Virus record (IMG/VR): IMGVR_UViG_3300034418_005051
Location: 1-39,867 of that record
DNA: 39,867 bases
Strand: one strand, 5' to 3'
From: a virus
Shown here: one piece after another, positions 1-39,867 of the stretch
How positions within the stretch are numbered: position 1 is the stretch's first letter
How the letters are laid out: each line of letters opens with the position of its first letter
The notes under the pieces: generated by a model
Seen by the model: the letters and a program-made list of their open reading frames with translations, nothing else
Database searches by the model: none
What the model was told of the DNA's origin: nothing
Program-made: the position numbers and the translations under genes

Positions 1-2
1 TT

Positions 3-266
3 AGTTTGTGTCGGGCTCGCTAATTGACTGTCGTCAAGCGTGTCCTCAAGCCCAGCAAAGAGCGGTAAATCACGCACAGCCTTCGTGTATTGTTCCATAT
101 AATCGGACATGACATAAATTGTTGTTGATAATTCTCCAATGATATCCTGCGTGTTACGCAAAGCTTCTATAAAATCCGCATCTTGCGAATCAATCCAAGT
201 CTGCTCCGTCAGTTTCTTCGATATCGTCTCGAACGATACTTTCACCTTCATCACGTTGTTGCTCAT
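3..266 (-). CDS. Partial hypothetical protein running off the left edge
   Basis: An open frame begins at ATG 264-266 and stays open to the window edge, so the C-terminus is missing. About 88 residues are visible, starting MSNNVMKVSFETISKK. The start is supported by a GAGGAG Shine-Dalgarno sequence 7 bases upstream. The first 77 bases overlap the 3' end of the sigma-like gene in another frame. The visible part looks mainly helical and soluble, with no recognisable motif. If the two ends of the window are joined in a circle, this frame would reach a TGA at 39807-39809 and give a 108-aa protein with a basic C-terminus. I do not recognise the family. Confidence 0.6.
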   Translation of the reverse strand, partial: MSNNVMKVKVSFETISKKLTEQTWIDSQDADFIEALRNTQDIIGELSTTIYVMSDYMEQYTKAVRDLPLFAGLEDTLDDSQLASPTQT

Positions 267-888
267 TGACTTGCTCCTCTGTGTAATCTCTTTCCCTGCG
301 TGGTCGTTTACCACCCAAGAAGTTTATCAGGTTATTCATAGCGCGGTTCACGCGCATACGCGCAGCGTCCTGACTGATAGATAATTCCTTTGCTACTACC
401 GCTATGTCAAAGTTGTCTGCGAAACGTAAGTAAATCAGGTTGTATTGTTCTTCAGGTAATTTCTCTAGTGCGTGCTGGATATCTGCCATCATAGCAAACC
501 AATTACCACCCTCAGCAGCAACCTTCTTCGTGCTACTGAAGCCTAAATCTACGAGTGATGGTGCTACTAAATCTCCGCGCATTACCGCTGGAAGTAGTAG
601 TTCTACCACCTCTCGATCGTAGTAGTATAAGTCATCAACCTTGTACCCGACCGCGTTAGCCTTCTCTTTCTGACAGTAATCCTTAGCAGCATTACGCAAC
701 GAGCGCGCTATGAGCTTCGTTGATTGCTTGCCGTCAAGTGCTTCCCACACCTTCACCTTGTTAGGGTGTTCCAAGAACCATACCCAAAGTTCCTGCCTTA
801 TATCTTCGACAGGAACCATGTAGAACTTACGAGAAAACTCATACGCAATAGAAGCAACAAGATTCTCATAATGTTCTGTTATTACCAC
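190..888 (-). CDS. Sigma-70-like / HTH DNA-binding protein
   Basis: A 232-aa protein probably acting as a sigma-like transcription factor. An N-terminal helical part (visible pieces include VEDIRQELWVWFLEHP) resembles sigma region 2. Around residues 150-200 there is a region-4-like helix-turn-helix: LEKLPEEQYNLIYLRF followed by ELSISQDAARMRVNRAM. The acidic C-terminal tail (about 35 residues) overlaps the next gene. A longer frame could start at TTG 912. I prefer GTG 886-888 because it overlaps the stop of the upstream gene by a few bases, as most neighbours do, and has GGGAGA about 9 bases upstream. It closes the early block, so it could redirect host polymerase to phage promoters. That role is inferred. 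Confidence 0.7.
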   Translation of the reverse strand: MVITEHYENLVASIAYEFSRKFYMVPVEDIRQELWVWFLEHPNKVKVWEALDGKQSTKLIARSLRNAAKDYCQKEKANAVGYKVDDLYYYDREVVELLLPAVMRGDLVAPSLVDLGFSSTKKVAAEGGNWFAMMADIQHALEKLPEEQYNLIYLRFADNFDIAVVAKELSISQDAARMRVNRAMNNLINFLGGKRPRRERDYTEEQVNEQQRDEGESIVRDDIEETDGADLD

Positions 889-1646
889 GCGTACACTTCT
901 CCCTCTACGCAAAAGGAACGACCAATAATTGGAACATTCACGGGTGTTACGTTCGATCGACGAACATACAATACCGTGAATCCTTGTTGCCAGTTAGCAG
1001 CACCTGTTGATAGGTAATCTGCTTTATTTAGATCCATTAAGTGACCTACTTCGACTCCGAAAAGTCTATTGGAGATTCGACCATTGTAACCGACGTGATA
1101 ATGTTGGATTCCTTGGCGATGAGTGTGTCCACATACGACAGATAGTCCGATACGTCTTGCAAGGTTAAGCGCAGTTCCTCCCGCAGTTTGTAAAAGACTT
1201 CCCTCATCTCCGTGGGCAAGAGCCCATCCGGGCGCAAATTGCCAGATTTTATTGTGATAGGTAATATCAAGTTCATCGTATCGGAGCAACGCTTCATACT
1301 CCAATTCGCGCAATCCTGCAAGTGCTGGAGCGTACTTGTCGATGTAGTTTCCGATTCTATCTCCATGATTACTCCTCATCACATGAAAAGGTTTATCACC
1401 TAATGCATTCTTGAAACCTTCCATAATATTAGATGTCTTATCAAGACCTGCCTGTAAAGTCTTTGAGTATTCTGCTGCTCGTCCCTTGTTCCATCGTGAT
1501 GGTTCAGGGCTATCAGCCTCATCACCTACGCAGTATACTTCATCAGGCTCGAAGTCCTCAATGAATTCTTGAAGCGTAGTGATGGCCCTGCCATCGTGAC
1601 TAGGTGCTTGAATATCAGAAAGAACTACTATTTTCTTCAGTTTCAT
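882..1646 (-). CDS. Calcineurin-like metallophosphoesterase
   Basis: A 254-aa two-metal phosphoesterase. The canonical ligand motifs appear in order: SDIQ (D11), GDEAD (D42), SNHGD (N93-H94), AHGD (H145) and GHTHR (H174, H176). Length and motif spacing match the stand-alone phosphoesterases common in phages, which act on nucleotides, nucleic acid ends or phosphoproteins. The substrate cannot be read from the sequence. It is translationally coupled: the start at 1646 overlaps the HNH stop by 4 bases. Its place among replication genes suggests a DNA or nucleotide substrate, but that is inference. Confidence 0.85.
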   Translation of the reverse strand: MKLKKIVVLSDIQAPSHDGRAITTLQEFIEDFEPDEVYCVGDEADSPEPSRWNKGRAAEYSKTLQAGLDKTSNIMEGFKNALGDKPFHVMRSNHGDRIGNYIDKYAPALAGLRELEYEALLRYDELDITYHNKIWQFAPGWALAHGDEGSLLQTAGGTALNLARRIGLSVVCGHTHRQGIQHYHVGYNGRISNRLFGVEVGHLMDLNKADYLSTGAANWQQGFTVLYVRRSNVTPVNVPIIGRSFCVEGEVYAW

Positions 1647-1951
1647 CGCTTACCTTTTTTCTTTGTAGGGGGTTTTTTCTTTGCTCTACGCTTGTTTTCT
1701 TTAGCGACATTATCACTCTTACGTACTGCCCGAAGATTCGACGGGCGATCATCTCCACTACGTCCACCATTGTTTTTATGATCCACTTCTATATTTCGTG
1801 GTAGTGTTTTTCCTGTTCGCTTTTCGTATTCAACTCTTGCTTTGTTACTTGAAGTAGTAACAACAGTTCCATCTTTTTTCTTACGCTTGAACACATAGAT
1901 CTTCCTACCACCGTTTTGTTTACTACCTTTGTATGGTCCGAATATCTTCAT
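1643..1951 (-). CDS. HNH endonuclease, small
   Basis: A 102-aa very basic protein with an HNH core near its centre: EVDHKNNGGRSGDDRPSNLR (D-H, then N, then N-L), a metal-dependent nicking or cutting fold. The C-terminus is a run of Lys and Arg, as often seen in DNA-binding phage nucleases. ATG 1949-1951 overlaps the upstream TGA as ATGA. An alternative GTG at 1961-1963 lies 3-4 bases after AGAGG and would add four residues. It could be a free-standing homing nuclease or take part in DNA processing. Context among replication genes does not decide. Confidence 0.8.
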   Translation of the reverse strand: MKIFGPYKGSKQNGGRKIYVFKRKKKDGTVVTTSSNKARVEYEKRTGKTLPRNIEVDHKNNGGRSGDDRPSNLRAVRKSDNVAKENKRRAKKKPPTKKKGKR

Positions 1952-2289
1952 TCTTGGGGCCACTTTCCTCTCAGTACCATCATCGATATGATGGAATAGT
2001 TTGCTAAGTCCTTGAAAGAATCCTCAAGAGATTCATTCTCAGGACTACTGCCCGAATCTATTAGATGGTTGATACGAGCAATCTTGTCGTGCATACGAAC
2101 GCGGAGCCCATTAAGAGCTCCGCCCGGTGAGTGAGAAATATTCTTTGGTCCGTAGTCCTTGTGCTTCTTGAGTAGAAGGGAAGCCAACTCATCAGCAATA
2201 TCTAGAACATCAAATTCAAAGTTATCTGTGTCATCTAATAACTTGTACGCTTTCTCAGTAAGAGTCCACACTTCAGCACTACTTGTCAT
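1948..2289 (-). CDS. DUF1599 / Nmad1-like protein
   Basis: A 113-aa protein matching the DUF1599 (nucleotide modification associated domain 1) pattern from memory: KKHKDYGPKNIS, then LNGLRVRMHDKIARINHL, then ESLEDSFKDLANYSIISMMV and a final GKW. The family has been linked by gene neighbourhood to nucleotide or base modification in phages, but its biochemistry is not settled to my knowledge. It overlaps the gene upstream by 11 bases and the HNH gene downstream by 4. No base-modifying enzyme is recognisable next to it. Confidence 0.75.
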   Translation of the reverse strand: MTSSAEVWTLTEKAYKLLDDTDNFEFDVLDIADELASLLLKKHKDYGPKNISHSPGGALNGLRVRMHDKIARINHLIDSGSSPENESLEDSFKDLANYSIISMMVLRGKWPQE

Positions 2290-2641
2290 GCTTTTTACCT
2301 TCCTCTATAAGCATCTTCTCTAAACCATTGTAAACTTCGTGCATCTCTGTGTGTACAAGTACTTCCTCCATGAAATCAGCAAGTAATCCCTCTCCTGCGT
2401 TCATAAAGACTAGAGCAGTGCTCTGCACGCATTCGTATGCATCTTGGTACTTGTTTTCCATAATCAAGTTATTGAGTGTTGATAGAAACTGAAACACATC
2501 AAATGTGTAGTTACGAGTCAGACGTACGCCCCACTCGTATTGAACGTCGTTATGCCCAAGGAAGTCAAAGATATCTCTAAACTGGTCACCACAGTTACAT
2601 TCATATCGACCATCATGGTCAGGAATTAATGGCTTATCCAC
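2279..2641 (-). CDS. Hypothetical protein with Cys/His N-terminus
   Basis: A 120-aa acidic protein. The N-terminus carries YECNCGDQF and, further on, DFLGHND, which could form a small Cys/His zinc site. The rest is helical (FLSTLNNLIMENKYQDAYEC and following). I do not recognise the family. It overlaps the end of the primase gene by 8 bases and the DUF1599 gene by 11, so it is part of the coupled replication operon. Confidence 0.7.
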   Translation of the reverse strand: MDKPLIPDHDGRYECNCGDQFRDIFDFLGHNDVQYEWGVRLTRNYTFDVFQFLSTLNNLIMENKYQDAYECVQSTALVFMNAGEGLLADFMEEVLVHTEMHEVYNGLEKMLIEEGKKHDK

Positions 2642-3260
2642 GTACGCTCGCTATCTTATTCTTAAAGAAATCAGGACCTTCCTGACGATACATTGAATTT
2701 ACATCTTCTCCTTCAGGCATCTGAATCACAGTCAAACCTGAGAGTTCTCTTGCGAGAGACTTTGCGAACTCGTGTCCTGCGTTGTCTCCATCGGCAAATA
2801 AGAACACATTGTCAAAGTCAGCCAAGAGCCTAGTGTAATGCTTCTTCCAATTGTTAACACCTGGAACACCCACGGCAGGTAGGTTGCAGACAACATCGAG
2901 CGTGATGGTGTCAATCTCACCTTCAGCAATACAAATGTATGAGCCCGCTCTGAAAAAAGCTCCGACATTATAGAGGCGAGTTGTTGCCCCACTAAGCCCC
3001 ATGTACCTTGGCTCTTCATCTCCGAGCGCTCTAAAACGCAAGTCGACCACACCCGACCTAGTGAGGTACGGAATAGAGAGACGTCCTGAGTAAGCTTCAT
3101 GACCCGTTAACGGATCTAACACGACGCCCAAGCGAGCCTGACGTGCTTGCTCTAGAGAGATTCCCCGTTCTGCGAGGTATTCCTCCGCTTCGTGTATTGC
3201 GCTGTGGTAATACTTTGCCGCTCGCGTTAAGGATTCTCTCTGCGATGCTGAGTGCTTCAC
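2634..3260 (-). CDS. DNA primase TOPRIM part (C-terminal, second frame)
   Basis: A 208-aa frame carrying the catalytic part of a DnaG-type primase. EAEEYLAERGISLEQA is the usual linker region before the core, and RLSIPYLTRSG and RALGDEEPRY follow. The TOPRIM motifs are CIAEGEIDTITL (Glu) and VFLFADGDNAGHEFA (DxD). The zinc-binding part is in another frame (3097-3471), and the two overlap by 164 bases. Alone it would start at GTG 3258-3260, with AAGGGG 9 bases upstream. Its first 11 residues look unlike primase, whereas primase-like sequence starts at LTRAAKYYH. A +1 shift at 3228 would join the two frames into one 278-aa primase. Either two proteins are made, or a frameshift links them. Confidence 0.8.
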   Translation of the reverse strand: MKHSASQRESLTRAAKYYHSAIHEAEEYLAERGISLEQARQARLGVVLDPLTGHEAYSGRLSIPYLTRSGVVDLRFRALGDEEPRYMGLSGATTRLYNVGAFFRAGSYICIAEGEIDTITLDVVCNLPAVGVPGVNNWKKHYTRLLADFDNVFLFADGDNAGHEFAKSLARELSGLTVIQMPEGEDVNSMYRQEGPDFFKNKIASVRG

Positions 3261-3471
3261 GAAACTGTACCCCTTCCTTGTTCATGATGAGTGAAAACCC
3301 ATCTCCTTTTACTTGGCATGCGAAGCAACAGAATACACCTTCATCTGTATTCGCGCTAGCCGAATTATGTGTGTCATCGTGGAACGGACACTTCATAGAA
3401 AACCAACCACGACGTGTTGGTACACGAGCACCATAGTGCTCTAAAATCGCTGATATATCAGGCTTTTCCAC
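3097..3471 (-). CDS. DNA primase zinc-binding domain (CHC2, first frame)
   Basis: A 124-aa frame with the DnaG CHC2 zinc motif: CPFHDD (C28, H31), then FCCFACQVKGDGFSLI (C49, C52), then QFREALSIAERIL. This domain recognises template and is normally fused to the TOPRIM core. After residue 81 the frame turns into low-complexity basic sequence ending RRVRSVNGS, with no primase character, while the primase sequence continues in the +1 frame. At the switch point (3225-3231) the bases read CTT AAC G, where a Leu tRNA could slip from CTT to TTA. The start overlaps the resolvase gene by 14 bases. Indel error, real mutation and recoding are all open. Confidence 0.8.
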   Translation of the reverse strand: MEKPDISAILEHYGARVPTRRGWFSMKCPFHDDTHNSASANTDEGVFCCFACQVKGDGFSLIMNKEGVQFREALSIAERILNASGKVLPQRNTRSGGIPRRTGNLSRASTSGSLGRRVRSVNGS

Positions 3472-3805
3472 TATCTATTGCCTTTCGTAAGAGTTCTATC
3501 CATACTGATACAGGCATTGTAGCATACCAGTCAGCAGGGTTGCCTTTGCCCTTACGTTTGTGAATCACAGCACCAGTCCAAGCTTTAGCATTAACTGTTT
3601 CAACTTCTAGTTCTGCTAACCATCCAGCAAGATCTAATTTGGCATGGTTCTTAACTTCGATGCAGACACCATTGATGCCTGAGATATCTCCCTTATCAAG
3701 AGTAGCCCCCGCAAGCCTTCTTTCAGCATACGGGAACCACTCTTGCAGGTATTTAACTAAGTCACGTTCTGCTTGAGAACCCTTAATCTTTGACCTGCTT
3801 GACAT
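3458..3805 (-). CDS. PD-(D/E)XK nuclease, Holliday-junction-resolvase-like
   Basis: A 115-aa nuclease of the small Hjc/VRR-NUC kind. The N-terminal helix KGSQAERDLVKYLQEWFP is followed by AERRLAGATLDKGDISGI and CIEVKNHAKLDLAGWLAELE. These provide the acidic Asp and the E-x-K catalytic core. Such enzymes cleave branched recombination or replication intermediates before packaging. The start abuts the stop of the transglycosylase gene (TAAATG) and the gene end overlaps the primase start. Substrate specificity is inferred from the family and from its place beside primase. Confidence 0.75.
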   Translation of the reverse strand: MSSRSKIKGSQAERDLVKYLQEWFPYAERRLAGATLDKGDISGINGVCIEVKNHAKLDLAGWLAELEVETVNAKAWTGAVIHKRKGKGNPADWYATMPVSVWIELLRKAIDSGKA

Positions 3806-4231
3806 TTAGTACCAACCATTCCTTTGCCAAAAAGCCCAGGCACGCTCAGGCGTACCATAGCGGTGAACGATGTACTTCAGTCCTTTATTCACTTGATATT
3901 CAATTGTAGAGTTACGTGGTGTATTAAGTACCTGCGCTATTCCATACGCAGATGAGCGAGGATTCTTAGCCTTGTAGTTCCAGGCAGATTCCTTGCCCCA
4001 TAGTTTTGCGAGTGCAGACCATTGACGATCTCCATTTTTGAACATTTCATTCACCCGATAACGAGCGAATATCTTTGCTTTAGTCTTGTGATCGATCGGT
4101 TGGATTGCGAACAGTTGCTTGCACCCAACCTCTTGGTGTGTCGATTTCACTAACCAAGCACCCACAGCGTGGGGCAAGGTAGCCACAAAAAGTGCAATCG
4201 CGGATAGCATTGATACTGTTGTTAGTTTCAT
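3806..4231 (-). CDS. Secreted lytic transglycosylase-like protein
   Basis: A 141-aa protein with a signal peptide (MKLTTV, then hydrophobic LSAIALFVATLPHAVGA, cut near residue 25) and a short lysozyme-like SLT domain. LWGKESAWNYKAKNPRSSA contains the likely catalytic Glu81. AYGIAQ (95-100), NKGLKYIVHRYGTPERAW and the C-terminal FWQRNGWY complete the actinobacterial/phage transglycosylase pattern. The start follows GGAGGAAAG and overlaps the upstream stop as ATGA. It lies among early replication genes, far from the holin/endolysin pair, so it may act on the wall early or be displayed outside the cell rather than cause lysis. Confidence 0.8.
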   Translation of the reverse strand: MKLTTVSMLSAIALFVATLPHAVGAWLVKSTHQEVGCKQLFAIQPIDHKTKAKIFARYRVNEMFKNGDRQWSALAKLWGKESAWNYKAKNPRSSAYGIAQVLNTPRNSTIEYQVNKGLKYIVHRYGTPERAWAFWQRNGWY

Positions 4232-4431
4232 CTTTCCTCCGTTGGAGCGGTTGCTTGTGTTCCACAGTCAGCACACTCCATATCTAAGAAATACATCCCT
4301 ATCGTACCATCCTCATCGAATGTTACTTTAAGGTTCCATAAGAAACTACCACACACACATACCGTGGTTGGTTTACCACGTATATCCATCGCCCGAGTGT
4401 AGTCAGGACGTAACTCGGTTATGTCTTTCAC
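4228..4431 (-). CDS. Small zinc-ribbon hypothetical protein
   Basis: A 67-aa acidic protein with a split zinc ribbon: VCVCGSF (C-x-C) and, 20-odd residues on, CADCGT (C-x2-C). No other motif is visible. The frame is open back to TTG 4464, but GTG 4429-4431 forms a GTGA overlap with the stop of the proteasome-like gene, the coupling used throughout this operon, so I place the start there. Small zinc ribbons of this kind are common in actinophages without assigned function. Confidence 0.65.
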   Translation of the reverse strand: MKDITELRPDYTRAMDIRGKPTTVCVCGSFLWNLKVTFDEDGTIGMYFLDMECADCGTQATAPTEER

Positions 4432-4988
4432 TTGCTCTGCGTAACTATTTGTATAGGTAGGCAAGTGTTGATGTCAAGCCTACAGGAGATAGCAAGGGCT
4501 TTCTTCGCTATCAAAGTAGCAGCTTGAACTGACTTGATCTTCTTTGTATCCACCGAGTGGAGATACCCAAGAGCGAACGAGCCACCAGAGCCAGCAGCAT
4601 AATAACCTGACTCTGTACATAAGAAGGACATATCATCACCTATAGAAAACAATTTACCATTGAATCCTAATAAATATTGGAATGAAATTTCCTTCTTATC
4701 TTCCCCTTCTAAGTCAAAGCCATTAACCTTAAAGGCTTCAAGCATAGAGGGAATAATAGATTTACCCATGAATTGAATCTCATCACCTTGTTTGTAGACA
4801 GGTGGATTCCAGTTGTAAGTCAAGATATCTCCCGGACGAGCATCGCCTGAGATACCTAAAATATATTTACCAATGCGTATAATCTTGGGTGTCTTGGGAG
4901 AGATGATGCGCTGGTTATCTTCGGTTATTTGCGAATCGGCTGCCATGACTATAAAGTCTTTGCCTTGTATTCCGACTATTGTTGTCAC
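4428..4988 (-). CDS. Proteasome beta / HslV-like Ntn hydrolase
   Basis: A 186-aa protein with the look of a proteasome beta-type peptidase. It begins M-TTIVGIQGKDFIVMAADSQ. Removing Met exposes Thr2 as N-terminal nucleophile, and Asp18 then falls at proteasome position 17. SPKTPKIIRIGKYILGISGD supplies a Lys near position 33 (K35), and YYAAGSGGSFALGYL matches the SGG loop that holds the proteasome's active-site Ser. It is shorter than cellular 20S beta subunits (no propeptide) and close to HslV length. Start is GTG 4986-4988 with AGGGAG 7 bases upstream. No ATPase partner is encoded here. It could form its own ring, join or poison the host proteasome, or process phage proteins. Those roles are inference. 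Confidence 0.8.
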   Translation of the reverse strand: MTTIVGIQGKDFIVMAADSQITEDNQRIISPKTPKIIRIGKYILGISGDARPGDILTYNWNPPVYKQGDEIQFMGKSIIPSMLEAFKVNGFDLEGEDKKEISFQYLLGFNGKLFSIGDDMSFLCTESGYYAAGSGGSFALGYLHSVDTKKIKSVQAATLIAKKALAISCRLDINTCLPIQIVTQSK

Positions 4989-4999
4989 CAGCGCACTCC

Positions 5000-5785
5000 C
5001 TATACTCTCTCTACGTCCGATACGTTCATTACTTCAGGATTGAATTGGAGCCAAAACGCATCTTCCCCTGAAGCGTTTGCCTTACCGTAACGATTCTTTA
5101 CAGAGGCGACTGCCAAAAATCCTGGAGCATTTGAACCCACAGTCAGAATTAATGCTGGTAACTGAGCAACCATTCCCTGCAGCGCAGAGCGTGGTTGGCA
5201 CGGATTTCCAGGATATGACTCTTTCGTGTGGTGTAGTACTAGCACCGCAGCATTGGTGTCACGGGCTAGATATTTGAGTTCCTTAATGGTAGAACGCATG
5301 CCAGCGAATTCTTCTCCTGAATCGTTAGCAACATCCATTAAGTTATCGACAACGATGAGTGTAGGAGAGCATCCCCATAACTCCTCGAATGCCAATACTT
5401 CATTATCTAAATCAGCCAAAGTCGGGGCTGACTCAAAGGACCAAAAGATATGTCCTGATTGTTCGTTAATAATCTTTCGTGAGTTATCTACATCTTCAAT
5501 TAACATCTGCTCTGCTTCTGTTTGGTTACGTCCAGTAATCATAGACAACAGTCGCATAGCCATCGTGTGAGCATTAGTATCCGCGCTAACGTATAGCGTT
5601 GGGACTTTTGATCTCAACGCTATCGCTAGTGCAAGTGTTGATTTGCCAACACCAGGAGTGCCAGCAATCATGGAGACTTCTGCTCGGCGTATTACAACCT
5701 TGTTGGTATCAAAGGTACGGAAAACCGTAGGTAACGGCTCACCGCCAATGTCTTTGCTACCAACAGCACGAGCAAGAGTTCTCAT
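5000..5785 (-). CDS. DnaB/RecA-like ATPase, probable replicative helicase
   Basis: A 261-aa P-loop ATPase of the RecA/DnaB fold. Walker A GTPGVGKST is at 42-50, TLYVSADT at about 63-70 is the second strand, Walker B TLIVVDN is at 142-148, and VLVLHHTKES at 181-190 is the sensor strand. It lacks the N-terminal domain of full DnaB (about 450 aa), so it is a core-only phage helicase or a loader-like ATPase. It sits next to the SSB-like, RecB-like and primase genes, which supports a replication role. The best alternative is a RecA/KaiC-like recombination ATPase. Confidence 0.75.
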   Translation of the reverse strand: MRTLARAVGSKDIGGEPLPTVFRTFDTNKVVIRRAEVSMIAGTPGVGKSTLALAIALRSKVPTLYVSADTNAHTMAMRLLSMITGRNQTEAEQMLIEDVDNSRKIINEQSGHIFWSFESAPTLADLDNEVLAFEELWGCSPTLIVVDNLMDVANDSGEEFAGMRSTIKELKYLARDTNAAVLVLHHTKESYPGNPCQPRSALQGMVAQLPALILTVGSNAPGFLAVASVKNRYGKANASGEDAFWLQFNPEVMNVSDVERV

Positions 5786-5788
5786 AGT

Positions 5789-6202
5789 TTAGAACGAACT
5801 CCATTCAGGATCGTTACGGCGGATCCATTGTGGTTCGCATTGATCAGGTGTTCCCTTAGGTGAAGGACACATGTATGCCTTCCAAGGGCCTTTAGCTCCT
5901 GCACCTGTGCGAGTTTGCATTGGACCATGTTTACATGCTCTACCAACAGGTGCGGTAGATGGTGTAAAGGTTTGTGTTGGAGCAGGTGTTACGCCTAGTG
6001 GTGCTAGGTTTGCAACTGCTTGTGCGATATTGGTAGGCGCACCAACGAGTGAACTAGCCATAGTGGTGAGCAGTCCATCTGCATCCACGCTGCCTAGCGC
6101 TGAGTCAAGGTTAGCCTTGAATTCAGCAAAATTATCTCCGCCAATAACGAAGATACGACCATCAGGAAGTTTGCTACTTACCTGATATTTCGATACGGTC
6201 AT
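5789..6202 (-). CDS. Zinc-binding, SSB-like replication-associated protein
   Basis: A 137-aa protein with two parts. Residues 1-60 have a small alpha/beta look (ISKLPDG-type beta hairpin region, FVIGGDNFAEFKANL). After a Pro/Thr linker (APTQTFTPSTAP) comes a probable zinc knuckle: CKHGPMQTRTG, GPWKAYMCPSPKGTPDQCEP. The C/H...C...C arrangement resembles short zinc proteins that actinophages place next to helicase and recombination nuclease genes and that are often called ssDNA-binding. The start overlaps the nuclease gene by 4 bases. Function is a context-based guess. Confidence 0.6.
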   Translation of the reverse strand: MTVSKYQVSSKLPDGRIFVIGGDNFAEFKANLDSALGSVDADGLLTTMASSLVGAPTNIAQAVANLAPLGVTPAPTQTFTPSTAPVGRACKHGPMQTRTGAGAKGPWKAYMCPSPKGTPDQCEPQWIRRNDPEWSSF

Positions 6203-6978
6203 TTGCTTTCCTTTCTTGTTAGGTTACCGTTAAGCCATTTACAGTGAGAGATTAATCCACATCTGCCACAACTATTCAGGTTGGGCAAGAATATGTCAGC
6301 CTTACGTGCTTTGTCAAAACCATTAAACATATCCTCAATACGTTCAGGAGATAGGTGGTCGATATTCCACAAGGATATGTGACCGGTACGTGCATCCCAA
6401 AAACCAGCCTTATCGACTGATATACCTTGCTTATCTAATGCCCAAGCATAGACAGCAAGTTGAAGGGGGTGTCTTTGGGATGACGCACCAGTTTTGATAT
6501 CGACGAGCACACGATTCCCGTCGAAATCAGTCAGTACGCGATCGATGGCTAACTTGACCAGAGTATCGCCAACAGGTATCTCGTACTGTTTCTCGATAAA
6601 ATCTTCGTATACAGACCAGCCTTTATCAGGGTACATAAAGTCTGTCCAACGCTCCAACATCCATCTACCTTCGCCATACCACCAAGAGATATCTTCTCTA
6701 CTGCGGTATTCCCAAGTATTCATGTCACCATGAAGCGCTTCATCTTCTTTAATCTGTTGGAACCATACTTCATTCCACAGTTCATCTAAGTTATTAGTTG
6801 TGCCTACTTCGAATTTGTCCCACAGTTCTGTGGCTTTATGTACAGCAGAACCACCTGTGAACCATACTGCATGTTTCTCAGGAACTTGCTCTACTTTAGT
6901 TAGATAGTATTTCCAACCACATTCCTGCCAAGTATTGAAGGAGGAATAGGATATATGTTTAGGTAATTGTTTGCTCAT
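6199..6978 (-). CDS. RecB/Cas4-family PD-(D/E)XK nuclease with Fe-S cysteines
   Basis: A 259-aa exonuclease of the RecB C-terminal/Cas4 type. ISYSSFNTWQEC opens the domain, GGSAVHKA (His47) is motif I, and LAIDRVLTDFDG with VLVDIKTG (D160, K162) is the catalytic core. QLAVYAWAL is the helical Q-x3-Y motif. Four cysteines are placed as in 4Fe-4S members: C20 near the N-terminus, and C237, C240 and C246 at the end (CGRCGLISHC). It probably resects DNA ends during recombination-dependent replication or helps degrade host DNA. ATG 6976-6978 overlaps the upstream stop as ATGA. An upstream TTG (6984) is possible but adds only two residues. Confidence 0.85.
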   Translation of the reverse strand: MSKQLPKHISYSSFNTWQECGWKYYLTKVEQVPEKHAVWFTGGSAVHKATELWDKFEVGTTNNLDELWNEVWFQQIKEDEALHGDMNTWEYRSREDISWWYGEGRWMLERWTDFMYPDKGWSVYEDFIEKQYEIPVGDTLVKLAIDRVLTDFDGNRVLVDIKTGASSQRHPLQLAVYAWALDKQGISVDKAGFWDARTGHISLWNIDHLSPERIEDMFNGFDKARKADIFLPNLNSCGRCGLISHCKWLNGNLTRKESK

Positions 6979-7127
6979 TCCCAAAGACTATCCCAGTAAG
7001 GACAGTCTTCGCAAGTTGAATCACAGTAATCGCATTCGTCTAGCTCTTCCCAGCCCAGCCAGTCCCCTTGAAGTGGATCGGATTGGCCGAAAATACTTTG
7101 AATAAAACGTTGCCACAATGAACGCAT
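6975..7127 (-). CDS. 50-aa Trp/Cys-rich protein, overprinted on the FmdB-like gene
   Basis: A short frame from ATG 7125-7127 with AGGAG upstream, ending in an ATGA overlap with the RecB-like gene. Residues 1-29 share 88 bases with the zinc-ribbon gene 7040-7210 in another frame. The unique C-terminal part, LDECDYCDSTCEDCPYWDSL, has four Cys in two pairs and could bind metal. The good ribosome site and exact coupling to the next start support translation. I do not recognise the sequence. It could also act as a coupling leader for the nuclease. Confidence 0.6.
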   Translation of the reverse strand: MRSLWQRFIQSIFGQSDPLQGDWLGWEELDECDYCDSTCEDCPYWDSLWE

Positions 7128-7210
7128 TTTATCTCCTGAACATTCTCAAACGGAAGGGTTAATTCTTGGACGGTATCACAAGTCCTACATTCGTAATCGT
7201 ACGTTGGCAA
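7040..7210 (-). CDS. FmdB-like zinc-ribbon protein (TTG start)
   Basis: A 56-aa protein that matches the FmdB family of putative regulatory zinc ribbons. It opens MPTYDYECRTCDTV (C8, C11), has a second pair CVHCGN (C29, C32), and ends IHFKGTGW, the family's F-K-G-S/T-G-W signature. Initiation is at TTG 7208-7210 with GGAGAG just upstream, and its start is not ATG, which makes it easy to miss. It is the first gene after promoter 7356-7389. The family is usually described as regulatory, but its biochemical role is not established. Confidence 0.75.
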   Translation of the reverse strand: MPTYDYECRTCDTVQELTLPFENVQEIKCVHCGNVLFKVFSANPIHFKGTGWAGKS

Positions 7211-7355
7211 TTTCTCTCCTATATGCCTGAACCCCAGATTCTAAGAAATGCCCCCCCTACCCCCCATAAAAATTATGGTGAGTCAGGGAGGCTAGGTTAG
7301 GCTATGCCGTCACCCCGTCATCTGAAGTTTCTGCCCCACGGTTTCCCGCAGGGGA
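7211..7355 (-). promoter_or_regulatory. 5' leader of the early minus-strand operon
   Basis: About 140 bases between the promoter and the first early gene hold no convincing frame. On the transcribed strand there is a small hairpin CCATAA-TTT-TTATGG (7266-7280), followed by two runs of six or more G separated by TA. The G-rich stretch, just upstream of the ribosome site of the FmdB-like gene, could form RNA structure that tunes early translation. This is inferred from composition only. Confidence 0.35.
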
Positions 7356-7389
7356 AATATATCACAAGATTATGGTTATGCAAATGCAA
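7356..7389 (-). promoter_or_regulatory. Promoter for the early/replication operon
   Basis: Read on the minus strand there is TTGCAT (7378-7383), a 16-base spacer and TATATT (7356-7361), a reasonable sigma-70 match. A second TTGCAT (7384-7389) precedes it directly. It lies between the late-operon terminator and the first early gene, where a promoter is needed. The U-tract of the terminator overlaps the upstream -35 copy. Confidence 0.5.
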
Positions 7390-7430
7390 AAAGACCCCCC
7401 TTCCTAAGGTGATTACCTCAGGTTGGGGGG
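7388..7430 (-). terminator. Rho-independent terminator of the late operon
   Basis: Minus-strand RNA would fold CCCCCC (7425-7430) with GGGGGG (7395-7400). Inside, CCTGAGGT pairs with ACCTTAGG (7403-7422, one G-U), and the two stems are separated by an AA/AA internal loop. TCTTTTT follows. It lies 50 bases after the holin gene and closes the run of genes that starts with terminase. Confidence 0.9.
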
Positions 7431-7481
7431 TTTAGTGTCTTAAAACAGCCTTAGAAGGCGTTTAAGGAGTGTTATAGGGCT

Positions 7482-7667
7482 TTAGTTAGAGCTACGACCG
7501 AACTCTGTGGCGGATGGATCAAGCCACTTTAGCACTGGGCCTAGGAAACCTGCTAGGGCTGCTGTTGCTAGCACCTTCAGGTTAGTTTCTCCAGCAAGGT
7601 ATAGTGCGACTGCAGCGGATGCTGCGGCGCGGAACCAAGTAAGAGATACTTGTTTGAATTGCTCCAT
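7482..7667 (-). CDS. Holin
   Basis: A 61-aa membrane protein. Residues 10-25 (WFRAAASAAVALYLAG) and about 30-48 (VLATAALAGFLGPVLKWL) form two hydrophobic helices with a short loop. The end, DPSATEFGRSSN, is a hydrophilic tail typical of small actinophage holins. It forms the membrane lesion that lets the endolysin reach the wall. The start overlaps the endolysin stop by one base (TAATG), giving an endolysin-holin pair at the end of the late operon. Confidence 0.8.
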   Translation of the reverse strand: MEQFKQVSLTWFRAAASAAVALYLAGETNLKVLATAALAGFLGPVLKWLDPSATEFGRSSN

Positions 7668-8185
7668 TAGATTGCCTTTCGTTTGATATGTACAGGGCAG
7701 CAGTTACACACTGCTACTGGTACAGAGAGTACCACTTTTTTCTTAGGTTGGGGGGCGAAACTAGCCAAGACTTGATTCAGGACTTTAGGCTGGTTTACCC
7801 ACCAGAACCAAGGACTAGTGTCATTAGCCTTATCAGCGTTGATAGAAATATGGAGATGCTTAGTGTGAGGGTTACTGCCACTATAAGGGCGATTGCCAGA
7901 CTTAGCCTTATCACGGGACCAGATTTTTTTATTAAATATAAGATAAGAGACTCGTTCGTCCTCTTTAAGTTTTTCAAAAATAACGGCACAGTCAACCCCT
8001 CTATCAGGGTTATGGGTTAAATCAACCGCGAGACCAGTATTGTGGTCCGAATTCGGGTTCAAGCGTTGATGGGCTAACGACGGCAATAACCCGTCTGACA
8101 GTTTCTTTCGTTTCGGCCACAATGCTGTCGCTTGCCTCAGAACAGCAATAGCAGCAGGACTTGCTGATTTCACAACAGGTTTCAT
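7667..8185 (-). CDS. Endolysin, M15-type peptidase (D-Ala-D-Ala/L-Ala-D-Glu)
   Basis: A 172-aa wall peptidase. NPNSDHNTGLAVDLTH (H48, D55) and NPHTKHLHIS (H112) supply the HxxxxxxD...H zinc ligands of the M15/VanY fold. The final 30 residues, after a KKK stretch, contain CNCCPVH, possibly a small metal-binding or attachment tail. It has no signal peptide, so it needs the holin encoded downstream. Its place between a membrane protein gene and the holin gene confirms a lysis cassette. Confidence 0.85.
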   Translation of the reverse strand: MKPVVKSASPAAIAVLRQATALWPKRKKLSDGLLPSLAHQRLNPNSDHNTGLAVDLTHNPDRGVDCAVIFEKLKEDERVSYLIFNKKIWSRDKAKSGNRPYSGSNPHTKHLHISINADKANDTSPWFWWVNQPKVLNQVLASFAPQPKKKVVLSVPVAVCNCCPVHIKRKAI

Positions 8186-8191
8186 TGTCCC

Positions 8192-8395
8192 TCATTTCTT
8201 TAATACTTCCTTGACTAAATCAGTTAATAGGTCAACTTTATCTTCTAATAAATTAACTTTATCTTTAAGACTAGAACCTCCATTAGGACGCAGTTCATAG
8301 AGATAATGTTTAACAAGCCAGCGAACGATTCCTGCAAAAGATGCTGATATAGAGATTATGGCTACAATTAACGCAGCCCAATCCACGGCGCTCAC
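8192..8395 (-). CDS. Membrane protein with coiled coil, second holin/antiholin candidate
   Basis: A 67-aa protein with one membrane helix (WAALIVAIISISASFAGIV) followed by a basic/aromatic stretch and a coiled coil built of repeated LEDKVDLL-like heptads (residues 43-63). This layout is common for holin-associated or antiholin proteins placed just before the endolysin. It overlaps the end of the large tail-protein gene by one base. Which of the two membrane proteins makes the lesion cannot be settled from sequence. Confidence 0.65.
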   Translation of the reverse strand: MSAVDWAALIVAIISISASFAGIVRWLVKHYLYELRPNGGSSLKDKVNLLEDKVDLLTDLVKEVLKK

Positions 8396-10371
8396 TATAA
8401 GACCGTTCTAACTGTGATGGATAGCAACCCTCCAAAACCGTCAAAACGTTTTGAAGGAGGGGTTACACGGGTGAAATTGATACGTTCAATCAAGGCTTGT
8501 ACTCGCTCTCCTGTAGTGAAGTCCTGGACATTGATTATGTCGCCAGCTGCTTCGATATCTTCTAGTGTTTGAATACGCTCCCACGCACGGCCTTCATAAC
8601 CAGTCAGCACATTGTAACGATCGGTTTCCACGTCGTAGCACCACACAGGGAATTGAATCAAGCGTTGGCGCTTAGTTGCTGGAAGAGCTTTAGATTGGTA
8701 GCCCTTAAATATAGGACCCAAACTGGTATTGCTTGCGCTACGTGAGAGCGTAAACTTATAGGAGATAAACTCTTGTGGACCTACAGGGCTGCCTGTAGCA
8801 GCCTCAGGAGTGCCTACAGAGGAGTTGTAAGTGATGACTGTAAATAGATTATTAGATGAATCTATAGTCTGGATATCAATAGCACCATTAGTTACATCAG
8901 CACGCCCACGAAGGAACTTGTAATTCTTAGGTTCAAGAGTTCCATACCGGATAGCACCTGTTTGTAGGTATCCAGTAGAGCGGAGAGTAGATGCTGACTC
9001 AAAATAGATTGCTCCATCAGTGCTATTGTATGCTGTACAGAAAGCCAGACGATTAGTTGTACCGATAAAGCTAACAGCAGTAGTTCTGTGAACCGCAGCT
9101 TGAGTAGTTTGCAAATCGTTTGCATAAGCAAAACGCAAAGTCTCACCCTCGATAGTTTGGCCAAGGTCGATACGGATTAGACCAGCGTCAGTAGCTCCAA
9201 TACCTGTTGTAGCCCATACGAATCTGTCACGAGCAGTAATGTCATAAACTGGCTGTGATGTTTCTACAATCAAAGGTCCATAGCTCACAGAACCATCTTG
9301 ATCGTTTACAGCAGCCACGCGAACACCACGGTTGGTTCCAATAACCATGTAGCCTAGGTAATAGAAAATCTTATGTACAATCTCTCCAGGAGGTAACTCA
9401 GCAGCTACAGAAGCCTGCGTAAGGGTAGGCATAGCACCGCTAGTATTTAGGGTGTACTTCTGGATAGTTGAGTAGATACCTGAGTGGCCAGCTGTGTAGA
9501 TAGCAGGACCAGACGCAGTAATACTTGTATACACATAGTTAGTGTTAGGATTGGTGTATACAGGGCTTGGCAAGGTTGTAGCTACAGGTGAAATCTCATA
9601 TACAGCATTGTTAATACAAGCTACAATACGGTCCTTTACGAACTCCATCTCAGCAGCTGTGACTGTAACGCTTGGGTTTGTAAGCATTGGAGTTGATGGC
9701 AATCCAGCCCCATCAGATAATAACTTTTTGTTAAGTTCTAGCTTGCCAGAAGCAATATCGTTTGTGACCCAGTAGGCATACTTACCATCATCACATACAG
9801 CATATACAGGATCATCTAGACCAGCATTGTAGTCAACCCAGTGAACTACGTTTCCACTAGAGTCAATACGGTCAATGTCAAAGCCATCATGGAATAACAC
9901 GCCATCATAGGTAGTACCACCGCTAGTCCATTGAACTGAGCGGATATGTTGTTCTGCTTTTACTCCAATAACTGTAGTAGATTCGTGAATATTAGTTGTC
10001 TCTTTTAGAAGAGTTACCTGACCTTTGGTCCAGACATTTACACCTTGGCTATCAAAGAATCTGTAGCCTGTAGACTCACCTGAAGATGGGTCAAAGAACT
10101 TAATTCCGGAGCCACCATGGAAAGAAGACTGGCTACGGATCCACCAACCTGTAAGAGACTGCTCGCCAGGTTCACGAGAGTTATCAAACTGATCCTTACG
10201 ATAAGGAGCAGTCTCTCTTTGGTATGGGTTAGAATCAGTAGGAGCCATGATGAATGGCACACCACCAATGGCTACATCGTAGTCCTCAGCGTTATTGGTC
10301 CATAGACCAGAAGATGCTGGATTACCGACATTAAGGGGAATATTCTCGGTAATATCAGGGGTAAACGTCAC
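8395..10371 (-). CDS. Beta-propeller tail protein (tail tube/nozzle type)
   Basis: A 658-aa all-beta protein. Repeating blade-like segments are visible, e.g. YAVCDDGKYAYWVTND, VKDRIVACINNAVYEI, IFYYLGYMVIGTNRGVRV and ITARDRFVWATTGI. These suggest a beta-propeller in residues about 130-450, then a jelly-roll-like C-terminus (LIQFPVWCYDVETDRYNVL). By size and position between fibre and lysis genes it fits a short-tail nozzle or adhesin-base protein (gp12/TTPB-like role) or a minor tail protein. The assignment rests on fold appearance and context. Confidence 0.6.
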   Translation of the reverse strand: MTFTPDITENIPLNVGNPASSGLWTNNAEDYDVAIGGVPFIMAPTDSNPYQRETAPYRKDQFDNSREPGEQSLTGWWIRSQSSFHGGSGIKFFDPSSGESTGYRFFDSQGVNVWTKGQVTLLKETTNIHESTTVIGVKAEQHIRSVQWTSGGTTYDGVLFHDGFDIDRIDSSGNVVHWVDYNAGLDDPVYAVCDDGKYAYWVTNDIASGKLELNKKLLSDGAGLPSTPMLTNPSVTVTAAEMEFVKDRIVACINNAVYEISPVATTLPSPVYTNPNTNYVYTSITASGPAIYTAGHSGIYSTIQKYTLNTSGAMPTLTQASVAAELPPGEIVHKIFYYLGYMVIGTNRGVRVAAVNDQDGSVSYGPLIVETSQPVYDITARDRFVWATTGIGATDAGLIRIDLGQTIEGETLRFAYANDLQTTQAAVHRTTAVSFIGTTNRLAFCTAYNSTDGAIYFESASTLRSTGYLQTGAIRYGTLEPKNYKFLRGRADVTNGAIDIQTIDSSNNLFTVITYNSSVGTPEAATGSPVGPQEFISYKFTLSRSASNTSLGPIFKGYQSKALPATKRQRLIQFPVWCYDVETDRYNVLTGYEGRAWERIQTLEDIEAAGDIINVQDFTTGERVQALIERINFTRVTPPSKRFDGFGGLLSITVRTVL

Positions 10372-10386
10372 CTTAGCTCCTTAAAG

Positions 10387-10587
10387 TTAAGAAAGTAGTA
10401 GCTTTGCTTCTTCTTCAGTAATGCCTAATTTGTCAAGAAGTGCAATTCTTTGATTCTTTTTTTCTTCAATAGATTCTTTTAATTCATTGTAAAAGGCTTC
10501 ATCTGCAAGAACTTGTTCAAATTCTTCATCTGTCATTTCCCTTGTTACAATGCTTCCATTGTTATTAATCGTTATTAAAGGTTTCAT
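10387..10587 (-). CDS. Small tail-associated helical protein, paralogue in architecture of 11405-11626
   Basis: A 66-aa acidic protein: a beta-like N-terminus (MKPLITINNNGSIVTREM), a Glu/Lys-rich helix, and a C-terminal LDKLGITEEEAKLLLS. The plan is the same as in the 73-aa protein at 11405-11626, which ends LAALGLTADEIAALN. Each follows directly after a beta-module gene, so they look like a duplicated partner, possibly a fibre assembly chaperone. The start lies right after the stop of the upstream module gene. Confidence 0.65.
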   Translation of the reverse strand: MKPLITINNNGSIVTREMTDEEFEQVLADEAFYNELKESIEEKKNQRIALLDKLGITEEEAKLLLS

Positions 10588-11391
10588 TTATTTCACCCCA
10601 TAAACATAAAGTGTTCCTGCGTTGTAAGACTTACCACCTGAATCATTTGCAAATGAAACTGTTGTCAATGCGCTTCCTGTATAAGCAACAACATATCCTG
10701 AAATCATGTTGGCTGGTGTGCCCAGTCCTTCCGTTCCTGTCTGAACTACATGGATTAGTTTGTGCCCTGTAGTAGTGTAAGGATTATGTATTTCCATCCA
10801 TGCACTACCAAAAGAACCTTGATTCATATTGCTGACATATGGAAATGCAATTTTTGTTGCAGCAGCATCACCATAAACAGTATCAGAAGCATGTGTGTAA
10901 GCACCTGAACCTGTGATTCTGTAGTTAGTCCCTGAATCATTATTAAATCTGCATGTGTGATAACCATTTCCACCACCCATTGACCAATTGTCAAGATGTA
11001 AAATTAATTTTTTATATCCAAGTGCAGATGAAGGAAGCGTTACTGTGACAGTATTTCCTGAAAATGCTGTTGTGCTTTCTAATGTTATTGAACCACCACC
11101 ACCTGCAGGGGCAGCCCAACTTGGAATTCCACCTGAAACAGTAAGAACATTTCCTGTGCTACCAATACCTAGTCTTGCAGGTGTGTTAGCACTAGACGCA
11201 TAAATGATGTCGCCTGTAGTGGTTGTAAGTGTCTTGGCTATGTAATCAGAGTTATGGTTATGGCTTGTTCCAGACTTACCGTCTATCTGAGTTTGGATAG
11301 CTGAACTTACCCCGTCCAAATAACCAATTTCGGTAGCACTCACCGTGGACGGGGCTGGTGCGGCGCTTGCTAGATCTCTTGCTTTTGTCAT
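10588..11391 (-). CDS. Tail-fibre protein with C-terminal beta module
   Basis: A 267-aa protein. The N-terminus MTKARDLAS, IGYLDGVSSAIQTQIDG and GDIIYASSANTPARL are stock segments of actinophage and cyanophage tail fibres. From residue about 105 a beta-rich module follows with a shape like the three modules upstream, RFNNDSGTNYR and final GTLYVYGVK. It is probably a virion surface or receptor-binding protein. It is the most diverged member of the local module family and the only one fused to a fibre-type N-terminus. Confidence 0.7.
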   Translation of the reverse strand: MTKARDLASAAPAPSTVSATEIGYLDGVSSAIQTQIDGKSGTSHNHNSDYIAKTLTTTTGDIIYASSANTPARLGIGSTGNVLTVSGGIPSWAAPAGGGGSITLESTTAFSGNTVTVTLPSSALGYKKLILHLDNWSMGGGNGYHTCRFNNDSGTNYRITGSGAYTHASDTVYGDAAATKIAFPYVSNMNQGSFGSAWMEIHNPYTTTGHKLIHVVQTGTEGLGTPANMISGYVVAYTGSALTTVSFANDSGGKSYNAGTLYVYGVK

Positions 11392-11404
11392 TGGTTTCCT
11401 TTAC

Positions 11405-11626
11405 TTAGTTAAGAGCTGCAATCTCGTCTGCGGTTAGACCGAGTGCTGCTAGTTTGGCTTGTGCTGATGCCTTAGCATCTGCCTTAGCCTGTGCTGCTGC
11501 TTCCTCTGCTGCCTTGATTTCTGCAAAGGCTGCTGCATCTGCCTCACGCTGAGCAATCTCTTCGGCTGTTAGTTCTACCTCAGTAGTTACTCCAGTTGAG
11601 CAGTCTACGATTAGTTTATGGGTCAT
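11405..11626 (-). CDS. Small Ala-rich helical tail-associated protein
   Basis: A 73-aa protein. The N-terminus MTHKLIVDCSTGVTTEVELT is beta-like, and the rest is an Ala/Lys/Glu helix ending LAALGLTADEIAALN. A longer frame would run back into the upstream module gene. I start at ATG 11624-11626, which has AAAGGA a few bases upstream and lies 13 bases after that gene's stop. It follows a beta-module gene, as does its likely paralogue at 10387-10587. It may be a trimerisation or assembly chaperone for the module. Confidence 0.7.
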   Translation of the reverse strand: MTHKLIVDCSTGVTTEVELTAEEIAQREADAAAFAEIKAAEEAAAQAKADAKASAQAKLAALGLTADEIAALN

Positions 11627-11639
11627 TATTTTCCTTTCG

Positions 11640-12152
11640 TTATGAGTTCTTGATTCCGTATAGTGTGGCGGTTGAGTATTGAACAAGGCTGAATCCATCA
11701 GCCGATATAGTAATAGAAGTAATTGCGGCAGAGTTAGACCATAATCCTGCGTGTAATCCATTTGTTGCTGCGGTTGCATTATTTTCTAGCACAAAATCCG
11801 CTGAGGTACTTTTATAGTTAGAGCCAGCATAATTAGGAATATACAATTCAAAATTGTTAAAAGTATTGGATGTGGAATTGGCGGCATTTGTGTATAAATA
11901 ACCCAAATCGCTAGAGGCTCGGTTAATTGATGATGCGGAAGAACCATTCCCATAAAGCAAGCGCTCAGAGTAACCTGTGCTTGATGAGTTAAATGTAATT
12001 GGCATATTGCGGTCAAGGGCAGAAACCGAATTTCTTACCGAAACTTTTAACAAAAGGTCTGTATAAGTTGCAGGGATTGAAGTAAAGTTTATTGTTGCAG
12101 CCCCGCCGCTTCCCACCTCAACGGTGGCTATTGCTTTATAAGTGGTTGCCAT
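11640..12152 (-). CDS. Beta-module virion protein, paralogue 3
   Basis: A 170-aa beta-rich protein: TYKAIATVEVGSGGAATINF, FTSIPATYTDLLLKV, ITFNSSSTGYSE, an ASS-rich loop, GLWSNSAAITSITI and the ending ATLYGIKNS. It shares order and key phrases with the proteins at 12152-12652 and 13099-13716. Such proteins are found in phage tail-gene regions and probably decorate fibres or bind receptors. The start overlaps the stop of the upstream paralogue by one base. Confidence 0.65.
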   Translation of the reverse strand: MATTYKAIATVEVGSGGAATINFTSIPATYTDLLLKVSVRNSVSALDRNMPITFNSSSTGYSERLLYGNGSSASSINRASSDLGYLYTNAANSTSNTFNNFELYIPNYAGSNYKSTSADFVLENNATAATNGLHAGLWSNSAAITSITISADGFSLVQYSTATLYGIKNS

Positions 12153-12652
12153 TATGCCGCCTTTATTCCGTAGAGGGTGAAGGTTGTTCCAGTTGCATAA
12201 GATGATGAACTAAGAGAAAAATCTATTGAAGTTATAGCAGCAGGTGTTGCTCTCCATATACCAACAATCGCTTCCGTTGCTTGCGCTGCACGGTTAGCGC
12301 GAATTAAAGCAGTCTTGTAAGTTGTCGTGTTAGAATAGTTTTGAATACTTATGTTAAACTGAGTTGCAGGGGAACTATTAAGAAAGTTAAAATAGTTACA
12401 AATTATAGATGTTGAATTTGTTCTACGAGCGGATGAAGCAGCGCTTCCATCTCCCGTAAGAATAGTTGCACTATAGTTAGAACCGCTATCAGAATTAAAA
12501 CGCATAAGAACATCTGAGTTACCAATTAAGTTTGTCGCATTGGCTATTACTATAACTAAATCAGTATAAGCACCGCTAATGGAAGTAAATGAAACTGTCG
12601 CTGTGCTAGTAGAAAGCGTAGTCGTTGCTATTGCCTCATAGGTCGCTGGCAT
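12152..12652 (-). CDS. Beta-module virion protein, paralogue 2
   Basis: A 166-aa beta-rich protein. It reads MPATYEAIATTTLSTSTATV, FTSISGAYTDLVIVI, MRFNSDSGSNYSATILTGDG, then IVGIWRATPAAITSIDF and FTLYGIKAA, the same frame as its neighbours. The open frame continues upstream inside the HNH gene, but ATG 12650-12652 forms a TGATG overlap with the HNH stop, so I start there. It is probably a fibre or capsid-surface module. Confidence 0.65.
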   Translation of the reverse strand: MPATYEAIATTTLSTSTATVSFTSISGAYTDLVIVIANATNLIGNSDVLMRFNSDSGSNYSATILTGDGSAASSARRTNSTSIICNYFNFLNSSPATQFNISIQNYSNTTTYKTALIRANRAAQATEAIVGIWRATPAAITSIDFSLSSSSYATGTTFTLYGIKAA

Positions 12653-13095
12653 CAGATGACCACCTTTCGGTTCATACAAGTAGCACAACCAAAACGTCTA
12701 CTGTTTTTAGAGTTGTAGGTATAGATATTATTTTCCAACTCGTGTCCTCTCTTGCAGTGTGTTTTATGTTCTAAGACTCTTACTGAGCGATAACTATTTT
12801 CTGCGCTAGTAACAAGTTGTAAATGTTCTGGATTTACACAACGGCGATGTAGGCAAGTGTTACCACCTTTGCATTCTTTTGGATCGTGGCATATATGGTC
12901 TATAACCATTCCTTCTGGAATATCGCCTTTGTAATACATCCAAGATAGACGGTGAATTAGCGTTGACTTAGAGACGGGCCAGCCATATTTGGTTTGTGCA
13001 AAACCTTTTGCAGTAGGTGTGGTTGGGTGCCACCAGCAACCATTTGGCTGCACTTCAAAGCGATTAACAATTCTTTCAAGTTGTGTAATTGCCAT
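12652..13095 (-). CDS. HNH homing-type endonuclease inserted among fibre modules
   Basis: A 147-aa HNH_3-type nuclease. HRLSWMYYKGDIPEGMVIDH (His67), then CHDPKECKGG, CLHRRCVNPEHLQLVT (N88, H91) gives the core with a Cys-rich zinc insert. CKRGHEL near residue 114 is a second zinc motif common in free-standing homing nucleases. It sits exactly between two paralogous beta-module genes with 3-base and 1-base junctions. It is co-transcribed with structural genes, which is a known habit of homing nucleases that help neighbouring alleles spread. Confidence 0.85.
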   Translation of the reverse strand: MAITQLERIVNRFEVQPNGCWWHPTTPTAKGFAQTKYGWPVSKSTLIHRLSWMYYKGDIPEGMVIDHICHDPKECKGGNTCLHRRCVNPEHLQLVTSAENSYRSVRVLEHKTHCKRGHELENNIYTYNSKNSRRFGCATCMNRKVVI

Positions 13096-13098
13096 TGG

Positions 13099-13716
13099 CT
13101 ATGCCCCCTTTATTCCGTAAAGCGCTGCGTGGGAATACTGCACAAAATCACCAAGTGTTGATGACTGGACTCTAATTGATGTAATTGCTGAAGTGCTTTG
13201 CCATAACCCACTATTAAGAATAACTTGTCCTGATCCATTCAAATCGTATCCTGCTAAATTTCTAGCAGTTTTATATTTTGAGGTATTGGCATAATCTAAA
13301 ATATCAATAATTCCAGCGGCAAACATACTCGCTCCTGCTGCTGCGCCCGTTGCCGCTCTAAATACCATTCCTGTATTTCCTGCTGAAGAATCTTCTGCGT
13401 AAGCCGCAGCAGATGAACCATCTCCAAGAATATAATGTCGTGGGTAAGAAGCGGTGTCGCTATTAAATATAAGCGACACTCCATCGGCAGTTGCACCAGA
13501 ACGAGAAGAACGCAGTAACCATCGTAATTGTAAATGTTTGTAAGTGCTAGGAATTGAAGTAAAATCAATATAATCAACTGCTGTTGCGCCAACAGTTACA
13601 GTAGCGATGGATTCAAAGTCGCCAGGTAATTCATAAGCAGTATTACCTGCCAGCATACTCCCATAGGTAGTCCTGCCAGTAATACTACTGGCAGATAATT
13701 TATATACAGGTGTCAC
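13099..13716 (-). CDS. Beta-module virion protein, paralogue 1
   Basis: A 205-aa protein. The N-terminal extension (residues 1-32, VYKLSASSITGRTTYGSMLAG) precedes a module starting FESIATVTVGATAVDYIDF. It continues IPSTYKHLQLRWLLRSS, LIFNSDTASYPRHYILGDG, IDILDYANTSKYKTARNLAG, then SGLWQSTSAITSIRV and ALYGIKGA. This is the fullest version of the local family, and the two downstream copies lack the N-terminal extension. Probable virion surface or fibre-tip protein. Confidence 0.7.
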   Translation of the reverse strand: MTPVYKLSASSITGRTTYGSMLAGNTAYELPGDFESIATVTVGATAVDYIDFTSIPSTYKHLQLRWLLRSSRSGATADGVSLIFNSDTASYPRHYILGDGSSAAAYAEDSSAGNTGMVFRAATGAAAGASMFAAGIIDILDYANTSKYKTARNLAGYDLNGSGQVILNSGLWQSTSAITSIRVQSSTLGDFVQYSHAALYGIKGA

Positions 13717-14021
13717 TATGCAATCTCCACTCCAGAGATGTGGAAGTTAATTGTTGTCGCGCTTGCTCCACCCGTGATTGTCTGCGTTGCGGTGAGGACC
13801 TGCTTGAGGTCAATAACTGTCGAATCGTATGAACCTACTGTAACAGTAGTTGCAATATTTGTACCGCCAAGACCTATTGTAAATGTTCCAGCTGAACCAG
13901 CAGTATTTGTAACTACTATGCTTGTAACTACTGTGGTAGTAGCTGCAGGAACTGTATATAGGGTTGTTCCTACTGTTGTTGTTGCTGCTCCTCGGAACAG
14001 CGCTTTAGTTGTTGTGGCCAT
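13716..14021 (-). CDS. Small Thr-rich beta structural protein
   Basis: A 101-aa protein, almost entirely Thr, Val, Ala and Gly in alternating strands (TTLYTVPAATTTVVTSIVV, GTFTIGLGGTNIATTVTVG). It has the look of a single beta-sandwich domain of the kind used in phage fibres or decoration proteins. The starts of the gene and of its neighbours overlap by single bases. No catalytic motif. It may be a shaft or cap for the fibre encoded just upstream. Confidence 0.65.
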   Translation of the reverse strand: MATTTKALFRGAATTTVGTTLYTVPAATTTVVTSIVVTNTAGSAGTFTIGLGGTNIATTVTVGSYDSTVIDLKQVLTATQTITGGASATTINFHISGVEIA

Positions 14022-14033
14022 TATCTCCCTTTC

Positions 14034-16160
14034 TTAGAGTGCGCCCATTAATAAAAGTGTTAATTCGTCTGCAACGCTTCCAGGACCAGTTAATACTACA
14101 TCTGTTAGACCGCTAATTGTTGTTACTGTTGCTCCAGAATTTATTACTGTAGAACCAAGTGTTGGTGCTGAGTAACCAGAAACGTTTGACCAAGTAAGTC
14201 CAGTAGCAGTGCTTGAGTCAGCCTGTAGGTACTGTCCGTTAGTTCCAACTGTTAATTTACCTACAGTATCTGCTGCAGTTCCTACGATAAGGTCGCCCTT
14301 AGCGTCTATAACTGTGTTAGGAATTGCTGTGGCAAGATCAAATGCTGTGAAGGTGATTACCTCGAGCACATCGTTGACAGCAAGTGCTGCTAAGGATGTA
14401 ATACTTGTTCCATTGGTTGCCGTGTAGTCAGAACCACGAACTAGGAGTACACCGTTTAGGTATACCTGTTCTTTGCCTGCTAAGTAAGATAGAGTTAATC
14501 CGCCAGCATCAGTTCCTGATACAGAGGTTTCTCCACCTGTTGCTACGAACTTGTAGCGATAGATAGCAGCAGTTGAAGAGATAGATCCCCATGCAGAAAG
14601 TCCTGTATCCCATGCATACATGGCATTATCTACTGAGTTCCAGTAAATAGCTCCTTCAAGAATCGCATTTCCATCGTTATCTAATGTTGGAGGAGTTGAC
14701 TTTGCACCTAGGTATCTATCATCAAAGTTATCATAGGCTGTCTCAGCAGCAGCAGCGCTTGCTGCAGCAGCAGTAGCGCTACCAGCAACAGCATCAACAT
14801 ATTGCTTTGTAGCAGCCTGTAGATTTGCTGAAGGGTCTGCGTGAAGAGTCAGAGCACCAGTCATTGTGGAGCCTGACTTAAAGACTACGGCATCGTAGAA
14901 TGTACCACCAGCCTGAATTTCATCAGCAATCTCTTTAAGAGTATCAAGAGTTCCAGGAGCACCATTGATTAGATTGGTAATCTCTGTATCAATGTAACCC
15001 TTAGTTGCTGCGTCACCTGAATCTGTTGGAGTGCCAAGGCTTGTAATCTTCTGGCTGTTCATTGAGAACGAAGAAGTTGGCGCAGCCAAGTCTGTTACTT
15101 TAGATGTGCGTACCTGTGTATCAAAGTCAGAGATAGTGCTGGCTGTCTGAGTGCCAGTATGGTTAGCACGGGCTAGTGGGTCAGTTGCTAACTTGCTAAG
15201 AGCAATAGCAGCCGAAGCGTTAATGTCATCATTTACGATAGTTCCATCTACAATGTCAGAGGATGTAATAGAACTGTTAAGGCTTAGTTTGCTGTAAGCA
15301 ATACCTGCTGATGCGTTGATATCTGCGTTTACAATCGCACCAGTACCGATGCTGGTTGTTAGGCTTACGTTGCCTGTGCCATCAAAGGATACGGCGCTAG
15401 CCTCTACATCTCCTGTAAGTTGGAAGTCTCTAGCAGTTTGTAGGGCTGTGGCTGTAGCAGCATTACCTGTGGTAGAACCAGAGGATCCAGTCACGTTACC
15501 AGTCACGTTACCTGTGACATTACCAGTTAGATTTGCCGTAACCGTATTTGCTGAGAAGTTACCTGAAGCATCTCTAGCTACGATCGCAGAGTTTGTGTTG
15601 GTTGATGTTGCTGTTGTGGCAGAGTTAGCTACCTTGCCAACTGTTGAGATAGTAGCAAGCTTGGTATCTGTAATAGCAGCTGAGGCGTTTATATCCGCAT
15701 TAGTGATAGCTCCATCAGCGATCTTAGCTGAGGTAACAGCGCTATCTGCAATCATTGCGGTAGATACTGTTCCAGTATCGGTAGTCTTTACTACGTTAGC
15801 AATAGTCAACCCGTGAGCCGATGTTGTGTTTTCGATATGAGTATTAGCTTCACGGAAGTCACGGCCGATAGCCATGTGACGAACCTTTGCACCAGCAGAG
15901 TGAGCAATTGCTGCAGTTCCATCGATGTTACGATTAACTGTTAATGTGTTGCTACCTGGGTTAGAGGGAGCAATTACATCGACAATTTCTTCGAGCGAGG
16001 TGTCTGGGTCGATGACAATGGTGAAAGTTTCACCTGCTGCTGGGGTGATGCTACCAAGCAAACCCGCTGCAGAGTTGACAACCATCGTTGTCTGAGAGGA
16101 GTTCATCGCTGATGTAAGCGTGGTCTCCTGAGATGTAGAGAGATATTTACGTATTGTCAT
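14034..16160 (-). CDS. Tail fibre protein with internal repeats
   Basis: A 708-aa fibre. Residues 1-110 form an attachment domain (RKYLSTSQETTLTSAMNSS, RHMAIGRDFREANTHI). The middle holds three copies of an about 20-residue repeat: GAITNADINASAAITDTKLA, GAIVNADINASAGIAYSKLS and GTIVNDDINASAAIALSKLA. It also has a four-fold GNVT run (DNA 15490-15540). GDLIVGTAADTVGKLTVGTNG and a YLQADSSTATGLTWSNVSG segment near the end are typical of trimeric phage fibres. It should mediate host adsorption. The beta-module genes downstream are likely partners. Confidence 0.8.
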   Translation of the reverse strand: MTIRKYLSTSQETTLTSAMNSSQTTMVVNSAAGLLGSITPAAGETFTIVIDPDTSLEEIVDVIAPSNPGSNTLTVNRNIDGTAAIAHSAGAKVRHMAIGRDFREANTHIENTTSAHGLTIANVVKTTDTGTVSTAMIADSAVTSAKIADGAITNADINASAAITDTKLATISTVGKVANSATTATSTNTNSAIVARDASGNFSANTVTANLTGNVTGNVTGNVTGSSGSTTGNAATATALQTARDFQLTGDVEASAVSFDGTGNVSLTTSIGTGAIVNADINASAGIAYSKLSLNSSITSSDIVDGTIVNDDINASAAIALSKLATDPLARANHTGTQTASTISDFDTQVRTSKVTDLAAPTSSFSMNSQKITSLGTPTDSGDAATKGYIDTEITNLINGAPGTLDTLKEIADEIQAGGTFYDAVVFKSGSTMTGALTLHADPSANLQAATKQYVDAVAGSATAAAASAAAAETAYDNFDDRYLGAKSTPPTLDNDGNAILEGAIYWNSVDNAMYAWDTGLSAWGSISSTAAIYRYKFVATGGETSVSGTDAGGLTLSYLAGKEQVYLNGVLLVRGSDYTATNGTSITSLAALAVNDVLEVITFTAFDLATAIPNTVIDAKGDLIVGTAADTVGKLTVGTNGQYLQADSSTATGLTWSNVSGYSAPTLGSTVINSGATVTTISGLTDVVLTGPGSVADELTLLLMGAL

Positions 16161-17059
16161 TAGTACCTCGTGTAGTGGATTCGGACTGGGTATTGGCCAC
16201 GCAACTTGCCTGCTTCCTCGGCAAGGCGTTGCTGGTAAAGTGCGAGCATAAATCGAGCAGCATTAGAGCCAGAGCCAAATTGAATTTTAGTATCAGCTTG
16301 GTCTGCCTCGGCAGAAGTAAATGTAAGACGGCCTGGATCGATAAAGGAGGCTAGACGATAAGAAGCCCCATAAACAATAACATCTTTAGCAGATGAAGGT
16401 AATCCAGTTACTGTTTCAAAGACATCATTATTATTAACAAGAATGCTAGGTTCTTTACTGTACGTTACCTGCACAGTCCGACCTGGGGTAATACGGTCAT
16501 AAACCGAAATAGTTTGACCAGTAGCGTACGTAGCTGAATTAGCCATTTTATCGTGACGCCATTGTTTGACAGGCATCCATTCCCCGGTAGGGCCAGGAGT
16601 GTCCCAGGATACCCCTAAAACGTCGTCTATGGCCGATGGGAGGCTGTATGTCGACTGGGTGGCAGTAAGACTAAAGGTTGTTTTATCTACTCCAAAAAGC
16701 TGGGGAAAGACCGCTTTGATGCTGTCATTGATAGCCCTCTTGACAGAGAGTCTAGGGAAGGTAGGGGAGATAGTTACCTTTGTGTTAGTGGTGTGGCTGG
16801 CAGCAGTTGTGCCTTGATAGCCACGACCGTATGGAGCTGCAGTTGCTGTGCTCGACACGCGGTCATAACTATCCAGCCAGATCATTTCATCGTCGATTTC
16901 GACAACACCCTTGCCAATATTGGACACGCTACCTAGGTTTAAGATTAGAGCTGAGGAGTTGATGTCGGCAGTAAGGTGAGTGGTGCGATCTTGTCGCATC
17001 GTATAGCCATTAAGATTTAGGAGAACTTCATCTACCAAATTGGCAAGAGTTGATGTCAT
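16160..17059 (-). CDS. Head-tail adaptor / tail tubular A-like protein
   Basis: A 299-aa protein. The helical start STLANLVDEVLLNLNGYTM and a beta insert (residues 20-95) are followed by LSVKRAINDSIKAVFPQLFG, then a long beta/alpha part ending KLRGQYPVRIHYTRY. The layout matches adaptor proteins that sit between portal and tail in short-tailed phages. In this genome no tape-measure gene follows, which supports a short tail. It overlaps the fibre start by one base. Confidence 0.55.
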   Translation of the reverse strand: MTSTLANLVDEVLLNLNGYTMRQDRTTHLTADINSSALILNLGSVSNIGKGVVEIDDEMIWLDSYDRVSSTATAAPYGRGYQGTTAASHTTNTKVTISPTFPRLSVKRAINDSIKAVFPQLFGVDKTTFSLTATQSTYSLPSAIDDVLGVSWDTPGPTGEWMPVKQWRHDKMANSATYATGQTISVYDRITPGRTVQVTYSKEPSILVNNNDVFETVTGLPSSAKDVIVYGASYRLASFIDPGRLTFTSAEADQADTKIQFGSGSNAARFMLALYQQRLAEEAGKLRGQYPVRIHYTRY

Positions 17060-17331
17060 TAGGACGATATCCTTCTCAGAGCTTCGGGTGCAGCAAGACC
17101 ATCGGTTCCTGCTAGCACATTACAAATACCTTGGATGTCAAGGAAGGTTTTGGGATCCGTGCGTCCATCTTTACGATTAAGCGCACCTTGGATGCTTTGG
17201 CCAGTTGTACCAGCCCATTCATTAGCCGCAAGGTTATCTCCCACAACGTTTAGTGGAGTTCTGTAAGTACCACCATTAGCAAGTCGATTTAGTTCAGCAC
17301 TAAACGGGGAACCTGTATTTCCGACTGCCAT
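17059..17331 (-). CDS. Small structural hypothetical protein
   Basis: A 90-aa protein starting MAVGNTGSPFSAELNRLANG, with TYRTPLNVVGDNLAANEWAG and a short helical end (ICNVLAGTDGLAAPEALRRI). The position between the basic-protein cluster and the adaptor gene suggests a minor connector or virion protein. I do not recognise a characterised family. Confidence 0.55.
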   Translation of the reverse strand: MAVGNTGSPFSAELNRLANGGTYRTPLNVVGDNLAANEWAGTTGQSIQGALNRKDGRTDPKTFLDIQGICNVLAGTDGLAAPEALRRISS

Positions 17332-17726
17332 TATCTATACCTCGCTGTCTTTCGAGCAATTGATTTAGGTTGCTTGGAGAACTGTTTACCAGACTTGGTA
17401 TCACGACGCTTCTTAGCAGAAGTAGCCGCGTACTCTTTCTTGCTTAGAGACTGACGTGCCTTCTTAGGCAAGTAACGCTCTCCAGTTGCTTTAGAACCTT
17501 GAGTGCTAGGTTTACCAGATCTGGTTCCCCACTCTTCTTTAGTCCATTTAGATAAAGATTTTTGTTTGCTGGATTTGCTACCTGTGTAGCCACCACCAGC
17601 CTTCTTGTATTGTTGTGCTACAAGTTGCGCTTTACGCGCTGACCATTGTCCAGGTCTACCGCCTTTGGAACCAGCAAGAACTCGTCTTTTAATAGAGTCG
17701 CGTAGACCTGGTTTGGTGTATGACAT
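17331..17726 (-). CDS. DUF5872-like basic phage protein
   Basis: A 131-aa very basic protein: SYTKPGLRDSIKRRVLAGSK, GRPGQWSARKAQLVAQQYKK, then KSLSKWTKEEWGTRSGKP, RYLPKKARQSLSKKEYAATS and ends SIARKTARYR. This order is typical of the DUF5872 family as I recall it, seen in aquatic phages and in bacteria without a known activity. The high Lys/Arg content suggests nucleic-acid contact, perhaps DNA condensation in the capsid. Confidence 0.75.
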   Translation of the reverse strand: MSYTKPGLRDSIKRRVLAGSKGGRPGQWSARKAQLVAQQYKKAGGGYTGSKSSKQKSLSKWTKEEWGTRSGKPSTQGSKATGERYLPKKARQSLSKKEYAATSAKKRRDTKSGKQFSKQPKSIARKTARYR

Positions 17727-17728
17727 TG

Positions 17729-18163
17729 TTACTTCTTGCCACCTAGTAGTCCAGGGAATAGACCCTTTGGATTCATTGGCTTAGGTGACTTAGATGTGTA
17801 CTTCTTAGGAGCAGCTTTCTTAACAGCAGCCTTTTTTACAGCAGGCTTGTTAGCATAAGCGGCACGAGCAGCATCTGGAGACTTAGCTGCAGGAGCAGCC
17901 TTAGCACGAGCAGCGGCTACGCGCTTAGCACCGTACATACGATTTACACCTTGGATAAACTCAGCACGAGCACCCTTTGGGGTCTTACCTGCAACAGCAA
18001 GTGCCTTAGTCATACCCATCTTTTTAATTTTATCGATTGTTGCTTGGCTTACAGGAGTGTAAAGTCTTTCTCCCTTAGCGCCTTTGCCTCCACCTTTTGG
18101 AAGTCCTCTTTTTGGCTTGTATGCAGCACGTGCTGCGTCAGCCGTCTTATATGTTTTTGCCAT
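17729..18163 (-). CDS. Lys/Ala-rich histone-like small protein
   Basis: A 144-aa basic protein. It has an internal repeat: DAARAAYKPKRG near the start and DAARAAYANKPA after residue 98. The C-terminus is H1-like, AVKKAAVKKAAPKKYTSKSP. The middle part TIDKIKKMGMTKALAVAG looks helical. I start at ATG 18161-18163, which overlaps the upstream stop by one base. An ATG two codons upstream (18169) has a slightly better AAGGT spacing. Likely virion DNA-binding or packing protein; no family is recognised with confidence. Confidence 0.65.
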   Translation of the reverse strand: MAKTYKTADAARAAYKPKRGLPKGGGKGAKGERLYTPVSQATIDKIKKMGMTKALAVAGKTPKGARAEFIQGVNRMYGAKRVAAARAKAAPAAKSPDAARAAYANKPAVKKAAVKKAAPKKYTSKSPKPMNPKGLFPGLLGGKK

Positions 18164-18453
18164 TACCATTTTACCTTATCTGCCCAATATGCGGCACTCA
18201 TTTTTCCCTTGGATATATTTCTACGATGACGCGCCTTGAAACTTTTGCGTTTCATCTTCATACGTTGTGACTCTCCAGCTTTAGGTTTGCCAGCTGTGCT
18301 AGCACCCTGTTCTCCAAAGCGGATTGTTCTTACTTGTTCACCCTGCTTAGCCACAACTACATGAGACTTTTTGGGGTGAGTAGGGGTACGTTTAGGTTTG
18401 TTAAAGCCTGAAACTCCTGCTCTTGCGAGCCTAGGATCTCTTTTGCTTGCCAT
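18163..18453 (-). CDS. DUF6321-like basic phage protein
   Basis: A 96-aa protein with phrases I associate with DUF6321: GVSGFNKPKRTPTHPKKSHV, VRTIRFGEQGASTAGKPKAG and the ending SFKARHRRNISKGKMSAAYW. The family is widespread in aquatic phages, and from memory is found near structural genes. It is strongly basic (runs of Lys/Arg), so DNA contact in the virion is possible. Its 5' end overlaps the preceding small gene by 23 bases. Confidence 0.75.
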   Translation of the reverse strand: MASKRDPRLARAGVSGFNKPKRTPTHPKKSHVVVAKQGEQVRTIRFGEQGASTAGKPKAGESQRMKMKRKSFKARHRRNISKGKMSAAYWADKVKW

Positions 18454-18574
18454 ACTCTCCGTACTTTCCTAATACTGCTCTTACGGTTCCGTTCTTATTT
18501 AGACGAACCACTTTCCCGTCCTTAATCTGGACAGAGTTAAAACCGTGATGGGTCTTATGTTGTCCAGATGACAT
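18431..18574 (-). CDS. 47-aa small protein
   Basis: A short frame from ATG 18572-18574 to TAG 18431-18433. It encodes MSSGQHKTHHGFNSVQIKDG, then KVVRLNKNGTVRAVLGKYGE and a basic end. It overlaps the upstream stop by one base and the downstream gene by 23, in line with the local style. It has a small beta-hairpin look (VQIKDGKVVRLNKNGTVRAV). It fills what would otherwise be the only gap in this cluster. Confidence 0.65.
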   Translation of the reverse strand: MSSGQHKTHHGFNSVQIKDGKVVRLNKNGTVRAVLGKYGEYGKQKRS

Positions 18575-18867
18575 TATTTGATTCTGCCTTTTTTGTCGTA
18601 GCGACGTCCTTGTAGGATTGCTCCGGCAAGTTGACCAAGGTCTTTCTTATTAGAAGCTGCGGCAGCATTAGCTCTAGCTTTAGCAGCAGGGCGCATTGAA
18701 GGTGGTACAGTACGTGCTTCATTCTGTGCTCCAATTGTTTTACGATAACTGCCAGCATATTGACCAACTTCTTTTTTAATATTTCCAACGTATTTGCCTA
18801 CAGTGCTAGCAGCTTTTTGAATTGGATTATACCCACTGGTATCGTAAAAAGATTTACGCATTGCCAT
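18574..18867 (-). CDS. Small basic hypothetical protein
   Basis: A 97-aa basic protein: MAMRKSFYDTSGYNPIQKAA, then helical VGKYVGNIKKEVGQYAGSYR, ARTVPPSMRPAAKARANAAA and a Lys/Arg tail. No recognised domain. It is one of six consecutive small, mostly basic products between capsid and connector genes. Start and stop both overlap neighbours by one base. Confidence 0.6.
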   Translation of the reverse strand: MAMRKSFYDTSGYNPIQKAASTVGKYVGNIKKEVGQYAGSYRKTIGAQNEARTVPPSMRPAAKARANAAAASNKKDLGQLAGAILQGRRYDKKGRIK

Positions 18868-19016
18868 TATTTCTTTTTCGCTTTCTTCTTAACGGCTTTC
18901 TTCTTGGCCTTCATCATCATGGCCTTTTCTTCCATCTTCTCAGCCTTTGCATACATCTTGGCTGCCTTCTTACCCTTAGCTGTGTAAGGGAACTTTTTTC
19001 CGCTAACCATTGGCAT
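18867..19016 (-). CDS. 49-aa Lys/Ala/Met-rich protein
   Basis: A short frame from ATG 19014-19016 to TAA 18867-18869. After MPMVSGKKFPYTAKGKKAAK comes a helix of Lys, Ala, Met and Glu ending in a lysine-dominated tail (KAKKKAVKKKAKKK). Both ends share a single base with the flanking genes (TAATG), which strongly supports the call. Composition suggests DNA or RNA binding, perhaps packaged with the genome. Confidence 0.7.
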   Translation of the reverse strand: MPMVSGKKFPYTAKGKKAAKMYAKAEKMEEKAMMMKAKKKAVKKKAKKK

Positions 19017-19285
19017 TAAATTAACCCTCCTGTTGAGTCGTCCGCTTTGAACGCCTTTCCTGCTCTGTTACTTACCTCAACTGCCACTTGTATATCTTTC
19101 ATACGAGTTGATGACGGTTGAATCCCTTGTGCTCTAGCATCTCTATAAGCCTGCAACTCAGCATCCCACTTCTTGGTAGACATACTGGTTCTAGTTGATG
19201 CTTCTCCTGCGTTAAGGCTTATGCCTAGGATTTTGCATCCAAAGCAACCTTCTACATCTGTAGGATGTGTACTTCTGTGTAACAT
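19016..19285 (-). CDS. Phage hypothetical protein with C-x2-C motif
   Basis: An 89-aa protein. VEGCFGCKILGISLNAG carries a C-x2-C near the N-terminus, and KKWDAELQAYRDARAQGIQP and VAVEVSNRAGKAF follow. I have seen this order in small actinophage proteins near capsid genes, with no function assigned. The lone Cys pair could bind metal with partners. A GGGG stretch lies just before the ATG. Confidence 0.65.
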   Translation of the reverse strand: MLHRSTHPTDVEGCFGCKILGISLNAGEASTRTSMSTKKWDAELQAYRDARAQGIQPSSTRMKDIQVAVEVSNRAGKAFKADDSTGGLI

Positions 19286-19292
19286 ATTCCCC

Positions 19293-19544
19293 CTATACAG
19301 TTTCTACTGTGTACCCCGCTGCTTCTAGCGATGCTTTTTCTGCAGATGAAATTTCATAACGGTGACCACCCAAGTAATACAAGTCAGCATTAGCCAAATC
19401 TTCAGCATACGGAAAACGTTCTTGACGATAGACATCATTCTCCTTGATTACAGTGATACCACGTTCCAGTTTATATCTGTAGTGCAGTACGTTGTCTCCT
19501 GCAGGTCCTTCAGATACTGTTGGTGGTGTGAAGTAGAAAGCCAT
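19293..19544 (-). CDS. Small hypothetical virion-region protein
   Basis: An 83-aa acidic protein: MAFYFTPPTVSEGPAGDNVL, HYRYKLERGITVIKENDVYR and LYYLGGHRYEISSAEKASLE. The C-terminus resembles the SxAExxxLxxAGY tails of small capsid-region proteins in actinophages. The start has AGGAG five bases upstream. It is the first gene after the capsid gene, so it may be a head decoration or completion protein. Confidence 0.65.
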   Translation of the reverse strand: MAFYFTPPTVSEGPAGDNVLHYRYKLERGITVIKENDVYRQERFPYAEDLANADLYYLGGHRYEISSAEKASLEAAGYTVETV

Positions 19545-19571
19545 AGTTCTCCTTTAATGAACTCACCACTA

Positions 19572-19589
19572 GGCAGGGTTTCCCCTGCC
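19572..19589 (-). promoter_or_regulatory. Hairpin after the capsid gene
   Basis: A 7-bp perfect stem GGCAGGG/CCCTGCC with a 4-base loop lies 19 bases after the capsid stop. No T-run follows on the minus strand, so it is more likely an mRNA-stabilising or partial attenuating element than a full terminator. It would help raise capsid mRNA level relative to downstream genes. Confidence 0.45.
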
Positions 19590-19607
19590 CAGCAGTCAGT
19601 TAATTAA

Positions 19608-20594
19608 CTAAACGGTTGGACGAACAGACGATGCTGTTTCGATACGCCATAGAGATTCTGAACGGTAACGGTTCCATCCAAGTACGCCGTACCAGCCGAT
19701 TGGGCGGAGACGCATTAACTTGTCTGTAACTGGACCGATAACTGTGTGTGGTTCTTCTGCAACTGCTTCTGCAAGAGCCTGTTGACCCATTACGAATGTT
19801 GAGAACACACGAACCTGGCTTGCGCCAGCTCCTGAACCAGCCTGTGAGTTTGGTAGGCGTGGTGACTCTACGAAAGCAACGCCTTCGTATGTTCCAAGCT
19901 CACCTGCGTAGATGTTTGAGGTATCTACGTACTCGTGTGGCTGACGCCATCCTGCAGTTCCTGTTTCAGCACGAAGATCGTGTGAAACCTCTGGGTGAAT
20001 GTAGGAAGCGTATAGAGAACCACGGCGTGGCACAACGTTTGCTGCGCGAAGCTTTGCTACTGCGTAGCGGATATCGCGTGACTTGATTGTGTCAGAACCA
20101 GTGATGGTTGTGATTGCTGCAGAGGTAGAAAGTGATCCAGCGGATTCGCGGATTACCTGTGATCCACCATTTAGAACATCACGGACAACTGTGTCGAGTG
20201 AGTCATTCATGTTGAATGCAACAATGTTTGCAAGAGCTGGCTCTACATCAGCGAGTGAGAAGAGGTCGAGCTTGCGAGTTGAAATGATTGAGTTACCATA
20301 CTCATTGAGGGTGACTGCGACTGTGCTTGTTGCAGGAATTGCAACAGCATCTGGATCAACAGTTTCTGTCAATGGTGAGGTAGCTACTGCGAGGTCATTG
20401 TAAAGTTGGAACAATACAGATGAACCTGCGTGGGATTGCTGTGCAGGCTTCTTGTCAGCTGCAGCACGGAATGACGGAACGGAACGAAGAGCGAACTCTA
20501 CGAGCTTGTCATACGCCTGAGTAACAAGGTTAGCACCGACAACTGTACCCGCTTGACCTGCTGGCAAAGCAGCAGAGGTATACAAGTTAGGCAT
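19608..20594 (-). CDS. Major capsid protein, N4-gp56 family type
   Basis: A 328-aa HK97-fold capsid protein. The N-terminal arm GANLVTQAYDKLVEFALRSV is followed by SHAGSSVLFQLYNDLA, VTLNEYGNSIISTRKLDLFS, the DTVVRDVLNGG helix, SLYASYIHPEVSHDLR and GTYEGVAFVESPRL. It ends in a short GWYGVLGWNRYRSESLWRIE strand pair. This order fits the N4-gp56 family of capsid proteins. It is downstream of the scaffold gene, has an AGGA ribosome site, and is followed by a stem-loop. Confidence 0.85.
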   Translation of the reverse strand: MPNLYTSAALPAGQAGTVVGANLVTQAYDKLVEFALRSVPSFRAAADKKPAQQSHAGSSVLFQLYNDLAVATSPLTETVDPDAVAIPATSTVAVTLNEYGNSIISTRKLDLFSLADVEPALANIVAFNMNDSLDTVVRDVLNGGSQVIRESAGSLSTSAAITTITGSDTIKSRDIRYAVAKLRAANVVPRRGSLYASYIHPEVSHDLRAETGTAGWRQPHEYVDTSNIYAGELGTYEGVAFVESPRLPNSQAGSGAGASQVRVFSTFVMGQQALAEAVAEEPHTVIGPVTDKLMRLRPIGWYGVLGWNRYRSESLWRIETASSVRPTV

Positions 20595-20620
20595 TTACCT
20601 ATCCTTTTTGGTCGAAGTGG

Positions 20621-21103
20621 CTACGATTGTGAACCGTAGATAAGTTTTAGGATTTCATCTTCAGAGTTAGCATTGTTAATACGAAATGCTATATCTTCAG
20701 ACTTGTCGGGGGATAAAGCACCACTTGTTACAGCATCTATTTGTCGCAAAGCTGCGACGTCATGCTGACTTACTTCCTGCTCTGGTTTAACTTCAAAGCC
20801 AAATACATCGGCATTGTTGTCTAACCAAGCTGCGATAGCTTCTTCCGAAGCATCCAAGTCAGATGGTACAAATGCGGCAACCTTTGGGTTTACGCCACGG
20901 GACGAAAATACGTCCTTTAAAATCCGCTCTCTTTGGGACTTGCTGAGTTCACCTAGTGAACTTTCGAGTTCCTTGTTTCTCTTTTGCTCAGACTTCAAAG
21001 CCTTACGCAGTTTCTTTACAAGGTCAGTTTCCGATTCGTATGATGGCGTAAAGTCATCATCTTCATCTTCGTCATCCCAGTAGTTATCGCGGTTGTTGCT
21101 CAT
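20621..21103 (-). CDS. Capsid scaffolding protein
   Basis: A 160-aa acidic protein: a disordered Asp/Glu N-terminus (DDEDEDDDF), a coiled coil over residues 28-60 (LVKKLRKALKSEQKRNKELE), then RGVNPKVAAFVPSDLDASEE and a short helical C-terminus. Acidic start, coiled coil and location directly before the capsid gene are the usual marks of a scaffold that guides procapsid assembly and leaves before or during packaging. GGGAGA precedes the start. Confidence 0.8.
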   Translation of the reverse strand: MSNNRDNYWDDEDEDDDFTPSYESETDLVKKLRKALKSEQKRNKELESSLGELSKSQRERILKDVFSSRGVNPKVAAFVPSDLDASEEAIAAWLDNNADVFGFEVKPEQEVSQHDVAALRQIDAVTSGALSPDKSEDIAFRINNANSEDEILKLIYGSQS

Positions 21104-21138
21104 AGCAACTCTCCCTTTCTAGTAGTTGGCGCACGCCT

Positions 21139-21204
21139 CAATATCTACAGGGGAATAGATATTGGCTCGTACTATCGGTCTAATACACCGCATGGGGCCG
21201 ATAG
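21139..21204 (-). promoter_or_regulatory. Two hairpins upstream in the 615-aa gene / scaffold gap
   Basis: The 119-base gap before the scaffold start (21104-21222) contains a 9-bp perfect stem CAATATCTA/TAGATATTG (21139-21164, 8-base loop) and a 7-bp stem CTATCGG/CCGATAG (21172-21204, 19-base loop). Neither is followed by a T-run. This is the longest gap inside the late structural operon. The hairpins probably mark an RNA processing site or partial terminator, or surround an extra promoter, so that scaffold and capsid are made at higher level. Confidence 0.4.
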
Positions 21205-21222
21205 ATCCATGTCGGGATTCTG

Positions 21223-23070
21223 TTAGAGTAGGCCTATCGCTGTAGAGCGAAGGGCTGTTGTTCCTATTCCAGACTGTCCTCTAAACGCCTGGATTTCCTG
21301 TTCTTTAAGTCTCTTACGACGTTCCGATGCTGTTCCAAGGAACTGCTCGGACTGAAGTTCTTGTTGTACTTTAGCAGCATCAACTGCACCGCCTGTTAGA
21401 TTACGCTCATAGATACCAGATAACTTCTCAGTAGGTCTGAGTTGTTCTGATATATTCTCGTATCCTTCGCCTGCTAGCTGAGTAATCTGTGCCTCACTAT
21501 AACCAAGTTGTGTGAGACGAGCAGCTTGCTGTCTAGCAAATTCTGTATCTAGTTTGATACCTGTAGCTTCAGATGCTCTACGGACTGCTTCAGTAGCGAA
21601 TGCACCAGCAGTACGACGATCTTCAAGAGCTTTAGTACCTACATTTGGGTCTAGGTAAAATGCTGTTAGGTCCGAAGAAGCATCTATGTATTTAAGTTCC
21701 ATAAGAGCTTTAACATAGAAAGGATCAGCATTGATAGAACGTAGACGAGCAGCATTAGCACGCTCATCAAGTTCGGCAACAGACACATCATTCTGCATGT
21801 ATTTTGTTATTGAGTCGTCATTTTTGAATGCAGTTTTAGCTGTATCGCTAGTGACATACTTATCAATAACTCTTCTGTAACCTAGAACAAGACCTACAAG
21901 TTCACCTGGTTTTTTACGAGTAGTAAGCTTCTCATTGAACTTACCAAAGTCTTTGTAGAATGGTGAATCAACTATTTCTCCAGCCTTAGACTGATATGTA
22001 GGTAAATATAAATACTGATCTACTACATTTTCAAGTTCGTTAGGAGTTCCAGCAAATTTACCATCTTTAAGAATAGTTCTAAAATAATTAACGCTATTAT
22101 CTACAGTAGATTCAGGTAAACCTGCAGCCAGAAGTTTAGCTTTTAAGATTAACCATTGAGTTGCAAATTTATCTACTTCTGGTTCAGGCTCAGGTTCAGG
22201 TTCTGGTTCTGGTTCTGAAGCAGGAGGAGGAGTTGATCCACCATCGTCAAAGTTTGGACCACTATCCCCATAAATAGTACCACCATCATCTTTACCGTCA
22301 CTGTCTTTACCATCACTATCGCCATCTTTACCTTTACCGTCATCGTCTTTACCGTCACCGTCTTTATCATCGACTTTAGGTAGCTCTATTTTCGGTAGCT
22401 CTATTTTTGGAGGATTTTTTGTGGGATCGTCGGCATCGTCAGGAATTTCTTGAGGAGTTCCTTTGTCAAGGCCTGAACCAGCAGCAATACCACCAAGAGC
22501 AGGAAAGACTCCGTATGGTGGTCTAAGATTAGGTGGAAGATCATCTATCTTTCCAACAATTTTACTTGGTGTCTTAGGTCCATCGCCATCAGCCGCCTTA
22601 GCTGTTTTAGTAGGCGTCTTAGACGTCTTAGGAGCTGCAGGCTTAGGTTTTTCAGCAACTTTAGTTGGAGCTTTGGTTGTAGTAGACTTAGGTAGATTGC
22701 TAGGACCAGGAGCTTCTTCTGCTTTAGGAGCAGCTTTAGGAGCAGTTTTAGGCGTAGTTGTGATAGGTTTAGGAGCTTCTGCTTTTGCCTCAGTTACTTT
22801 AGTTTTTACAGCTTTTTCAACTTGAGCAACAGGACTGTTTTTGGCTGTTGAAGCGCCAAGATCTACAGCTTTGTCAAGATTCTTTTCTACTGTCTTAGCA
22901 AGGGTTTCTATCTTCTTGATATCAGAAACAGTAATATTTGGCTTAGCAAGAATCGCATCAATTTTCTTTTCAGCTTCTTTAGCAGCTGTTACTGCTTTGT
23001 TAGCTTCTAACGCTTTTGGTAGGTCTTTGACAACTTTAACTACTGTCTCAACAACTTTCTTTTTAGCCAT
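21223..23070 (-). CDS. Virion-internal protein with low-complexity N-terminus
   Basis: A 615-aa protein. Residues 1-165 are Lys/Ala/Pro-rich and resemble histone tails (KAPTKVAEKPKPAAPKTSKT). At about 232-263 there is an Asp/Gly/Lys run with DKDGDGKDDDGKGKDGDSDG periodicity, like calcium-binding repeats. A PEPEPEPE linker follows at about 286-298. Residues 300-615 are a helical folded part (e.g. EAVRRASEATGIKLDTEFAR, AQITQLAGEGYENISEQLRP). Its place after the giant protein and before the scaffold suggests an internal or ejected protein. No enzyme motif is visible. Confidence 0.55.
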   Translation of the reverse strand: MAKKKVVETVVKVVKDLPKALEANKAVTAAKEAEKKIDAILAKPNITVSDIKKIETLAKTVEKNLDKAVDLGASTAKNSPVAQVEKAVKTKVTEAKAEAPKPITTTPKTAPKAAPKAEEAPGPSNLPKSTTTKAPTKVAEKPKPAAPKTSKTPTKTAKAADGDGPKTPSKIVGKIDDLPPNLRPPYGVFPALGGIAAGSGLDKGTPQEIPDDADDPTKNPPKIELPKIELPKVDDKDGDGKDDDGKGKDGDSDGKDSDGKDDGGTIYGDSGPNFDDGGSTPPPASEPEPEPEPEPEPEVDKFATQWLILKAKLLAAGLPESTVDNSVNYFRTILKDGKFAGTPNELENVVDQYLYLPTYQSKAGEIVDSPFYKDFGKFNEKLTTRKKPGELVGLVLGYRRVIDKYVTSDTAKTAFKNDDSITKYMQNDVSVAELDERANAARLRSINADPFYVKALMELKYIDASSDLTAFYLDPNVGTKALEDRRTAGAFATEAVRRASEATGIKLDTEFARQQAARLTQLGYSEAQITQLAGEGYENISEQLRPTEKLSGIYERNLTGGAVDAAKVQQELQSEQFLGTASERRKRLKEQEIQAFRGQSGIGTTALRSTAIGLL

Positions 23071-23073
23071 TAA

Positions 23074-24291
23074 TTAGCCTAACTTTCGTTCGATAATATC
23101 GCCAATACCACTGAAAGAGTTAAATGCATCAGGACTGGAATCCCAGTCACTGCTTCCACGCATAATCTCGTAGGCTTCTATATCTGAAGCTGCACGATAG
23201 TTACCTTTTTCATCTTTGTAATTCATCATCTTTTTAATGAGAGGATTGTTCATATCGTATGTCTTGCGCGTGATAGCAGAAGCAATTTTCATATATTGAT
23301 CTGCATAATCTTTCAAGTCCTCGCCTCTAGCAAGAATGTCCGCCATGCCAGGATTTAACTTAGCAGCTTGGTTACGAATCCTTTGTTTTTCTTCTGCTAG
23401 TTTTTGTTTAAGTATCTCAGGATCTCCTGTGCCAATTAAAGCAAGTGCTTTGTTGGCTAGTATGTTGAACTCAGGTTCAACTAAATTATTGTCCTTGTAG
23501 GTATTACGCATTTCATCTATAAATGTCTTGACAGCACCACCAGTTTCTGGGGTTACTTTTACGCCACGTTTCATGAGATAGTTAGCAAGGAAGTTAGTTT
23601 GTTCTTCTGCTGTAAAGCCAAGTCCAGAACGAGTGGTTGTAGACTTACCTGTGGTTCCGCCTGTGCTTGTAGTAGAAGTTCCTTGTGCTGTAGTAGTTAC
23701 GGCTTCTTTCTTAGCACGAGCATTAAATTTGGCCATAAAGCGATCAATTTCAGACTGTGGCGCACCTTCACCATAAGCGGCATAGTATGCTTTAGAAAGC
23801 ATAGTCTTAGCATCAGACTTATCAATTAGATTAATAGCAGTGGATGCTTCTTTGCTAAACTTAGTCTTAGTTCCGCCTGCTCCACCTTTATCTAGGTTAT
23901 CTTGAAGTAAGGTTAAATACTCTACACCATTAAGACGTGACTCTACTACAGCCTCACGGAAAGCCTTAGTATCTTCATAACTAAATGTTCCTAGTGGAGT
24001 ATCTCCCTTGGACATACCAGTAGCACGAAGTAAAGCTTGTAGATAGTTTGCATTATTACCAAACCCGTCATTTCTTAACTGAGAACGAAGTGCATCTAGT
24101 TCTCTAGCAGCAAGATTGCTGAATGCTACAGGATCTGCTGTAGCAAGTGTACGAGTGTAGAAACTACCCTCTGCTCTAATACGAGCAGCTAAAGCTGCGG
24201 CAGCATTGCTGTTAGCCATAGCACCCATGGAAGAATAGGTTGAAGAGGATATCTGCCTCTCTCGCATCTGGTTGTATGTTTCGTCTGCCAC
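23074..24291 (-). CDS. Probable internal virion protein
   Basis: A 405-aa mainly helical protein. Residues 25-60 are Ala-rich; then FSNLAARELDALRSQLRNDG and the long KYKDEKG region follow. A Thr/Ser/Gly linker lies at about 200-220 (TTTAQGTSTTSTGGTTGKST). The C-terminal half has ILKQKLAEEKQRIRNQAAKL and ends FNSFSGIGDIIERKLG. It starts two bases after the giant gene's stop. A helical virion protein ejected with the DNA is the most likely role, from context. Confidence 0.5.
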   Translation of the reverse strand: MADETYNQMRERQISSSTYSSMGAMANSNAAAALAARIRAEGSFYTRTLATADPVAFSNLAARELDALRSQLRNDGFGNNANYLQALLRATGMSKGDTPLGTFSYEDTKAFREAVVESRLNGVEYLTLLQDNLDKGGAGGTKTKFSKEASTAINLIDKSDAKTMLSKAYYAAYGEGAPQSEIDRFMAKFNARAKKEAVTTTAQGTSTTSTGGTTGKSTTTRSGLGFTAEEQTNFLANYLMKRGVKVTPETGGAVKTFIDEMRNTYKDNNLVEPEFNILANKALALIGTGDPEILKQKLAEEKQRIRNQAAKLNPGMADILARGEDLKDYADQYMKIASAITRKTYDMNNPLIKKMMNYKDEKGNYRAASDIEAYEIMRGSSDWDSSPDAFNSFSGIGDIIERKLG

Positions 24292-24292
24292 G

Positions 24293-27200
24293 TTAGTCCT
24301 TTGCTTTCATAGTTCCTGCAAATACACGATAAAACATTGGAGCGAATGCTGGATTCTCTAACATTAAACTGTCAGCAAGTTCTTGTAGTTGTGAACGTAA
24401 CTCGCTTGCATACCAGTGTGAACTGCCTAAATCAGGGTTTGCGGTTACGCGAGTTTCTTTTAGTAGTTCTATTGCTCTAGAATATTGTTCATAGAATTGT
24501 GCTGTTTCTTTGTATACAGGAGACATCTGAAATGCTTTATCCTGTAAAGCTTTAGCAACGTTAGCAATACGCTCATTGTCAGTACCAACATTAATAATAG
24601 ATGCTGGAGCAGCATCACCGAAACGCTTGTTAAGTTTGTTTATTTCACCTGCATACCAGACATCTGAGTATCCCATGGCAGCTTGCATCTCAGAAATCTG
24701 AGACTTAACCATCTTGTAAACAAGTTCTTCCGCAGCAGAAGATAGCTCTTCTGTGTTTAAAGGTTCACGACGTCCTGTTTTCTTTTGCCAAGCGTAGTAT
24801 GCTGTAGCACCTTCTCCACCAGGGAAAAAGAATGGAACGATATCACCGTTCTTAGTAGCATACTTTTCTGCTACATCAGGATGCATATTCAAAAATGTCC
24901 AAGCATCTTTAGTACCAGTAACAGTACGTGTAGAACCACCGAGAATAGCTAGCAGATTGCGCTCGCCAAACTCTGTTGAGAACTCATGAACTGCTGCAAA
25001 GTAATCACCAGGATGCTTACGGCTAATCTGATCCCATGCATTGTAAAGCATAGTCATGCTAGCAAAGTCAACCTTTTTGTTATTAGGAATCTTTGCAAAT
25101 ATTTCTTGAGAAGGTGTAGCTGGTGATATGCTCTGGAATAAGGCTGTTAGTAATCCAATACCACGAGACATACCCTCGGCATCCTTAAACAACTGATTTC
25201 TTGCGGTGTCGTCCATTAAAGGATTTTCGCCATATTGACCAGTAGAAGCTAGGTATGATGCCCAGTCTTTTACTCCACGCTCAACTGTTTTTTGATCGTT
25301 AAGAAGATAATAAAATGTTTTACGCAACCAAGCTGGAGCAAGAGACCCTACAGGATCTGTTATTTCTCCGAATGGCATTACTACATCACGTATAGTATTC
25401 CATACAGGTCCGAATGCTGATGACTTACCACTTGCCTGAAAGGCAAACTGTCCTACAGGACCAATACCGGGAACTCCTGGATTAACAGCACCAAAAACTA
25501 AGTTAAGTGACTGTACAGGAGCTGTAAGTTGTAGTGCCTGAGCAGAATCTATATTTCTACCTACTAAGCCTCCGATAAAACTTCCAGCAATTGGGTAACG
25601 GAAACGTTTTTCACCAAACTCATCTTCATAGATGAAGCCTTGTCCCTCGTCATACTTAACACCAGTTATGTCGTAAATAGCGCTTGAGCCTTCCTTTGTT
25701 AAGGAATTGTAAGCACGACCTAGTTTGTAAAAGTTTACTGGGTTAGAAACAAATAGTTGTCCCCATTTTTTAACGGTATTAAGGTGCGCCTGAATGAATG
25801 GGAATATAAGACGCATAGCCTGAGCAGACTGTAACTGCTTAGATGCATCATAAAATAATTCTTTGGTGTACTTAGCGCCTTGCTTAGAAGCCATTGAGTT
25901 AAGGTTAGCTAGGGTTATTCCACCCTCATGGACGTAATCATCTCCACGTCTCTTTAGTTCCTTCTCAATAATCTTGATAGTTTGGTGCTTCTTGCCCCAA
26001 GCCTTGCCATTCTTACGAAGTGGTGCTAAAGTTTTTATGGCAGAATCTTGAAGTTTCAATAAGTCATCAGTATCTAGCATTGTAGCATAACGGCCTACGT
26101 GGTCCCAATAAGCCATACGGAACTCAGGTCCAAAAGTAGATAAGTTTTCAAGTCTAGCATTTAGATCAAAGAACCAATCTACTGCTTTAGTAAGCATTTT
26201 AGGCTCACCATCCGCAAAACGCTTAGTGCGAGATAATAATACTGTGGATTCTGGCATGTCTTCTCGCTTGAAGAATGATGCTAACTGAGATTTGAAACCA
26301 ATCTCAAGATCATCCATCTCTACAACATTCTTGAGTTTAGCGTAATCTGGGATAGAAATCTCTGTTGTTTTGTTACCTTGAGTAACAGTTATTTTACCTT
26401 TAGCAAGGATCTCACGAATATACTCAGCCTTAGGTCCTTTACCACCAATAGACTGGATAGCGTATTCATAAGAACCAGTAGAGTTAATATCAAATAGATA
26501 TGTTCTTAAGTTATCTACGTTTATATTATCTTTTGAAAAAGGCTTGGTGATATCTTTTAATATGATTCTGTCAAAGTCAGATACTTTTACACCAGTTACT
26601 TCTTTAGAAGTACGAGCACCACGATGTATCTTTTCTAATATCTCAAGACCTTGTTTTCTGGTGGTAAGATAACTAATCAAATCATCTTGTAGTTCAGGTG
26701 TACGAGCGCGTGCTACAAGTGGCATTAGATCATCTTTGTTGAAACGCATAAGTGTTAATGCAAGGCCCTTGTAATAGGACTCGTGATTATTATTAACTAC
26801 TTCGTATATCTTACCTACGAAAGCAGTGCGAGGATCACCAGCACTGATACCGCGTTTCATGAATTGCAGATATTCATCTAAAGCATCTGTTACAAGCTTC
26901 TCGGTTATATCATCTTTGAAGTTATTGCCAAATATGTCATTTTGAGCTTTGCCGATACGAGCGGCAAGTGCCTGCATCTTTGTACCCTTAGGGTTGGCCA
27001 TGGCCATAGCTAAAAACTGAATTGGATGATTAAATATACTATCGTGTCCTGAGAAGAACATACGAAGTTGCATTTCACCAATATTGCGCATTGTGTAAGA
27101 TACACGGAATGCTAGCTGAGCTGTACGCCAGTAGTCACCTAATTGGTTTGCTGTTGTGGTTACAGCTTTAGCCTTACCATACAACGGTACATTTTTGTTA

Positions 27201-30103
27201 TAGGTATTGATAGCGTCAATAATAGGACGTGTATCTGGCAGACGAATAACATCATCTAGGAACTGGTGAGCGTAGTTAGCACCAGTCATAGCTAGTTCTT
27301 CACCATTGGTAAAAAGAAGTTTAGGGTCTGTTCCCTGAGCTAAGTTAGCAACATTATACTGACGTACAATAGCTTGCTCTTTACCAGCAAGTTTTAGAGC
27401 ATCATCTAGGACTTTAGCTAATTCAGTATCACCTTTACCAACTGTAGTAACAAGGTGTTTTTGCATCTTACGCATTCCGTCCATAATGACTTTAGCACGT
27501 GCTGTGTAATCTTTTTCACTGATAACTTTATTTATTACATCATCAATTAAATCTTGTGGTACTTTAGCTGTGGTAAACCAGTCATTTAGGCCACGTGATA
27601 ATCTATCCAAATCGTTCAAAGGCAGAATAGATGAACGTATGTATTGATTAGTTAGAACCTTTTCTGCTCTTTCAATAAACGATACAGCCTTCAAACCTAC
27701 AGGTTCAGCAAGCTTAATTAGTGGATTACTACTGTTTAGGGCTAGCTCAGTGCGTAGCAATAGGCTACGAGCAATCTGTGGATCACTCTCAGGAGAAGCT
27801 AAATGCCTCAGCATTACAGCAATAACGCCTTCTGCGGTGTTAGCCTTAGCTAGTTCATCAACAATTTCGACATCTAACTTGCGTCCGAATAGACGATCTA
27901 GACGCATTGTATTGGTCTCTTTAGCTACAATCTCTGCAACTGCAAGGAATCTTTTACCGAATAGATACCGCATGGCTTTGGTTGTATTTGCAGATAATCC
28001 ACCGAATAGTGAATCTGTCAGACCTACTTCACTAGAAAAGAACTCTCTAGCATAGCGAGTATCAGCAATTTTCATGTCTAAATCCATGACTTTAGCTATC
28101 CCAATATTATCAGGATCATTCAACATCATTTTAAGCAAATCAGGATCTTTGGCTGCATAATCGCGTAAAGTTTCAATATCCTTTAAGCGTTGTGCCATTC
28201 CTTCAGATTCTAACCTAGCATTATCAAGGGCTTGCTTACTACTTGATAGAGTATCTTCTGCTCTTTCGATAACACTATCTAACTTCAACATAGCGTTTGC
28301 AGCCATAGTTGGCTCTGCAGATTCAGCTAATACTTCGCTAATTTTAACCTTACGAGCAGCTACATTGTCTATATTAGTTAGAACTATGCCACCAGTATCA
28401 CCAAAGATTGAACGAATATTAGCAAATCCATCTACTTTGTAGATATCTGAAATCATATCCACGATAGTAGCCATCATTCGTTGGTCTACGCCACCTTCTT
28501 TAGCAGCAATAACTGAAATATCTTGTAACCATGTACCTAAAGGTTTAGCTACAGTATCTTCAAGCATAGAAATTGCGACAGAACTTACAGCTGTATTCTC
28601 AGTTCTTAGAGTATTAAAAGCTTCACGTGTAGGTGCTGGTAATGTACCGTCATCTGCTGCTTGTTTAATTCTTTTTAATAGTTCTGTACGACGCTTTAGT
28701 TCCTGTGACCAAGCTTTTTGTGATAAACTAGTCGTGTCATCAGATAAATCAAGTAACTTAGGAGCTTTGCCATAGTAAGAGGCAACAAATTCGTCATTAC
28801 CACGTGTCGCAAGTGCTATCGAGCCAGGTGCTTGTGGTAGTTCATCAAAAAATACTCCACCAGGAAAAGCTCCTGATGTATTATAGTAATCCGAAGATAA
28901 CTTAGATAGTGCATCAACAGTTTCTTTTTGCTTACCTGTGTTGATTCGTTCAAAAATGAACTCGCCAATGTTACGGTTATTGAGGGGCAAACCTCCTGGA
29001 CCTGCAAGGTTGGCAGCATTCTTAGTATCAGCAGCATATACTTTAGCCGCAGCAATATAATCTGCTTCAATGCGTGCTTGTTGTGCCTTCTGATATACCT
29101 GCTCAGCCTTGAGGTACTTGTTTTCCGCTTGACGAGTAACTTCCTTAGCAAGTCCGGAACGCTCTTTAATGAGCCTTCTTTCTTCCTTGGTAAGGCCAGC
29201 TGCCTCAGCTAAACGATTAGATTCTTTTTTCAGTTCTTCAGCAGCAGCAAGTTTAGCTTTCTTAAGTTCTTTTCCACCTTTACCAATTTTGGTAATAGCA
29301 CCAGGGCCTAACCAAATTGTAGGGTCTAAAGCTACGTTAAGTGTGGCATCAATAATGCCTGACATAACTTTATACTGCGTACTATTAGGATCTGAGCCTA
29401 CAGTTTTAAGTGCAGCACGTCCAAGAGTAAAAGATTTACCATTGATAAGTCCATAAGCACCCATAGCCTTGACTTGAGCCTTCTGTACTTTAGATTTCTC
29501 GTTAATAAAGAAACCAGAACCTGTATCTACTTTAGTAGGATTAGCTAAAAATGCCCGTCCCAGCTGACCAAGTTGTGTAGTTTCACCAACTAGTCCTAAA
29601 GGACTAAGGTTTTGTACAAATTGACTTAAATCTGGCTTGTCTTTTTGAGTTGCAAGTGCATAAGCATCACGTCCGACTGTGGTTACATACTCATAAGGCG
29701 AGCGAAGTGCAGCAAAAAGCGTACGACTTGTACCTTTGAATCCACCATATAACACATCTTTGATATCTGCTGCTAGTGATTTATCTTCATCTAGTGCAGA
29801 CTTGATATTTTTAGTGTTAATTAAATCTTGTTTTAATTGTGCTAGTCCGTCAACTGAAGCAATCTTACCAATACCAGGTGTATCTGGCTTCAAACCAAGC
29901 TTTACTGCAGACATAATGAAGTCTTTACTCTGGTTTGGATAAGAATTTACCCATGCATCAAAGTTCTGAAATTGATTAGGCGAAAGCATAGCCATCTCAG
30001 TTGAAATAACGCGATCAAGTTGAGACTGGACATTATCGAATATTCCAGTAACTTTTATACGTTTATTCTTCTCAGGATTCCATGCATCTAAAGGATTAGC
30101 CAC
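24293..30103 (-). CDS. Giant (1936 aa) putative ejection / internal virion protein
   Basis: A 1936-aa helical protein filling one seventh of the window. N-terminal MANPLDAWNPEKNKRIKVTG, a long helical/coiled section (about 280-350), and a region near 1315-1345 reading LSTFGPEFRMAYWDHVGRYA are visible. RLIFPFIQAHLNTVKKWGQL at about 1428-1448 follows. The last two motifs resemble the E-x-x-x-R...W and F-PF-x-A-x-N signatures of large polyvalent/internal phage proteins, from memory. No lytic or polymerase motif is visible. The position between portal and scaffold genes suggests a DNA-ejection protein, as in podoviruses. It could also carry unseen enzymatic parts. Confidence 0.6.
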   Translation of the reverse strand: MANPLDAWNPEKNKRIKVTGIFDNVQSQLDRVISTEMAMLSPNQFQNFDAWVNSYPNQSKDFIMSAVKLGLKPDTPGIGKIASVDGLAQLKQDLINTKNIKSALDEDKSLAADIKDVLYGGFKGTSRTLFAALRSPYEYVTTVGRDAYALATQKDKPDLSQFVQNLSPLGLVGETTQLGQLGRAFLANPTKVDTGSGFFINEKSKVQKAQVKAMGAYGLINGKSFTLGRAALKTVGSDPNSTQYKVMSGIIDATLNVALDPTIWLGPGAITKIGKGGKELKKAKLAAAEELKKESNRLAEAAGLTKEERRLIKERSGLAKEVTRQAENKYLKAEQVYQKAQQARIEADYIAAAKVYAADTKNAANLAGPGGLPLNNRNIGEFIFERINTGKQKETVDALSKLSSDYYNTSGAFPGGVFFDELPQAPGSIALATRGNDEFVASYYGKAPKLLDLSDDTTSLSQKAWSQELKRRTELLKRIKQAADDGTLPAPTREAFNTLRTENTAVSSVAISMLEDTVAKPLGTWLQDISVIAAKEGGVDQRMMATIVDMISDIYKVDGFANIRSIFGDTGGIVLTNIDNVAARKVKISEVLAESAEPTMAANAMLKLDSVIERAEDTLSSSKQALDNARLESEGMAQRLKDIETLRDYAAKDPDLLKMMLNDPDNIGIAKVMDLDMKIADTRYAREFFSSEVGLTDSLFGGLSANTTKAMRYLFGKRFLAVAEIVAKETNTMRLDRLFGRKLDVEIVDELAKANTAEGVIAVMLRHLASPESDPQIARSLLLRTELALNSSNPLIKLAEPVGLKAVSFIERAEKVLTNQYIRSSILPLNDLDRLSRGLNDWFTTAKVPQDLIDDVINKVISEKDYTARAKVIMDGMRKMQKHLVTTVGKGDTELAKVLDDALKLAGKEQAIVRQYNVANLAQGTDPKLLFTNGEELAMTGANYAHQFLDDVIRLPDTRPIIDAINTYNKNVPLYGKAKAVTTTANQLGDYWRTAQLAFRVSYTMRNIGEMQLRMFFSGHDSIFNHPIQFLAMAMANPKGTKMQALAARIGKAQNDIFGNNFKDDITEKLVTDALDEYLQFMKRGISAGDPRTAFVGKIYEVVNNNHESYYKGLALTLMRFNKDDLMPLVARARTPELQDDLISYLTTRKQGLEILEKIHRGARTSKEVTGVKVSDFDRIILKDITKPFSKDNINVDNLRTYLFDINSTGSYEYAIQSIGGKGPKAEYIREILAKGKITVTQGNKTTEISIPDYAKLKNVVEMDDLEIGFKSQLASFFKREDMPESTVLLSRTKRFADGEPKMLTKAVDWFFDLNARLENLSTFGPEFRMAYWDHVGRYATMLDTDDLLKLQDSAIKTLAPLRKNGKAWGKKHQTIKIIEKELKRRGDDYVHEGGITLANLNSMASKQGAKYTKELFYDASKQLQSAQAMRLIFPFIQAHLNTVKKWGQLFVSNPVNFYKLGRAYNSLTKEGSSAIYDITGVKYDEGQGFIYEDEFGEKRFRYPIAGSFIGGLVGRNIDSAQALQLTAPVQSLNLVFGAVNPGVPGIGPVGQFAFQASGKSSAFGPVWNTIRDVVMPFGEITDPVGSLAPAWLRKTFYYLLNDQKTVERGVKDWASYLASTGQYGENPLMDDTARNQLFKDAEGMSRGIGLLTALFQSISPATPSQEIFAKIPNNKKVDFASMTMLYNAWDQISRKHPGDYFAAVHEFSTEFGERNLLAILGGSTRTVTGTKDAWTFLNMHPDVAEKYATKNGDIVPFFFPGGEGATAYYAWQKKTGRREPLNTEELSSAAEELVYKMVKSQISEMQAAMGYSDVWYAGEINKLNKRFGDAAPASIINVGTDNERIANVAKALQDKAFQMSPVYKETAQFYEQYSRAIELLKETRVTANPDLGSSHWYASELRSQLQELADSLMLENPAFAPMFYRVFAGTMKAKD

Positions 30104-30519
30104 TAACGACCTTCTTCTTCAAATGCCTCTACGATACGACGTAATTGTGGTGTTGGATTTGCCATGTACATAGCGCGAGCAAAAGTAGCTAATTGATCTG
30201 GTTCATCTACTGGTGTCATAAGTACTTCAGAACCAGGTCCTTCGCCAGCATCTACGCCAGCAGTTATTGGTTCATTAGGACGTGTTGTTCTATCAAAAAT
30301 ACCTACAGTTGGAATACTAGCTGCAGCTGGAGCCGTACTTGTCATAGGACCACCTGACATAGAAGCGCCTTGCGCTAACTGTGTTAGTTCTGCGCGTTCC
30401 CCGTATTGTCCACCAACAGCATTTTGCACCTTAGCTTGGCGTTGAACTTTAGCAGCGCGATCTAAATCGGTACGGCGAGCACCCTTGCCTACGCCTGATA
30501 CTCTCATACCTTCAGCCAT
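30103..30519 (-). CDS. Hypothetical protein between portal and giant protein
   Basis: A 138-aa protein: basic N-terminus (MAEGMRVSGVGKGARRTDLD), a Gly/Ala/Pro-rich middle (GASMSGGPMTSTAPAAASIP) and an acidic helical end (DQLATFARAMYMANPTPQLR). It looks partly disordered. It may be a portal-associated or internal protein. Its stop overlaps the giant gene's start by one base. Confidence 0.55.
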   Translation of the reverse strand: MAEGMRVSGVGKGARRTDLDRAAKVQRQAKVQNAVGGQYGERAELTQLAQGASMSGGPMTSTAPAAASIPTVGIFDRTTRPNEPITAGVDAGEGPGSEVLMTPVDEPDQLATFARAMYMANPTPQLRRIVEAFEEEGR

Positions 30520-30527
30520 TTTAGATC

Positions 30528-30764
30528 CTATCCTTCGTACTTATCGAAATATAATTTTTCTTCTAGAGCATGTTCTAACATGCCACGATATTTTAATGGT
30601 GAACCAACACCATCACTCCAACCAAAGATAGCGAAACCTTCATCTGGATTCATCCACTCGGTAACTATGAACCACCCAGTCGGTATGTATCCATCAAGTT
30701 CTTTTCTTTGGGATAATTGACTTAAGAAATCATTAATTGGTTCTGCAAATTCATCCCCTGCCAT
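30528..30764 (-). CDS. Small acidic hypothetical protein after portal
   Basis: A 78-aa protein: MAGDEFAEPINDFLSQLSQR, then WFIVTEWMNPDEGFAIFGWS and a helical end. The aromatic beta-hairpin core (TGWFIVTEWMN, GFAIFGW) looks like a small folded domain. I do not recognise it. It begins 3 bases after the portal stop. Confidence 0.6.
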   Translation of the reverse strand: MAGDEFAEPINDFLSQLSQRKELDGYIPTGWFIVTEWMNPDEGFAIFGWSDGVGSPLKYRGMLEHALEEKLYFDKYEG

Positions 30765-30767
30765 TTA

Positions 30768-32507
30768 TTAGCCCCCAAGTCCTGCTAAAATTGATGCTAA
30801 ATCTGGTGCTTGTTGAGGGACTCCACCAGAAGGTAATCCAGGAGTGGCTGGGGACGGGGGAGCCTGTTCAACTGGGCCTTGTGTGCCTGGTGGAGTCATC
30901 TCTGGCTGCATTGGTTGTTCAGGGGCCTCAGGAGGTGTAAACACGGCCAACGCAGCAGCCTCTATGCTGTCACCCTTTTGTCTGCGTTCAATAACATCAG
31001 CAATCTTTTGGATTAAGCTAGAAGGATCTTGACCTTGGCTAGCCATAGCAGGAATTGCTTGCGCAGTTGCTGTAATAGCAGCGCTTAGGTTATCACGCAT
31101 TTTTTCAACTTCAATACGTTGTTCTTCTTGTGATACGTTCAAACTCCAGTTAAGTTCTCTACGAACAAAGTCTTTAGATACAAGATCTGCACCTAAGGCT
31201 TGAAGAGAGAATATCAAGGCACGCGATGGGTCAAGACCAGCCATCAAGCCGTAGCGAACTTCAATTGTGTGATCGCCTTTAATGTCCTTGCTTGGCATGT
31301 ACTTTAACTCGTACGGAGTACCCTGCGATACGCCTCTGACACTTTTCTCTTCATTAAAGAGTTTTTCATCCATATCATAGCACATCCCAATAACTTCTTC
31401 GAATGTCTCAGCAAGGATGATTTGACCAGCCTTGATTTGAGAATCGAAAGCACCGAGAAGTGCCTGGACACCTTGACCAGTAATAATACTTGCGTCAATG
31501 TTTCCAGTTCTACCTTCAGGATAGCGAGCACCAAGACGTAGTTCTGCTTGTAGTGCTGCTTGTTCCTGAAAAGCTCCTTGTGGTATATCTAATCTTACTC
31601 TGCCAATACCTTGTGGGTTAGCGGTTCGGATTACTGCATCAGGACCCATTGGCATATCTAGAACATCGTTTGGCACAACTAATGGAGCTTGTACTGATTT
31701 TTCAGCAGCTTCCATAGCTAAGTTTGCAAAACGAGCACGTGCTAGTTGAACATACAACACATCATCAAATTGTCCACGAGCTTCATCATCAATACCTGGA
31801 CGGCGTGCAACCTTTACAGTCATGCTACCTGTAATATTATTCGCAGCATTTAATATAAGATTATTACGACTTGGTACGAAAAGAACAGTTATATCTTTAT
31901 CAGTGTAACGAATCATCTCTACAAGTGCGCTTGTATCTTGATTGAAACCAAGTCTACCCAGAAGATCCCCCGCATATTCTGGGTATTCATTGGCAAGTTC
32001 ACCAATTGTTTTCATGTATCGTTTGGCATACGCCACACATCGGCCGAACCTGTCAAATTCTGGGTAAGCCCCCATTGGATCTTCGACGCGAATGCGTGGC
32101 AAATTTGTTTCAAAATCTGGCTCTACGTGGATTGGTAGGAAGCCATAAGAAAAATACCAGTCAGCACCCCAGTACATCTGAGATTGTAGGCGTGAGGTGT
32201 AAATGTAATTGTTAGCAATCATACTACGCTTATCAGCAAAAGCCTTAGCTCTGTCAGATGTAGTGTTGCTTGTACTGCAGTTAAATGATGGTAATGGTGC
32301 TAGAACCTCAGCTAAGTCACGAGCAGCAACATCAACAAAGTTTGCAACCATTGCACTTTGCATACCTTCAGGGAACATGTCTGGGAATACCTCAGTCATT
32401 CTTCCCTTACGAACAGCAAGCAAGTCAGACATGCGCGCATCGCGGTTGCGATTACGCTCTTTCATGTTTTGCACTCGCCGTGCAATTGTTTCGATATCGA
32501 ACGCCAT
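30768..32507 (-). CDS. Portal protein
   Basis: A 579-aa portal with MAFDIETIARRVQNMKERNR, ADWYFSYGFLPIHVEPDFET, IRVEDPMGAYPEFDRFGRCV, GRTGNIDASIITGQGVQALL and IILAETFEEVIGMCYDMDEK. These are characteristic of the alpha-helical crown/stem of podovirus-like portals. The C-terminal 55 residues are Pro/Gln/Gly-rich. The frame is open further upstream inside the terminase gene, but AGGATA lies directly before ATGATG (32505-32510), so the start is one of those two ATGs. It follows TerL by four bases, forming the packaging machine. Confidence 0.85.
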   Translation of the reverse strand: MAFDIETIARRVQNMKERNRNRDARMSDLLAVRKGRMTEVFPDMFPEGMQSAMVANFVDVAARDLAEVLAPLPSFNCSTSNTTSDRAKAFADKRSMIANNYIYTSRLQSQMYWGADWYFSYGFLPIHVEPDFETNLPRIRVEDPMGAYPEFDRFGRCVAYAKRYMKTIGELANEYPEYAGDLLGRLGFNQDTSALVEMIRYTDKDITVLFVPSRNNLILNAANNITGSMTVKVARRPGIDDEARGQFDDVLYVQLARARFANLAMEAAEKSVQAPLVVPNDVLDMPMGPDAVIRTANPQGIGRVRLDIPQGAFQEQAALQAELRLGARYPEGRTGNIDASIITGQGVQALLGAFDSQIKAGQIILAETFEEVIGMCYDMDEKLFNEEKSVRGVSQGTPYELKYMPSKDIKGDHTIEVRYGLMAGLDPSRALIFSLQALGADLVSKDFVRRELNWSLNVSQEEQRIEVEKMRDNLSAAITATAQAIPAMASQGQDPSSLIQKIADVIERRQKGDSIEAAALAVFTPPEAPEQPMQPEMTPPGTQGPVEQAPPSPATPGLPSGGVPQQAPDLASILAGLGG

Positions 32508-32514
32508 CATTATC

Positions 32515-34386
32515 CTATTCGTACTGTGAGAATTCGTAATCATTAACGTTCATAACGTAACGATTTTCGAGCTGTCTTCGGGTAGCCCATCTATTATTGA
32601 GATGGCTCTGATTGATACGTGCATTAGAGATAATTTCTTTAGCGCGTAGTTCACAGAACCAGAGAGCCATAACGCAGTCTGTTGGACCACGTGTATCAGG
32701 TCTCCATGTGATGAGTTGCTGTATAAGGGCTTTGATACCCTCAGATCCATCTTGGCTAGGAAGCTCTATTAGGTTATCGTCTTGGTGTGTACCATTACGT
32801 ACGCTACCAAACAAGCCTGACATAGCAGCCACACCGAATGATGTGTCCCACTTATTCTTGCCTGTGAACTGGGATGAAAACTTCACACCATGTGAGGCAA
32901 GGTATTGCTGTAAATCTAAATCCAGAGAGTAAGCCTTCTGGTGGGCATTGATCTCAATACGTAATTCTTGAGGTTGATACTTCTCGACCCAGTTCTCTAT
33001 AAGTTCTTGTACCTTCTGAGGAGTAGGGTCTTTCATGTTCTCTACATCCAAGATGTAGCGATTACGTGTATTACGATCTACAGTAACTATTACTGCTGCA
33101 GTATTACCACTCATAGCAGGGTCTAAGCCCATGATGGTATACCAAGCGCCCATCTCCCGAGGGTGTCCTGCCGTTCCTGCTTTTAGCGGTCCGCGCTTTC
33201 GCATCCTATTGATAGAACCTTGGACGGCAGCAGGTGGGAAAATTGAATCCTCTTGTACGTCTTGCTGTTGGTAGACAAGAGCCCAAGCACTCGGGCTAAC
33301 TTCAGAGCGTCTCCTGAACAGAGCGGGGCCATCCCATTTGGGGTAGAGACCGTCCTCATCAGGTAGTACGCCTTCATCAGAACCCTCCCAGGGTATATGG
33401 CTTTTAGGCCACAAGGTGACCCACTGTTTTGGATCTTCATAAAACTCTAGAACTGCAGGCATCGAGAAATACGTAAAAGGTGTCTTGCCGCCAACCCAAT
33501 GCTCAGGGCTACGAATCTCTCGATAAAGATCATTTGCCGCTATGCGGGTTCCTACAATAAGGAGTTTACCATTATCACCAAGACGGGTAACTACATCTCG
33601 TTGGAGCCAGAGGAGTTGTTTCTCCCACTCATGCGCGTTTGAAGTCGTAACAACGTCGTCCAAGATGATGAGGTTGGAACGGGCTCCAGTAATCTGGCCA
33701 CCAATACCGAGCGCTTGTACCGTCGGATCCTTTTCGGTAGAATCACGAGAGAGGTAAATGCGATCAGCCTTCCAAGTATCCGCATCCTCTTTCCACCCCC
33801 CAGTAGAACCATATACGGCTTGAAGCTTAGACCAGCGCTCATGACTTAGGCGCTGCTTGATGGAGTAGAGATACTCCTTAGCGCGCTCTTGAGTCTTAGA
33901 GACGATAGTAATCTTGATATTCGGATCCATAGCAATCCGATAGACACAGTAGTTGACCGTGATGACGGTAGACTTGGCATGCTCAGGAGGTACGTTAATC
34001 AGCAGGCGTTTAGAACTTGCTGGTTCATAAGTCATGGCTGGGTGTGTCCAGGAAGGGGTACGTCCCTCAAGGACGTCAATCCAGGATCTATGATGCTCGA
34101 AGATGGGGGAGTCTAAGAACTCTTTCGAGAACTCCTCAAAGCCAATCTTAAACTTAGCATCACCTGAGACGATACTCAGGGTTTTCTCACCTTCAGACTT
34201 GGCAGCCTCAAGGTTTTTCATAAAGGTGGCATCCTTACGCCAGTCTTTCATGACGTCAGGTTTGCGGTCAGCCTTGGCTATAGCGTCCTGTAAGGACAGT
34301 CCTTGGCGAACAAAATCTAATACTTTGGCCTTAGCCTCTTTCAGCTTAGCCACATTGTGGTGTTCACTACCACCCTTGGCAGCCAT
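32515..34386 (-). CDS. terL: Terminase large subunit (ATPase and nuclease)
   Basis: A 623-aa packaging motor. The N-terminal ATPase shows a deviant Walker A, VPPEHAKST (132-140), and Walker B, NLIILDD (238-244). The nuclease domain starts at IMGLDPAMSG (D422) and includes LRIEINAHQ (E478). Residues 1-60 form a basic helical start that resembles small-terminase DNA-binding helices (VRQGLSLQDAIAKADRKPDV). No separate small-terminase gene is visible, so that part may serve its role. GGAGG lies 7 bases before the ATG. This is the first late gene. Confidence 0.9.
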   Translation of the reverse strand: MAAKGGSEHHNVAKLKEAKAKVLDFVRQGLSLQDAIAKADRKPDVMKDWRKDATFMKNLEAAKSEGEKTLSIVSGDAKFKIGFEEFSKEFLDSPIFEHHRSWIDVLEGRTPSWTHPAMTYEPASSKRLLINVPPEHAKSTVITVNYCVYRIAMDPNIKITIVSKTQERAKEYLYSIKQRLSHERWSKLQAVYGSTGGWKEDADTWKADRIYLSRDSTEKDPTVQALGIGGQITGARSNLIILDDVVTTSNAHEWEKQLLWLQRDVVTRLGDNGKLLIVGTRIAANDLYREIRSPEHWVGGKTPFTYFSMPAVLEFYEDPKQWVTLWPKSHIPWEGSDEGVLPDEDGLYPKWDGPALFRRRSEVSPSAWALVYQQQDVQEDSIFPPAAVQGSINRMRKRGPLKAGTAGHPREMGAWYTIMGLDPAMSGNTAAVIVTVDRNTRNRYILDVENMKDPTPQKVQELIENWVEKYQPQELRIEINAHQKAYSLDLDLQQYLASHGVKFSSQFTGKNKWDTSFGVAAMSGLFGSVRNGTHQDDNLIELPSQDGSEGIKALIQQLITWRPDTRGPTDCVMALWFCELRAKEIISNARINQSHLNNRWATRRQLENRYVMNVNDYEFSQYE

Positions 34387-34636
34387 ATAAAACCTCCAAT
34401 ATATCCCCCCTTCGTTCGGCGCTCCCTAAGAGCGCCTCACTACCCCCCTGCGAGGCGGCAATAAAGCCGCCGAGCTGGTAACTCGCTAGGGACTTCCGCT
34501 CGTTACCCCTATATATATACTAACCCGTTCAAATAGCAAAACCGAACGATACGACTTTTCATAGTATATCAAATACCGCTCTGACCAGCACTTTTGTAAT
34601 ACTGGGAAAATATTTAGAGGCGATAGTATAATACTT
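34387..34636 (-). promoter_or_regulatory. Late-operon leader with hairpins
   Basis: No gene. Just upstream of terL are two perfect hairpins: GGCGCTC/GAGCGCC (34418-34436) and GGCGGC/GCCGCC with an AATAAA loop (34454-34471). Further upstream (34511-34635) the DNA is AT-rich with several -10-like hexamers on the minus strand, e.g. TATACT (34563-34568) and a TATATATA run at 34512-34519. No -35 element is convincing, which would fit a phage-specific factor such as the sigma-like protein. The promoter is not pinned down. Confidence 0.4.
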
Positions 34637-34743
34637 AGCGCGCAGCGCTATAAGAACTGGGGTCGCGCTAGCGACCACCATTTGGGGGTCTGGGGGCGTG
34701 CCCCCAGCGGGGTCTGGGGCGGAGCCCCAGCGCGTGGCACGCG
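34637..34743. repeat. Array of five hairpins with a tandem repeat
   Basis: In 107 bases there are five adjacent inverted repeats: AGCGC/GCGCT (34637-34649), GTCGC/GCGAC (34662-34675), CTGGGGGC/GCCCCCAG (34690-34707), CTGGGGC/GCCCCAG (34714-34730) and CGCGTG/CACGCG (34731-34743). The third and fourth belong to a direct repeat starting GGGGTCTGGGG. It lies between the terminator of the preceding gene and the late promoter region. It could insulate transcription, act as a replication or packaging recognition site, or be a mobile REP-like element. Confidence 0.75.
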
Positions 34744-34753
34744 TGCGAGCGCA

Positions 34754-34790
34754 TAAAAAAACCCCCACGCGGGGTTTACCGCGTAGGGGT
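34754..34790 (-). terminator. Rho-independent terminator after the 34791-35213 gene
   Basis: On the minus strand the arm ACCCCTACGCGG (34779-34790) pairs with the complementary arm at 34761-34772, with one mismatch in 12 and a 6-base loop, and is followed by seven T (34754-34760). It begins right at the stop codon of the gene. The CCCTACGCG arm sequence recurs in the plus-strand terminator at 39649. Confidence 0.9.
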
Positions 34791-35213
34791 CTATCCGCGT
34801 GAAAGGATTTCGGAGAGCAGTTTCGCCACGCTGTCAAGGTCGAGCGTTTGTGGCTTGGCTTTTGCTTCCGCCTTCTTTGGCTTCGCTGGGGTCTGCGCGT
34901 TCTTTATCGCTTGCGCTTCCTCTTGGCTATCTGCCCACACTTCGCGTGTTTTCTTGGGCTTGTCCGTTCCCTTCTTGGCGATAGCGGTTGAGAACGCGAA
35001 CGCGCTCACAAGTGCCTTGAGCGCGCCATAATCGCTTGAGTCTTCGTCTGCGCGCTCAGATAGCGCGTTTAGGCTTTGCCCTACGCTCGCGAGAAGTTGC
35101 GCTGGCGTTCCGTTTTTTTCTAGTGCGCTTGCAATTCGGTTTGTCGCGCTCTTTGCGCTTTCCGCGCTAAGTGCGAACGGGGCGAGCATTTCGGAGATTT
35201 GGTTCTTTTCCAT
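34791..35213 (-). CDS. Hypothetical helical protein, first minus-strand gene
   Basis: A 140-aa helical protein: EKNQISEMLAPFALSAESAK, SLNALSERADEDSSDYGALK, then a Lys/Pro/Ala-rich hinge (TPAKPKKAEAKAKPQ) and DSVAKLLSEILSRG at the end. The gene has its own terminator and the CACACGAAAGG ribosome-site module (35217-35232). It stands alone between two control regions, so it is probably expressed early and may be regulatory or a host-takeover factor. I do not recognise the family. Confidence 0.75.
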   Translation of the reverse strand: MEKNQISEMLAPFALSAESAKSATNRIASALEKNGTPAQLLASVGQSLNALSERADEDSSDYGALKALVSAFAFSTAIAKKGTDKPKKTREVWADSQEEAQAIKNAQTPAKPKKAEAKAKPQTLDLDSVAKLLSEILSRG

Positions 35214-35493
35214 TTTCGTGCCTTTCGTGTGGTTTGTGTTGGTTCGGTTGAGCCAACAGGGAGAACTTTACTCTCTTTTGAGAATAAAGCAACAACCCTA
35301 GAAATTAGCCTTCTGACCTGCGGTTTTCTCTCTCTCTTGATCCATTTTTTAACTTCTTTTCTTTGCTCTCTTTTAGGTGTTTTGGGTTTTTCGTTTTGTA
35401 GGTGGGTGAGTGGGTGCGTATGTGGGTGCGTGCGTATTGATCATTGAAAGTCGCCACGCGGATCCACGAGCGCACCAGCGCACGGGCAATTCA
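35214..35493. promoter_or_regulatory. Divergent intergenic region, left part
   Basis: No convincing gene. The 35260-35400 part is AT-rich and purine/pyrimidine skewed and probably contains the promoter of the minus-strand gene, e.g. TTGCTT then a 16-base spacer then TAAAGT on that strand (weak). From 35396 there is a G/T-rich run of GGGTG-type repeats (ttgtaggtggg, gtgggtg, gtgcgtgcg). The first 11 bases of this run recur inverted at 39786-39796. Low helical stability and repeats would suit a replication start or activator site, but nothing proves it. Confidence 0.35.
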
Positions 35494-35584
35494 TACACAC
35501 ACGCGGTATATTGCTTGCCGTCATACGAACGCACTTGTTTACACACACGCGGTACATACATTGTCGTCATACGCACGTGCGCAC
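35494..35584 (+). repeat. Two direct repeats, 46-base period
   Basis: Copy 1 (35494-35534) and copy 2 (35540-35584) share TACACACACGCGGTA at 46-base spacing, followed in each by TG-C/T-CGTCATACG and a GCAC end. They lie 50 bases upstream of the plus-strand promoter. Repeats of this size and position fit binding sites for a regulator or replication initiator. Confidence 0.7.
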
Positions 35585-35630
35585 AGTTTTTCTTCACGGG
35601 CGCAAGGTAATCGGAACTCAGAGAGGGTTC

Positions 35631-35658
35631 TTGACTTCTGAAACCAAAGTGCTAGGCT
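35631..35658 (+). promoter_or_regulatory. Promoter of the plus-strand operon
   Basis: TTGACT (35631-35636), a 16-base spacer and TAGGCT (35653-35658) give a good sigma-70-type promoter. It is the only such element ahead of the rightward genes and lies about 90 bases before the first ATG. Confidence 0.65.
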
Positions 35659-35665
35659 GTTCTCA

Positions 35666-35730
35666 GAAGGAAAATCCTTCACCCGACAGGTTCGTAGGGT
35701 TTAATTCCATTTCCCTTCAAGCCTGTCGGG
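35666..35730 (+). promoter_or_regulatory. Structured 5' leader of the plus-strand operon
   Basis: Right after the expected start site the RNA can form GAAGG-AAAAT-CCTTC (35666-35680). Next comes a 9-bp perfect pairing CCCGACAGG (35682-35690) with CCTGTCGGG (35722-35730) around a 31-base loop. The ribosome site (CACACGAAAGGAA, 35733-35745) follows at once. Two consecutive 5' hairpins suggest mRNA stabilisation or regulated translation. No known riboswitch class is recognised. Confidence 0.6.
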
Positions 35731-35749
35731 ATCACACGAAAGGAACATC

Positions 35750-35938
35750 ATGTATCTATCCGACCTCGACATTGTTGCTATTTCCATAGCACTCGTGTCG
35801 TTAATGGCTCTCGTAATCACGAGTGCCGTTGCTAACGCAAGACTCACACGCCAGCGTGACGAGTGGCGTCGTGAAGCATTGAACCTTCAGCGAGTAATGG
35901 ACTCGTTGTCGCCCATCACACGAAAGGAAAACGCATGA
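35750..35938 (+). CDS. Small single-pass membrane protein
   Basis: A 62-aa protein: short N-terminus, one membrane helix (VAISIALVSLMALVITSAVA, residues 9-28) and a basic amphipathic C-terminal helix (RLTRQRDEWRREALNLQRVM). It is the first gene of the operon that carries the amidoligase, overlapping it by 4 bases. It may anchor a partner at the membrane or change the envelope. No family is recognised. Confidence 0.75.
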   Translation: MYLSDLDIVAISIALVSLMALVITSAVANARLTRQRDEWRREALNLQRVMDSLSPITRKENA

Positions 35939-37509
35939 CCAACTCATATCCACCCGACCTACCCCCCGAAATACACTTCTCGTGGGGTGTCACAGGTGTC
36001 GGCGCATGTGCCAGATGCCGAGATATTCGCACGCTCATAGTTCACTCTGCTCTTCACACGGCAGATGAGTGTGAGCCATTATGCTTAGAGTGCCTTCACT
36101 CGGCACTTACAACTTTCTGTTCAGACGCTCGCTCAAAGATGTGGGAGTTTGAACAAAACGGAGCGCGCATTGAAGATACTCCTGAGTATCAAGTGGCAAA
36201 GGCTACTTACGACACCTATTACGAGGTAATAGATGTGTTGATGAATAATCGCGCTCGTATCCAGCACACACGAGAGGAAGTCCTAGCACACGAACAAGGT
36301 TGTAAAGCCTGTGCGTGCTTCGGCTCTAACCTTGTTTTCGCTATATCGTATTATGACCACAGCATTACAGGTAGGGTTCACGAGAACTGTGCTAGTCGTT
36401 GCTCTTGTTGTGATAAGAACTACTATCGTCCATTTTCGCGTGGAGTTGGCGGTTATTTCGAACTAAATCGCGTAATGAGGGAACGAGGCGCTCTTTCACG
36501 AATATGCCAAGAGTGTTTTGATGAACTTCGCATAGAGGACTCACACATGCTGTGTGACTGTGGCAATTGGGATACAGAGGAACGCATGTTTGAAGCGTGG
36601 GATAATCTCTACTGCCGAGGGTGTTCTTCCAATATAGATGACTGCGACTATTGCGGTGAACTACGCTGGACAGATGGCGACCATACATGCGACGAAGAAA
36701 GTCGAGTTATCAAGAGTTATGACTTCGTGCCTAGCGGTGGCTTCGTGTTTCATGGTGATAGCCCACTTAATCACTATCTAGGGTTCGAACTCGAGGTCGA
36801 ACTACCGAGCGGTGATAGCCTCAAGCCTATCGCTTCACAGACAAATGACTTAATCGGTGAGCGTGGTTTTCTCAAGTATGACGGCTCGCTTGATAACGGC
36901 TTCGAGTTAGTCACCATGCCACACACACTTGAGGAATACATGAGCAAGTTCCCGTTCACGGCACTTGACGAACTCCGCGAGAGCGGTTTTCGCTCATGGG
37001 ATACCGATACATGTGGCTTCCATATCCATGTATCACGAGCCACATTCGGTATGCGCTTGAAGGATACAAAACCTACACAGGGTCGCAAAGACGCACACAT
37101 GCTCCGCTTTACGAAACTCATCTACGATAATCGTAGGCAAGTTAAGCGTATCGCAGGTAGAAGTTCCGATAGGTGGGCTTCGTTTGATGATGTAGGTCGT
37201 TTGACCGATAAAATCAAGACAGGTCATCAGGTAAATGGCAGATACTCCGCAGTAAATATCTCATCTAAGCGCACACTCGAGATCCGTGTGTTCAAGGGTT
37301 CTCTCAATGTGAGCCGAGTGAAGGCATACCTTCAGTTCGTTCACAGCACAGTCGAGTATACACGGGAGCTTCATGTAAGCCCTAATGATAACAACCTGAT
37401 GTGGCGTAGATACACGGGTTGGCTTCACAAGAACGAACAGCAGTATCCCGAGTTGGTATCCCTACTCGGCAACCTACCCGAAAGACGCTCTGATGAAGGG
37501 GGCAACTAG
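35935..37509 (+). CDS. Amidoligase (COOH-NH2 ligase) with N-terminal zinc knuckles
   Basis: A 524-aa protein. The C-terminal half has the glutamine-synthetase-like amidoligase plan: YLGFELEVEL (281-290), LKYDGSLDNGFELVTMPHT (313-331), TCGFHIHVSRATF (359-371) and RYSAVNISSKRTLEIRVFKG (436-455), giving metal/ATP-binding Glu, Asp, His and Arg residues. The N-terminal 250 residues contain about nine Cys pairs (e.g. CARC, CLEC, CKAC, CQEC, CDC, CRGC, CDYC), likely several zinc ribbons or knuckles. The family joins a carboxylate to an amine using ATP. The product here is unknown. The class II amidotransferase directly downstream should supply ammonia. The ribosome site is the CACACGAAAGG module. 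Confidence 0.85.
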   Translation: MTNSYPPDLPPEIHFSWGVTGVGACARCRDIRTLIVHSALHTADECEPLCLECLHSALTTFCSDARSKMWEFEQNGARIEDTPEYQVAKATYDTYYEVIDVLMNNRARIQHTREEVLAHEQGCKACACFGSNLVFAISYYDHSITGRVHENCASRCSCCDKNYYRPFSRGVGGYFELNRVMRERGALSRICQECFDELRIEDSHMLCDCGNWDTEERMFEAWDNLYCRGCSSNIDDCDYCGELRWTDGDHTCDEESRVIKSYDFVPSGGFVFHGDSPLNHYLGFELEVELPSGDSLKPIASQTNDLIGERGFLKYDGSLDNGFELVTMPHTLEEYMSKFPFTALDELRESGFRSWDTDTCGFHIHVSRATFGMRLKDTKPTQGRKDAHMLRFTKLIYDNRRQVKRIAGRSSDRWASFDDVGRLTDKIKTGHQVNGRYSAVNISSKRTLEIRVFKGSLNVSRVKAYLQFVHSTVEYTRELHVSPNDNNLMWRRYTGWLHKNEQQYPELVSLLGNLPERRSDEGGN

Positions 37510-37511
37510 TT

Positions 37512-38387
37512 ATGTGTATGTTATGTGTAATACCACCGAACACTATCCCATCACGGGATAAGTTAGAAAACTCTGCGCTCAACAACCCACATGGGTTCGG
37601 TTTCGCTATCGTTGTGCCTGAGGAAAATCGTATCATCTGCGAGCGTAGTATGAGCGCAGACGAAAGCATTAACCGCTTCCTTGAGTTGCGTGGTAAGTAT
37701 CAGACGGGCTATGCCATGTGGCACGCTCGTATTGCTACGAGTGGCAAGATAGATATATCTAACTGCCACCCGTTCCTGCTACCTGATAGCGAGCACCCAA
37801 ACACTACCTATGTAGGACACAATGGTATGCTTGATGTCTACGAAGCCAAAGACGAAGTGCGTAGTGACACACGCATATTCGTAGAGGACTTAATTCCTGC
37901 TCTTGGTGGCGTGACCGCGCTCGATAACATTCAAATATTCACCATGCTTGACGAGTTCACACGCGGATCAAAGGTGTGTATTCTTACAGTTCACCCAAAG
38001 GCTGAGTATCAGATGTATCTATTCCACGAGGAAGCAGGTCACACAGACGAGGACAAAGTGTGGTGGTCGAATAAGTCGTGCGAACTAGATACCAAAAGTC
38101 TTTACAACGGCTACTACGACTATGGCTACGCAGGAGCTTTCGTTAAAGACGGCAAGGAAGGCGTGGAAGCGTATTACAACTGGTATGTATGCCAAACATG
38201 TAAGCACGAGTTCGACTGGGAAACCGAGTGTCCTGATGACTACTGCCCCAAGTGCCGAACCTGCCTTATGTGTGAGTCAAGCGAGGCGGTGTGCTTCTGC
38301 TATCGCCCTGAGAGCAAAAAGAAAACAGACTATGACCGACCTCATAGGTCATACTACGCACCTGAAGGGGGGTGGGCTATATCATGA
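37512..38387 (+). CDS. Class II glutamine amidotransferase with C-terminal zinc ribbon
   Basis: A 291-aa Ntn hydrolase: MCMLCVIPPN with Cys2 as nucleophile, NNPHGFGFAIV (24-34), MWHARIATSGKIDISNCHPF (69-88) and YVGHNGMLDVY (100-110). All are standard class II GATase motifs (R-T/A-x-G, N-x-HPF, GHNG). The domain releases ammonia from glutamine. The C-terminus adds a Cys-rich part (CQTCKHEF, CPKCRTCLMC, CFC; 227-263), probably zinc-binding. It starts two bases after the amidoligase stop, so the two are almost certainly one functional pair. Confidence 0.9.
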   Translation: MCMLCVIPPNTIPSRDKLENSALNNPHGFGFAIVVPEENRIICERSMSADESINRFLELRGKYQTGYAMWHARIATSGKIDISNCHPFLLPDSEHPNTTYVGHNGMLDVYEAKDEVRSDTRIFVEDLIPALGGVTALDNIQIFTMLDEFTRGSKVCILTVHPKAEYQMYLFHEEAGHTDEDKVWWSNKSCELDTKSLYNGYYDYGYAGAFVKDGKEGVEAYYNWYVCQTCKHEFDWETECPDDYCPKCRTCLMCESSEAVCFCYRPESKKKTDYDRPHRSYYAPEGGWAIS

Positions 38388-38587
38388 TAACCGAGAGCAA
38401 ACTCATAACCGCGCTTATCAACGCTGGTTTAACTTATTCACCTGAAGCGGGTGACCCGTATCCAATGCGCCGAGTTCCGTGTGCTGATGTGGTGAAAGTT
38501 GTTTCACACTTTCTCATGGAAGCAGGTGTAGAGGTCAAGCAAGACCTTGAGCCAAAACACAGCGAGAAAGCGAAGTGGTCACTATGA
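38384..38587 (+). CDS. Small hypothetical protein
   Basis: A 67-aa protein, MITESKLITALINAGLTYSP, ADVVKVVSHFLMEAGVEVKQ, helical and soluble. It is coupled to the amidotransferase by ATGA (38384-38387). A GTG four codons upstream is less likely. I do not recognise it. Position alone suggests it supports or receives the amidoligase reaction. Confidence 0.65.
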   Translation: MITESKLITALINAGLTYSPEAGDPYPMRRVPCADVVKVVSHFLMEAGVEVKQDLEPKHSEKAKWSL

Positions 38588-38781
38588 CACGCACTTGGAA
38601 ACCTGTTCCGCCCACGCCGTTCTACCTGAGCAAACGCGCAGAGTGGTTTCGGCGTGAGGCGGAGAAAGCACTTCTGCGTGGAGAAAAGACAAACGCACAT
38701 CATCTCACTATGCGAGCGCAGGAATACTCTGCGCTTGCTGGTGAACTAGAACTAGGAGATACACATGCCCAAACAAGTTGA
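38584..38781 (+). CDS. Small basic helical protein
   Basis: A 65-aa protein, MTRTWKPVPPTPFYLSKRAE and helical EWFRREAEKALLRGEKTNAH, then LAGELELGDTHAQTS. Coupled to the previous gene by ATGA at 38584. The Pro-rich start and amphipathic helix fit a peptide that binds a partner. No family recognised. Confidence 0.6.
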   Translation: MTRTWKPVPPTPFYLSKRAEWFRREAEKALLRGEKTNAHHLTMRAQEYSALAGELELGDTHAQTS

Positions 38782-38884
38782 GTGCTACAAGTGTGGCACA
38801 CAGATACATGTGAGTAGTAATGATATCGCGGAGCGATACTATTGCTACCCGTGTGCTATGAGTAAGTTAGGAGCAACACCATGA
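38765..38884 (+). CDS. 39-aa zinc-ribbon peptide
   Basis: A short frame from ATG 38765 to TGA 38884: MPKQVECYKCGTQIHVSSND, then RYYCYPCAMSKLGATP. C-x2-C and C-x2-C make a mini zinc ribbon. AGGAG lies before the ATG, and an ATGA overlap couples it to the next gene. Such peptides can be regulators, or subunits or carriers for enzymes. Confidence 0.7.
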   Translation: MPKQVECYKCGTQIHVSSNDIAERYYCYPCAMSKLGATP

Positions 38885-39213
38885 GAACGAAAAAATACAC
38901 ATGGGAAAATCTCGTGTGGGAAGAAGTGGGTGATGGACTACTTGAGTGTAGTGTGTCGCTCTATCCTGCCGAATACTTACGCATAGAGGAAGGGTGGTCT
39001 ATTGATGGTCCGGCACGCGTGACTCTCAAGTGGACACCTAGTAAGAAACACACACGCGTAGTGGTCAAACCGCTACCTGCGAGTGAGTTCAACATAGACG
39101 ACCCACAAGAGTATCCATGCGCTTCGTGTGGTGCTGCTAGAAAGTCGCCATGTGTAGGTGATGACACACGCTGTATGTATCGTGTGTTCTCATTCTCGGG
39201 TGGTGAGTTATGA
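38881..39213 (+). CDS. Hypothetical protein with C-terminal Cys knot
   Basis: A 110-aa protein. The N-terminal 75 residues are beta-rich (EVGDGLLECSVSLYPAEYLR, GPARVTLKWTPSKKHTRVVV). The end carries CASCGAARKSPC and CMYR, a possible zinc or iron-sulfur site. It is coupled by ATGA at both ends. I do not recognise the family. Confidence 0.65.
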   Translation: MRTKKYTWENLVWEEVGDGLLECSVSLYPAEYLRIEEGWSIDGPARVTLKWTPSKKHTRVVVKPLPASEFNIDDPQEYPCASCGAARKSPCVGDDTRCMYRVFSFSGGEL

Positions 39214-39536
39214 AACTCGACCTACCTGTGTTCTCGAAACACCCTTCGTGTGCTGATGCTCTCGAACCCGACATGTGGTTTCCTGAGGAAAAGAGCGGTA
39301 AGTCTGGGCGTGGTTGGTCACACACGCCTAGCGCCGAGCTTGCGCGTGACATTTGTAGAGGTTGCGAAGCCTTTACTGAGTGTAAGGAATACGCGCTACA
39401 ATTCCAAGACCTTGCTGGCATTTGGGCAGACCAAGATCGCCACGAGCGTTATGAGGAACAGATAAAGCGTGGCATTACGCCACGCCCCGTATGGAATACG
39501 ATAGTCACGCAGAGTAGGAGGTTGCTAGATGAGTAA
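39210..39536 (+). CDS. WhiB-family Fe-S transcription factor
   Basis: A 108-aa WhiB-like protein: C14 in PSCADALEPDMWF, C49, C52 and C58 in ICRGCEAFTECKEYAL, and LAGIWADQDR where WhiB proteins have the G-[IV]-W-G-G turn. The four Cys hold a 4Fe-4S cluster. The C-terminal part is basic and likely contacts DNA. WhiB proteins are restricted to actinobacteria and their phages, so this is the best host marker in the window. Phage copies can repress host whiB genes or set infection timing. Confidence 0.9.
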   Translation: MKLDLPVFSKHPSCADALEPDMWFPEEKSGKSGRGWSHTPSAELARDICRGCEAFTECKEYALQFQDLAGIWADQDRHERYEEQIKRGITPRPVWNTIVTQSRRLLDE

Positions 39537-39636
39537 TCACGAATACGAAAGTGTTAGTGAACAGGTAAGGTTTATCGTGTGGTTAAGCCTTGCTACACTC
39601 ATAAGTGTAGGCGCGATTATCGGTCTAGCACTTTAA
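39529..39636 (+). CDS. 35-aa membrane peptide
   Basis: A short frame from ATG 39529 (AGGAGG eight bases upstream) to TAA 39636. It encodes a polar start MSNHEYESVSEQVR and one membrane helix (FIVWLSLATLISVGAIIGLA). It overlaps the WhiB gene by 8 bases and is the last gene before the terminator. Like the first gene of the operon it is a tiny membrane protein; role unknown. Confidence 0.7.
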   Translation: MSNHEYESVSEQVRFIVWLSLATLISVGAIIGLAL

Positions 39637-39648
39637 CTTCTACTCGGA

Positions 39649-39685
39649 AGCCCTACGCGTGTGTGGCGCGTGGGGCTTTTTTTTT
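39649..39685 (+). terminator. Rho-independent terminator of the plus-strand operon
   Basis: AGCCCTACGCG (39649-39659) pairs with CGCGTGGGGCT (39667-39677) over 11 bp with one T-G wobble and a 7-base loop, followed by nine T. It starts 13 bases after the last stop. Confidence 0.95.
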
Positions 39686-39867
39686 ATCCAACCTTGACCT
39701 GTCTTATGCTGACACGCGCAACCCGTGCAAGTCGCGCGTAATTGTTTCGCTGTATTTATATCTGACACGCGGTTGCGCTCACCCGCCCACCTACAAGATT
39801 TACAAATCATTTACGCTTAGCCCTACGCGTAGCACGATTACCTGATACGCGTGGATCACGCGTAGCG
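39686..39867. repeat. Non-coding right end, rich in ACGCGT palindromes and inverted repeats
   Basis: I see no credible plus-strand gene. CTGACACGCG occurs twice (39709-39718, 39762-39771). GCGCAACC (39716-39723) is inverted as GGTTGCGC (39771-39778). CTACGCGTAG (39823-39832) is a 10-bp palindrome, and ACGCGT recurs at 39847 and 39858. TTGTAGGTGGG from the divergent region is present inverted at 39786-39796. It could be a control region, an end for packaging, or the junction of a circular map. Confidence 0.6.

Follow-up and report, generated by a model that had tools for sequence, protein, structure and literature searches.

The window analysed here, a whole phage record of 39.9 kb, contains a gene coding for a small proteasome-like peptidase (Table 1; residues are numbered from Met1), and the question it raises is what a phage does with a protein of this kind. 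The plus strand over the same interval (4428-4988) is stop-rich and closed as a reading frame. Between the upstream stop codon and the GTG start lie 15 codons with no ATG, GTG or TTG among them, and Met-Thr-Thr is therefore the sole possible N-terminus; Thr2 comes right after this start codon, so that the peptidase has no propeptide, as a sequence-only reading of this DNA had proposed. Start codons among homologues are ATG (63), TTG (32) and GTG (27), each directly before Thr2. The Shine-Dalgarno-like sequence overlaps the stop codon of the helicase gene, making translational coupling of the two genes possible.

Membership in the proteasome family is indicated by matches to Pfam PF00227 (E=1.9e-11; 44.4 bits against a gathering score of 22.4) and to PHROG 1040, 'peptidase HslV family' (E=3.9e-25). 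These two matches, the residues that are invariant among 88 homologues and the low dN/dS (see below) argue that the resemblance is not due to chance, and the ORF is confirmed as a real one encoding a proteasome-family N-terminal-threonine hydrolase. The earlier assignment had been staked beforehand on an Ntn fold, and an AlphaFold2 model built from 35 natural sequences (pLDDT 89.9, pTM 0.86) does have the alpha-beta-beta-alpha Ntn arrangement, with helices H1-H4 (residues 50-59, 70-88, 136-145 and 154-171; H2 spans 70-88) around the sheets. Foldseek searches with this model return BPH and HslV as the top solved structures (E ~1e-11 to 1e-10), VIA-align gives Z scores of 18-20 over 164-174 residues against 20S beta, BPH and HslV, with the three not clearly separated, and a sequence-profile search of the PDB also has HslV and BPH as its best matches. 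The protein falls well short of the HslV equivalog cut-off (TIGR03692; 29.9 bits vs 157.75) and far under that for archaeal beta subunits, and the bacterial 20S beta (PrcB) model TIGR03690 is absent from its matches; it is thus a relative within the family and not HslV or PrcB. Hallmarks of 20S beta are likewise missing, there being neither propeptide nor alpha subunit, and the record has a single PF00227 gene.

The catalytic residues previously picked out by eye (Thr2, Asp18, Lys35 and the serine of the SGG loop) hold in Met-numbering, with the loop serine being Ser134 of GSGG, equivalent to proteasome Ser129; Gly48 and Asp172/Thr175 can be added to the set. Relatives in IMG/VR are numerous, with 53 loci recovered by a single-protein query and at least 580 stretches by an alignment query. 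Thr2, whose conservation had also been named in advance as decisive, is invariant in 88 distinct full-length homologues, together with Thr3, Asp18, Lys35, Gly48, Asp49, Arg51 and Asp172. One peptidase subtype in the portal slot has Asn/Cys at the equivalents of Asp172/Thr175 and keeps the Thr, Asp, Lys, Gly and Ser. Pairwise comparisons within the window clade, in the unsaturated range, give a dN/dS of ~0.07-0.1 (dN 0.016-0.136, dS 0.18-1.45), substitution ratios that show strong purifying selection on the gene. The reading frame is broken in a few copies (L053, L054 and, through an internal TGA, the L215 copy in record G418); all three are in partial metagenomic contigs, and may reflect either assembly error or decay.

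Table 1. Locations of the peptidase gene, its predicted catalytic codons and other features of the window.
Feature	Position	Strand	Remarks
Proteasome-like Ntn (N-terminal threonine) peptidase gene	4428..4988	-	186 aa, GTG start
Thr2 codon	4983..4985	-	Predicted nucleophile, becoming Thr1 when Met is removed; invariant in 88 distinct homologues
Asp18 codon	4935..4937	-	= proteasome Asp17; invariant in 88 homologues
Lys35 codon	4884..4886	-	= proteasome Lys33; invariant in 88 homologues
Gly48 codon	4845..4847	-	= Gly47, oxyanion hole; invariant in 88 homologues
Ser134 codon in GSGG	4587..4589	-	= Ser129; Ser in 83/88, Thr in 5/88
Asp172 to Thr175 codons	4464..4475	-	= Asp166 and Ser169; in 88 sequences D172 invariant, T175 Thr/Ser
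Shine-Dalgarno-like GGGAG	4996..5000	-	Read in the sequence; 7 nt upstream of peptidase start, overlaps helicase stop codon
DnaB-like helicase gene	5000..5785	-	Directly upstream of peptidase; PHROG 243 E=4e-73; Walker A scan
78-aa Cys-rich ORF	4228..4464	-	Directly downstream of peptidase; neighbour in most relatives
Transglycosylase-like (SLT) gene	3806..4231	-	Downstream
Portal-adjacent slot	30520..30767	-	Peptidase site in E7 and sister phages; in the window a small ORF only, by eye like the 84-aa gene of E7
WhiB-family gene	39237..39449	+	Actinophage marker; PF02467 E=3.5e-11

The terminase, portal and major capsid proteins (MCPs) are 57, 53 and 61% identical to those of phages LanE43-AprE7 (E7) and AprF5 (F5), both isolated with 'Ca. 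Planktophila' as host (PMC10202952). GC content is 44.4% in the window and 44.8% in E7, and a WhiB gene was found in the window as well as in each of the 12 further records tested. The resemblance of the head proteins to E7/F5 and the presence of WhiB mark this as a 'Ca. Nanopelagicales'-type actinophage, in agreement with the initial assignment to actinophages, and judging by these relatives its host is probably a tiny freshwater actinobacterium of the Nanopelagicales. As proxies for such hosts, 20 small (1.2-1.6 Mb) rhodopsin-bearing genomes were picked among class-level relatives of a mycobacterial genome; their size, their GC (40-51% in sampled stretches) and the rhodopsin are as expected for the Planktophila host group.

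The peptidase gene is found at three loci. In the window clade (locus A) the order is DnaB-like helicase, peptidase, 78-aa ORF and SLT gene, in the largest clade (locus B) it is peptidase, gp49-like gene and DnaB-like helicase, and in E7 and the closest relatives of the window by head genes (locus C) it is portal, peptidase and a 138-aa gene, with an 84-aa gene before the latter in E7. The sister phages G408, G410 and G412 all have the peptidase behind the portal gene and none behind the helicase, the reverse of the window. The replication-gene context noted at the outset therefore applies to the window phage but is not a constant of the gene, as the copy in its closest relatives adjoins the portal gene.

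Each of 12 near-complete genomes (the window, E7, G398-G404, G408, G410 and G412) has one copy of the peptidase gene, some of these records having been read to within 2 kb of their end, and G409 and G411 have one match each; E7 and the MCP-selected genomes were chosen independently of the peptidase, and G398-G404 and the window by means of it. The backbones of G408, G410 and G412 are close to that of the window (terminase 80-82%, capsid 80-84% and helicase 85-87% identical), but the window peptidase is only 32-35% identical to the alleles of these sisters and of E7 vs 52-60% to clade-B alleles. Since many clade-B backbone genes are only ~40-50% identical to those of the window, this points to horizontal transfer of the window allele. 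Within a single slot, the peptidases of G410 and G412 are 34% identical, the lowest value among the shared genes compared (portal 89%, MCP 94%, helicase 91% and scaffold 83%), and those of G408 and G410 are 91% identical. Low identity between alleles could in part come from fast evolution. The gene is kept once per genome with its core active site intact, yet is relocated and exchanged, which argues for one function that is independent of location and probably host-facing; the overall pattern suggests a peptidase that is required, repeatedly exchanged, and probably host-directed and stand-alone.

A metallophosphoesterase gene in the window (882-1646, minus strand) is 96-98% identical among the sisters and 46-47% identical between them and the window, so that it too has seemingly been exchanged. 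An amidoligase gene (PF12224) lies beside a class-II glutamine amidotransferase-like gene (PF13230, itself of Ntn-type fold) at 35935-38387 on the plus strand, and both diverge fast between sister phages (35-48% identical to the window).

One alternative is that the peptidase is a head-maturation (prohead) protease, which would cut the scaffold or the capsid protein while heads are being assembled. In E7/F5 and in the closest relatives of the window the gene comes immediately after the portal gene, a slot used by other phage proteases, and every near-complete genome examined in the lineage has it. There are, however, several features that this role does not accommodate well. First, the alignment of the MCPs from the window, from E7 and from Streptomyces phage FlowerPower begins at residue 1, and a delta domain at the N-terminus is absent. 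Second, FlowerPower has the same head type with no match to the peptidase family, and no Streptomyces phage of that head type was matched in tblastn. Third, the gene is part of the replication operon in the window and in the largest clade. Finally, the sisters with 94% identical capsids and 83% identical scaffolds have the 34% identical peptidases described above. A head-maturation role is thus unlikely: an N-terminal domain that could be cleaved off is not obvious in the capsid protein, and no match to the family was obtained in FlowerPower. A 1936-aa ORF with no Pfam or PHROG match is located in the window (24293-30103, minus strand) with the 138-aa gene on one side and the capsid module on the other, and similarly large ORFs are at the same place in E7 (1764 aa) and FlowerPower.

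Proteasome-family rings usually have ATPase partners, but the sequence-only reading had seen none for this peptidase, and this is true of the 39.9-kb record: no AAA+, unfoldase or HslU gene was found in it, and in a Walker A scan the DnaB-like helicase is the only convincing P-loop protein. The giant 1936-aa ORF was considered as a partner ATPase and rejected, having no family match and a GKS that is chance-like, and so was the 78-aa Cys-rich ORF as a dedicated partner, being transcribed divergently in the largest clade and separate in E7. Sequence and model show that the gene encodes an Ntn hydrolase of the proteasome family whose catalytic set is complete, with no propeptide and no unfoldase of phage origin. 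Instead, ClpX, ClpC or an ARC-like ATPase of the host might serve as the unfoldase, giving an ATP-dependent protease that redirects host turnover; ClpX is present in 16/16 of the host proxies tested, and the proxies encode larger AAA+ proteins as well. We consider this improbable. ClpX and ClpC dock on ClpP through loops, and these loops are not known to fit rings of the HslV type. Moreover, no partner gene travels with the peptidase, and pull-downs of BPH contained no ATPase (PMC5777263).

It is still less probable that the protein is a highly specific processing enzyme or transpeptidase, similar to connectase, which belongs to the same family and is a monomeric protein ligase. Allele swapping and the absence of an unfoldase would fit a narrow substrate, and connectase provides a family precedent (PMC8665760), but H1 and H2, the first helix pair, are missing in connectase and present in the model, which is also without a long insertion between early strands over the active site.

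Whether the likely hosts have a proteasome for the peptidase to act upon was addressed in the proxy genomes. PF00227 is matched in 0/20 of these, whereas it is matched in the controls (two mycobacteria and 10/14 named genomes), both mycobacteria having adjacent PF00227 gene pairs (PrcB/PrcA-like). A Pup-ATPase (Mpa/ARC) above cut-off is absent from 18/20 proxies; the other two, G531 and G772, have an Mpa/ARC-like gene and no match to PF00227, and may be cases of a Pup-ATPase that has no accompanying proteasome. A profile of the phage peptidase family, run without a positive control, had no match in the 20 proxies. Because PF00227 fails to match the homologue in phage DSL-LC01, its negatives exclude 20S and HslV but not every divergent homologue. 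We found no literature on a proteasome in Nanopelagicales. A cellular origin of the peptidase was sought and rejected: a single marginal match, itself partial, turned up among 396 genomes of the phylum, and a search of genome contigs gave two mycobacterial loci only, 25-27% identical. The proposal that the phage protein takes the place of a host 20S proteasome or HslUV, joins it or blocks (poisons) it finds support in the fold and catalytic residues common to 20S beta and HslV, but is very improbable because the 20 proxies have no PF00227 gene, and the missing alpha subunit and the scores far under the curated HslV and 20S-beta cut-offs also stand against it. Rather, the peptidase would supply a kind of protease that is absent from the likely hosts.

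With a head-maturation role less likely and a 20S-directed role unlikely, we favor a stand-alone ring peptidase that lacks a dedicated unfoldase and acts on a host target, a reading that we hold to be somewhat probable, with ring, activity and target all conjectural. Host methionine aminopeptidase would strip Met1 to expose the threonine nucleophile, and subunits would assemble into a homo-oligomeric ring with inward-facing active sites, as in BPH or HslV. Such a ring, with no ATPase dedicated to it, could act on proteins that are unfolded, short or specifically recognised, its target being a host or host-defence protein and not a phage structural protein. A host-side target is suggested since a single copy is kept while very divergent alleles with intact cores swap, across three loci, with the head genes unchanged. 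Some observations count against a stand-alone, host-directed peptidase: the portal-adjacent gene in E7/F5 and the sisters also fits a late role, one portal-slot subtype is without the Asp166/Ser169 equivalents, and a few copies have broken frames. More tentatively, phages of the most abundant freshwater actinobacteria may need one stand-alone, unfoldase-free proteasome-like protease in hosts lacking such an enzyme, divergent active alleles of which are exchanged between loci, and which degrades a host takeover or defence target in an arms race.

In this lineage the function of phage proteasome homologues can be put to the test. A copy, in the form of a single small ORF, is carried by two Planktophila phages that have been isolated, there is no background of proteasome-family genes in the likely hosts, and classical proteasome inhibitors are a direct probe of activity. 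What the peptidase contributes can be isolated in near-identical phage pairs with different alleles, such as G410/G412.

Phage proteasome homologues are already known as a kind, to which the window peptidase adds. Fuchs, Alva and Lupas (2021) described the phage-borne homologues PPH, AAH and CPH, with AAH present in phages, none of them Actinobacteria-specific (PMC8665760), homologues have already been modelled for uncultured and Gordonia phages, and HslV-like genes without HslU also occur in a Salmonella jumbo phage (PMC7823757). As far as the literature searched shows, locus switching, allele exchange and a proteasome-free host setting have not been described. In common with PPH, AAH, CPH and PHROG 1040, the window protein is a tailed-phage proteasome-like peptidase with no AAA+ partner and no propeptide. 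It is not a PPH as defined by Fuchs et al. because helix H2 is present (186 aa with H2, vs ~140 aa without it in PPH), and it is 25-27% identical to a chromosomal mycobacterial homologue that is possibly AAH. A chromosomal mycobacterial proteasome-like protein (L057, 7890-8699, plus strand) has an AADSQITE motif in common with the phage family; its gene lies beside P450-like and MmpL-like genes, and the genome also has a PrcB/PrcA-like pair.

HslV (ClpQ) has the same MTTIV start, GSGG loop and compact subunit, but the window peptidase scores ~30 bits against the equivalog cut-off of 157.75 and has no HslU gene beside it. BPH is a tetradecameric double ring that binds epoxomicin, for which no partner unfoldase has been found and which is proposed to act without a dedicated one (PMC5777263). 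The structures from Thiobacillus denitrificans (5ovs, 5ovt) are the top Foldseek matches, neither protein has a partner unfoldase, and the profile alignment is full-length and includes the 'PP' of the H1-H2 loop; identity is ~17-22%, however, and BPH is chromosomal whereas the window peptidase is phage-borne. The actinophage homologues in DSL-LC01 (OQ999401; WJZ48484.1, annotated as an ATP-dependent protease subunit) and E7/F5 (OX376640, OX376641) are ~32-37% identical with the same core catalytic residues, and differ in location: in the 129-kb Actinomycetia phage DSL-LC01 the copy is next to whiB, and that of E7 is behind the portal gene where that of the window is behind the helicase.

Follow-up and report, generated by a model that had tools for sequence, protein, structure and literature searches.

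The window analysed here is the whole of a 39,867-bp viral record (positions 1 to 39,867 of IMGVR_UViG_3300034418_005051), with genes that include those for a WhiB-like regulator, a sigma factor, a primase, a DnaB helicase, a terminase, a portal and head proteins. This gene content is consistent with a tailed phage, and the WhiB gene suggests an actinobacterial host. Opposite the late genes lies a short plus-strand operon whose core is a pair of genes separated by 2 bp, the spacing that an initial annotation of this DNA had also given. The first (35935..37509, plus strand) encodes a putative GS-like amidoligase of 524 aa and the second (37512..38387, plus strand) a predicted class II glutamine amidotransferase (GATase) of 291 aa; a membrane peptide stands in front of the pair and WhiB behind it.

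From the membrane peptide through WhiB the genes look like one operon. The leading gene encodes a 62-aa single-pass membrane peptide (35750..35938, plus strand) and runs 4 bp into the start of the ligase gene. Such a peptide was detected in 58 of 74 testable pair loci, in 55 of them on the plus strand immediately ahead of the ligase; its membrane segment is conserved and its C-terminus is variable. That variability led us to reject the idea that the peptide is itself a substrate modified at the C-terminus. Downstream of the GATase gene come a 68-aa protein (38575..38781, plus strand; DUF1771-like at E 0.0034, below the Pfam cutoff), which occurs in 54 of 84 testable pair loci, and the WhiB-like regulator (39210..39536; PF02467, E 9.7e-10), the last plus-strand gene of the operon and a plus-strand gene in 58 of 74 testable pair loci. 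In most pair loci the order is terminase on the minus strand, followed on the plus strand by membrane peptide, ligase, GATase, 68-aa protein and WhiB. A pattern scan placed a terminator-like hairpin of 15 pairs followed by a T run after WhiB (39646..39680, plus strand), which would end the operon; the scan gave 8 hits in all, only slightly above the 5.1 +/- 2.0 of shuffled sequences, and promoter-like sites in the window were no more numerous than expected by chance. Convergent with the operon is a 56-aa CxxC...CxxC peptide on the minus strand (39640-39810), conserved in 52 of 74 testable relatives. It and the membrane peptide correspond to the flanking zinc-ribbon and membrane peptides of the initial annotation.

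Two other features of the window deserve mention. A phage sigma factor gene (190-912, minus strand) adjoins a metallophosphoesterase gene (882-1646, minus strand), and since most long relatives carry these two genes downstream of the pair, the two ends of the window may be neighbours in the genome. Adjoining the DnaB helicase gene is a gene for a Proteasome-beta/HslV-family peptidase (4428-4988, minus strand; PF00227, E 1.9e-11) with the N-terminus V-T-T-I-V. A link between this peptidase and the pair was considered because PafA and Dop have the GS fold too. It was dropped, as just 2 of the 21 large relatives that were fetched as pair carriers have the peptidase, one of them with a match above the family cutoff.

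By profile, fold and active-site residues, the first protein of the pair is a GS-like amidoligase whose catalysis is predicted. It matches PF12224 (Amidoligase_2) over residues 322-470 with E 4.8e-6 and 27.1 bits against a gathering score of 22, and 53 of 54 aligned members match this family at E 0.1 or better. Across these 54 proteins, G283, E285, E287, E289, D316, E324, H363, H365, R409, N441, T447, E449 and R451 are invariant, and the acidic/His/Arg active-site set of the GS fold is present among them (E285, E287, E324, H363, H365, E449 and R451). In AlphaFold models of the whole proteins (mean pLDDT 84 for the ligase and 82 for the GATase), the range of the structural alignment assigns about residues 276-512 (36760..37470, plus strand) to the GS-like catalytic domain. 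In Foldseek, the first 16 hits of the ligase model are without exception carboxylate-amine ligases (YbdK, GmaS, PafA, GS and Dop), with YbdK (E 2.3e-6) and GmaS the best, and VIA-align gives Z scores of about 12 to GS and YbdK over 185-217 residues. Median dN/dS is 0.19 for the ligase and 0.15 for the GATase. Other collections were less informative: the nearest PHROGs of both proteins are without assigned function, neither protein matches a PADLOC defence family, and an NCBIfam scan of the pair gave GlmS matches only, all sub-threshold.

The second protein, judged by fold and residues, is a class II glutamine amidotransferase; its predicted transfer of ammonia to a synthetase has indirect support in the conserved pairing with the ligase. 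It scores above the gathering score of PF13230 (E 3.1e-6), and C2, R73, T76, N104, G105 and D119 are invariant in 47 aligned sequences. The features of the class are therefore in place: the Ntn fold, the Cys immediately after the initiator Met, and the Arg, Asn-Gly and Asp of the glutamine site. The model matches GlmS, EgtC and PurF with Z scores of 12-14. EgtA is a GS-fold glutamate-cysteine ligase, and the place of EgtC among these matches raises the question of whether the two proteins put on and take off gamma-glutamyl groups as EgtA and EgtC do in the ergothioneine pathway, the ligase making a glutamyl amide and the Ntn enzyme hydrolysing gamma-glutamyl bonds. EgtC ties with GlmS as a fold match (Z 13.5-14.0), and YbdK and GmaS, which head the Foldseek hits of the ligase, make glutamyl amides. 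However, the sequence profile of the GATase has PurF and GlmS chains as its nearest matches and finds no EgtC at E 0.1, and the ligase matches Amidoligase_2 rather than the glutamate-cysteine ligase families. We consider the gamma-glutamyl scenario unlikely.

What sets the ligase apart is its N-terminal part, roughly 250 residues containing five four-ligand sets of Cys and His. Module 1 (C25, C28, C50, C53; 36007..36093, plus strand) is kept in 89-92% of aligned rows; modules 2 (C123, C126, H149, C152) and 3 (C156, C159, C191, C194), together at 36301..36516 (plus strand), in 94-98%; and modules 4 (C207, C209, C227, C230) and 5 (C237, C240, H250, C252), at 36553..36690 (plus strand), in 86-100%. 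The pattern comprises eight CxxC or CxC pairs and two His-Cys pairs (H149-C152 and H250-C252), roughly the nine Cys pairs counted in the initial annotation. In a set of 64 proteins (the window protein and 63 homologues), the 20 Cys and His of the pattern are 86-100% conserved, compared with only 2-9% for the N-terminal Cys residues that lie off it (C46, C62, C128 and C158). This contrast is strong evidence that the modules of the ligase are real metal sites. The GATase ends in a Cys-rich tail (38190..38300, plus strand), also recognised at the outset, in which each of eight Cys (C227, C230, C245, C248, C251, C254, C261 and C263) is conserved in at least 95% of sequences. The modules of both proteins are under selection, and we infer from the Cys spacing and conservation that the metal is zinc. 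With respect to known domains, a LIM identity of the Cys modules is no more than a lead: the ligase alignment profile matches CRP2 chains with E 0.013, and Pfam LIM has no match among the 54 ligase members. GS-like amidoligases with several CxxC modules and no recognisable GATase were also observed in a Eubacteriaceae-binned contig (L083, 5665-7140), where the LIM score is weak (E 0.76), and in a gut phage contig (L004, 4161-5153), which is a short record.

The two genes are rarely found apart. A scan of IMG/VR with the GATase gave 73 loci, in 68 of which the ligase gene is directly upstream; in the remaining five, the GATase gene starts within 124 bases of the contig end, so that the genes are adjacent in 68 of 68 testable contigs. 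A scan with the ligase alignment gave at least 599 pattern matches, at least 574 of which encode relatives. The GATase lies beside the ligase in 75 of the 78 loci newly fetched with this alignment, those of the genome-contig scan given below included; two others are cut off, and the last, on a Eubacteriaceae-binned contig, is without a recognisable GATase. The two scans overlap in contigs, and 93 distinct pair loci remain after removal of duplicates. To avoid selecting on the pair itself, contigs were also chosen by terminase alone, and 25 of the 26 with enough sequence carry both genes. The pair is thus nearly always present, as a near-core component, in a large, unstudied clade of WhiB-bearing phages, the hosts of which are probably actinobacteria. 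A profile scan of genome contigs found two relatives only, the unpaired one in L083 and one in L084 (2-1517), a Patescibacteria-binned contig in which ligase and GATase are adjacent; L084 could be a phage contig inside a Patescibacteria bin.

Constant adjacency might in principle reflect descent alone, with the two enzymes belonging to separate pathways, because most of the loci represent one clade with conserved synteny in which the terminase likewise keeps its place. Nevertheless, unrelated genomes (Marvin, MEP402, ctgrD200 and L084) also carry the pair with almost no gap between the genes, and the covariation of ligase and GATase is stronger than that of either with WhiB or terminase. Spearman distance correlations are 0.85-0.88 for ligase and GATase, 0.59 for ligase and WhiB and 0.75 for ligase and terminase, values that are descriptive since sequence pairs are non-independent. 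Neighbourhood by descent alone is accordingly very improbable. The initial annotation, which read the genes as an amidoligase with its motif set and a class II GATase with Cys2, had named in advance three outcomes that would count against it, namely absence of a GS-like fold, loss of active-site residues and absence of conserved pairing; the predicted folds, the residues and the pairing were all found.

A pair of this kind has been seen before. In mycobacteriophage Marvin (gp105-gp106) and the other Marvin-like mycobacteriophages that we found, where the pair is already annotated, the same two genes occur in the same order on the plus strand near the genome end. The Marvin proteins match the window-clade profiles with E 5e-59 (ligase) and 5e-54 (GATase), and the Marvin GATase also has the Cys tail. 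The Marvin ligase is about 30% identical in the catalytic part, whereas its N-terminal part is much shorter, with fewer Cys pairs. Beside the Marvin pair there is no recognisable WhiB or matching membrane peptide, and for this reason we regard the pair as the unit and the operon as a feature of the clade. Pairs with fewer zinc modules are likewise present in Methylophilales phages, a spring podovirus and the Patescibacteria-binned contig. Actinobacteria and other Gram-positive bacteria amidate peptidoglycan carboxylates in a glutamine-dependent manner through AsnB/LtsA and MurT/GatD. These systems are functional analogies only, because their ligase folds differ and GatD is a class I GATase; the wall amidation by MurT/GatD is described in PMC3267633.

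The Methylophilales phages MEP401 and MEP402 have an adjacent pair, homologous by profile, in which the GATase start lies inside the end of the ligase gene (PMC10580990). Unlike the window, they have one CxxC pair set in the ligase, a GATase without a Cys tail and a proteobacterial host. The same paper discusses the pair for Marvin and for the OM43 phages MEP401/402 and traces to Iyer et al. 2009 the hypothesis that a phage GS-like amidoligase and GATase II perhaps alter the envelope against superinfection (PMC10580990). A GS-like amidoligase and a class II GATase also occur in the peptidoglycan-modification cassette of phiEco32-, LUZ24- and RIO-1-type phages, for which an envelope change against superinfection was proposed and which, in addition, has ATP-grasp and gamma-glutamyl cyclotransferase genes (PMC5498523, PMC3890496). 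A search of the window for the cyclotransferase (GGACT, PF06094) gave no match at E 1, in a record that may lack some sequence, and no ATP-grasp ligase was seen among the scanned subset of window ORFs. There is a gradient in the modules: the cassette-type GATases and ligases tested have none, and those ligases match the window-clade profile only marginally; the MEP402 and Marvin ligases have one or a few CxxC pairs; and the window ligase has five four-ligand sets.

The pairing and the general hypothesis are therefore already known from Marvin, the OM43 phages and the cassettes, and the initial annotation, which had called the pair uncharacterised, overstated its novelty. It was correct in that searchable papers yielded no experimental characterisation or measured substrate of phage amidoligase-GATase pairs, which have been noted since 2009; taken as a whole, its interpretation is partly supported. 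What is new is the zinc architecture, the near-core place of the pair in a large clade of WhiB-bearing phages, and the conservation of an operon that also holds the membrane peptide and WhiB. The pair thus represents a known phage module in a near-core form that has been elaborated with zinc modules.

The enzyme classes, the intact active sites and the pairing are established at the level of sequence and predicted fold, and we think that the two proteins probably form an ammonia-coupled system for the glutamine-fed, ATP-driven amidation of a carboxylate. The class II GATase would hydrolyse glutamine through its N-terminal Cys, as its fold and invariant residues imply, and the ammonia would pass to the GS-like ligase, which would use ATP to activate the carboxylate of the substrate as an acyl phosphate before converting it to the amide. 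In both proteins the Cys modules are probably structural zinc sites that hold the substrate and/or the partner. Against such a mechanism, EgtC, equally close in fold to the GATase, is a hydrolase that feeds no ammonia, and the zinc-module ligase relatives in L083 and in the short record L004 are without a recognisable GATase.

Zinc modules are common protein-binding devices, and PafA and Dop are among the fold matches of the ligase. It is conceivable that the ligase acts as PafA does, joining the amine of an amino acid or peptide to a protein carboxylate under the guidance of the zinc modules, with the GATase a supplier of a small amine or an enzyme of side reactions. Both the conjugation and this role for the GATase seem distinctly unlikely, because neither a ubiquitin-like protein nor a conserved small substrate was observed next to the pair, the membrane peptide having a variable C-terminus, and because the almost constant presence of a glutaminase-type partner suggests that the amine is ammonia.

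For ammonia-dependent amidation, our favoured target, at somewhat less than an even chance, is a cell-envelope precursor or envelope protein whose alteration would keep out superinfecting phages or lysins; roughly as likely is a host or phage protein that the zinc modules recognise. The case for the envelope is circumstantial, resting on the earlier proposals of such a role for these phage enzymes (PMC10580990, PMC5498523, PMC11318856), the membrane peptide in front and the WhiB behind; within the WhiB family, a link with superinfection exclusion has been made for the member from phage TM4 (PMC8612146). Because neither gene is conserved beside the Marvin pair, they support an envelope role at the level of the clade only.

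Finally, we note that because the pair is near-core and highly conserved in the clade, and because a related pair is present in Marvin, which grows on M. smegmatis mc2 155, both the amidation target and a block to superinfection are directly testable. We suggest, tentatively, that the pair may form a zinc-scaffolded, membrane-tethered amidation complex, near-universal in the clade, that modifies a specific host or phage protein or an envelope precursor. If so, it would be a phage modification system with a substrate-recognition head that is absent from the known amidoligase cassettes.
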